DNA of 39,038 nt, taken from assembly GCA_016218705.1 (NCBI GenBank), contig JACRDC010000065.1, positions 1-39,038 on the forward strand, in the 5' to 3' direction. The translations under genes were made by a program, and so were the position numbers. Origin of the DNA: Desulfarculus sp. (GTDB taxonomy: Bacteria; Desulfobacterota; Desulfarculia; Desulfarculales; Desulfarculaceae). This document shows, piece by piece, positions 1 to 39,038 of this stretch (position 1 is its first letter; each line of letters starts with the position of its first letter). A model generated the notes under the pieces. The model saw nothing but the letters and a program-made list of their open reading frames with translations, was not told where the DNA came from and did no database searches.

Positions 1-253
1 CCCTGCCGGTGCCCTAAGAATGGCCGGGCTAAGAGCGGGACACGGGGCTTGGGCGGCCAGAAAACCAAAGCTCGCCGGCCAGAGGATGCCCGGATCAAGG
101 GGCAACAACCTAATACTGTATGATTGTCATTAAATTGGTATGATACAGATAAAAAACGCGGGCAGGGGCGAGTGCCTCGCCTCCCGGCCCGGGTCGGATG
201 ATACCGTGATATTGGCCGGAGCCGCCGGCTCCCGCTGCCAGCTTGCTGAAAAC

Positions 254-336
254 CGGGTGCGGGGATAAACCCCGCCCCCAGGAAGACCAGGGCAACTCTC
301 AGCTTTTCTTCGTAGGGGAGGGGTTTATCCCCTCCC
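254..336. repeat. Palindromic intergenic repeat, copy 1 of 2 (83 bp)
   Basis: Two inverted units face each other: 254-281 contains GGGGATAAACCCCGCCCC and 312-336 contains the reverse-oriented GGGGAGGGGTTTATCCCC. They are separated by about 30 nt. Each unit is itself a dyad around the ATAAA core, so both small hairpins and one long hairpin can form. The same arrangement with the same spacing recurs at 13949-14030. The dispersed, extragenic, 3'-end location resembles REP/BIME-type repeats. Confidence 0.7.
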
Positions 337-415
337 GTGTATTTTAAGCTGCGGCAGCCCCTCAACGGGAGCCGGCGGCTTGCGCCAGGGGCACGGCGCC
401 CCCCGACCCGTTTAT

Positions 416-449
416 GCCCGCCGCGGCTCGCGGCCCAGCCGCGGCGGGC
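416..449 (-). terminator. GC-rich hairpin after the chemoreceptor gene
   Basis: Perfect 13-bp stem GCCCGCCGCGGCT (416-428) pairing with 437-449 around an 8-nt loop. It starts 13 nt past the stop codon of the minus-strand chemoreceptor gene. There is no clear U-tract after it, so it may protect the 3' end or assist termination rather than be a classical intrinsic terminator. Confidence 0.45.
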
Positions 450-462
450 GGCTAGCTCGTGG

Positions 463-2304
463 CTAGCGGCCCTGGATGAGGCCGCGCATGATCTCCACCT
501 GGCCCTTGAGGTGCATGGCCTGGGCGCTCATCTCTTCGCTGGCGCTTGCCGACTCCTCGGCGTTGGCCGCGCTCTGCTGGGTGCCTTGGCTGATGAGCCC
601 GATGGCCGAGCCCACCTGCTCGATGTCGCTGAGCTGGCCCTGGCTGGCGGCGGCGATCTCGCCCACCAGCACGGTGACGGCCTGCACGTCCGTGGCCACC
701 TTGGCGTAGAGATGGTCGGTCTCCTCCACCACGCCCGAGCCCGCCTTTATCTTGCGCAGGATGTCCTCCACCAGGGCGTGGGTGTTGCGGCTGGCCTCGG
801 CCGAGCGCATGGCCAGGTTGCGCACCTCCTCGGCCACCACGGCGAAGCCGGCCCCCGCCTCTCCCGCCCGGGCCGCCTCCACGGCGGCGTTCAGGGCCAG
901 CAGGTTGATCTGGAAGGCGATGGCGTCTATGGTCTGCACCACCTTGACCACGTTGTCGCCGGCCACCGTGGTTTCGCGCATGGACAGGATCAGGGCCTTC
1001 ATGGATTGGTTGGCGCCTTGCAGGTTGGCGGTACCCTGGCGGCTGTGCTGTGCGGCTTCCTGGGCGCTCACTGAATTCTGCTGGGCGCGGCCGGTGGTCT
1101 CGGACAGGGCGGCGCTGATCTGCTCCAGGGAGCCGGCCTGGCTGCTGGCGCTGTCGGCCAGGGACTGGCTGGCGGCGCTGACCTGCCCGGCGGCGGCGGT
1201 CATCTGCTGGGACATGTCGTCCAACTCGGTGATAGCCCGGTTGATGGGCCCAGCCAGACGGTGGGCGAAAAGCCAGGCTCCCGGCACGGTCAGGAGCACG
1301 CAGACCAGGGCGGCCAGGGCCAGAAGCTTAATCATCTGCCAGGCGTTGCGCTGGGCGGCCTCCTTGGAGTACAGGCAGGCGATGGCCGCCAGGCGCTTGC
1401 CGCCTGCGCCCAAGCCCAGCAGGCCCTCGTAATAGCTGGTCTGCTCCACCTGGACTTCGGCTAGGTGGCTGTCATACTTCTCGGGCGCGGAGTCCCAGTT
1501 GCGGCTGGGCTTGGCCAGGCCGGGCACGGTGCCCACGCTCAGCCCCTGGCTGGTGTAGATGTTCACGCCGGTGCCGCTTAGCCTGGCCAGACGCCGCACC
1601 TGGGCCTGATCCAGACGCACCAGGGCCACCACCAGCCCCACGGTCTTGGTCTCAAAGGCCTTGGTCTCACGGTTGTAGACCTCGCCCAGCACCGGGGCCT
1701 GGGCCGCCAGGCACAGCGTCTGGCCCTCCAGGACCAGGGTGCTGGCGCCCTTCTCCAGGCCTTGGGCGGCCCGGGTCTGGGGGAACTCGCCGCCGGGGGA
1801 GCCGCTCTCCTGCCATTCGTTGATGCCCAGTTCCTCGCCGGGCTTGACCAGCTTGAAACGGCGCTGGTACTGGGGTTGGGTCTGGGAGTAGCCCAGGAGC
1901 ACGCCGCCGTCCTGGCTGACGCCCCAGGCCATGAGCTCCCCCTCGGGTCCGTAGATGGCCGCCTTCCATAGGCCCTGGGCCTTGACCGAGTTCTCCAGGG
2001 TCTGCACCACCTCCCCGTAGGTGGGGCGCAGCTCGGGCTCCTTGGTCTTGCCGCTATACTCGGCCAGGTACTTGAGGTTGACCGGGATTTTATCCATGCC
2101 GGCCAGTTGCACCACGCCGCTGGCCAGCTTGGCCTGCCCGGCGGCCAACTCCTCCTGGATCAGACCGAAGGAATTGCCGATCACCTCGCGGGCGGCCTCG
2201 CCGCTTTGACGCACCAGGATGAAATAGGCGGCCGCCGTGGACACGGCCATGACCGCGGTCACCAAAAGCACGGACATCAGCATCAGCCGGTTGCGCAGGT
2301 TCAT
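463..2304 (-). CDS. Methyl-accepting chemotaxis protein
   Basis: Transmembrane chemoreceptor that would relay ligand binding to CheA/CheW and bias flagellar or other motility. The 613-residue protein has a membrane segment at about 8-31, a large periplasmic sensor (about 32-322, Cache-like by size and position, exact family not assigned), a second membrane segment at about 324-347, a short HAMP-like stretch and a long coiled-coil signalling domain. The conserved hairpin tip lies at about 470-505, with the typical [19 protein letters not shown] motif. There is no C-terminal NWETF-type CheR-binding pentapeptide: the protein ends GLIQGR. A GGGAGA ribosome-binding site precedes the ATG. The gene lies downstream of the Liv operon on the same strand but is separated from it by 275 bp with a strong hairpin, so it is probably its own unit. 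The ligand is unknown; proximity to the transporter makes the transported acid one candidate (inference). Confidence 0.95.
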
Positions 2305-2400
2305 CGCCTGGTCTCTCCCTTGGCCACGCCACCGCCTCTCCGGGGACCCGGCGCGCGGGTTCCCGGAGGCGGACGGGGGCAGGCCGTTTCCCCGCGCCCA

Positions 2401-2440
2401 GGGGCGGGCCGGCGCGCGGGGCAGGCGGCCGGCCCGCCCC
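2401..2440 (-). terminator. Strong hairpin between livF and the chemoreceptor gene
   Basis: Perfect 13-bp stem GGGGCGGGCCGGC (2401-2413) with 2428-2440, 14-nt loop, 140 bp beyond the livF stop codon in the direction of transcription. It has no U-tract. It probably marks the 3' boundary of the Liv operon transcript. The rest of 2305-2579 shows no gene and no clear promoter. Confidence 0.4.
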
Positions 2441-2579
2441 GAGACGCCGGGGCGTGGTCGTGAGAGGGGATGGGTTCGCGGTCAGGAGGGCGCGGCCTGC
2501 TCCCCCCTTGGGCAGGCGCGCGCCCCCTCGTGGCGCCGGGTCCCGGGGCCGGGACCGGCGCTCACAGCCCCGCTGGGGC

Positions 2580-3329
2580 CTACAGCCCCAGGTAGGTCTT
2601 GCGGATCACCTCGTCCTGCAGCAGGTCGTCGCCCTTGCCCTGGGCGATGATGCGCCCCGAGGAGAGCACGTAGTTGCGGTCGGTCAGGCTGAAGACCGAA
2701 GCCACCTCCTGCTCCACCAGCAGGATGGTCACGCCGGTCCGGCGAATCTCCACGATCTTGTTGAACACCTCCTGGCGCATCAGGGGCGCCAGGCCGGTGG
2801 AGGGCTCGTCAATGCACAACAGCTTGGGCCGCGACATCAGGGCCCGGCCCACGGCAAGCATCTGCTGTTCGCCGCCGGAGAGAGTGCCCGAGACCTGGCC
2901 CAGGCGCTTTTTCAGAACCGGGAAGAGCTGGAAGACCTTGTCCAGGTCATCCTGCACCTGGCCCTTGCCGCCGAAGAGGTAGGCGCCGGCCATGAGGTTG
3001 TCCTGCACGCTCATCTCGCGAAAAGGCCGGCGCCGCTCCGGGCAGTGCACCAGGCCCAGGCGCACGATCTCGTGGGCCGGCGTCTGGCTTATGGGTTTGC
3101 CCTCAAAAAGCACATCGCCCTCGATGGTGACCTCGCCGCCGGTGGTGCCGCGCTTCATGCGCTTTTCCCAGGCCACCAGGCCGGTGATGGCGCGCAGCAC
3201 CGTGGACTTGCCCGCGCCGTTGGGCCCCACCAGGCTCACCAGCTCACCGGTGTCCACCTTTAGGGAGATGCCGTTAAGTATCATGGCCTTGTCATAGCAG
3301 ACCGTCAGGTTGTTGACCTCTAGCAGCAC
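2580..3329 (-). CDS. livF: Liv-type ABC transporter ATP-binding protein LivF
   Basis: One of two ATPase subunits of a branched-chain-amino-acid-type (HAAT family) importer; it hydrolyses ATP at the cytoplasmic face to drive uptake. The 249-residue length is normal for LivF. Walker A GPNGAGKST is at 35-43, the ABC signature LSGGEQQML at 150-158 and Walker B LLCIDEP at 170-176; the C-terminus ends in the family-typical YLGL. The start is a GTG at 3329 that directly abuts the livG stop codon (TAA-GTG), with GGGAGG seven bases upstream. This points to translational coupling. It is the last gene of the five-gene operon. Members of this family also import aromatic and aliphatic carboxylic acids, so the name does not fix the substrate. 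Confidence 0.95.
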   Translation of the reverse strand: MLLEVNNLTVCYDKAMILNGISLKVDTGELVSLVGPNGAGKSTVLRAITGLVAWEKRMKRGTTGGEVTIEGDVLFEGKPISQTPAHEIVRLGLVHCPERRRPFREMSVQDNLMAGAYLFGGKGQVQDDLDKVFQLFPVLKKRLGQVSGTLSGGEQQMLAVGRALMSRPKLLCIDEPSTGLAPLMRQEVFNKIVEIRRTGVTILLVEQEVASVFSLTDRNYVLSSGRIIAQGKGDDLLQDEVIRKTYLGL

Positions 3330-4097
3330 TTAGACGCCTCCCTTGCCCAGATAGGCCTCGATCACCTCGGGGTTCTTCACGATCTCCTGGGGAGGCCCGT
3401 CGGCGATGATGGTGCCGAAGTCGAGCACCACGATGCGGTCCACGATCTTCATGAGCTGTTGCAGCTTGTGCTCGATGATTATCATGGCCGGACCCTCGGA
3501 GTGCAGGCGGCCGAAGCGCCCACCCTTGTGCAGCCGGGCGATGGACTTGGCCATGAGGTCGGTCTCGGCGGGGCTCAGGCCCCCGAAGGGCTCGTCCAAC
3601 AAGAGCAGTTCGGGCTCGGTGGCCACGGCCCGCGCCACCTCCAGGCGCTTGAGGTCGCCCTGGCTCAGGGTGGATGCCTTCTCCAGCGCCATGTCGGAGA
3701 TGCCGGCGAACTCCAGCGCGTCCATGGCCTTGGCCTCCACCTTCTTGACCCACTCGCCGCGCTTCATGGAGCGGGGGCTGAGACAGGAGACCATCACGTT
3801 GGCGATGATGGGCAGCCGGCGAAAAGGGCGCATGTTCTGGAAGGTGGGGGCGATGCCCTTGTTGACGATCTCCCAGGTCTTCTTACCGGTGATGTCCTCG
3901 CCCTTGAACAGCACCTTGCCCGAGTCGGGCTTGAGTATGCCGGTGATCAGCCGCAACAGGGTGGTCTTGCCGGCGCCATTGGGGCCGATCAACCCCAGCA
4001 CCTCCTTGCGGTCCAGGTTGAAGCTGACGCTGTTGGTGGCGGTCAGCCCGCCGAAGTTCTTGTGCAGGTCGTGCACTTCCAGGAAGGACTCGGCCAT
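3330..4097 (-). CDS. livG: Liv-type ABC transporter ATP-binding protein LivG
   Basis: Second ATPase subunit of the importer, expected to pair with LivF under the LivH/LivM permease dimer. 255 residues; Walker A GPNGAGKTT at 38-46, a slightly unusual signature LSQGD (144-148, where LSGGE/LSGGQ is usual), Walker B LLLLDEP at 164-170, and the switch histidine in IIIEHKL. A short insertion (ARLHKGGRFGRLHSEGP) sits between Walker B and the switch histidine, so the D-loop region is longer than in a standard LivG. The GAGGAGG ribosome-binding site lies within the last codons of the upstream permease-ligase fusion gene, which ends 4 nt before this ATG, so the two are probably translationally coupled. 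Confidence 0.95.
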   Translation of the reverse strand: MAESFLEVHDLHKNFGGLTATNSVSFNLDRKEVLGLIGPNGAGKTTLLRLITGILKPDSGKVLFKGEDITGKKTWEIVNKGIAPTFQNMRPFRRLPIIANVMVSCLSPRSMKRGEWVKKVEAKAMDALEFAGISDMALEKASTLSQGDLKRLEVARAVATEPELLLLDEPFGGLSPAETDLMAKSIARLHKGGRFGRLHSEGPAMIIIEHKLQQLMKIVDRIVVLDFGTIIADGPPQEIVKNPEVIEAYLGKGGV

Positions 4098-4101
4098 GGC
4101 T

Positions 4102-6927
4102 TTACGCCTCCTCGGTCTGTTCGCGCAGCTCGCGGCGGGAGACCTTGCCCACGTCGGTCTTGGGCAGCTCGCCGCGGAACTCGATGATCTGCGGCACCTT
4201 GTAGTGGGCCAGCTTCTCGCGGCACCAGGCCATCAGCTCCTCCTCGGAGAGCTTGCCGCGGGCCTCGGCCTGGCAGACCACGTAGGCCTTGATGAGCTGT
4301 CCCACCTTGGGGTCGGGCACGCCCACCACGCCGGCGGCCTTGACCTGGGGGTGGCTGTAGAGCACCTCCTCCACGTGCTTGGCGAAGACCGAGTAACCCC
4401 GGTGCTTGATGAGGTCGCGCTTGCGGTCAAAGAAGTGGAAGTAACCCTCCTCGTCCATGCGCACCAGGTCGCCGGTGCGCAGCCAGGTGCGCCCCTCCAG
4501 CTCTATCATGGTTTCCAGGTTGTCCTTGGGGCGCTGCCAGTAGCCCTGCATGACGTTGGGGCCGCTGACGATCAGCTCGCCCACCTGGCCCACGGGCATG
4601 AACTCCAGGCTCTCCACGTCCACCACGGCGGCGTCCACATTGGGGATGGGCAGGCCGAAGGAGCCCTTCTTGGGCCGCTCCAGGGGGTTGGTGTGGGTCA
4701 CGGCCGCCGTCTCGGTCATGCCGTAGCCCTGGGTGATCTTGCTGCCGGTGCGGCGCTCCCAGCCCTCCACGGTGGTGGCTTGCAGGGTGTCGGCCCCGCA
4801 GACCAGCACCTTCAGGCGCCGCCAGTTGACGCGGTCGGTCTTCTCGTATTCCTTGAGGTGCTCGTAGAGGGTGGGCACCCCGTAGAAGGCCGATGCGTCG
4901 TAGCGCTCCATGGCTCCCAGTATCTCGTCCATCTCCGGGGTGGTGAACAGCACCAGGGTGTGGCCGCGTATCAGGCCGGTGAGCATGATGACCACCTGGC
5001 CGTAGATGTGGAACAAGGGCAGGAAGGCGATGGCCGTTTCCTGGCCGTCCTTGAACTTGTGCTCCCAGAAGGCCAGGGCCTGGGCCTGGCAGGCCACGAT
5101 GTTGCGGTGGGTAATCATGGCCGCCTTGGGATGGCCGGTGGTGCCGCCGGTGTAGGGCAGGGCCGCCAGGTCGGTCTGGGGATCAATGGTAACCTGGGGC
5201 GCCTGGGGCGGGCTGTTCTTGATGAGGTCCTGGAACTTGACCAGTCCGGCCTGGGCGATCTTGGCCGCGTCGGGCACGTGCAGGCCGCCGTAGGCCTTTT
5301 GCAGGAGCTTGTTGGCCACCATCTTCTTGATGCCGGGCAGGTACTCGTCCACGGCGGTGATGACGACCTTGTCCAGCGGCACGCCGGCCTTCTCCACGTT
5401 GTCGTAGAGGATGTCCTGGCAGACCACCATGCGGGCGCCGCTGTCCTTGAGCTGATGCGCCACCTCCTGGCTGGTGTACACCGGGCTGACCGGCGTGACC
5501 ACGCCGCCGGCCTTGAGCGTGCCCAGGTAGGCGATTACGTACTGGGGGCAGTTGAGCAGCAGAAGCGCCACGCGGTCGCCCTTTTTCAGCCCCAGATTGG
5601 CCAGGCCGGCCGCGAAACGGTTGGCCAGGTCCTGCAATTCTTTGTAGGTGATCTTGGTGCCATAAAAGATCAGGGCGTTCTTGCCCGCGAACTTTTGCGC
5701 CGACCTGTCGAACATCTGGGGCACCGAGTCCGGGGGTATGTCCATGAACTCGGTTGCGCCCGGCGGGTAGAACTTGAGCCAGGGCTTGGCCAGGTAGCTC
5801 TGCTCGCTGGCGGTGGTGACGGCGGCCTCGTCCTGTTCCTCGGTGGCGGCCGAGGCGCGCACCTCGCCGGCCAGGCTGGCGTCGCAGACCCGGCAGCGCC
5901 CCCGGGAGCGGGCGTTGCGCGCCTTGCAGCGCGGACACTCGGTCTCCAGGCGGTCGCGCAGCCAGGGCACCAGGCCCTCGGGCATGAAGAGCAGCGTGAC
6001 CAGCACCAGGCCAGCGAAGACGAACATGCGCAGCTCGGGCAGGCCTGGGAAGCTCTCCTGCACCGCCCGGAGCACCTCCATCAGGGGGTTGAGGAGAAAG
6101 ACACCCACCACCGGACCGTAGATGGAGACCATGCCGCCGAAGACCGACCAGATAATGACCTGGAAGGAGAGCGACACCTCCAGGGCGGAGGGGCCGGCCA
6201 GGCGCATGAAGTGGGCGTAGAGTCCGCCGGCGATGCCGGCGAAGAAGCCGCTCAGGCAAAAAGCAAGAAGCTTGTAACGGGTGGTGTTGATGCCCGCGGC
6301 CCGGGCGGCCAACTCGTCCTCGCGGATGGCGTGCAGGATGATGCCGGTGTTGGAGTCGGTGATTTTCCACATCACCAGGCAGCAGGCCAGCATCACGACG
6401 TTGATGAGGTAGTAGTCGGAGGTGCGCGAAGAGGTCAACCGCGTCAGGCCCGACAGGCCCAGCTCGCCGCCGGTGACGCCGGGGAAGGCGAAGACCAGGC
6501 CCATGAGGATGATGGGGAAGGCCAGGGTGGTAAGCGCCAGGTAGGAGCCCTTGAGTCTCAGGCAGGGGATGCCCACCACCAGGCCCGTGAGTACCCCGCC
6601 CACCGCCCCCAGCGGGATGGAAAGCCAGGGCGGCAGGCCCAGGTTGAGGTTAAGCAGGGCCGTGACATAGGCCGAGACGCCGAAGAACAGGGCGTGGCCG
6701 AAGTTCATCTGCCCGGTGAAGCCCGAAAGCAGGTCCCAACTGGCGGCCAGGATGGCGAAGATGGCCGTGAGGATGACCACGCGCAGGATGTAGTAGTCCT
6801 GGGTCAGCACCGGCAGGAGCAGAAGCAGGGGCACCAGCACCAAAAGCGCCACGCGGCTGGGCAAGACCAGCACCTCGCGGCGCAGGATGTTCAGGAAGCG
6901 GCGGATGTAGGATTTGAGCAGACCCAT
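4102..6927 (-). CDS. LivM permease fused through a zinc ribbon to an acyl-CoA synthetase
   Basis: Single uninterrupted frame of 941 codons. Residues 1-328 are a LivM-type ABC permease with multiple membrane segments and the family pattern SGFTGQMNFGHALFFGVSAY near 68-87. Residues 331-348 form a zinc-ribbon motif with CPRC (331-334) and CRVC (345-348). A short acidic linker (about 352-387) follows. Residues about 388-941 are a complete AMP-forming acyl-CoA ligase: P-loop YTGGTTGHPKAA at 592-603, YGMTET at 735-740, TGD at 818-820 and the C-terminal PKTDVGKVSRR with the predicted catalytic lysine K928. The ligase part would make acyl-CoA from a carboxylate, ATP and CoA on the cytoplasmic side, right at the exit of the permease. 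No methionine sits at the natural start of the ligase part, which argues against separate translation. The ATG at 6927 is 2 nt past the livH stop and is preceded by GAGGAGG. The substrate class (fatty, aromatic or hydroxy acid) is not readable from the sequence. Confidence 0.93.
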   Translation of the reverse strand: MGLLKSYIRRFLNILRREVLVLPSRVALLVLVPLLLLLPVLTQDYYILRVVILTAIFAILAASWDLLSGFTGQMNFGHALFFGVSAYVTALLNLNLGLPPWLSIPLGAVGGVLTGLVVGIPCLRLKGSYLALTTLAFPIILMGLVFAFPGVTGGELGLSGLTRLTSSRTSDYYLINVVMLACCLVMWKITDSNTGIILHAIREDELAARAAGINTTRYKLLAFCLSGFFAGIAGGLYAHFMRLAGPSALEVSLSFQVIIWSVFGGMVSIYGPVVGVFLLNPLMEVLRAVQESFPGLPELRMFVFAGLVLVTLLFMPEGLVPWLRDRLETECPRCKARNARSRGRCRVCDASLAGEVRASAATEEQDEAAVTTASEQSYLAKPWLKFYPPGATEFMDIPPDSVPQMFDRSAQKFAGKNALIFYGTKITYKELQDLANRFAAGLANLGLKKGDRVALLLLNCPQYVIAYLGTLKAGGVVTPVSPVYTSQEVAHQLKDSGARMVVCQDILYDNVEKAGVPLDKVVITAVDEYLPGIKKMVANKLLQKAYGGLHVPDAAKIAQAGLVKFQDLIKNSPPQAPQVTIDPQTDLAALPYTGGTTGHPKAAMITHRNIVACQAQALAFWEHKFKDGQETAIAFLPLFHIYGQVVIMLTGLIRGHTLVLFTTPEMDEILGAMERYDASAFYGVPTLYEHLKEYEKTDRVNWRRLKVLVCGADTLQATTVEGWERRTGSKITQGYGMTETAAVTHTNPLERPKKGSFGLPIPNVDAAVVDVESLEFMPVGQVGELIVSGPNVMQGYWQRPKDNLETMIELEGRTWLRTGDLVRMDEEGYFHFFDRKRDLIKHRGYSVFAKHVEEVLYSHPQVKAAGVVGVPDPKVGQLIKAYVVCQAEARGKLSEEELMAWCREKLAHYKVPQIIEFRGELPKTDVGKVSRRELREQTEEA

Positions 6928-6929
6928 GG

Positions 6930-7799
6930 CTAACGCTCCTCCTCGAAGGACACCCCAAAGAGCCCCTCGGGGCGGATGAGCAGCACCAGGATCATCACCG
7001 ACAGGGCCACCGAGTCCTTGAGGAAGGAGCCCATGGGCAGCATGAACACCACCAGCGACTCGGCGAAGCCCAGGATGTAGGCCCCCACGAAGCTACCCTC
7101 GATGCTGCCCAGGCCTCCCAGCACCACGATGGCCAGCATCATGATCAGGGGGTGCATCCACATGGTGGGTTCCACGGTGATCAGGGGCACCACGATGGCC
7201 CCGGTCATGGCCGCCAGGCCCACCGAGACGGCCACGGTCAATAGGGCCACGCGGTTTACGTCCATGCCCATGAGGTTGGCCACCTCGCGGTCCTGGGCCG
7301 TGGAACGCAGGGCCAGGCCCAGGCGGGTCTGCATGAGGAAAAAGCGCACGCCCACCAGCATCACCAGCGAAAGGCCCAGGGCCAAAAGATGCTGGTAGGT
7401 GATCTTGGCACCCATGATCGTCAGATAGCCGTCCACCAGGGGCGGCACGCCCAGGTAGTGCCCGCCGAAGCTCATGAGGAAAACCTCTTGCAGCATCATG
7501 GCCACCGCGATGGTGGCGATGAGCACCGCGGCCTCGTGCTCCTGGATGGGCTGGATGAACAGGCGGTAGACCACAAGCCCCAAGAGCACCGTCAGCACCA
7601 CCGCGGCGGCCATGGCCAGCAGGAGGGGCAGCCCCATGAGCTTGCTGCCTATGTAGATGAGATAGGCCGCGGTCATGAACAGCGCGGTGTGGGCTATGTT
7701 GATGATGCGCGCCACGCCCAGCACCAGCGAGAAGCCGATGGCCAGCAGGGCGTAGACGCTGCCCTTGATGAGTCCGTCTATGATGATGTCCAGGAGCAT
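6930..7799 (-). CDS. livH: Liv-type ABC transporter permease LivH
   Basis: Inner-membrane permease subunit expected to pair with the LivM part of the fusion protein. From the ATG at 7799 the protein is 289 residues, the usual LivH length, and starts MLLDIIIDGLIKGSVYALLA, a typical first LivH helix. The frame stays open further upstream but would run into the binding-protein gene and has no protein character, so 7799 is preferred. About eight hydrophobic segments are visible. The motif GGLGSIEGSFVGAYILGFAE near the C-terminus is characteristic of the family. The gene ends 2 nt before the fusion gene starts. The 127-bp gap to the upstream binding-protein gene carries a hairpin. Confidence 0.93.
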   Translation of the reverse strand: MLLDIIIDGLIKGSVYALLAIGFSLVLGVARIINIAHTALFMTAAYLIYIGSKLMGLPLLLAMAAAVVLTVLLGLVVYRLFIQPIQEHEAAVLIATIAVAMMLQEVFLMSFGGHYLGVPPLVDGYLTIMGAKITYQHLLALGLSLVMLVGVRFFLMQTRLGLALRSTAQDREVANLMGMDVNRVALLTVAVSVGLAAMTGAIVVPLITVEPTMWMHPLIMMLAIVVLGGLGSIEGSFVGAYILGFAESLVVFMLPMGSFLKDSVALSVMILVLLIRPEGLFGVSFEEER

Positions 7800-7883
7800 G
7801 GCCACCCCCGTCCGACTCCCCGTGGGCATGAACCCAGGGGGCGAACCGTGTGCGAATCGGTCAAGACCGGCCACCCGGGCGCC

Positions 7884-7901
7884 CCCGGCCGTTGGGCCGG
7901 G
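7884..7901 (-). other. Hairpin between binding-protein and livH genes
   Basis: CCCGGCC (7884-7890) pairs with GGCCGGG (7895-7901) around GTTG, 26 nt past the stop codon of the binding-protein gene. In transporter operons, hairpins at this place often stabilise the upstream mRNA so that more binding protein than permease is made. That role is inferred here from position. Confidence 0.35.
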
Positions 7902-7926
7902 AGGCTCCGGGGCTATTGGCGGGCCG

Positions 7927-9198
7927 CTACTTCTTCCAGTGCTCGATGACCCAGGGGGGCAGCTTGTGGGGCACGGTGCCCTCGAAGGTGACACCCTCCC
8001 AGCCGTTGGGCCACACGCAGAGCATCTTGCCGTCCTGCCACTGGGTGCCTATGGAGGTGATGTGCTTGGGGCCCCAGGTGATGTCGTGGGACTTGTCGAA
8101 GACCACCCGGCCGGCGGTGTCCAGGCTGTCAACCTTCTCCAACTCGGTGACCACCTTGTCGGAATCGGTGCTGCCGGCCTTTTCCACGGCCTCCTTGATG
8201 AGGAAGAGGGCGTCATAGGTGCCGGCGGTGTAGTTGGGGGCCTCCTTGAAGCGCTCCAGGTACTTGTCGTAGAAGGGGATGGTCTTGTCGGTGATCTTGA
8301 CTCGGGCCAGGGTGTTGACCGTGACGGTGTATTCGCCCTTGCCGCCCGTGGCGCCCCAGAAGCCCGACTTCTGCGATTCCACGTTTATGCCCACGTTGGC
8401 GGCCGGCACCTTCAGTTCGCCCCACTGCTTGGCGAAGGTCAGCCCCACCGAGGAGGAGAAGGTGGTGAAGATGATGTGGGCGCCGGCCCGCTGGATGGCG
8501 GCCAGCTCGGCGGTGCAGTCCTTGGCCACCGGCGAGGGCCGCCAGGTGCCCACCACCTCCATGCCCATCTTGGCGGGCAGGGTTTCCTCGGCGGCCTTGA
8601 CGATGGGGTCGGCCCAGGCGGCCTTCTCGGCCACGATGGCCACCTTGAGCTTCTCCAGGCCCAGGGCCTTCTTCATCTCCGTGGCCACCATGGCCAGGAG
8701 CAGGAAGTCCACCTTGCCCAGGTAGGTGGAGTTGATGGGCGTGAGGCGGAACCAGTACTTGTAGCGGTTGTAGTCCTTGGTGACCCGGGTGCACAGCTCG
8801 GGGTGGGCCGCGCCGCAGCCGATGAATATCTTCTTGGCGTCCATGGCGATGTCTTGCATCACCTGCACGGCCTCGGTGCGGAAGCCGCCCACCATGAAGT
8901 CCACCTTGTGCCGGCTGATGGCCATCTCGGTGGCGTTGGTGGCGTCGGGGATGCTCAGGAACTCGTTGGTGTCCACCTTGACCAGTTCTATGGTGCGTTT
9001 CTCGCCGCCCACCTGGATGCCGCTGGCGGCGTTGATCTCCTCGGCGGCCAGGGTGGCGCCGTTCCAGTGGCCCTCGCCCTGGGTGAAGGCCATGGGGCCC
9101 AGCACCCCGATCTTGATGGGCGAGGCCGCCAGGGCAGGTTGCCCCACGAGGCACAACAGCCCCAGTACAATCGTTCCCACCAACGCCAAACGTTTCAT
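7927..9198 (-). CDS. livK: Liv-type ABC transporter substrate-binding protein
   Basis: Periplasmic solute-binding protein (peripla_BP_6/LivK-like) that captures the substrate and delivers it to LivH/LivM. The 423-residue precursor begins with a signal peptide (about 1-24, MKRL, a hydrophobic core, then QPALA before ASPIKIGVLGP). The N-terminal KIGVLGPMAFTQGEGHWNGA pattern is typical of the type I fold. It is longer than E. coli LivK (about 370 residues), as in many binding proteins for aromatic or aliphatic acids. AAGGAGG lies upstream of the ATG. It is the first gene of the operon, behind the promoter at 9351-9379. The ligand is not identifiable from sequence alone; the fused CoA ligase downstream makes a carboxylic acid more likely than an amino acid (inference). 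Confidence 0.92.
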   Translation of the reverse strand: MKRLALVGTIVLGLLCLVGQPALAASPIKIGVLGPMAFTQGEGHWNGATLAAEEINAASGIQVGGEKRTIELVKVDTNEFLSIPDATNATEMAISRHKVDFMVGGFRTEAVQVMQDIAMDAKKIFIGCGAAHPELCTRVTKDYNRYKYWFRLTPINSTYLGKVDFLLLAMVATEMKKALGLEKLKVAIVAEKAAWADPIVKAAEETLPAKMGMEVVGTWRPSPVAKDCTAELAAIQRAGAHIIFTTFSSSVGLTFAKQWGELKVPAANVGINVESQKSGFWGATGGKGEYTVTVNTLARVKITDKTIPFYDKYLERFKEAPNYTAGTYDALFLIKEAVEKAGSTDSDKVVTELEKVDSLDTAGRVVFDKSHDITWGPKHITSIGTQWQDGKMLCVWPNGWEGVTFEGTVPHKLPPWVIEHWKK

Positions 9199-9350
9199 AA
9201 CCCGCGCCTCCTTGTGAAGGTTGCCTTGGTCGTCACTGACCGGCCGCTAACCGGTACTGGCGGCGGCCAGCACCAGAAAAGGCCCAGGGTCAGCCCCATG
9301 CGTATGGCTGCTTTAACGTTGAGCTACGATAAACGTTATAAGCTCAAAAG

Positions 9351-9379
9351 ACAATACAAACATTAAGATATAATGTCAA
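9351..9379 (-). promoter_or_regulatory. Sigma70-like promoter of the Liv operon
   Basis: On the minus strand a perfect -35 TTGACA (9374-9379) is followed after 17 bp by TATTGT (9351-9356, four of six matches to TATAAT). The predicted start would give a leader of about 145 nt before the binding-protein ATG at 9198. An imperfect dyad (GAGCTTATAACG... / ...GTAGCTC, 9321-9345) lies just downstream and could be an operator. Confidence 0.6.
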
Positions 9380-9613
9380 TATGCATCTTAGGTTTGTTAC
9401 GGTTTTATCAAGGGTCCACCCCGGAGGCGCCGGTTTTGGCTCCCCTGGCGGGCCAGGGTGCGGTAATCAGGGGAGATTGTGGCCCCGCCTGGCCCGGCGG
9501 TTGCCGCTCCTGGCGGCCCAGGCCCGGCTAAAGCGGCCCCGGCAGGGCCGCCAACCGCTCAACCCTGATGAGCGGCGCGGCGGTTAGGGCGAAGACCTAA
9601 ACGAATATCGTCA

Positions 9614-9644
9614 TTCAACGCAATACGTGTAACACTTCTATTAT
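9614..9644 (+). promoter_or_regulatory. Candidate promoter of the MerR-type gene with 19-bp spacer
   Basis: TTCAAC (9614-9619) and TATTAT (9639-9644) are separated by 19 bp, the over-long spacing typical of MerR-controlled promoters. A small dyad GTGTAACAC lies inside the spacer. The match to the -35 consensus is weak and the leader would be about 260 nt, so this is tentative. Confidence 0.3.
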
Positions 9645-9911
9645 TCAATGTGTTATTATTGATCTCAATCTCGGCCCCGCAATGATCTCCCAGCGCACCC
9701 GCGCCTATTCTGCCAGCCTTGCTGGGGGGTTAGTGGCAGGGGCTCCTCGCCGGCCCCTTGCTTGGCGCCTGCTCCGGCCTGGGAGACGGCCAGCGCGCGC
9801 GCGGGTGATGCAACCGGTGCCTCCATCGCGTATATTTGGGGCGGCCTAGGGCCACACAGGCCATGGCCAGCCCCGAGGCCACCGACCACAAACGGAAGCG
9901 GAAACAGGCAA

Positions 9912-10640
9912 ATGAAGATCGGCGAACTGGCCAAGCGCACCGACGTCCCCAAGCAGACCATCCACTACTATATACGCAGCGGACTCTTGCCCAAGCCCCG
10001 CAAGCTGGGCAGCAACTCGGCGGAGTACGACGAAAGCTACGTGGAGCGCATCCGCCTCATCAAGGAGCTGCAAAACGATTTCTTCTTCCCCCTGCCCACC
10101 ATTAAGAAAATACTCTGGGAGCACCGCAGCGCCAGCAAGCACGCCATGCTCAAGCTCAAGAGCGAGTTCTTCAAACCCGTTGACCAATACCTAGGCAGCG
10201 GGGTGGAGGGCGACGAGGCCTTCCTGGCCGCCACGGGCCTGGCCGCCCGTTGGCTGCCCCGCCTAAAGGAATGGGGGCTGATCAGCTCCGAGATAAAGAA
10301 CGGCGTCAACGTCTACTCCCAAGACGACGTCTGCATTGGCAGGGTCATGGTGACCATGGCCAAGATGGGCATCAACCGCCGGCAGACCTTCAAGCCCGAG
10401 GTGACCATGCCCATGCTGGCCACCCTGTTCAAGGAAATAACCAAGATGCTCATTGACGACTTCCAGGCGGCCACGGCGGACCTTAAGCCCGCCGAACGCC
10501 AGGACCTGGCCGTCCGTGGCCACGAGATCATGAGCGTGCTCTTTTATCACCTCTACCGCAAGTATGTCCGTGAGTACACCGCGCGCCAGCGCCAGGTGCA
10601 GGAGGCCAAGGGCGAGGCCCAGTCCGACCGGCTCATTTGA
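9912..10640 (+). CDS. MerR-family transcriptional regulator with a second MerR-like motif
   Basis: Predicted DNA-binding regulator, 242 residues from the ATG at 9912. The frame is open further upstream, but the MerR domain begins exactly at MKIGELAKRTDVPKQTIHYY, so this start is chosen. The N-terminal winged helix-turn-helix (about 1-70) has the standard IGELAKRTDVPKQTIHYYIR pattern and GLLPKPRK wing. A second stretch at about 117-160 (LPRLKEWGLISSEIKNGVNV followed by YSQDDV and a helix ending in KMGI) has the same layout as the end of a MerR DNA-binding domain, which suggests an internal duplication. The C-terminus (about 165-242) is helical with no metal-binding cysteine cluster, so a metal sensor is unlikely. 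It is divergent from the Liv operon and may control it or the downstream iron-sulfur genes. Confidence 0.88.
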   Translation: MKIGELAKRTDVPKQTIHYYIRSGLLPKPRKLGSNSAEYDESYVERIRLIKELQNDFFFPLPTIKKILWEHRSASKHAMLKLKSEFFKPVDQYLGSGVEGDEAFLAATGLAARWLPRLKEWGLISSEIKNGVNVYSQDDVCIGRVMVTMAKMGINRRQTFKPEVTMPMLATLFKEITKMLIDDFQAATADLKPAERQDLAVRGHEIMSVLFYHLYRKYVREYTARQRQVQEAKGEAQSDRLI

Positions 10641-10787
10641 ACCGGCGCCTCCCGGTCCCTGGCCCCCAAATGCCGGCCTGGCGCCCTCCTGCTCCAGGTC
10701 CACCGCCCGGTCTTGAGCCCTGGCCCCTCCCTTCACCGCCCAATGGCCACTCTGCCACATCCGTTGTTCAAGCGCCATGCATTTTAA

Positions 10788-10817
10788 TTGTTTACTCATG
10801 CAGTTCGTTAGGATAAT
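10788..10817 (+). promoter_or_regulatory. Candidate promoter of the iron-sulfur gene pair
   Basis: TTGTTT (10788-10793), 18-bp spacer, GATAAT (10812-10817, five of six matches to TATAAT), in the AT-rich part of the 242-bp gap between the MerR gene and the ferredoxin-like gene. The predicted leader is about 60 nt. Confidence 0.4.
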
Positions 10818-10882
10818 CTATGGCTTGAAAATAAAGCGCTGAGTTACGCGATACGTTTCTTGCCATCAACCAGGAGTGCGTC

Positions 10883-11947
10883 ATGTCGCAGGAGCTTTAC
10901 GCCAGGCTGCAAAAACAGCTCGATCAGTATTCCATCGGCTTCCCCGCCACCGCCTCCGGGGTGGAGTTGGAGATTCTGCGCAAGCTGTTCCCTGAAAAGG
11001 ACGCCGAGCTGTTCACCCGCCTTTCGCCGCGTCTGGAGAGCCCGGCCGAGGTGGCCGCGCGCCTGGGCCAGAAGGCTGACGACCTGGCTCGGCAGATGGA
11101 TGACATGGCCGAGCGGGGGCTGCTGTTCCGCAAGCGCGGGCCTGAGGGGGCGCGCTACGCGGCCATCCCCTTCATCCATGGGTTGTTCGAGTTTCAGTTG
11201 AAGGACCTGGACCCCGAACTGGCCGGCCTGATGGAGCGTTACGCCCAGGAGAAGAATTTCGACCGGGCCATGCAGACCAGCGCCGCCGCCTTCCTGCGCC
11301 CCATCCCGGTGCAACGCGCGGTGCCGGTGGAGCACCACGTGGCCTCCCACGAGGACGCCGCCGAGATACTGCGCCAGGCCGGCCAGATCGTGCTGGCCCA
11401 GTGCATCTGCCGCAAACAGAAGCAGACCATCGGCAAGGGCTGCGGCAAGGTCATGGAGGCCTGCTTCATGTTCGGCTCCATGGGCCAGTACTACCTGGAC
11501 CGGGGCATGGGCCGCAAAATAACCCTGGAGGAGGGCCTGGAGGTGCTGAAGAACGCCGCCGAGGCCGGCCTGGTCACCCAGCCCGGCACCGCCCAGAACC
11601 CGGCGGGCATGTGCAACTGCTGCGGCGACTGCTGCGGAGTGCTCATCTCGCTCAAAAAGCACCCCCGGCCGGCCAGCATGGTCTTCTCCAACCACTACGC
11701 CGAGCTGAACCGCGACCTATGCTCGGGCTGCGAGTTATGCCTGGAGCGCTGCCAGATGGATGCCTTCACCATGGCCGAGGACGGCCTGGCCCAGCTCAAC
11801 CCCGAGCGCTGCATCGGCTGCGGATTGTGTGTCACCACCTGCCCCGGCGAGGCCCTCATGCTCCAGGCCAAGGAGGCACGCCAGGAACCGCCCCAGACCT
11901 CGGCGGAGCAGATGCGCTTCATGGCCAGCCGGCGCGGCCTGATCTAG
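10883..11947 (+). CDS. 4Fe-4S ferredoxin-like protein with N-terminal helical/winged-helix region
   Basis: Cytoplasmic iron-sulfur protein of 354 residues. AGGAG six bases before the ATG supports the start. The C-terminal third carries two bacterial-ferredoxin cluster motifs: C280-xx-C283-xx-C286-xxx-C290 and C310-xx-C313-xx-C316-xxx-C320-P. A middle region has additional cysteines: C174, C176, C187, C194 and the dense CNCCGDCC at 244-251. These could bind one or more further clusters or a metal. The N-terminal part (about 25-110) is predicted helical and resembles a winged helix (LESPAEVAARLGQKADDLAR). Proteins of this layout are seen in anaerobic deltaproteobacteria, but I know of no assigned function. 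The gene is followed 75 bp later by the QueG-like protein, so the two may be co-expressed; an electron-transfer role for the acyl-CoA pathway is only a guess. Confidence 0.85.
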   Translation: MSQELYARLQKQLDQYSIGFPATASGVELEILRKLFPEKDAELFTRLSPRLESPAEVAARLGQKADDLARQMDDMAERGLLFRKRGPEGARYAAIPFIHGLFEFQLKDLDPELAGLMERYAQEKNFDRAMQTSAAAFLRPIPVQRAVPVEHHVASHEDAAEILRQAGQIVLAQCICRKQKQTIGKGCGKVMEACFMFGSMGQYYLDRGMGRKITLEEGLEVLKNAAEAGLVTQPGTAQNPAGMCNCCGDCCGVLISLKKHPRPASMVFSNHYAELNRDLCSGCELCLERCQMDAFTMAEDGLAQLNPERCIGCGLCVTTCPGEALMLQAKEARQEPPQTSAEQMRFMASRRGLI

Positions 11948-12022
11948 ACAGGGCGCCTCGCGTTTGCACCGCCAATCGCCTTTGCTGAGCAGGCCAAGCC
12001 AGCGGGGCAGGAAAGGGCTTTC

Positions 12023-13147
12023 ATGTTGACGCAGGAGCAGGTTATCGCCAAGGCCCGCGAGCTGGGCTTCGCGGACATCGGCTTCACCACGGCCGAGCCT
12101 TTCCCGGAGCAAAGGCAAATCCTGGCCGAGCGCCAGGAGGCCTACGCCTGGGCCTTGCGGGCCGGCCTGGACCTGGTGGCCGGCACCGACCCGGCCAGCG
12201 TGCTGCCAGGGGCCAAATCCATCATCGTGCTGCTGGAGGCCTATTTCCAAGAGGCCAACCCCAAGGCCATGGAGCCCTTCTTTGGCCGCTGCTACCTGGA
12301 CGACGACCGCGTCACCAAGGACGGCCTGGCCCCGCGCATCAAGGCCTTCCGCGACTTCCTGCGGCAGGACGGCACACAGGTGAAGGTGCCCTTCCACATC
12401 CCCCACCGCCTGGCGGCGGCACGGGCCGGCCTGGGCACCTTTGGCAAGAACTGCCTCTTCTACTCCAACCGGGCGGCCCGCCAAAGCTCCTGGGTGCTGC
12501 CCATCGCCCTGGTGGTGGACGCCGAGTTCGCCCCGGGCCAGCCGACCATGGTGGTGGGCTGTCCGGACTGGTGCAGGAACGCCTGCCTGACGGCCTGCCC
12601 CACGGGCGCCCTGCAAGGCCCGCGCAAGATTGATCCGCGCCGCTGCATCTCCTTTCTCACCTACTACGGCCAGGGGCTGACCCCCCTGGAGCTGCGCGAG
12701 CCCATGGGCCTGTGGGTTTACGGCTGCGACCGCTGCCAGAACGTCTGCCCGCGCAACGCCCCCTGGCTGGCCGCCGACCTGCCGCCCAACCCCCGCGTGG
12801 TGGCCAAGGCCCCGGCCTTCGAGCTGCCCAAGCTCCTGGGCATGGACGTGGCCTACTTTGAAGAGCACATCTGGCCACACATGTTCTACATGAAGGCCAA
12901 AGACCTCTGGCGCTGGAAGATGAACGTGGCCCGGGTCATGGGCAACACCCGCGACCAGGCCTACGTGCCGGACCTGGCCCAGGCCCTGGCCCGTGAAGAG
13001 GACGAGCGGGTACGCTCAATGTGCGCCTGGGCCTTGGGACGCATCGGCGGGCCGCAGGCCAGGCGGGCCTTGGAATCAGCGCGGGGAGCCGCCAGCAGCC
13101 AGGTGGCGCAGGAGCTAGCCCAGGCCTTGGCGATGGCCCAGGGCTAG
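12023..13147 (+). CDS. QueG-like iron-sulfur protein (epoxyqueuosine reductase family, divergent) with HEAT-like C-terminus
   Basis: 374 residues, close to the usual QueG length. QueG is the cobalamin and [4Fe-4S]-dependent enzyme that reduces epoxyqueuosine in tRNA to queuosine. Family signs: RLAAARAGLGTFGKNCLFYS at 129-148 (compare the RAGLGWxGKN motif), the second-cluster set C208, C235-xx-C238-xxx-C242-P, and a C-terminal HEAT-like repeat (about 316-360, RSMCAWALGRIGG). Difference: the first-cluster motif is C180-xxx-C184-xxx-C188-xxx-C192-P instead of the usual CxxCxxCxxxCP. Because of this altered spacing, and the location among acyl-CoA genes, it may be a paralogue with another reductase function. 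The gene ends 32 nt before the SDR gene, suggesting co-transcription. Confidence 0.75.
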   Translation: MLTQEQVIAKARELGFADIGFTTAEPFPEQRQILAERQEAYAWALRAGLDLVAGTDPASVLPGAKSIIVLLEAYFQEANPKAMEPFFGRCYLDDDRVTKDGLAPRIKAFRDFLRQDGTQVKVPFHIPHRLAAARAGLGTFGKNCLFYSNRAARQSSWVLPIALVVDAEFAPGQPTMVVGCPDWCRNACLTACPTGALQGPRKIDPRRCISFLTYYGQGLTPLELREPMGLWVYGCDRCQNVCPRNAPWLAADLPPNPRVVAKAPAFELPKLLGMDVAYFEEHIWPHMFYMKAKDLWRWKMNVARVMGNTRDQAYVPDLAQALAREEDERVRSMCAWALGRIGGPQARRALESARGAASSQVAQELAQALAMAQG

Positions 13148-13179
13148 CGGTTGGCGCCAGCCAGCAAGGAGGCAGCACC

Positions 13180-13923
13180 ATGCGACTGAAGGATCGGGTG
13201 GCCATCGTCACCGGCGCGGCCCAGGGTATAGGCGCGGCCACCGCCCTGCGCCTGGCCGAGGAGGGCGCCCACCTTTGCATCTGCGACCTCAACGCCCAGG
13301 GCCTGGACCAAGTGGCCGGCCAAGTGCGGGAGATGGGCCGGCGCTGCCTGGTCAAGGTGGGCAGCGTGGCCGACCGCGCCTTTGTGGATGCCATGGTGCA
13401 AGAAACCATGGCCCAGTTGGGCGGGCTGGACATCCTGGTCAACAACGCCGGCATCGTGCGCGACGCCATCGGTCACCACATGACCGAGGAGCAGTGGGAC
13501 CAGGTGATCGAGATCAACCTCAAGGGCGTGTTCAACTGCTTGCAGGCCTGCATGGTCCCCATGCGCCAGCAGGGGAGCGGGGCCATCGTCAACCTGTCGT
13601 CGGTGAGCCGCTACGGGGTGGCCGGCCAATTCAACTACGCGGCGGCCAAGGGCGGGGTGGCCAGCCTTACCGCCGCGGCGGCCAAGGAACTGGGGCGCAA
13701 GGGCGTGCGGGTCAACGCGGTGGCCCCGGGCTCCATAGACACCGAGATGCTCATGACCATGCCCCAGATCAAGCGCGACATGCTCACGCAGTTCATGATC
13801 CCCCTGGGCCGTCTGGGCCAGCCCCGCGAGGTGGCCAACGTCATCGCCTTTTTGGTCTCCGACGAGGCCTCCTACATCAGCGGCCAGACCATCAACGTCT
13901 GCGGCGGCACCTATACCCACTAG
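13180..13923 (+). CDS. Short-chain dehydrogenase/reductase (FabG-like)
   Basis: NAD(P)-dependent oxidoreductase of 247 residues. AAGGAGG eight bases upstream and a perfect SDR N-terminus decide the ATG at 13180 over the open frame further upstream. Cofactor motif TGAAQGIG at 11-18, NNAG at 88-91, catalytic S140, Y153 and K157 (NYAAAKGG), and the PGSIDTEM segment are all present. D36 (CICDLN) at the end of the second strand favours NAD over NADP. It could interconvert 3-oxo- and 3-hydroxyacyl-CoA, or a 4-oxo/4-hydroxyacyl-CoA as LvaD does in levulinate breakdown; the sequence alone does not say which. It lies at the end of the plus-strand group, convergent with the 3-hydroxyacyl-CoA dehydrogenase gene. 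Confidence 0.9.
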   Translation: MRLKDRVAIVTGAAQGIGAATALRLAEEGAHLCICDLNAQGLDQVAGQVREMGRRCLVKVGSVADRAFVDAMVQETMAQLGGLDILVNNAGIVRDAIGHHMTEEQWDQVIEINLKGVFNCLQACMVPMRQQGSGAIVNLSSVSRYGVAGQFNYAAAKGGVASLTAAAAKELGRKGVRVNAVAPGSIDTEMLMTMPQIKRDMLTQFMIPLGRLGQPREVANVIAFLVSDEASYISGQTINVCGGTYTH

Positions 13924-13948
13924 GGACGAGCGGCGCCAGGAAAAAGCG

Positions 13949-14030
13949 CGGGCGGGGATAAACCCCGCCCCTACTTAACATATCGTAATTGCGTTTTTTC
14001 TTGATGCAGGGGCGGGGTTTTCACCGCCCG
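13949..14030. repeat. Palindromic intergenic repeat, copy 2 of 2 (82 bp), between convergent genes
   Basis: Unit 13949-13974 contains GGGCGGGG-ATAAA-CCCCGCCC (8-bp perfect stem, 13950-13957 with 13963-13970). The inverted unit 14006-14030 contains GGGGCGGGGTTTTCACCGCCC. The two units can also pair with each other into one long hairpin around about 31 nt. It matches the element at 254-336 in unit sequence, orientation and spacing. Its place between the stop codons of two converging genes suggests a bidirectional terminator or mRNA-end protector. Confidence 0.7.
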
Positions 14031-14057
14031 TCTTGCGCACGCCAATGCGCGACGCGC

Positions 14058-14939
14058 TTACTCCGCCTCCCAGCCGGGCAGGCGCTTGCCCTCGGGCGAG
14101 TAGCGGTAGAAGCCGTGCCCGGCCTTGCGCCCCAGGCGCCCCTGGGCCACCAGGCGGGGCACCAGGTCCGAGCGTGGGGCCAGGTCGTGCTCGCCCACCG
14201 ATTTCATGAACTGGCCTATCAGGGCGATGGTGTCCAGGCCGGCGTTGTCGGCGATCTCAAAGGGGCCGGCGTTCCAGCCATAGCCCAGCTTCATGCCCAG
14301 GTCGGCGTCCTCGGGCGTCACCACCCCGGCGGCCACCAGGTCGGCGGCCTCGCGGAAGGCGGCCCCGAAGATGCGGTTCATCACGAAGCCGGGCAGGTCC
14401 TTGTTGACCTTCACCGGCGTCTTGCCCAGGGAGCGGATGAACTGGGCGCCGCGCTCCAGCACCTCGGGTGAGGTCTGGTCGGCCTTGACCACCTCCACCA
14501 GGCCCATGAGGGGCACCGGACCGAAGAAGTGCAGCCCCAGCACCCGCTCTGGGTGGGGCGTGGCCGCGGCCAGCCGGCTGATGGGTATGGAAGAGGTGTT
14601 GCTGGCCAAGGGCGTGGTGGCCGGGGCCAGGCGTCCCAGCTCGGCGAACATCTCCAGCTTGAGGCCCTCTATCTCCAGGGCCGCCTCGATGACCCAATCG
14701 GCCCGGGCCGCGTTGGCCAGGCCGGCCTGGGGGCTGACACGGGCCAGCACCGCCTCGGGGCTTTCGGCGATGAGTCCCTTCTGGGCCAGCCTGCCCAGGG
14801 AGTGGCCCATGCCCTGCATGGCCCTGTCCAGGGCCTGGATTTTCACGTCCACCAGGTCCACGGCGTTGCCCGCCTGGGCGCAGACCTGGGCGATGCCCGC
14901 GCCCATGAAGCCCGCCCCCACCACCAAGATTCGCTGCAT
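14058..14939 (-). CDS. 3-hydroxyacyl-CoA dehydrogenase (Hbd/PaaH-like)
   Basis: Catalyses NAD-dependent oxidation of (S)-3-hydroxyacyl-CoA to 3-oxoacyl-CoA, the third step of beta-oxidation (reversible; in clostridia it works in the reductive direction). 293 residues, the usual stand-alone length. The Rossmann motif VGAGFMGAGIA is at 7-17, the SNTSSI segment at 113-118 and the catalytic dyad H137 and E149 in HFFGPVPLMGLVEVV. The usual HFFNP is HFFGP here. The C-terminal domain follows with DLPGFVMNRI. GGAGG six bases before the ATG supports the start. It is the last gene of the acyl-CoA operon, 32 nt after the DUF362 gene. Substrate chain length cannot be read from the sequence. Confidence 0.93.
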   Translation of the reverse strand: MQRILVVGAGFMGAGIAQVCAQAGNAVDLVDVKIQALDRAMQGMGHSLGRLAQKGLIAESPEAVLARVSPQAGLANAARADWVIEAALEIEGLKLEMFAELGRLAPATTPLASNTSSIPISRLAAATPHPERVLGLHFFGPVPLMGLVEVVKADQTSPEVLERGAQFIRSLGKTPVKVNKDLPGFVMNRIFGAAFREAADLVAAGVVTPEDADLGMKLGYGWNAGPFEIADNAGLDTIALIGQFMKSVGEHDLAPRSDLVPRLVAQGRLGRKAGHGFYRYSPEGKRLPGWEAE

Positions 14940-14971
14940 CCTTATCCTCCACGGCCCGGGGGCCGCCGTTG

Positions 14972-16294
14972 TTACATCACCCTGAAGAGGTTCTCGTCGA
15001 ACTCGGGCTTGTCCTTGTAGCGCTTCATGTAGGAACCGGGCAGGCGGTCCATGCCCATGATGATGGCCGGGTCAATCATGATGCCGGCCTGGTGCATGGC
15101 CTCGATGATCTGCTCGGGCTTGGGCGGACAGCCCTTGACCGGGATCATGTGGGCGATGCCGGGGTTGTCCTTGTGGGCCTGGTACATGCACTTGCCCAGC
15201 AGCACCGTCTTCTTGGCGCCGGGCCTGGGCTGCATCATCTTGCCGGTGAGCACCTCCACGTCGTCCCAGGGCTGGCCCTTCCAGGCCAGGGCGATGGCCG
15301 TGAGCACCACGCCGTTGACGCTGGAGCAGTAGGTGCACATGGTGCTGTCGTACTTGTAGAAGTTCACCCCGCTCATGCCCCGCTGGACCATGGGCAGAGG
15401 TAAAGAGCCATCCTCGTTGTAGGGGAAGGTCCATTCATGGGGCTTGGCCAGGTCCTCGATGCGCTCGCCCAAGACCTCCACGTCGCAGAGGTCCAGGGGC
15501 CGTCCGTCCTGCCGGGCCACGTGCGCCAGGTGGGGCACCTGGGCCGGGTCCTGGCCCAGGAGGCTGGCGCCCACCAGGTCGGCCGAGAGGGCGTCCCAGG
15601 AGCCCACCAGCAGGTTGGAGCGGTGCATGGTGCCGTCCATGCCCGGGCCACGCTCCGAGGTGTAGATGCCGTCAATGAGCGCGAAAACCGGCGGCAGCCC
15701 CCGGTGCAGGCGCGATACCCACAAATGCAGGTCCTTCTGGGGGTCGGGGTTGTGGCAGCGCTTGCGCGAGTTGATGTCAATCAGTCCCTTGAGGTTCTTG
15801 ATGCTCAGGCTGACCGTGGTCTGGGCGTGGGTCTTCATCACCGGCAGGTCCACGATGAAGTCGCTGTGCAGGGCGTCAGCGTTGAAGCTTAGCTTCATGC
15901 CGCCGCCCAGGTCCACCTCCTCGAAGGGGCGCTCAAAGGTGTTGACCACCTTGACCCCGAAACGCTTGGCCAGCTCCTGATAGCCCAGGGTCAGGAAGGC
16001 GTGGGCCGGGGTCTCGTTGTCGCCGGGGCGGCCCTGCACCATGCCCTCGCCGATGGTGATGTCGCCCACGCCATGGGCGGCCAGCAGCTCCACCATGTCC
16101 CGCACCACCCGGCTGGTGGTGATGACGCCCCATTTGGGGAAGGGCACGGCCTTGGTCCAATAGACGATGTTGGGCTTGATGAAGACCTTGGCCGAGGCGC
16201 CGATGCGCCCCAGGCCGCCGCAAAGCTCCACGGCCTTGGCCACCGACTCCAGGGGTTTTTCGTAGCGCACCAGGGACACGGTAAACTTGCTCAT
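14972..16294 (-). CDS. DUF362 domain protein with C-terminal cysteine motifs
   Basis: 440 residues, no signal peptide or membrane segment. The N-terminal and central parts match the DUF362 family pattern (VFIKPNIV, VVRDMVELLAAHG, VDLPVMKTHAQTTVSLSIKN, KNLKGLID). Family members are common in anaerobes and are often linked to iron-sulfur proteins; the molecular role is not established. The C-terminal part has CTYC, then a KCMYQ and a KGCPPKPEQIIEAM motif. This spacing (CxxC, C, GCPP) resembles the cluster-binding pattern of NuoB/hydrogenase-small-subunit-type domains, so an iron-sulfur cluster is plausible (inference). AAGGAG seven bases before the ATG supports the start. It sits within the acyl-CoA operon between the kinase and the 3-hydroxyacyl-CoA dehydrogenase and may have an electron-transfer or assembly role there. 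Confidence 0.85.
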   Translation of the reverse strand: MSKFTVSLVRYEKPLESVAKAVELCGGLGRIGASAKVFIKPNIVYWTKAVPFPKWGVITTSRVVRDMVELLAAHGVGDITIGEGMVQGRPGDNETPAHAFLTLGYQELAKRFGVKVVNTFERPFEEVDLGGGMKLSFNADALHSDFIVDLPVMKTHAQTTVSLSIKNLKGLIDINSRKRCHNPDPQKDLHLWVSRLHRGLPPVFALIDGIYTSERGPGMDGTMHRSNLLVGSWDALSADLVGASLLGQDPAQVPHLAHVARQDGRPLDLCDVEVLGERIEDLAKPHEWTFPYNEDGSLPLPMVQRGMSGVNFYKYDSTMCTYCSSVNGVVLTAIALAWKGQPWDDVEVLTGKMMQPRPGAKKTVLLGKCMYQAHKDNPGIAHMIPVKGCPPKPEQIIEAMHQAGIMIDPAIIMGMDRLPGSYMKRYKDKPEFDENLFRVM

Positions 16295-16330
16295 GGCTCT
16301 TCTCCTTGCGTGGGCAGCGGGCCTTATTGC

Positions 16331-17389
16331 CTAGCCAGCCATCAGGGGCTGGGCCTGCCGGAACAGGGCCTTGATGGTGGGGGGCAGGCGGGCGAAGCGC
16401 TGGTCCCGGGTCTGGCCGTGATAGAAGCGGTAGTAGATTTGCTGGGCGATGACCACCAGGCGGAACAGGCCGAAGCAGTAGTAGAAGTCTATGCTCTCCA
16501 TGCGCCGGCCCGTGATCTGGCCGTAGTACTCGATGGCCTGGCGCCGGGTGAGGCTGCCGGGGCGGTTGGTTATCATGCTGGCGTTGGCCTGAAGCTCGGG
16601 TGGGTCGTCGGCTTGCACCCAGTAGGCCAGGGTACAGGCCAGGTCCATGAGCGGGTCGCCCAGGGTGGCCATCTCCCAATCCAGCACGCCGATTATCTTC
16701 ATTGGGTCCAACGGGTCCAGCACCACGTTATCCAGCTTGAGATCGTTGTGGATGATGGCCGGGGCCTGGCTCTCGGGGGGCATGTGGCAAAGAAGCCAGG
16801 CCATGATCTCCTCGCCATCGGGCACGTCGGGGGTGCGGGCGTCGCGGTAACGCCGGCTCCAGCCTTCCACCTGGCGGCCCACGTAGCCCTGGGGCTTGCC
16901 GAAGTTCTCCAGGCTCGCGGCCTTGTAGTCAACGGCGTGCAACCGGGCCATCACCTCCACCAGGCGCTGGGTGAGGGTGCGCATGCGCTCCGGCCCCAGG
17001 TCCAGGCCCGGCGGGACCTCGCGGCGCAGGATGATGCCCTTGATGCGCTCCATGACGTAGAAGGGGCAGCCCATGACCTCCGGGTCCTCGCAGTAAGCCA
17101 GGGTGCGCGGGCAGTAGGGGAACAGGGGGCGCAGGGCCGTCAGCACGCGGTACTCGCGCCCCATGTCGTGGGCGCTCTTGGCCTTGGTGCCATGGGGCGG
17201 GCGCCGAAGCACCATCTCGCGGCCGCCCACGGTCACGAAGTAAGTCAGGTTGGAGTAGCCGGAGGGAAACTGCTGGACGCTGATGGCGCCCTCCAGGCCG
17301 GGGATGCTCTGCTTGAGAAAGCGCTCCACGCGGGCCAGGTCCAGCTCCTCGCCCTGCCTGATGGCGGTGGCCTGATCGGTGAGGTTCAT
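16331..17389 (-). CDS. APH-family phosphotransferase, ACAD10/11- or LvaA-like acyl-CoA kinase
   Basis: 352-residue protein of the aminoglycoside-phosphotransferase fold. Nucleotide-loop SGYSNLTY at 43-50, catalytic loop HNDLKLDN at 214-221 (D216 is the predicted base, N221 binds metal) and DWEMATLGDP with metal ligand D237. The DWExxTLGDP form is typical of the branch found with acyl-CoA dehydrogenases, not of antibiotic kinases. In mammals this domain is fused to an acyl-CoA dehydrogenase in ACAD10/11, and in Pseudomonas putida LvaA phosphorylates 4-hydroxyacyl-CoA. By analogy this enzyme may phosphorylate a hydroxyacyl-CoA. The ATG at 17389 overlaps the TetR stop codon (ATGA), which settles the start and implies translational coupling; upstream in-frame ATGs are disfavoured. 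Resistance to aminoglycosides is not suggested. Confidence 0.88.
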   Translation of the reverse strand: MNLTDQATAIRQGEELDLARVERFLKQSIPGLEGAISVQQFPSGYSNLTYFVTVGGREMVLRRPPHGTKAKSAHDMGREYRVLTALRPLFPYCPRTLAYCEDPEVMGCPFYVMERIKGIILRREVPPGLDLGPERMRTLTQRLVEVMARLHAVDYKAASLENFGKPQGYVGRQVEGWSRRYRDARTPDVPDGEEIMAWLLCHMPPESQAPAIIHNDLKLDNVVLDPLDPMKIIGVLDWEMATLGDPLMDLACTLAYWVQADDPPELQANASMITNRPGSLTRRQAIEYYGQITGRRMESIDFYYCFGLFRLVVIAQQIYYRFYHGQTRDQRFARLPPTIKALFRQAQPLMAG

Positions 17390-18105
17390 GATTTGCTCGT
17401 CTCCCCGCATGGGCTGGGTAGGCCGGGGGCCAGGCACAGGGCCAGGGCGGCCTGCTCCACGAAGCCGGCGTAGCGGTCCACGCTCAGCCGGCGCTTGGCG
17501 TATTTCCAGCGCTTGAGGTACCAGTCCTGCAACATGGCCTTTATCAGGGCCGCGGCCATCTGGTGGTCCGCCGTGGCCATGAGCCCGGCCTTGACGCCTC
17601 GCTGGATGATCTCGGCCAACAGGCGCTCGGTGGCCAACTCGCTCTGCTTGGCCCGCTCTTTCTGCTCCTCGCCCAGGTGGCGGGCCTCCATGTAGGCGAA
17701 GAAGAAAAAGGGCTGCATGGCCTCGCTGAGGAACAGGTGGGTGCGGATGGCCGACCTAAGCTGCTCCACCGGCCCCTCGGCTTCTTGCAGGCCCTTCTCC
17801 AGCAGACGCATGACCACCCGGCGGCCGGTGCTCAAGACCATCTCCAAGAGCTCTTCCTTGCTGGTGAAGTAGTCGTAGAGCGCCCCCATGGAAAGCCCCG
17901 TGGCCCGGCTCAGGTCGCGCACGGTCATGGCCTGGAAGCCCTTCTGGTTGGCGAGCGCCAGGGTGGCGTCGAAGATAAGCTCCAGGTTCTTGACCGCCGT
18001 GGCCTCCTTCTTGGCCTTGATGGACTCGCGGTGGCTGGCCAGTATCTCGCGGCAGATGTCGCCGCGCGACAGGCCGGCCTGGCGGCTGAACTGGGCGAAG
18101 GTCAT
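17386..18105 (-). CDS. TetR-family transcriptional regulator
   Basis: 239-residue repressor-type regulator. The N-terminal helix-turn-helix lies at about 40-90: LIFDATLALANQKGFQAMTV, then RDLSRATGLSMGALYDYFTS with the typical G-x-L-Y-x-Y-F recognition helix. It is preceded by about 38 extra residues (MTFAQFSRQAGL...), longer than usual for TetR proteins. The C-terminal ligand-binding domain is all-helical. The ATG overlaps the stop of the acyl-CoA dehydrogenase gene (ATGA) and its own stop overlaps the start of the kinase gene. A regulator embedded in the operon suggests autoregulation of the whole acyl-CoA unit, with an acyl-CoA intermediate as likely inducer, as in FadR/PsrA-type TetR proteins (inference). 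Confidence 0.92.
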   Translation of the reverse strand: MTFAQFSRQAGLSRGDICREILASHRESIKAKKEATAVKNLELIFDATLALANQKGFQAMTVRDLSRATGLSMGALYDYFTSKEELLEMVLSTGRRVVMRLLEKGLQEAEGPVEQLRSAIRTHLFLSEAMQPFFFFAYMEARHLGEEQKERAKQSELATERLLAEIIQRGVKAGLMATADHQMAAALIKAMLQDWYLKRWKYAKRRLSVDRYAGFVEQAALALCLAPGLPSPCGETSKS

Positions 18106-19310
18106 TGGATGCCGCGCTCCGCCGCGAACTCCTTGAGGATGCGCTTGGCCACCGAGACCTTGTGCACCTCGTCCACGCCGTCGTAGATGCGCGCCGCCCG
18201 TTCAAAGCGGTAGAAGCTGGCCAGCACCGTGTCGTCGGTCATGCCCAGGCCGCCGTGTACTTGCAGGGCGCGGTCCACCACCCGCTGCATCACGCCGGCG
18301 GTGTAGAACTTGATGAGCGAGATGTCCTGGCGCGCCTCCTTGACGCCCTTGTTCTCGATCAGCCAGGCGCAGTTCAGCACCATCAGGCGGGCGGCGCGCA
18401 TCTCGGCGGCGCTCTCGGCGATCCAGGCCTGGATGATCTGCTCGTCGGCCAGCTTGCGCCCCGGGGCGGATGCGCGGGTCAGCGCCCGCTGGCACATCAG
18501 CTCCAGGGAGCGGTTACAGATGCCGATCCAGCGCATGCAATGGTGTATGCGCCCCGGACCCAGGCGCTCCTGGGCGATGACGAAGCCGTGCCCCTCCGGC
18601 CCCAGCAGGTTGGCCTGGGGCACCCGGCAGGACTGGTAGAGTATCTCGGCGTGACTGTGCCAGCCGCCGCCGGAGTGGCCCATCACCGGGATGTTGCGCA
18701 CCAGGTTGAAGCCAGGGGTATCGGTGGGCACGATTATCATGGAGGCCCGCAGATGGGGTTTGGCCTCGGGGTTGGTGACGGCCATGACGATGGCGAACTG
18801 GGAGCCGTCGGCCGAGGAGGTGTACCACTTGTGGCCGTTGATGACATAGTCGCCGCCTTCCTTGACCGCCGTGGTGTCCATCATCACCGGGTTGGAGCCG
18901 GGCTGGTCCACCTCGGTCATGGAGAAGCACGAGCGGATGCGGCCGGCGATCAAGGGCTCCAGGTAGCGCTCTTTCTGCTCGGGCGTGCCGTACTTCATCA
19001 GTATCTCGATGTTGCCGGCGTCGGGGGCCTGGCAGCCGAAGACGTAGACCCCGGTGGGGGTGCGGGCCAGGGCCTCGCAGACCAGGCCGTACTCCACCAG
19101 GTCCAGGCCCATGCCGCCGTGCTCCTTGGCGTGCAGGGGCGCCCACAGCTCCATCTGCTTGACCATCTCGCGCTTGGCCGCGAGCTTGGGTTCCACCTCC
19201 TCCCAGGGGCGGTGCAGGTATTCGTGCTCCAGGGGCATCAGCTCCCTTTCCACGAACTCGTTTATCATCTCCAGGATGACCCGCATCTTTGGCGAAAGGT
19301 CGAAGTCCAT
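18102..19310 (-). CDS. Acyl-CoA dehydrogenase of the ACAD10/11 (LvaC-like) type
   Basis: FAD-dependent enzyme of 402 residues with the standard three-domain acyl-CoA dehydrogenase layout. MTEVDQPGSNP at 131-141 and HKWYTSSADG at 160-169 (flavin/substrate region) and VHGGLGMTDD at 351-360 are visible. The usual catalytic glutamate motif IYEG is replaced by RIYDGVDEVHK (374-384) with D377. A DGPDEVH-type motif with aspartate is characteristic of the ACAD10/11 branch. Members of that branch act on 4-phospho-acyl-CoA, eliminating phosphate to give an enoyl-CoA, instead of simple dehydrogenation. The adjacent APH-type kinase fits this. The gene lies 25 nt after the histidine phosphatase gene and overlaps the TetR gene by 4 nt. 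Electron acceptor genes (ETF) are not seen nearby. A conventional acyl-CoA dehydrogenase function remains possible. Confidence 0.92.
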   Translation of the reverse strand: MDFDLSPKMRVILEMINEFVERELMPLEHEYLHRPWEEVEPKLAAKREMVKQMELWAPLHAKEHGGMGLDLVEYGLVCEALARTPTGVYVFGCQAPDAGNIEILMKYGTPEQKERYLEPLIAGRIRSCFSMTEVDQPGSNPVMMDTTAVKEGGDYVINGHKWYTSSADGSQFAIVMAVTNPEAKPHLRASMIIVPTDTPGFNLVRNIPVMGHSGGGWHSHAEILYQSCRVPQANLLGPEGHGFVIAQERLGPGRIHHCMRWIGICNRSLELMCQRALTRASAPGRKLADEQIIQAWIAESAAEMRAARLMVLNCAWLIENKGVKEARQDISLIKFYTAGVMQRVVDRALQVHGGLGMTDDTVLASFYRFERAARIYDGVDEVHKVSVAKRILKEFAAERGIQ

Positions 19311-19335
19311 GGCTAGCGTCCTTGATCTAGGGTGT

Positions 19336-20031
19336 TCACCGGTAGGTTATCAGCCCGGGGTCGCCGTGCTGTTCCAGATGGGCGGTGGAGTTGAAGCTGG
19401 ACATGGTCAGGTCGTGTCCGTTGTGGAAGAAGCTGGTCAGGGAGGCGTTCTTGATGACCCAGGTCATCTTGAGGGCCATTTGGTCTGCCAGGCCCAGGGC
19501 CTGCTGAAGTATGGCCGCGATGGGTCCGCCCGAGGTGAAGGCCAGCACGGTCTTGCCGCCTTGGTGGCCCGCCAGCACCTGTTGCCAGGCGTTCGCGGCC
19601 CGCTGCTGGAAGGCGCGCCAGGTTTCGCAGCCGTCTAGGTCATACTGGCCCGAGACCCAGCGCCGCATGGCCCCCTCGTAAATGATCTGGAAGGCCCGCC
19701 GGTCCTGGTACATGCCGGCCAGGCTGGCCTCCAGGGAGGGGTCCTCGCGCAGCATGGCGGGCAACAGGGCCTTGAGGATGGCGCCGGAGTCGTACTCATC
19801 CAGACCGGGCAGCAGGCTGGGCTCCAGCGCGGTCACGCCCGCCAGGGCGGCCCTGGCGGTCTGCCCTTGGCGCCGCAGGGCGCCGGCAAAGACGGCGTGG
19901 GGAGTTATGCCGGCCGCGCGCAGATATTGGCCGGTCAACTCGGCCTGGCGCCGGCCCAGGCCGGAGAGCTGGTCATAATCAGCCTGGCCGAAGCTGGCCT
20001 GGCCGTGGCGGATGATGTACAGCACGCTCAT
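19336..20031 (-). CDS. Histidine phosphatase family protein with altered second histidine
   Basis: 231 residues from the ATG at 20031, which has GGGAGA upstream and begins directly with the domain; the frame open further upstream is not used. The phosphoglycerate-mutase-like signature RHGQ is at 8-11 with nucleophile H9. An arginine motif LRRQGQTARA follows. The second conserved histidine, normally in an HGG motif, is serine here (TSGGPIAAI). The same SGG form occurs, as far as I recall, in phosphatase-like proteins located beside APH kinases and acyl-CoA dehydrogenases in other bacteria. It may dephosphorylate a pathway intermediate or a wrongly phosphorylated acyl-CoA; activity may be weak given the substitution. 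It is the first gene of the acyl-CoA operon, behind the promoter at 20088-20116. Confidence 0.88.
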   Translation of the reverse strand: MSVLYIIRHGQASFGQADYDQLSGLGRRQAELTGQYLRAAGITPHAVFAGALRRQGQTARAALAGVTALEPSLLPGLDEYDSGAILKALLPAMLREDPSLEASLAGMYQDRRAFQIIYEGAMRRWVSGQYDLDGCETWRAFQQRAANAWQQVLAGHQGGKTVLAFTSGGPIAAILQQALGLADQMALKMTWVIKNASLTSFFHNGHDLTMSSFNSTAHLEQHGDPGLITYR

Positions 20032-20087
20032 GCCGCTGGTCTCTCCCAAGCCCCGCCACCATGGCGGCGGCTTTGCACCTAGGGCCA

Positions 20088-20116
20088 ATAATGAACCAGC
20101 GCGGCTTCCTTGGCAA
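20088..20116 (-). promoter_or_regulatory. Candidate promoter of the acyl-CoA operon
   Basis: On the minus strand TTGCCA (20111-20116, five of six matches) is followed after 17 bp by CATTAT (20088-20093, four of six). The leader to the ATG at 20031 would be about 50 nt. It lies between the hairpin at 20121-20142 and the histidine phosphatase gene, so the operon would start here rather than read through from the diguanylate cyclase gene. Confidence 0.45.
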
Positions 20117-20120
20117 GCAT

Positions 20121-20142
20121 AAAGCGAGCGAGCGATCGCTTT
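20121..20142. terminator. Hairpin downstream of the diguanylate cyclase gene
   Basis: AAAGCGA (20121-20127) pairs with TCGCTTT (20136-20142), followed on the plus strand by a T-run (TTTTTATT) and on the minus strand by TTTATGC. It sits 146 bp past the cyclase stop codon and just upstream of the acyl-CoA operon promoter. It is a weak but plausible intrinsic terminator for the minus-strand transcript. Confidence 0.4.
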
Positions 20143-20287
20143 TTATTGGAGCGGCCAACCTCTGGCCAAACGGTAGCCACGGCCGGCGCGGGCGCGGCGC
20201 GCCGCCGGCGGATGGCGGGGGGATGGCCGAAAGGACAAGGCAGCCAGGCCTGGCTGAGATGACAAGGGTGGCTGGGGCGGCGAGTCT

Positions 20288-21736
20288 TTACGCCGCCAAG
20301 GCCTCCACGCGGTTGCGCCCGCCGGCCTTGGCGCGGTAGAGGGCGTCGTCGGCGCGGCCCACCAGGCCTGACTCGCTGTCGTCGGGGCGGTACTGGGCCA
20401 CGCCGATGCTCATGGTCACGGTGATGGCGGCCGGCTCCTGGCCGAAGCGGGCGGCGGCCAGGCCCTGGCGCAACTGCTCGGCAATGGCCGTGGCCTGCCC
20501 CAGGCCGGCGCCCTTGAGCAACACCAGGAACTCCTCGCCGCCCCAGCGGCAGAGTATGTCCCAGTCCCGAATATGGGCCTTGATGTGGGCCGCCACCTGC
20601 TTGAGCACCAAATCGCCGGCCAGGTGTCCGTGCTGGTCGTTGATGGACTTGAAGTCGTCCAGGTCCATCAACAGCACGCTCAGGTCCTCGGGTTGCCGCC
20701 GGGCCTGGGCCGTGAGCTGGGCGAAATAGATGGCAAAGGAGCGGCGGTTGGCCGCGCCGGTCAGGTCGTCCCGCAGGGCCATGCCGGCCAGCTTGTCGTG
20801 GAAGTAGTGCACGGTCTTGCGGTTGAGCAAGACCACCAAGAGGGTGACCAGGGCGCAGATGGCCAGGTTGGCCCGCAGGGTGGAGCGGAAGCCTTGCAAG
20901 ATGTCCTCGGGCGACTCCTCCACCACCAGCATCCACTTGAGTTCCGGGATGTAGCGGGCGTTGAGCAGGACGGTGCCCCCCTCCTCGCTGAACTCGGCGG
21001 AGTATTCGTTGGTCTTGAGCAGTTGCGGCAGGTGGGGGGCCAGGCCGGGCCGCTGGTCCAGGTTGGCCGAGCCCCGGAAGCGCGCCCCGTGCAGGACCAC
21101 CTGGCCCTGGCGGTCGGTGAAGTACACGGTGCGGCCGAAGCGCTCCTGGTAATGCTCGATCAGGCCCTTGACCGCCCCCACGGTGATGCCCACCCCCGTG
21201 GCGCCCAGGAACCGCCCCTCGTAGTCCAGGACCCGGTAGTTGATGAAGATGGTCATGGTGTCCCGGTTGGCCATGTCGGGATCAACGTTGACCTCGTAGG
21301 GCGGCACCATGTCCCTGACCCTGAAGAACCAGACATCCCGGGGCTCCTCGGGATGGACCTTCTTGAGCACGCCCCCGGCGTGGTAGTAGGCCCGGGTGTG
21401 CTCGGAAACCAAGAAGCTGGTGACCGCGTTGTATTTATCGCTGATCTCCTTGAGGTACTTGATGACCTGTGGCACTTCTTTTTCGCCGGCGATCATCCAG
21501 TCGCGCAGGAAGGTGTCGTTGGCCATAAGGGAAGAGACCAGCACGGGCAGGAGCAGGTCCCGCTGAATCTCCGAGAAGATATTGTCGCTGGTCAGCGGCA
21601 GGGTGTTGGTGAGGATGGCCTGCTTGGCCGAGTTGGTGGAGACCACATAGCTGGTCAGGCTGATCACGCCGAAGCCAATGATTATGATAAGGCCGGCCAC
21701 GAAGGCCGAGCCCGAGCGTGTCTGGAAGAAGTTCAA
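20288..21736 (-). CDS. Membrane diguanylate cyclase with periplasmic Cache-type sensor
   Basis: Makes cyclic di-GMP from two GTP. 482 residues: membrane segment at about 11-33, periplasmic sensor at about 40-285 of double-Cache character (WFFRVRDMVPPYEVNVDPD, then NYRVLDYEGRFLGATGVGIT), second membrane segment at about 287-305, and a GGDEF domain at about 318-482. The active-site motif is GGEEF at 399-403 and DDLTGAANRR is at 323-332. An inhibitory I-site RDWD (390-393) stands five residues before GGEEF, so product inhibition is expected. All catalytic residues look intact, so it is probably active. It is a single-gene unit between the acyl-CoA operon and the neuB group, with a TATAAT sequence upstream (21783-21788). 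The ligand is unknown; Cache sensors often bind amino acids or small carboxylates. Confidence 0.95.
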   Translation of the reverse strand: MNFFQTRSGSAFVAGLIIIIGFGVISLTSYVVSTNSAKQAILTNTLPLTSDNIFSEIQRDLLLPVLVSSLMANDTFLRDWMIAGEKEVPQVIKYLKEISDKYNAVTSFLVSEHTRAYYHAGGVLKKVHPEEPRDVWFFRVRDMVPPYEVNVDPDMANRDTMTIFINYRVLDYEGRFLGATGVGITVGAVKGLIEHYQERFGRTVYFTDRQGQVVLHGARFRGSANLDQRPGLAPHLPQLLKTNEYSAEFSEEGGTVLLNARYIPELKWMLVVEESPEDILQGFRSTLRANLAICALVTLLVVLLNRKTVHYFHDKLAGMALRDDLTGAANRRSFAIYFAQLTAQARRQPEDLSVLLMDLDDFKSINDQHGHLAGDLVLKQVAAHIKAHIRDWDILCRWGGEEFLVLLKGAGLGQATAIAEQLRQGLAAARFGQEPAAITVTMSIGVAQYRPDDSESGLVGRADDALYRAKAGGRNRVEALAA

Positions 21737-21782
21737 GCGCCATCCCCCCGCCGCTGTCCGCGGCCGATTGATATAGCCGGCA

Positions 21783-21788
21783 ATTATA
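21783..21788 (-). promoter_or_regulatory. -10 element upstream of the diguanylate cyclase gene
   Basis: Perfect TATAAT on the minus strand, 47 bp upstream of the cyclase ATG, with no good -35 at standard spacing. The rest of 21737-21970 shows no gene. The region 21972-22132 is occupied by the five-hairpin repeat. Confidence 0.35.
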
Positions 21789-21971
21789 CTAGGAATGATA
21801 ATCCAACGCTATTTGGGCGGTCAATGACAGCCCGGACGCCGTGTCCCCGCCCTTACCACGCGTGCCCGGTGCGGCCCGGCCAACGGAGGGCGAACCTGGT
21901 CCACCTGGCGCGGCCAAGGCTTTCCTGATATGTTGTGCTGGGTTAGGTTGTCATCCGCTTGCTGGTTGCTA

Positions 21972-22132
21972 ATACCAATATGCAATCAAAGCCATCCATG
22001 GCTTTGATTGCATATTGGCCGGGCAAAAACGTGGTTTTGCCCGGCCTCCCGGGCGCTTACGCGCCCGGCGGGCCGTCCATGGCCCGCATACCAAGTTGCG
22101 ATCAAACTATTCGTTTGACCGCAACTTGGTAT
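21972..22132 (+). repeat. 161-bp five-hairpin repeat element, copy 1
   Basis: Bounded by ATACCAA (21972-21978) and TTGGTAT (22126-22132). It consists of five consecutive hairpins with almost no unpaired DNA between them. A: perfect 21-bp arms 21975-21995 and 21998-22018 with CC between. B: GGCCGGGCAAAA (22017-22028) with 22035-22046. C: CCGGGCGC (22049-22056) with 22061-22068, loop TTAC. D: GCGGGCC (22068-22074) with 22081-22087. E: 20-bp arms 22088-22107 and 22113-22132 with one mismatch, loop TATTC. A copy of the same length in inverted orientation lies at 27868-28028. It ends 27 bp before the neuB ATG, so it lies in the neuB upstream region or leader. It has no coding capacity; it is MITE- or BIME-like in form. 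Confidence 0.9.
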
Positions 22133-22159
22133 AAAACAGCCTGGCCGAGGAGCAGCCGC

Positions 22160-23215
22160 ATGGCAAGAACCATACTGGATATCGGCGGCCGCCTGGTGGG
22201 CAGCGGACAGGCCTGCTTCATCATCGCCGAGGCGGGGGTCAACCACAACGGAAGCCTGGCCAGGGCCTTGGACCTGGTGCGGGCCGCGGCGGCCTGCGGG
22301 GCCGACGCCGTCAAGTTCCAGAGTTTCCGGGCCGAGGAGGTGGCCAGCGCCGGCGCCCCCAAGGCCGCCTACCAGGTGGCCAACACCGGCGGTGGCCAAG
22401 GGCAGTTGCAGATGCTCGGCGGCCTGGAGCTGTCGCCGGACGACCACCAGGCTATCCTGAAACAATGCCAGGCCTCGGGGATCATGTTTCTCTCCACGGC
22501 CTTTGATGCCCGTAGCGTGGATTTGCTGGACAGCCTGGGCGTGCCGGCCTTCAAGGTGCCCTCGGGCGAGATCACCAACCTGCCGCTGCTCAGACACATC
22601 GCCAGCATGCGCAAGCCCATCATCCTATCCACGGGCATGTCCACCCTGGAAGAGGTGGGCCAAGCCCTGGAGGCCTTGCGGGAGGCCCTGCCCCAGGGCA
22701 TAGTGCTGCTGCACTGCGTCTCCAACTACCCGGCCCAGCCCCGGGACGTCAACCTGCGGGCCATGGCCACCATGGCCCAGGCCTTTGGGCTGCCCGTGGG
22801 CTACTCCGACCACACCCTGGGCCTGGAGGTGCCCCTGGCCGCCGTGGCCTTGGGGGCCTGCGTCATCGAAAAGCACCTGACCCTGGACCGCGGCCTGCCC
22901 GGCCCCGACCACGCGGCCTCGGCCGAGCCCCAGGAACTGGCGGCGCTGGTCAAGGGGGCGCGGGTGGTGGAGGCGGCCCTGGGACAGGGAGGCAAGGAGC
23001 CGGCGGCCAGCGAGGCCAACACCCGGCAGGTGGCCCGGCGCAGCCTGGTGGCGGAGGTGGACATCCCCGCCGGGGTGGTCATCACCCCCGGGATGATCGC
23101 CATCAAGCGCCCCGGCACCGGCCTGCCTCCGGCCAGCCTGGATCAGGTGCTGGGCCGGCGGACCCGCGTGGCCATAGGCGCCGGCACCCTCCTGGGCATG
23201 GAGATGCTGGCCTGA
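22160..23215 (+). CDS. neuB: NeuB-family sialic/nonulosonic acid synthase
   Basis: Condenses phosphoenolpyruvate with an N-acetyl-mannosamine-type sugar to give a nine-carbon acid (N-acetylneuraminate, or legionaminate/pseudaminate-type sugars). 351 residues, the normal length. GAGGAG seven bases before the ATG at 22160 decides this start over the open frame further upstream, which would translate the repeat element. The TIM-barrel domain begins FIIAEAGVNHNG (20-31), followed by KFQ (52-54), KVPSGEITNLPLL and STGMSTLEEV. HCVSNYPAQP, GYSDHTLG and EKHLTLDR are typical substrate-site motifs. The C-terminal antifreeze-like/SAF domain is at about 292-351. No epimerase, CMP-transferase (neuA) or aminotransferase partner is in the window, so the exact sugar cannot be named. 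It is 126 bp upstream of mutS on the same strand. Confidence 0.92.
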   Translation: MARTILDIGGRLVGSGQACFIIAEAGVNHNGSLARALDLVRAAAACGADAVKFQSFRAEEVASAGAPKAAYQVANTGGGQGQLQMLGGLELSPDDHQAILKQCQASGIMFLSTAFDARSVDLLDSLGVPAFKVPSGEITNLPLLRHIASMRKPIILSTGMSTLEEVGQALEALREALPQGIVLLHCVSNYPAQPRDVNLRAMATMAQAFGLPVGYSDHTLGLEVPLAAVALGACVIEKHLTLDRGLPGPDHAASAEPQELAALVKGARVVEAALGQGGKEPAASEANTRQVARRSLVAEVDIPAGVVITPGMIAIKRPGTGLPPASLDQVLGRRTRVAIGAGTLLGMEMLA

Positions 23216-23341
23216 GCTAGACCGGGGGCTGGGACAAGCCTCGCAGCATCATGGGTAACTAGCCGTTATTATTGGTGGCAACCGGCCAGTTTTCTGATAT
23301 GGTGTAACAGACCACGGCGCGAGGAAAGCTGATCGCCACCT

Positions 23342-26014
23342 ATGTCCACGCTCCCTAAATCAGCCGACAGCCGGCCCGCCCCAGCCACCCCAACCCCCGC
23401 CCTTCAGGGGGCCGGCAGCCTCCCCACCAGCCGCGACACGCCCATGATCCGCCAGTACCTGGAGCTCAAGGACCAGGTGCCTGACTGCGTGCTCTTCTTC
23501 CGCATGGGCGATTTCTACGAGATGTTCTTCGAGGACGCCCTGGTGGCCAGCCGGGTCTTGGCGCTGACGCTGACCAGCCGCGACAAGGACCACCCCGACC
23601 CGGTGCCCATGTGCGGGGTACCCCACCACGCCCTCAACACCTACCTGGCCAAGATGGTGGAGGCTGGCTTCAAGGTGGCCATCTGCGACCAGGTGGAAGA
23701 CCCCCGCCTGGCCAAGGGTTTGGTGCGCCGGGAGATCACCCGCGTGGTCACCCCGGGCATGTTCATTGACCCCCAGCACCTGCCGGCCAAGGACAACCGC
23801 TTCCTGGCCGCCCTTTATCTGGCCCGCGAGGAACTGGGCCTGGCCTATCTGGACCTGGCCAGCGGCGAGTTCGGGGCCACGGCGCTGCCGGCCGGGCCTG
23901 GCCTGGGCAGCGAGCTGGCCCGCCTGGAGCCGGCCGAGCTGGTGCTGGCCGAGAGCCAGGCCGGCCACCCGCTCCTGGCCGAGCTGGGACCCCAGGTGGC
24001 CGAGCTGCCCCGCTCCATCCACCCCGGCCGGCCACCCACGTCCGCCCAGGCCCGCCAGGCCCTGGCCGGCCGCCTGCCCGAGACCCTGGAGGAACACCAG
24101 GCCGGCCCGGCCTTGATCGCCGCGGCCATGGCCTGGTCCATGGTGCTGTCCACCCAGCGCCGCACCCCGGAGCACGTGCAGACGCTAAACCTCTACCAGG
24201 TGCGGACCCACCTGGTGCTGGACGAATGCGCCAGGCGCAACCTGGAGATATACCGCTCCATAGCTGGGGGAGGACGCCAGGGCTCCCTGGTGCAGGCCGT
24301 GGACCAGACCCGCACGCCCATGGGCGGCCGCCTGCTGCGCCAATGGCTGGGCTTCCCCCTGCTGGATTTGGCCCAGATCGAGGCCCGCCACCAGGCCGTG
24401 GACGAGCTGGCCGGCCTGCCCCTGACCCTCGATGCCCTGGCCGAGATCATGGACAGCCTGCCCGACATCCCCCGCCTGGTGGGGCGCGCCAGCCTGGGCC
24501 AGGCCACCCCCCGCGACCTGGCCGGCCTGCGCGACGCCCTCTTGACCCTGCCCCGCCTGGAGGCCCAGACCCAGCACCTGGCCGCGCCCCTCCTGGTGGA
24601 CTGCCAGGCGCGGATGCGGGGCCTGGCGCCCCTGGCGGCGCTGCTTAACGACACCCTGGCCGACAGCCCCCCCCTGAGCCTGGCCGAGGGCGGGATCATC
24701 CGGGCCGGCGTGGACCCCGAGCTGGATAAACAGCGCGGCCTGGCATCCTCGGGCAAGGACTGGATACTGGCCCTGCAAACCCAACTGCGGGCCGACAGCG
24801 GCATCGGCTCCCTCAAGGTGGGGTTCAACAGGGTCTTCGGCTACTACATCGAGGTGACCAAGAGCCACCAGGACAAGGTGCCCGCCCACTTCATCCGCCG
24901 CCAGACCCTGGCCACGGCCGAGCGCTACGTCACGCCCGAGCTCAAGGAGCAGGAGGCCCTGGTGCTGGGGGCCGAGGAGCGGGCCCAGGAGCTGGAGCGC
25001 AAGGCCTTTGAGAATCTGCGTTTGCAGGTGGCCCTGCATAGCCGGCCCCTGATGGCCGCCGCCCTGGCCGTGGCCACCATGGATGTCCTGGCCAGCCTGG
25101 CCCGTCTGGCCTTGTCGCGTGACTACGCCCGGCCGCGCATGCTGGAGGAGGGCGAGATGGTCATCACCGGCGGCCGCCACCCGGTGGTGGAGCAGATGCT
25201 GCCGGCGGGCGAGTTCGTGCCCAACGACCTGGTTCTGGGCGGCCAGGACCAGGTGCTCATCATCACCGGCCCCAACATGGCCGGCAAGTCCACCATCCTG
25301 CGGCAGGTGGCCCTGATCGCGCTCCTGGCCCAGGCCGGCTCCTTCGTGCCCGCCGAGAGCGCCCAGATACCACTGGTGGACCGCATCTTCACCCGCGTGG
25401 GGGCCATGGACGACCTGGCCCGGGGCCGCTCCACCTTCATGGTGGAGATGACCGAGACCAGCCAGATACTTAGGCAGGCCACGCCGCGCTCCCTGGTGGT
25501 GCTGGACGAGGTGGGACGCGGCACCAGCACCTACGACGGCCTGTCCATCGCCTGGGCCGTGGCCGAGCACCTGCACGACTTGGCCGGGGTGGGGGTCAAG
25601 ACCCTGTTCGCCACCCACTACCACGAGCTGACCGAGCTGGCGGCCACCCACCCGCGCATCAAGAACTTCAACGTGGCGGTCAAGGAGTTCCAGGGCAACA
25701 TCGTCTTCTTGCGCCGCCTGGCCCCCGGCGGGGTGAGCCGCTCCTACGGCCTGGCCGTGGCCCGCCTGGCCGGCCTGCCGGCCGGCGTCCTGGAGCGCGC
25801 CCGGCAGATACTCACCGGCCTGGAGCAGGACGGCCTGGGCCGCCTGGAAGCGGCCCCCAGCGGGGGCCAGGCCGGCGGCGGCGCGGGCCAACTGGACCTC
25901 TTCGCTCCCCAGGAGCACCCGGCCCTGGCCAAGCTCAGGGGCCTTGACCTGGAGCGGCTGACACCCCTGGAGGCCCTCAACCTGCTCCACGAGATGAAGC
26001 GCCATGCCGGCTAG
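23342..26014 (+). CDS. mutS: DNA mismatch repair protein MutS
   Basis: Recognises mismatches and small loops in new DNA and starts repair with MutL. 890 residues, within the normal range. The mismatch-binding F58-Y-E60 motif lies in MGDFYEMF near the N-terminus. The connector, lever and clamp domains follow, then the ATPase with Walker A GPNMAGKST at 643-651, the FMVEMTE segment, Walker B VVLDEVGRGTS and ATHYHEL. The first 33 residues form a proline/serine-rich extension before the conserved MIRQYLELK. A TGA in frame three codons before the ATG at 23342 excludes a more upstream start. A GAGGAAAG sequence lies rather far (about 14 nt) upstream. Overlaps the downstream amidase gene by 11 nt. 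Confidence 0.97.
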   Translation: MSTLPKSADSRPAPATPTPALQGAGSLPTSRDTPMIRQYLELKDQVPDCVLFFRMGDFYEMFFEDALVASRVLALTLTSRDKDHPDPVPMCGVPHHALNTYLAKMVEAGFKVAICDQVEDPRLAKGLVRREITRVVTPGMFIDPQHLPAKDNRFLAALYLAREELGLAYLDLASGEFGATALPAGPGLGSELARLEPAELVLAESQAGHPLLAELGPQVAELPRSIHPGRPPTSAQARQALAGRLPETLEEHQAGPALIAAAMAWSMVLSTQRRTPEHVQTLNLYQVRTHLVLDECARRNLEIYRSIAGGGRQGSLVQAVDQTRTPMGGRLLRQWLGFPLLDLAQIEARHQAVDELAGLPLTLDALAEIMDSLPDIPRLVGRASLGQATPRDLAGLRDALLTLPRLEAQTQHLAAPLLVDCQARMRGLAPLAALLNDTLADSPPLSLAEGGIIRAGVDPELDKQRGLASSGKDWILALQTQLRADSGIGSLKVGFNRVFGYYIEVTKSHQDKVPAHFIRRQTLATAERYVTPELKEQEALVLGAEERAQELERKAFENLRLQVALHSRPLMAAALAVATMDVLASLARLALSRDYARPRMLEEGEMVITGGRHPVVEQMLPAGEFVPNDLVLGGQDQVLIITGPNMAGKSTILRQVALIALLAQAGSFVPAESAQIPLVDRIFTRVGAMDDLARGRSTFMVEMTETSQILRQATPRSLVVLDEVGRGTSTYDGLSIAWAVAEHLHDLAGVGVKTLFATHYHELTELAATHPRIKNFNVAVKEFQGNIVFLRRLAPGGVSRSYGLAVARLAGLPAGVLERARQILTGLEQDGLGRLEAAPSGGQAGGGAGQLDLFAPQEHPALAKLRGLDLERLTPLEALNLLHEMKRHAG

Positions 26015-27845
26015 CTGCCCACGCCCGGCCTGGCCGCTGCTGGCCCTGCTCTTCTGGCTGGCCGCCGTGCTGGCCCCCGGCCTGGCCGCGGCCCAGGACG
26101 AGGGCGCCATCCTGGACCGGGTGCGCGCCGACTACCAGCGCCTGACCCAGAACCCGCGCATGACCCATGTCTACAGCAATTGGCAGATGCTCTACGAGCG
26201 TTCGGCCCGGGTCTACACCTCCGACCCCCAGGGCGAGCACGGGGCGCGGGCCCTGTGGTGGATGGGCCGTCTGCGCGCCGGGGCCTTCGAGCACTTCTCG
26301 CGCCGCTCCGATTTCAGCGAGGCCCAGGACCTGCTGCGCCGCTTCACCAACCATTTCCCCCGCTCCAACCTGGCCGACGAGGCCCAGTTCAGCCTGGGCC
26401 GGCTTTACGAAAAGGCCGGCGACAAGAAACAGGCCTACCTGGAATACCTCAAGGTGACGGTCAACCACCCCCGCAGCGACAAGGTGCCCCAGGCCAAGGC
26501 GCGCCTGGACGCCCTGGAGCGCGAGCTCAAGGGCAAGGTGGGACCCCGGCCGGTGGAGGCCCCGCGCTCGGCGGCCCAGGCCTCGCCTGGCCCCGGCGCC
26601 GACCCGGGCCTGGCCCTGGTCACCGACCTGCGCCACTGGTCCACGCCCACCTACGCCCGCCTGGTCTTGAGCCTGGAGCGGCCGGTGAGCTACGCCACCA
26701 GCACGCCTCCCCGCCCCGCCCAGGCCGGCGGCCCCAGCTTCTTGCAGATTGACCTCAAGGGCGCCCGCCTGCCCAAGCCCCTGGAGGACCGTGAGCGCGA
26801 GCCCAAGGCCCTGATGAACCTGGCCCAGGCCAGCCAGGCCGCGCCCGACGGCGTGCGGGTCATGGTGGAGCTCAAGCAGCTCGGCACCTACAAGGTCTTC
26901 ACCCTGGACAACCCCTTCCGCCTGATCGTGGACTGCTTCGGCGGCCAGGCGCCGGCCCCGGCCAAGGCCCCCGCCACCGCCCCGGCGCCGGAGCCGGAAG
27001 CAGCGCCAGAGCCGGTCCGGCCGCCGGCGGCCAAGGCCGAGACGCGCCCTTCCCCGCCGGCCCCCGGCGCCAAGAGGCCGCCGGCCACGGCCCACGCCCG
27101 CAAGGTGCCCCGGGGCCAGGCCCAGCAGCAGCCCTCCCAACTGGGCCTGGCCGCCCAACTGGGCCTGTGCGTAAACCGGGTGGTCATTGACCCCGGCCAC
27201 GGCGGCAAGGACCCCGGCGCCACCTGGCGCGGCCAGAGCGAAAAAGACATCGTGCTGGACATCTCCAAGCGCGTGAAGGAAAAGCTCACCCGGCTCACCG
27301 GCTGCGAGGCCCTTCTGACCCGCGGCAAGGACCTCTTCGTGCCCCTGGAGGACCGCACCGCCTTTGCCAACACCCACGACGCCGACCTGTTCGTGAGCAT
27401 CCACATCAACGCCTCCAGCAGCCCCAATCTGAGCGGCATCGAGACCTATTTCCTCAACCTGGCCTCGGACGAGCAGTCCATGCGCGTGGCCGCCCGCGAG
27501 AACGCCACAACCCAGCGCTCCATCAGCGACCTGCAAGCCATACTCAACGACCTGATGCTCAACACCAAGATCAACGAGTCCAACCACCTGGCCCGCACCC
27601 TGCACAAGAACCTCCTGGGCCAGGTGCGCCGGCAGTACCCGGCCCAGGACCTCAAGGTCAAGCAGGCGCCCTTCTACGTGCTCATCGGCGCGCGCATGCC
27701 CGCCGCCCTGATCGAGGTTGGTTTCTTGACCAACCCCCAGGAGCACCAGCGCCTATCCAGCTCCGCCTACCGCGACCAGTTGGCCGAGGGCATTGCCCAG
27801 GGCATCGCCGCCTACTCCAAGGAACTCAAGACCGCCTCCCGCTAA
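26004..27845 (+). CDS. AmiC-like N-acetylmuramoyl-L-alanine amidase with TPR-like and AMIN domains
   Basis: Periplasmic zinc enzyme that cuts the amide bond between MurNAc and L-alanine in peptidoglycan, needed for daughter-cell separation. 613 residues: signal peptide about 1-30 (ends GLAAA before QDEGA), TPR-like helical region about 35-185 (LWWMGRLRAG, AQFSLGRLYEKAGDKKQAY), AMIN domain about 205-320, Pro/Ala-rich linker about 325-385, and Amidase_3 domain about 391-610. Zinc ligands H399 (DPGHGG), E413 (SEKDI) and H467 (SIHINA), with catalytic E571 (IEVGFLTN), are all present. The extra segment between about 485 and 560 matches the regulatory helix region of AmiC-type enzymes that needs activation by an EnvC/NlpD-type LytM protein. 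The gene overlaps mutS by 11 nt and is probably co-transcribed. Confidence 0.93.
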   Translation: MPASCPRPAWPLLALLFWLAAVLAPGLAAAQDEGAILDRVRADYQRLTQNPRMTHVYSNWQMLYERSARVYTSDPQGEHGARALWWMGRLRAGAFEHFSRRSDFSEAQDLLRRFTNHFPRSNLADEAQFSLGRLYEKAGDKKQAYLEYLKVTVNHPRSDKVPQAKARLDALERELKGKVGPRPVEAPRSAAQASPGPGADPGLALVTDLRHWSTPTYARLVLSLERPVSYATSTPPRPAQAGGPSFLQIDLKGARLPKPLEDREREPKALMNLAQASQAAPDGVRVMVELKQLGTYKVFTLDNPFRLIVDCFGGQAPAPAKAPATAPAPEPEAAPEPVRPPAAKAETRPSPPAPGAKRPPATAHARKVPRGQAQQQPSQLGLAAQLGLCVNRVVIDPGHGGKDPGATWRGQSEKDIVLDISKRVKEKLTRLTGCEALLTRGKDLFVPLEDRTAFANTHDADLFVSIHINASSSPNLSGIETYFLNLASDEQSMRVAARENATTQRSISDLQAILNDLMLNTKINESNHLARTLHKNLLGQVRRQYPAQDLKVKQAPFYVLIGARMPAALIEVGFLTNPQEHQRLSSSAYRDQLAEGIAQGIAAYSKELKTASR

Positions 27846-27867
27846 CGTCATGCGCGGGCCTCGCGTA

Positions 27868-28028
27868 ATACCAAATTACGATCAAACGAATAGTTTGATC
27901 ACAACTTGGTATGCGGGCCATGGACGGCCCGCCAGGCGCGTAAGCGCCCGGGAGGCCGGGCAAAATCACGCTTTTGCCCGGCCGGTCAGCAATCAAAGCC
28001 ATGGATGGCTTTGATTGCATATTGGTAT
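27868..28028 (-). repeat. 161-bp five-hairpin repeat element, copy 2 (inverted)
   Basis: Same element as 21972-22132 in reverse orientation and exactly the same length. It is bounded by ATACCAA (27868-27874) and TTGGTAT (28022-28028). Hairpins in order: E' (arms 27868-27887 and 27893-27912, 17 of 20 paired), D' (27913-27919 with 27926-27932), C' (27932-27939 with 27944-27951, one mismatch), B' (27954-27965 with 27972-27983), A' (27989-28002 with 28005-28018, the outer left arm degraded). Loops are the reverse complement of copy 1 or nearly so (GAATA, ATGGAC, GTAA). It lies 22 bp after the amidase stop codon. Arm divergence is partly compensated, which suggests selection on the fold. Together with 28029-28148 it fills the 303-bp gap between the amidase and response-regulator genes; no gene is seen here. 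Confidence 0.9.
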
Positions 28029-28055
28029 AAAGCCACATATTAACTACGCTTTGGG

Positions 28056-28095
28056 GGTATAAAAGCAAACAACCCAGGGCCGGTCAGGGCCTGGG
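28056..28095 (-). terminator. Intrinsic terminator of the TauE/kinase/regulator operon
   Basis: On the minus strand a CCCAGGCCC...GGCCCTGGG hairpin (28073-28095, one mismatch) is followed by the T-rich TTGTTTGCTTTTATA. It lies 53 bp past the response-regulator stop codon, at the end of the seven-gene minus-strand operon. Confidence 0.6.
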
Positions 28096-28148
28096 CGCAA
28101 GGAAGGCCTGGGACTAGGCTCGTGGCGGCCGGAGAGGCCGGGACCGGG

Positions 28149-28565
28149 TCAGGCGGTGGGGCCGGACTTGCCGCCGGCGGCCAACTCCTGCATCACCTGC
28201 TTGCGGTCAAAGGCCTCCAAAATCCGCTCCATCAGCTCGTCGAGTTTGACCGGCTTGATGAGGTAGTCAAAGGCCCCCAGTTCCAAGCCCTCCATGCCCG
28301 ACTCCACCGAGGCGTGGCCGGTCAAGAGCACCACCTCCACCAGGGGATGGCGGGACTTGATTTCCTTGAGGGCGGTGATGCCGTCCATGCCCGGCATCTT
28401 GACGTCCAGGACCACCACGTCCACGGAATGAGTGGACAGATACTCCAGGGCGGCTTGGCCGCTGTCCACCCCGGCGGCCCTGAGCTTGCGCAGTTGTAGG
28501 CGCTCCACCAGGGGCTCCAGGAAGTCCCGCTCGTCGTCCACCACCAGCACGTCAAAGGTCTTCAC
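28149..28565 (-). CDS. Receiver-only response regulator (GTG start)
   Basis: 138-residue single REC domain without output domain. Acidic pocket D10/D11 (VVDDE), phospho-acceptor D54 (VVLDVKMPGMDG), T82 (LLTGHAS) and K104 (IKPVK) are all present. The start is GTG at 28565 with GGAGG six bases upstream; the upstream in-frame ATG would lie inside the kinase gene, has no ribosome-binding site and adds non-domain residues, so it is rejected. A short tail (about 120-138) ends the protein. It begins 10 nt after the kinase stop codon, so the two form a pair. Without a DNA-binding domain it would act by protein contact or as a relay intermediate. Confidence 0.92.
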   Translation of the reverse strand: MKTFDVLVVDDERDFLEPLVERLQLRKLRAAGVDSGQAALEYLSTHSVDVVVLDVKMPGMDGITALKEIKSRHPLVEVVLLTGHASVESGMEGLELGAFDYLIKPVKLDELMERILEAFDRKQVMQELAAGGKSGPTA

Positions 28566-28575
28566 TATCTGCCTC

Positions 28576-30228
28576 CTACTCCGCCAGCACCTTGGGTATG
28601 CGCACCAGGAAGGTGGCCCCGTGGCCTGGTTGGCTTTCAAAGGTCAGGGAGCCGCCCAGCCGCTGCATGATGGAGTGGCTGATGGACAGTCCCAGGCCGG
28701 TGCCTTGACCAGGTCCCTTGGTGGTGAAGAATGGATCGAAAATCCGTTCCCGCAGATCTGGGGGTATGCCGGGGCCGTCGTCGGCCACGCTTACCTCCAC
28801 GAAGTCGCCGTTCAGCCGGCTGGTCAGGGTAATGTGCCCGCCCTCTCCCACGGCGTCAAGGGCATTGTTGAGCAGATTGAGGAAAACCTGCTGCAACTGG
28901 GCGCGGTCGCTCTTGATGCGCGGCAGGTTCACGGCCAACTCGCGGCCCAGGTCCACCTTGCGGAACAAGGCCTCCTTCTCCAGGAAGGAGCAGGTCTCGT
29001 TGACGATGTCGTTGACTTCCACCGAGTCGTGATGGGGCTCCATGCGCCGGGCGAAGCCCAACAGCCGGTGGGTGACGCCGCGCGCCCGGTCCACGTGGTG
29101 CTGTATCTTGGCCACGTTCTCCTTGAACTTGGAGCCCCGGGAGTAAGTCTTGACGAACTCCTCGTCCATCAGGTCGTCCATGAGGCCGGCCAGCTCCCCG
29201 ATGGCCGCCAGGGGGTTGTTGATCTCGTGGGCCACGCCGGCGGCCATGCGCCCCAGGGAGACCAGGCGAGCCGAGTGCACCAGTTGGGCGTCCTGGTCGG
29301 CCCGCTGACGGTCGGCCGCCTCCAATTGACGTACCAGGACCTTGACCAGGAACAGCACAACCCCCACGATCAAGAGGCTGCCCAGACCCAGCACCGCCAT
29401 CTCCATGTTGCGGGCTAAAGACATGGCCCCCACCCTCTCGTGGGGGTTCTGCTCAATGACCAGCAGCCAGTCTTCCTTGGGCAGCCAGGCAAAAGCGATC
29501 TGGCGCTTGTTGCTGTCCTTGTCCAGGCGCTCCTGGACGCTAACCCCCGGCGGCACCGACTTGACGTCCAGGCCGGAAGCGTCCAGCACCGGGCCGCCGA
29601 AGCGGGGCGGGGTCTGGTATTGACCGTCGCGGTTGATGATGTAGGCGTCGCCGCCGCTGCCCACCTGGGCGCGTTGCACCAGCTTGGTGAAGACGTCGGA
29701 GTCAATGGTGGCCCTGAGCACCCAGGGCTTCTGGTCGTGGTTGTGCTTGACCGCGATGACGAAGTGGGGCACCCCCCGCCGGCCCAGGAAGACATCGCTG
29801 ACGTACACCCCGCGGGTCATCACCTCCTGGAACCAATGGGCGTCCTTGTAGTTCTGGTGCTCCAGGGGATAGGGGCCCACATATACCCGGTGGTCGCCGT
29901 TGTTGTCCACGATGCCCAGGTCCAAAAAGGTCCAGGAGCGGCGGTTTAACAGGGAGAAGACCTGTTGCAGACGCCCCGGCTTGATGAGGTCCTCCAGGGT
30001 GGCGCTGTGGGCCAGCACTTCCAGCAGGGCCGTGCGCTCGGCCAAAAAGACCTGTATGGCCGAGGCCCGGTTGCCGGCCAGGGTGCGCAGCTCTTCCTTG
30101 GCGCGCTCGTTGTGGGCGAAGTCGAAGTAGAAGTAGATCACCGCCCCCAGGAAATAGAGCGGCATCAGGGTCACCAGCAAGGCGGTGATGGTCATGCGCC
30201 GGGCCAGTTGGCTGTAAGGCTTGGTCAT
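28576..30228 (-). CDS. Double-Cache sensor histidine kinase
   Basis: Membrane sensor kinase of 550 residues that should phosphorylate the adjacent response regulator. Membrane segments at about 14-36 and 277-299 enclose a double-Cache sensor (FLDLGIVDNNGDHRVYVGPY, HWFQEVM, VPHFVIAVK, LRATIDSDVF, GDAYIINRDGQYQT). HisKA phospho-acceptor H334 is in [12 protein letters not shown]. The HATPase_c domain shows the N box LLNNALDAVG, G1 DDGPGIP and [11 protein letters not shown]. It is a paralogue of the kinase at 35605-37314. It starts 2 nt after the upstream PEP-synthase-like gene, with GAGGGATAGG as ribosome-binding site, so expression is tightly linked. The ligand is unknown. Confidence 0.95.
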   Translation of the reverse strand: MTKPYSQLARRMTITALLVTLMPLYFLGAVIYFYFDFAHNERAKEELRTLAGNRASAIQVFLAERTALLEVLAHSATLEDLIKPGRLQQVFSLLNRRSWTFLDLGIVDNNGDHRVYVGPYPLEHQNYKDAHWFQEVMTRGVYVSDVFLGRRGVPHFVIAVKHNHDQKPWVLRATIDSDVFTKLVQRAQVGSGGDAYIINRDGQYQTPPRFGGPVLDASGLDVKSVPPGVSVQERLDKDSNKRQIAFAWLPKEDWLLVIEQNPHERVGAMSLARNMEMAVLGLGSLLIVGVVLFLVKVLVRQLEAADRQRADQDAQLVHSARLVSLGRMAAGVAHEINNPLAAIGELAGLMDDLMDEEFVKTYSRGSKFKENVAKIQHHVDRARGVTHRLLGFARRMEPHHDSVEVNDIVNETCSFLEKEALFRKVDLGRELAVNLPRIKSDRAQLQQVFLNLLNNALDAVGEGGHITLTSRLNGDFVEVSVADDGPGIPPDLRERIFDPFFTTKGPGQGTGLGLSISHSIMQRLGGSLTFESQPGHGATFLVRIPKVLAE

Positions 30229-30230
30229 GC

Positions 30231-32813
30231 CTATCCCTCGCCTTGCTGGATATCCAGGTTGTAGTTGCCGGCCATGAAGGCCTTGGCCAGCCAGTCCACC
30301 ATGCGCATGTCGTGCATAAGCATGTCCATCTGGCGGGTATAGAGCACCAGGCGGCCCACGGTGGCCAGCATCTCCATGGTGGGTGCCTGCTCGTACTTCT
30401 TGAGGAAGGCGCTGACCGCGTCCCCGGTGCGCTCCACCCTGAACCCCAGGTCGCCCAGGATGCGGCAGATCAGCTCGCCGCGCAGCACGCGCCGGTCCTC
30501 GGTGGCGGCCCCGCCCACGAAGCGGAAGGAGATGTAGTTGTCGTTTTGCTGGGGGCCGCAGAAGCTGTCCAGGGCCGCGAAGTGATAGCCCACCCGGGAG
30601 TTGAAATTGAGGTAGTCGCCGCTGATGATGGCGAAGGCCTTTTGCCCCATGTCGCGCACCTTGCCGTCACTGGGCGGGGTGAGCATGGAGGAGGCGAAGA
30701 CCGAGGCCAGGCCCCGCAGGCTCACCGGGCGTGGCCGGTCCCAGTGGATGGCCGGGTCCAAGAGGCCCTGCATGAAGGCCCGGCCGGGCACCGAGATCAC
30801 GTCCTCGGCCCACACCTCGGCGCCGGTGTCCTCGCCCAGGCCGCCGCCCAGGTCTATGATCCACAGCTCGAAGGGCAGCTTGTGCCCCATCTTCTTGGCC
30901 TGGTGGCTGGCGGCCTGGCCCATGCGGTCGCCCAAGACGAACATCTCGCGGAATGACTTCTCGTGCACGAAGCGGATGATGTCGTGGAAGGTGCTGCAAC
31001 GGGCCGGCGCGAAGCCCGGCGAGCGGGGGTCGGTGAGCGTGAGCGGGGTGATGAGCTGGGCGGCCCGAAACCAGGGCGGCTTGACCTTGACCCTGCGGGG
31101 CCGCTCGGCCTCGGCCGGCTCACTGCCCAAGAGGGCCTCCACGCGGCCGGCGTAGACGCGGCGGGCGCCGGCGTCCACGGTCACCACCTGGCCGCTCCTC
31201 AGGGTCTGCGTGGCCCCGGCACAGCCCACCAGGGCCGGCACCTCGAACTCCCGGGCCAGGGAGGCCATGTGGCCGGTGACGCCGCCCACGTCGGTGACCA
31301 CCGCCGCCGCCCGGTGCAGCACCGCCGCGAAGGCCGGCGAGGAGTGCCTGGTGACCAGTACCGCCCCCGAGGGGAAGTCCCCCAACTCCTCCTCTCCCTT
31401 GACCAGGTACACCGGCCCGCTGCCGGCCCCCGGTCTGGCTGTTTGGCCGCCCTCAAGCAGCGGAGGTCCGCCATGTGCCCCGTCCCCGTCAAGGCCAGTC
31501 TGGGGTTCCAACACCTGGAGGGGACGTGATTGCAGGATTATGAAGCGGCCGTCTTCGATCAAGGCCCACTCCACGTCCTGAGGGCGGCCAAATTCCTTTT
31601 CCAAGGACAGGCCCAGCCGGGCCAGTTCTTCCACCTGGCCGGGTTCCAGGGCCGGGGCCTGGGCCAATTCCGGCGGCACCTCCTCGCGCCGGCTGCCTTG
31701 GCCGCCGGGCACCACCCGCATGGCCTTGGCGCCCAGTTCGGACTTGACCAGGCGGGGGCTGGGCTGGCGGGCCACGGTGAAGACGTCGGGGGTGACCGTG
31801 CCGTCCACCAGGCCCAGGCCCAGGCCGTAGACCGCGCTGACCAACAGTGGCCCCACCTGGCCTCCCAGGGGGTCGCGGGTGTACATCACCCCGCTCACCA
31901 GCGGGTCCAGCATCTCCTGGGCCAGCACCGCCATCTCGGCGTCCTCGTTAAGAAGGCCGTTCTTGCTGCGGTAGACAAAGGCCTGTGGCGAGTAGAGGCT
32001 GGCCACCACCCTGCGGTAGGCGTTCAGGATGTCCTCGGGCCAGACCCCCAGCACGCTGGTGTACTGGCCGGCGAAGGAGGTGTCCGAGTCCTCGCCGATG
32101 GCGCTGGAGCGCAGGGACAGGCTGACCGTGCCCTCCAGGCGTTCGTAGAGGTCCTGGGCCGCCTCGCCGATGGCCATCTCCAGCTCGGGCGGCAGGGGGG
32201 CCTGCATGATCTTGTCTTGCAGTTGGCGGCTCATGCTCAGCAGGTTCTGGTAGGTGGCCTCCTCCAGGAGCATCACCGCCTGGCGCACCTGGCCGTCCAG
32301 GCCCGAGTGCTGCATGAAGCGGCGGTAGCTGTCGGTGGTGATGACAAAGCCGTCGCAGACCGGGTGGCCCGAACGGCCGATCTGGGCCATGTTGGCGGCC
32401 TTGGAGCCCACCAAATGCCCTTGGCCGCGGTCCACGGCCGACAGGGGCAGCACCAGCTCGCCCTCGCCATCGCCGGGGGCCAGCACGTCGTCTATCTGGT
32501 GGCGGATGAGGTCAAAGGCCGGCACCAGGCCCGGATAGCGGTCGCCGGAGAGCCGGGCCAGGTGGCGGATCATCTTGTAGACCTTGGAGGAGGCGGCGAT
32601 GTAGCGGCTGCGGATGAAGTCCAGGCCCACCGAGCCGCCCTCGGCGGCCCGGGTCTCCACCTCGGCGATGAGGGCTAGGACCTCGTTGTTGGCCCGCAGG
32701 AGGTACTTGAATTCGCGGAACTTGAGCTTAAGGTCCTGGAAGTCGCCCCGCTGGGGCTCAGGGCGCCCGTTGAGCAGGCGGCGCAGGGTCTGGCCCAGCC
32801 TCTTGACCACCAT
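30231..32813 (-). CDS. PEP-synthase-like protein with non-canonical C-terminus
   Basis: 860-residue protein related to phosphoenolpyruvate synthase / pyruvate phosphate dikinase. Residues 1-115 form a helical N-terminal region of unknown type. The PPDK_N ATP-grasp domain is at about 125-435 (LVGSKAANMAQI, SLRSSAIGEDSDTSFAGQY, VMYTRDPLGG, DVEWALIEDGRFIILQSRPL). The swivelling phosphohistidine domain is at about 480-570, with the predicted phospho-histidine H515 in GGVTGHMASLAREFEVPALVG. The C-terminal 290 residues (from about 575) do not look like the PEP/pyruvate-binding TIM barrel of true PEP synthases, so synthesis of PEP is doubtful. It may phosphorylate another substrate or protein, as rifampin phosphotransferase does with the same two modules. 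It sits in an operon between a small membrane protein and the sensor kinase. GGGAG is close to the ATG. Confidence 0.88.
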   Translation of the reverse strand: MVVKRLGQTLRRLLNGRPEPQRGDFQDLKLKFREFKYLLRANNEVLALIAEVETRAAEGGSVGLDFIRSRYIAASSKVYKMIRHLARLSGDRYPGLVPAFDLIRHQIDDVLAPGDGEGELVLPLSAVDRGQGHLVGSKAANMAQIGRSGHPVCDGFVITTDSYRRFMQHSGLDGQVRQAVMLLEEATYQNLLSMSRQLQDKIMQAPLPPELEMAIGEAAQDLYERLEGTVSLSLRSSAIGEDSDTSFAGQYTSVLGVWPEDILNAYRRVVASLYSPQAFVYRSKNGLLNEDAEMAVLAQEMLDPLVSGVMYTRDPLGGQVGPLLVSAVYGLGLGLVDGTVTPDVFTVARQPSPRLVKSELGAKAMRVVPGGQGSRREEVPPELAQAPALEPGQVEELARLGLSLEKEFGRPQDVEWALIEDGRFIILQSRPLQVLEPQTGLDGDGAHGGPPLLEGGQTARPGAGSGPVYLVKGEEELGDFPSGAVLVTRHSSPAFAAVLHRAAAVVTDVGGVTGHMASLAREFEVPALVGCAGATQTLRSGQVVTVDAGARRVYAGRVEALLGSEPAEAERPRRVKVKPPWFRAAQLITPLTLTDPRSPGFAPARCSTFHDIIRFVHEKSFREMFVLGDRMGQAASHQAKKMGHKLPFELWIIDLGGGLGEDTGAEVWAEDVISVPGRAFMQGLLDPAIHWDRPRPVSLRGLASVFASSMLTPPSDGKVRDMGQKAFAIISGDYLNFNSRVGYHFAALDSFCGPQQNDNYISFRFVGGAATEDRRVLRGELICRILGDLGFRVERTGDAVSAFLKKYEQAPTMEMLATVGRLVLYTRQMDMLMHDMRMVDWLAKAFMAGNYNLDIQQGEG

Positions 32814-32842
32814 TTTCTCCCTTGTTCAGGCAGGGGCCGGCT

Positions 32843-33082
32843 CTAACCCCGGGGACCCATGATGCCCACCGGCCGGTAGAGTTCGCCGCTCAAGGGCGGG
32901 GACCAGCGCCTGACCGCCAGGCGGGCGCCCACCACCGTGGCCAGGGCCAGGGGCACGAAGGCCATGCTGAAGGTCCAGGCCACGGAAACCGGGTCGTCAT
33001 GGGAGAGCCATATGGCGAAAATCATCTCGGCCAGCAAAAGGACGTCCATGATTATTATGATAATGGTCCTGCTCTTGTCCAT
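32843..33082 (-). CDS. Small two-helix membrane protein
   Basis: 79 residues, unrecognised family. Two hydrophobic segments at about 7-26 (IIIIIMDVLLLAEMIFAIWL) and about 34-55, with a basic C-terminal tail (RRW). The gene is in line with the operon, 29 nt before the PEP-synthase-like gene. The ribosome-binding site is weak and a strong hairpin (33104-33131) lies just upstream, so translation may be modulated. Its conserved place between TauE-type and PEP-synthase-like genes would support it as a real gene, but I cannot check this. Confidence 0.7.
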   Translation of the reverse strand: MDKSRTIIIIIMDVLLLAEMIFAIWLSHDDPVSVAWTFSMAFVPLALATVVGARLAVRRWSPPLSGELYRPVGIMGPRG

Positions 33083-33103
33083 GGCCGTTCTTTCTTTTTT
33101 AGC

Positions 33104-33131
33104 GCCCCGGGGTCCCCATGGACCCCGGGGC
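33104..33131 (-). other. 12-bp perfect hairpin inside the operon
   Basis: GCCCCGGGGTCC (33104-33115) pairs perfectly with 33120-33131. It lies between the secreted small protein gene and the two-helix membrane protein gene. On the transcribed minus strand it is followed by an A-run, not a U-run, so it is not a terminator for this operon. It may be an RNA-processing or mRNA-stability element separating the abundant permease part from the kinase part. Confidence 0.5.
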
Positions 33132-33150
33132 GGATGGAGGGAGGTGGAGG

Positions 33151-33486
33151 CTACTTGGACTTGCGCAGGTCCTGCTTGGTCACGTTCATGACCTTGGTGG
33201 CCACGTACTTGTCGCCGGCCATGTCGTAGGACACGCGCATCTTGTCGCCGGGGGAGGCCGGGGCGCCGACCTTGGCCTTGCTCAGATCGAAGGTGACCTC
33301 CTTGAGGTTCTTGTCAACCTTGTTGAGGTTGGCCTCGTCGTTCTTGAGCACCAGTATCTTCTTGGCTTCGTCGTATGACACGGCCGAGCCCTGGAAGACC
33401 TGGCCACCGGCCAGGGCCGCCCCGGCCGAGAAGACCACCAAGAGGCAGGCCGCCAGCAGGATGGGAAGCATCCGGTTCTTTCTCAT
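33151..33486 (-). CDS. Small secreted protein of unknown function
   Basis: 111-residue precursor with a clear signal peptide (about 1-26, MRKNRM, hydrophobic core, AALA before GGQVFQG). The mature part of about 85 residues is lysine- and aspartate-rich and shows alternating beta-strand character (VSYDEAKKILVLKND, KEVTFDLSKAKVG, GDKMRVSYDMAGDKYVATKV). This suggests a small periplasmic beta-barrel (OB-like), which is an inference. No cysteines or heme motifs. It lies 19 nt downstream of the TauE/SafE gene, so it is probably part of the same transport unit. No name is assigned. Confidence 0.8.
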   Translation of the reverse strand: MRKNRMLPILLAACLLVVFSAGAALAGGQVFQGSAVSYDEAKKILVLKNDEANLNKVDKNLKEVTFDLSKAKVGAPASPGDKMRVSYDMAGDKYVATKVMNVTKQDLRKSK

Positions 33487-33505
33487 TGGGCGATCTCCTT
33501 AGGCT

Positions 33506-34543
33506 CTAGTGGGCCGCGGCCTGGGCGCCGCCGGCCTTCTTTTCACGGACCTCGTTGATGGCGCCCGAGACCATGATCTTGATGATGTAGAGGCTGATGA
33601 CGCCGATGGAGGTGAGCACCACCACGGCCGCCAGGTCGTTGAACTTGAACTCCTTGAGCACCACCGAGACCAGGCAGCAGAGCACGGCGCAGCCGAAGAG
33701 GATGCGGATGCCGTAGCCCTTGGCGTACTTGGTGGCCACCACGCCGATCTGGGCGCCGATGGCCGCGCCGGTGAGCATCACGAAGACGGCCACCATCTCG
33801 ATGCGGCCCTTGAGGCTGTAGGTAAAGGCGCCGTACAGGCCCGAGATCATGACCTCGAACAGGTCGGTGCCCACGGCCACGTGGGTGGGGGCGCCGATGA
33901 GGTAGACCAGGGCGGGCATGCGGATCAGACCGCCGCCGATGCCCAGGAAGCCGGCCAGGATGCCCGTGAAGAAGGCCACGATCATGGGCAGCCACATGGA
34001 GCAGGTGATGCCGGCCTCCTTGAACTCCATCATGGGCGGTATCTTGATCTTATGCAGGGCCGGCGCCCAGTTGATGCCGCCCTTGCTTTCCCCGCCGGTC
34101 TGCGCGGCCTGCTTGTCGGCCTTGACCGCCTTGGCGTAGTCATAAAACACCAGCCAGGCGATGAGCGCCAAGAGCACCACGTAGACCCAGCGCACCACCG
34201 GGCCCACCTGGCCGATGCGCTCCAGCCACATGATGAGCTGGGCCCCCACCTCGATGCCGAGCATGGTGCCGATAATCATGGCGATGCCCAGCTTGTAATC
34301 CACGTTGCCGAACTTGGCGTGGCGCATGGTGGAGATCATGGACTTGCCGGCCATGTGGGCGATGTCGGTGCCGATGGCGAACGCCATGGGGAAGCCCAGG
34401 ATGTTGAGGCCGGGGGTGACCATCCAGGCGCCGCCCATGCCGAAGAACCCGCCGATGCAGCCCACCGAGAACCCGATCAGCACCAGGCCGGGCCACAGAA
34501 TGTCCACGCCCGAGATGGGCATGTGCATGTACATCCATTCCAT
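33506..34543 (-). CDS. TauE/SafE-family anion permease
   Basis: 345-residue inner-membrane protein of the sulfite exporter TauE/SafE family. Two repeats of the family signature are visible: GFSVGCIGGFFGMGGAWMVTP near 24-44 and FFTGILAGFLGIGGGLIRMP near 192-211. About eight to nine membrane segments are separated by a cytoplasmic loop of about 45 residues (YAKAVKADKQAAQTGGESKGG). Members move sulfite, sulfoacetate, thiosulfate or related sulfur/organic anions. In a sulfate-reducing-type bacterium a sulfur-anion role is attractive, but the substrate cannot be read here. Its neighbours are a small membrane protein upstream and a secreted protein downstream. Confidence 0.92.
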   Translation of the reverse strand: MEWMYMHMPISGVDILWPGLVLIGFSVGCIGGFFGMGGAWMVTPGLNILGFPMAFAIGTDIAHMAGKSMISTMRHAKFGNVDYKLGIAMIIGTMLGIEVGAQLIMWLERIGQVGPVVRWVYVVLLALIAWLVFYDYAKAVKADKQAAQTGGESKGGINWAPALHKIKIPPMMEFKEAGITCSMWLPMIVAFFTGILAGFLGIGGGLIRMPALVYLIGAPTHVAVGTDLFEVMISGLYGAFTYSLKGRIEMVAVFVMLTGAAIGAQIGVVATKYAKGYGIRILFGCAVLCCLVSVVLKEFKFNDLAAVVVLTSIGVISLYIIKIMVSGAINEVREKKAGGAQAAAH

Positions 34544-34580
34544 AGTCTGTGCTCCTTAACTGTTGGGGCCCTGTTAAGGC

Positions 34581-34877
34581 CTAGTGCTCGACGATGCTGC
34601 GCTTGGTCAGGTCAATGCCGGTGCGCTTCATGATGAAGTCCATCACCACGCCAAGCACCGCTCCGCAGGCCGTGGTCAGAACCACCGCCCAAACCGCGAA
34701 CACCGTGATGTTGTCGTTGTACAACTCCGAGAAATAGAAATTGGCCCCCGCCAGTTGACGGGTGTCGGCCACCACCACGATGTCGGTGGCCCCGCCGCCG
34801 CCAGCCGCCCAGGCCAAGCTGGGCAACAGGGTCAGGACCGCCAGCAGGCCGCCCCTCCACATCCAATGCCTGAACAT
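34581..34877 (-). CDS. Small membrane protein at the head of the TauE/SafE operon
   Basis: 98 residues from the ATG at 34877. An ATG 15 nt earlier is in frame but overlaps the GGAGGGAAGG ribosome-binding site of this start, so 34877 is preferred. The protein has a signal-like hydrophobic N-terminus (about 8-25, GGLLAVLTLLPSLAWA), a short periplasmic stretch and one further membrane segment (about 57-80, ITVFAVWAVVLTTACGAVLG). It ends with a basic tail. The family is not recognised. It is 37 nt upstream of the TauE/SafE gene and may be an accessory subunit of the permease. Confidence 0.75.
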   Translation of the reverse strand: MFRHWMWRGGLLAVLTLLPSLAWAAGGGGATDIVVVADTRQLAGANFYFSELYNDNITVFAVWAVVLTTACGAVLGVVMDFIMKRTGIDLTKRSIVEH

Positions 34878-34928
34878 AATCCTTCCCTCCATAACTGTTA
34901 GTTGACGCCGTTAGGGTTGAAATGGGCT

Positions 34929-34979
34929 GCGCCCGCCGGGCAAACACCGCCTTTGTGGCGAGTTTTGCCGGGCGGGCGC
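34929..34979 (-). other. Long hairpin in the leader of the TauE/SafE operon
   Basis: Outer arms 34929-34945 and 34963-34979 pair at 15 of 17 positions, with an inner CGCC/GGCG stem. The arms combine GCGCCCGCC with GGGCAAA, similar in style to hairpin B of the 161-bp elements (GGCCGGGCAAAA). It lies about 50 nt upstream of the first ATG of the operon and could affect mRNA stability or translation. Confidence 0.5.
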
Positions 34980-35319
34980 CCGTTGTCGTGGCCTGACGCG
35001 CCAGGGCCTGGCTGGCCGCGTTCCGGTTGACAGGCACGGCCAGGCCCCTGTTGGCGGACCTCTTGACCTTCTTGCCTAGCGCGCTGTGGACTCATGGGCC
35101 TTTTGTCCTCCTCTGCCATTCTTGAGTAATAATTTATTTGAGTTGGCCAATCGTGGGAATAGAACGAAGGCCCCTATTGGGGCCGGGATAAATCTCAATT
35201 TGCGGGGGGCGGCCCCCCAGGCCCAGCTAGGGGAAATCCCCCATTATTTGTCTGGCCAAAGACCGCCGCCCAGACCCGGCACAAGGTTCAGGCCGGACCC
35301 TAAGCGTTAACACATTAAT

Positions 35320-35348
35320 ATTATTGTATATATGTACACGGCCCCCAA
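35320..35348 (-). promoter_or_regulatory. Candidate promoter of the TauE/SafE operon
   Basis: On the minus strand TTGGGG (35343-35348), 17-bp spacer, AATAAT (35320-35325, five of six matches). It would give a leader of more than 400 nt containing all the hairpins described. The -35 match is poor. Confidence 0.3.
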
Positions 35349-35604
35349 CCGGGCGGCAGCAGCCTCAAATGGGGCTTGGGGAGTTTACACCAGGCCCATG
35401 GGGAGATGGGCCTCCCCCACGGACCGCGGGGTGCCCGCTCCCGGACGCCAGGGTCCAGGCCGGGCGCTTATCCAGACAACTGGTGATAATTACTTAGCTA
35501 AAGGTCTTTCAGGCCCCGGCGGCCGGCGGTATTGGCCCTGGGCCAAGGCCTGGTGTTGGCTATCCGGTAAAAATTAAGGCGTGGCGTCGGATGGGGCGGT
35601 TGCT

Positions 35605-37314
35605 TCAGGCCTGGGCGGCCGGGGCCGTGGGCGGCGCCTCCGGGCTGGCCGGCAGATGTACCCAGAAGGTGGTTCCCTGGCCGGGGGTGCTTTGCACCTC
35701 GATACGGCCGGAGAGCTTGTCCACGATGCCGTAGCAGATGGATAGGCCCAGGCCCGTGCCCTTGCCCACCGGCTTGGTGGTAAAGAAGGGATCGAAGATG
35801 CGCGGCAGCACCGCCGGGGGTATTCCGAGACCATTGTCGGCCACGGCCAGGACGATCCCTCCTCCCGGTTCGCCGCGGGTGCTCACGGTTATTTCGCCCC
35901 CGCTTTTCTCCATGGCGTCTATGGCGTTGTTGACCAGGTTGATGAGCACCTGCTGCAACTCGGCCGGCGAGGCCGCCAACAGGGGCAGGCCAGGCTCCAA
36001 CTGCTGGCTTAGGGTGACGTTGGCGTAGCTGGCCGGCCTCTCCAGGAGGGCCAGCACCTCCACCACCAGGTCGTTGACCTGGATGGGCTGGCTGGGGGCG
36101 TCGGTGCGGCGGGCGAAACCCAAGAGCTTGTGGGTGATGTCCTTGCAGCGCCGGCCCTGGGTCTGTATCTGGCGCAAGGCCCGCTCGTACTCCTTGCGGT
36201 TTTCGGTCTGCTCGAAGATGCCGCGGTCCTCCTCCATGAGGTCCTGCATCCAGCCGGCTTCCTCCACCATGATGGCCACGGGGTTGTTGATCTCGTGGGC
36301 CACGCCGGCGGCCAGCTCGCCCAGGGAGGCCAGCTTGCCCGACTGGATGATCTGCTCGCCCAGGAGCTCTTTCTCGCGGTTGGTGTCGGAGATGCGCCCC
36401 ACCAGCCGGCGGGTGAAGAACCAGGTGATGGCGATGACCACCACTCCGCCCAGCGCGCCGATGGCCAGCCCCAGGCGGCGGGCCTGGTACAGGGGCTGGA
36501 AGGCGTCGCTGGTGTCCTGCTGGCAGACCAACAGCCAGTCGCCCTTCTTGAGCCAGGCCTTGGCCAGGACCACGGCGTGGCCGTGGCGGCTGACGTCCTC
36601 CAGCACGCGCACCCCGGGGAAGTGGCTGGGCATGGGCAGGTCCCAGGCCGAGAGCAACTGGCCGTGGCTGCGCGAGCGGGTCTGGTAGAGTCCCTGGCGG
36701 TTGACGATGAAGGCCTGGCCGGTGCTGCCCAGGCGCACGCCCTCCACCAGGGTGCTGAAGCGGGCCGAATCTATGGTGGCCCTGAGCACATAGGCCCGCT
36801 CCTGGTGCATGAGCTTGACCGCCACGATGAAGTGGGGGACCTCGCGCTGGCCCTTGAACACATCGCTGACGTGGCCGCCGTCGGCCAGCACCTGCCGGAA
36901 CCAGGGGGCCTCTGAGTAGTCGGCCTGGCCCGGGCTATAAGGGCCGGCGTAGGCCAGGTGGCGGCCGGTTTGGTCTAAAAGGCCCAGGTCCACGAAGGCG
37001 CCGTAGACCTGCCGCAAGGAGCCCAGCACCTGCTCCAGGTGCCGGGGTTGGGCCAGTTGCTCCACGCCAAAGAGATTGGCGGCGCTTTGCAGGTTGGCCA
37101 GGCGCTCGGCCAGGAACTCCTCGATGTTGCGCTGGTGGGACTCCACCACGTTGGCCAGGGTGGCGATGACCTGGGCGCGGATGGTGGCGCTGTAGGAGGT
37201 ATAGAAGATGACGAAGGTCAGGGCATAGGGGATGAAGGCCACCGTGACGATGGCCAGGGCGATCTTGCGCCCCAAGAGCCGGTAGTAGCGGTCCATGTAG
37301 GACACGGAGGACAC
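35605..37314 (-). CDS. Double-Cache sensor histidine kinase (second paralogue)
   Basis: 569 residues. Membrane segments at about 18-40 and 281-301 enclose a double-Cache sensor ([60 protein letters not shown]) clearly paralogous to the kinase at 28576-30228. HisKA H340 is in [12 protein letters not shown]. HATPase_c motifs [16 protein letters not shown] and [11 protein letters not shown] are present. The start is uncertain: GTG at 37314 or ATG at 37296, neither with a strong ribosome-binding site. No response regulator gene is adjacent, so it may share the receiver-only regulator at 28149-28565 or signal elsewhere. Confidence 0.93.
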
Positions 37315-37365
37315 GGGCGATGCTGACTCCCGCCGCCAAACGAATATGGCCCAGGCCGTGTCCTA

Positions 37366-37393
37366 GTTATAAATCAATATCCCAAGCCGGCAA
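37366..37393 (-). promoter_or_regulatory. Candidate promoter of the second sensor kinase
   Basis: On the minus strand TTGCCG (37388-37393), 16-bp spacer, TATAAC (37366-37371, five of six matches), about 50 bp upstream of the kinase start. Confidence 0.4.
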
Positions 37394-37433
37394 AGCCAAT
37401 TGTGCGCGCCGCCAGGCGGCCTCCCAGCCGCGC

Positions 37434-37465
37434 GGCCGCGCCGGCGGCTGGCCGCTGGCGCGGCC
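37434..37465 (-). terminator. Hairpin directly after the decarboxylase beta-subunit gene
   Basis: GGCCGCGCC (37434-37442) and GCGG (37444-37447) pair with CCGC (37452-37455) and GGCGCGGCC (37457-37465). The hairpin begins at the stop codon of the beta-subunit gene. No U-tract follows. Confidence 0.4.
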
Positions 37466-38604
37466 TAGCCCATGCCCAGGCCCTGCAACAGCGAGAGCAT
37501 GATGCCCGCGGCCATCACCGAGCCGATCTGACCACCGGTGTTGGCGCCCATGGCATGCATCAAGAGGTAGGAGCGCTTGTTGTACTTCATGCCCTCCACC
37601 TGGGCCACGCGGGCGGCCATGGGATAGGCCGAGATGCCCGCCGCGCCGATGAGGGGATTGATGGCCCCCCGGGAAAGCAGGCACATGAGCTTGCCGAACA
37701 ACAGGCCCATCACCGTGTCCAGGATGATGGCCACCATGCCCAGGGCCAGCACCAAGAGGGTGGCCGGGCGCAGGAACTGGTCGGCCTGCATGGTGGCGCC
37801 GATGGAGATGCCCAAGAGCAGGGTGACCACGTTGGGTATCTCGTTCTCGGCCGAGGCCGCCAGGCGGCCCACCACCCCCGACTCGCGCAGGAGGTTGCCC
37901 AGCATTATCATGCCCATCAGGGGGGCGCCCTTGGGCGCGATCAGGCAGGTGACCACCGTGACCACCACCGGGAAGAGCACCCGCACCGGCCGGCTGACCG
38001 ATTCCTTGCTGGCCTTCATGACGATGGCCCGTTCGCGCTTGGTGGTCAGCAGGCGCATGATGGGCGGCTGCAGCAGGGGCACCAGGGACATGTAGGAGTA
38101 GGCCGCCACCGACACCGGCCCCAGCAGGTGGGGGGCGTACTTGCTGGTGACGTAGATGGCCGTGGGGCCGTCGCAGGCGCCTATGACGCCCACGGCCACG
38201 GCCTCCAACTGGGTGAAGCCCAGGGCCAGGGCCAGGGCCAGGGTCAGGAAGATGCCGAACTGGCCGGCGGCGCCCAGGAGCAGGATGCCGGGCCGGTGCA
38301 AGAGCGGCCCGAAATCGGTCATGGCCCCGATGCCCACGAAGATCAGGCAGGGGAAGACCTCGGTGAGCACGCCGTGGTCGTAGAAGAAGCGCAAAAGCCC
38401 TTCATGCTCCATCAGGCCGGTGAGCGGCAGGTTGACCAACACCGCCCCAAAGCCGATGGGCAGGAGCAACAGCGGCTCGTAGCCCTTGGCGATGCCCAAA
38501 TAGAGCAGGCCCCCGCCGGCCAGGATCATCACCACCTGGCCCAGGGTCAGGGCCATGAAGCCGCTGAGCAGGAAGGAGCTGGCATTGAGCAATAGATCGG
38601 TCAT
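37465..38604 (-). CDS. Na+-translocating decarboxylase beta subunit (OadB/GcdB/MmdB type)
   Basis: Membrane subunit of a biotin-dependent sodium-pump decarboxylase; it couples decarboxylation of carboxybiotin to Na+ export. 379 residues from the ATG at 38604; the open frame further upstream is the gamma-subunit region read in another frame. Many membrane segments. Key motif GACDGPTAIYVTSKYAPHLL (142-161) contains the essential aspartate D145. SYMSLVPLLQPPIMRLLTTK follows as in known OadB proteins. The conserved C-terminal repeat GISAYPMAARV and HAMGANTGGQIGSVMAAG is also present. It overlaps the upstream gamma-like gene by the ATGA motif. The alpha (carboxyltransferase) and biotin-carrier subunits are not in the window, so substrate (oxaloacetate, methylmalonyl-CoA or glutaconyl-CoA) is open. 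Confidence 0.93.
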   Translation of the reverse strand: MTDLLLNASSFLLSGFMALTLGQVVMILAGGGLLYLGIAKGYEPLLLLPIGFGAVLVNLPLTGLMEHEGLLRFFYDHGVLTEVFPCLIFVGIGAMTDFGPLLHRPGILLLGAAGQFGIFLTLALALALGFTQLEAVAVGVIGACDGPTAIYVTSKYAPHLLGPVSVAAYSYMSLVPLLQPPIMRLLTTKRERAIVMKASKESVSRPVRVLFPVVVTVVTCLIAPKGAPLMGMIMLGNLLRESGVVGRLAASAENEIPNVVTLLLGISIGATMQADQFLRPATLLVLALGMVAIILDTVMGLLFGKLMCLLSRGAINPLIGAAGISAYPMAARVAQVEGMKYNKRSYLLMHAMGANTGGQIGSVMAAGIMLSLLQGLGMG

Positions 38605-38759
38605 TTGCCCTCTCCAGACCCGGTGCCGGCGGACTTGTCCAGCTTGACGGGGAATAAGCGTTTCATGGCCTTCATCACAAAGGTCAGCACCCACAGTGAA
38701 ACCAGGGTGCCGCCCATGCCCACCAGGGTCAGGGTGAGCCCAAAGTCCCAATTATTCAC
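38601..38759 (-). CDS. Small OadG-like gamma subunit of the Na+-pump decarboxylase
   Basis: 52-residue gene with GTG start at 38759 and GGGAGG six bases upstream. The protein begins MNNWDFGLTLTLVGMGGTLV, which is the typical OadG N-terminus: a short polar start, then one membrane helix with the G-x-G-x-x-x-V pattern. After the helix comes a basic stretch (VMKAMKRLFP) and a short hydrophilic tail. Its TGA overlaps the ATG of the beta-subunit gene (ATGA), so the two are translationally coupled. OadG proteins stabilise the alpha-beta complex; this one is shorter than many. Confidence 0.85.
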   Translation of the reverse strand: MNNWDFGLTLTLVGMGGTLVSLWVLTFVMKAMKRLFPVKLDKSAGTGSGEGK

Positions 38760-38808
38760 TTGGATCCTCCCATCGAGTCCTGGCCTTCGGGGCCAATGGA
38801 TACAATGC

Positions 38809-38823
38809 AGCTATAATATAGCT
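38809..38823. promoter_or_regulatory. Palindromic AT-rich site upstream of the decarboxylase genes
   Basis: AGCTATAATATAGCT is a perfect dyad around one central base and contains a TATTAT-type -10 on the minus strand. It is 50 bp upstream of the gamma-subunit GTG. It may be the promoter core or an operator; no good -35 accompanies it. Confidence 0.35.
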
Positions 38824-38831
38824 CGATTCCA

Positions 38832-38876
38832 TGATAAAAAGCAAGCCGGAAGGTGGCGCTAATTCCACCTTCCGGC
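38832..38876 (-). terminator. Intrinsic terminator of the right-edge livF gene
   Basis: Perfect 12-bp stem GCCGGAAGGTGG (38845-38856) with 38865-38876 and an 8-nt loop. On the minus strand it is followed by TTGCTTTTTAT. It lies 19 bp past the livF stop codon: a classical rho-independent terminator. Confidence 0.85.
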
Positions 38877-38895
38877 CAGAGTCCGGCGGGCCGCG

Positions 38896-39038
38896 CTACA
38901 GTCCCAAGTACGCTTCCCTGACGTGTGGGTTGGCCATGAGTTCGTGTCCCGAGCCTGTGAGGACGATGCGGCCGTTTTCGAGGACATAGGCGCGGTCGCA
39001 CATGGCGAGCGTGTGGTGGACGTTCTGCTCCACCAAGA
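38896..39038 (-). CDS. livF: Liv-type ABC transporter ATP-binding protein LivF, C-terminal part
   Basis: Partial gene cut by the right window edge. The visible 46 residues begin LVEQNVHHTLAMCDRAYVLE, with the switch-histidine-region motif LVEQN typical of LivF, followed by NGRIVLTGSGHELMANPHVR and the family end EAYLGL. It belongs to a second Liv-type importer, different from the one at 2580-9198 (there the corresponding segment is LVEQEVASVFSLTDRNYVLS). Base use in this short piece (more A/T at third positions) looks slightly different from its neighbours. Confidence 0.92.
   Translation of the reverse strand, partial: LVEQNVHHTLAMCDRAYVLENGRIVLTGSGHELMANPHVREAYLGL

Follow-up and report, generated by a model that had tools for sequence, protein, structure and literature searches.

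The reading that we favor, with a probability of about 0.7, is that of a lineage-specific livM-ligase fusion within the operon of a liv-type (HAAT) importer, by which ATP-driven uptake of an acid would be coupled to its CoA activation at the transporter. The fusion of permease and ligase as such is confirmed, both in the window (the whole stretch of 39,038 nucleotides of Desulfarculus sp. that was analyzed) and in related genomes as detailed below. Proteins that are fused in one organism and separate in others are good evidence of a functional, often physical, association, and the fusion described here suggests that an ABC importer and the ligase acting on its cargo are directly linked.

The fusion protein and its operon

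The fusion gene (Table 1) consists of 941 uninterrupted codons starting with ATG and encodes, in this order, a LivM-type permease, a CxxC-x10-CxxC knuckle, a short linker and a complete AMP-forming acyl-CoA ligase. The continuous frame with intact motifs that had been claimed in the original prediction was thereby borne out by the reading frame, the Pfam domains and the ANL motifs. Pfam matches were obtained for BPD_transp_2 (PF02653; residues 47-312, E 1.9e-49), AMP-binding (residues 406-797, E 2.4e-97) and AMP-binding_C (residues 852-928, E 1.8e-20). The fused LivM domain was about 54-86% identical to the unfused LivM of equivalent operons. The ligase was identified as an ANL acyl-CoA ligase by its AMP-binding and C-terminal domains, by the motifs A3 (residues 592-601), A5 (733-739), A7 (818-828), A8 (836-845) and A10 (922-928) including the A10 lysine, and by a PDB fold search, which matched this half of the protein to the ANL fold. 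The best NCBIfam models were those of long-chain-fatty-acid--CoA ligases, all listed ones scoring below their curated cut-offs (490 bits against a cut-off of 705 for PRK08314), and the protein is a relative, not an assigned member, of this group (PRK08314 and kin). A second cognate ligase was not found in the genome of the window, where the next best copy was only about 40% identical, so that the fused copy is the only cognate ligase of this genome.

Together with its neighbors the fusion gene forms a compact operon on one strand in the order K, H, fusion, G and F, which combines a Peripla_BP_6 binding protein, two BPD_transp_2 permeases and two ABC ATPases and thus encodes an importer of the liv type (HAAT, branched-chain-amino-acid type). 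The mechanical reading frame of livH begins at position 7994; its start was reset to the Met of MLLDI, from which the orthologous H of locus L095 measures 289 aa. The binding protein gave weak matches to solved structures. The genus, further Desulfarculaceae and Desulfatibacillum share the MerR-family regulator upstream of the operon. A methyl-accepting chemotaxis protein is encoded just downstream of livF (463-2304, minus strand), with a relative at the same place in congener G002 (L075). Loci L046, L070 and L090 exhibited two or three tandem binding-protein matches ahead of H-M-ligase.

Table 1. Position of the features of the fusion gene and its operon in the window.
Feature	Position	Strand	Evidence
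livF ATPase	2580..3329	-	PF00005; operon position conserved
livG ATPase	3330..4097	-	PF00005 and BCA_ABC_TP_C; operon position conserved
livM-ligase fusion gene	4102..6927	-	Open frame of 941 aa; Pfam BPD_transp_2, AMP-binding and AMP-binding_C
AMP-forming acyl-CoA ligase domain (residues 377-941)	4105..5799	-	Pfam; NCBIfam below curated cut-offs; motifs; ANL fold match
Ligase A10 motif PKTDVGK, Lys928 at the catalytic-lysine position	4144..4164	-	Motif
Ligase A3 motif (P-loop) YTGGTTGHPK	5125..5154	-	Motif
Fusion linker (about residues 353-376)	5800..5871	-	Junction DNA; pN/pS; pLDDT <50 at residues 354-365
CxxC-x10-CxxC putative zinc ribbon, LivM C-terminal tail (residues 331-348)	5884..5937	-	Motif; invariant in the family
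LivM permease domain (residues 1-325)	5953..6927	-	Pfam PF02653 at residues 47-312
livH permease, start at MLLDI as in relatives	6930..7799	-	PF02653
livK-type periplasmic substrate-binding protein	7927..9198	-	PF13458 Peripla_BP_6
Divergent MerR-family regulator	9762..10640	+	PF13411; synteny

Distribution and origin of the fusion

The fusion was present in four genomes of one Desulfarculus-like genus; in a fifth congener (G004) and the other split loci, 63 distinct ones in total, livM and the ligase are separate genes. The comparison set comprised 66 distinct loci, 3 fused and 63 split, with the locus of G003 being set aside for its interrupted ligase. Nearly all Desulfobacterota loci followed the order K-H-M-LIG-G-F; in those of Chloroflexota and Betaproteobacteria, LIG-G-F and K-H-M are divergently oriented. 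The junction region was matched by 45 of the 395 genomes sampled from the phylum, with stop-free read-through only in members of the genus of the window and no independent fusion elsewhere in this sample. Further fusions were likewise not observed in 301 genomes around a Chloroflexota relative or in 274 genomes around a betaproteobacterial relative, for which scoring was limited to the few top candidates of each genome. When mapped on the tree, as had been suggested beforehand, the fused proteins of the sampled genomes fell within one genus and one clade. A literature search of incomplete coverage found neither a described permease-ligase fusion, in line with what the original prediction had stated, nor a ribbon-tailed LivM, and the novelty of the fusion rests on these incomplete collections of papers and genomes. 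L020, in a member of the same family (G017), is a second, divergent operon copy with about 51% identity over LivM and ligase that occurs beside an ordinary one.

With 126 contigs the genome is a draft, and an error in assembly or sequencing that deleted the stop codon is one explanation for a continuous frame; a sequencing error at the junction had been named at the outset among the findings that would overturn the prediction. The probability of such an artefact is negligible and it is refuted in practice by the congeners, since the junction was read through without a stop in three other assemblies (G001, G002 and G003), each with substitutions of its own and with a linker of different sequence, whose length varies in steps of whole codons. 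Both halves are moreover under selection. The pN/pS values of the window were 0.21 (permease), 0.24 (ligase) and 1.10 (linker) against G001, 0.22, 0.40-0.49 and 1.63 against G002, and 0.02, 0.18-0.24 and 0.68 against G003, respectively; the permease and ligase domains are under purifying selection, while the linker is unconstrained. G003 (L051) carries the fused copy closest to that of the window. Near position 6520 of this locus 86 bp are missing inside the ligase relative to the window, which shifts the frame, with both flanks conserved; this gap is either an assembly fault or a broken gene.

The fused copies have lost both the livM stop codon and the ligase start codon in all four cases, and the linker stands in place of the livM stop, the intergenic stretch and the ligase start. 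In the split congener G004 the LivM frame ends with CDAALD and a stop, and the ligase ATG follows 17 codons on in the same frame behind GGAGG, the two genes being kept apart by one TGA in frame. In a tree built from both domains, the four fused copies formed a single clade (100/99), and G004 adjoined it. Separate adjacent orthologues in relatives and a single derivation on the tree identify the gene as a true fusion, and comparison of the sequences shows the steps: the livM stop was lost, the intergenic stretch became a linker of roughly 20-30 residues, and the ligase start disappeared, which yielded one protein. By the same comparison the fusion arose recently and once, within this lineage, from genes that were already neighbors. 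No conserved start codon was found between ribbon and ligase in the four fused copies. As starts for a free ligase, a GTG in the linker was rejected for not being conserved, and the ATG at residue 393 was rejected since it lies inside the conserved N-terminus of the ligase, is not preceded by a clear ribosome-binding site and is missing from G002.

These data also bear on whether the fusion may be neutral, with the family thriving unfused in dozens of lineages. Loss of a stop codon would then have joined two co-transcribed genes of the same pathway, with a linker long enough and contact unneeded, at no gain in coupling. We regard this as a serious possibility, to which we would give somewhat less than even odds. 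In split relatives the two genes often share a reading frame that is interrupted by just one stop, so that few mutations suffice, and a single origin in one genus, a linker that evolves freely and the success of unfused systems everywhere else are all in accordance with it. On the other hand, the fusion has been kept over considerable divergence within the genus (G000 versus G002) with both of its halves selected, and no fused copy has retained the ligase start codon. The linkage of the gene pair across phyla and the LivM tail specific to this pair, described in the following section, argue against neutrality as well.

The cysteine tail of LivM

The cysteine motif of the window protein, CPRC-x10-CRVC, was not created by the fusion, an explanation that was rejected since LivM of the split relatives carries this tail as well (consensus CPRCKxRNxxxRxxCRxC), a few residues ahead of its stop. 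The tail is invariant in the family, with the motif also present in one N-terminally truncated sequence, and systems whose LivM is about 47-52% identical have kept it too, with one first-position change in L170 (CQRCK). Although no Pfam ribbon model matched the CxxC-x10-CxxC tail, it corresponds to a zinc ribbon in having two CxxC knuckles on short beta strands, which were placed at residues 328-330 and 337-339 by a low-confidence structure model. This AlphaFold model of the fusion protein was mediocre (pLDDT 71.8, pTM 0.54) and provided no usable domain arrangement. The linker that follows is short and rich in Ala and Glu, and with its lack of constraint and the low model confidence at residues 354-365 (pLDDT <50) it is more in keeping with a flexible tether than with a rigid joint. 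Of the original interpretation, a true fusion inside a complete liv-type operon, unseen in the other lineages sampled, was upheld, while the proposed role of the zinc ribbon as a rigid joint was not: the ribbon, with which LivM proteins of this subfamily ordinarily end, predates the fusion, and what separates it from the ligase is an unconstrained linker.

The tail was absent from the 18 other LivM-type loci read in the genome of the window, including two with a nearby ligase gene. Its presence in the split relatives and in none of these 18 loci marks it as a feature of the transporter-ligase pair, not of liv systems at large and not of the fusion. Four LivM loci without an adjacent ligase stop at contig ends, and their genomes carry a ligase at the start of another contig. 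A ribbon-tailed LivM with K and H and with no ligase, G or F nearby was observed at L095 (3750-7041; G441, CP070694.1, Desulfobacterales bin60), and in this complete chromosome a close ligase was not found, none being closer than 38%.

The ribbon tail may serve as a docking site for the separate ligase in unfused relatives, an idea favored by the occurrence of the tail only with ligase-linked LivM. Extended to a whole subfamily of liv-type importers in Desulfobacterota, Chloroflexota and some Pseudomonadota, the proposal would be that the tail holds a dedicated acyl-CoA ligase for an ABC-powered vectorial acylation, of which the fusion would be the covalent form; we put this forward tentatively, rating it slightly below an even chance. 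The tail of LivM lies at the cytoplasmic end, near the site where the ATPases bind, and it could instead serve LivG/LivF or gate the transporter as a metal or redox sensor unrelated to the ligase. That location, the finding that LivG is the most conserved subunit and the retention of the tail at L095 all speak for such a role. We nevertheless consider it unlikely, with other liv transporters of the same genome that have homologous ATPase partners being devoid of the tail, and the tail going with the ligase family across phyla. The invariant and as yet unnamed tail, to which the fusion has drawn attention, is common to more than 60 unfused relatives and as such is a more general and less expected lead than the fusion itself.

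Proposed coupling of uptake to CoA activation

The strict operon linkage, the parallel divergence of LivM and ligase and the flanking beta-oxidation genes all agree with a coupling of uptake to CoA activation. LivM and ligase distances were correlated with r = 0.92 over 2080 pairs, which are non-independent and for which shared descent alone would give some correlation. Operon linkage alone could reflect co-regulation. In the coupled process H, M, G and F would constitute the ABC importer, supplied by the periplasmic binding protein; once across the membrane, the acid would be converted to acyl-CoA, at the expense of ATP, by the ligase, which is attached to LivM at its cytoplasmic end. A ligase placed at the importer mouth would prevent leak-back of the acid, and the acyl-CoA would be trapped inside and handed to beta-oxidation. 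In unfused species the ribbon tail would keep the ligase at the transporter; in the fusion the attachment would be covalent with one ligase per LivM. Acid uptake and activation in these anaerobes thereby become testable with one purified protein.

The LplT-Aas system resembles the fusion in that an inner-membrane transporter and an acyl-handling enzyme are encoded by operon neighbors in E. coli and by one ORF in other bacteria, with a complex of the two demonstrated (PMC11416262). Among fused transporters and acyl-handling enzymes it is the closest analogue, although LplT does not belong to the ABC importers and Aas acylates lysophospholipid instead of producing acyl-CoA from an imported acid. 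Vectorial acylation by FadL/FadD is similar to the process proposed here in that the acid is trapped as acyl-CoA on entry; to our knowledge it involves neither an ABC pump nor a fusion. The FadL family (PF03349) was not found in the nearly complete genome of the window (G000) and was present in congeners G001 and G002. Comatose, a peroxisomal ABC transporter, is thought to act together with acyl-CoA synthetases on the far side of the membrane, which its authors describe as vectorial acylation; in contrast to the fusion it is eukaryotic, has an acyl-CoA thioesterase activity of its own and is not fused to a ligase (PMC6642094).

The operon context suggests organic acids as cargo, and the ligase family and the neighboring genes of the FadB, acyl-CoA dehydrogenase and thiolase types make a fatty acid or another alkyl carboxylic acid the probable substrate. 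Since the ligase scores below the curated NCBIfam cut-offs, any such assignment is a guess. The same coupled machine could alternatively handle an aromatic or dicarboxylic acid. In Rhodopseudomonas palustris, HAAT systems with a nearby CoA ligase import coumarate-type or dicarboxylic acids: RPA3723-3725 lie beside pimFABCDE, CouPSTU is associated with a coumarate-CoA ligase, and the liv-type binding proteins RPA3723/3724 bind fatty as well as dicarboxylic acids with a profile that tracks the PimA ligase (PMC3223731, PMC3610893). Unlike the fusion, the ligase is a separate protein in these systems, and the passages that describe them mention neither a ribbon-tailed LivM nor a ligase fusion (PMC3223731, PMC3610893). 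The binding profile of RPA3723/3724 is also a precedent for the coupling that we favor. A feruloyl-CoA synthetase was also the top match in the fold search with the ligase half. An aromatic or dicarboxylic substrate nonetheless appears improbable in view of the long-chain-fatty-acid ligases among the best NCBIfam models and of the type of neighboring genes.

Genes for thiolase, FadB-like proteins or acyl-CoA dehydrogenase, confirmed by domain models, were located within a few kilobases of about 22 loci, at some of them directly before K or after F. In the window the neighborhood includes genes for a 3-hydroxyacyl-CoA dehydrogenase, for an acyl-CoA dehydrogenase and for a phosphotransferase; the gene of a FadB-like protein lies at another site of the genome. 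An APH-family phosphotransferase, a TetR regulator, an acyl-CoA dehydrogenase and a histidine phosphatase are encoded in a row on the minus strand (16331-20088), an arrangement which we take to resemble hydroxyacyl-CoA clusters of the ACAD10/11 type.
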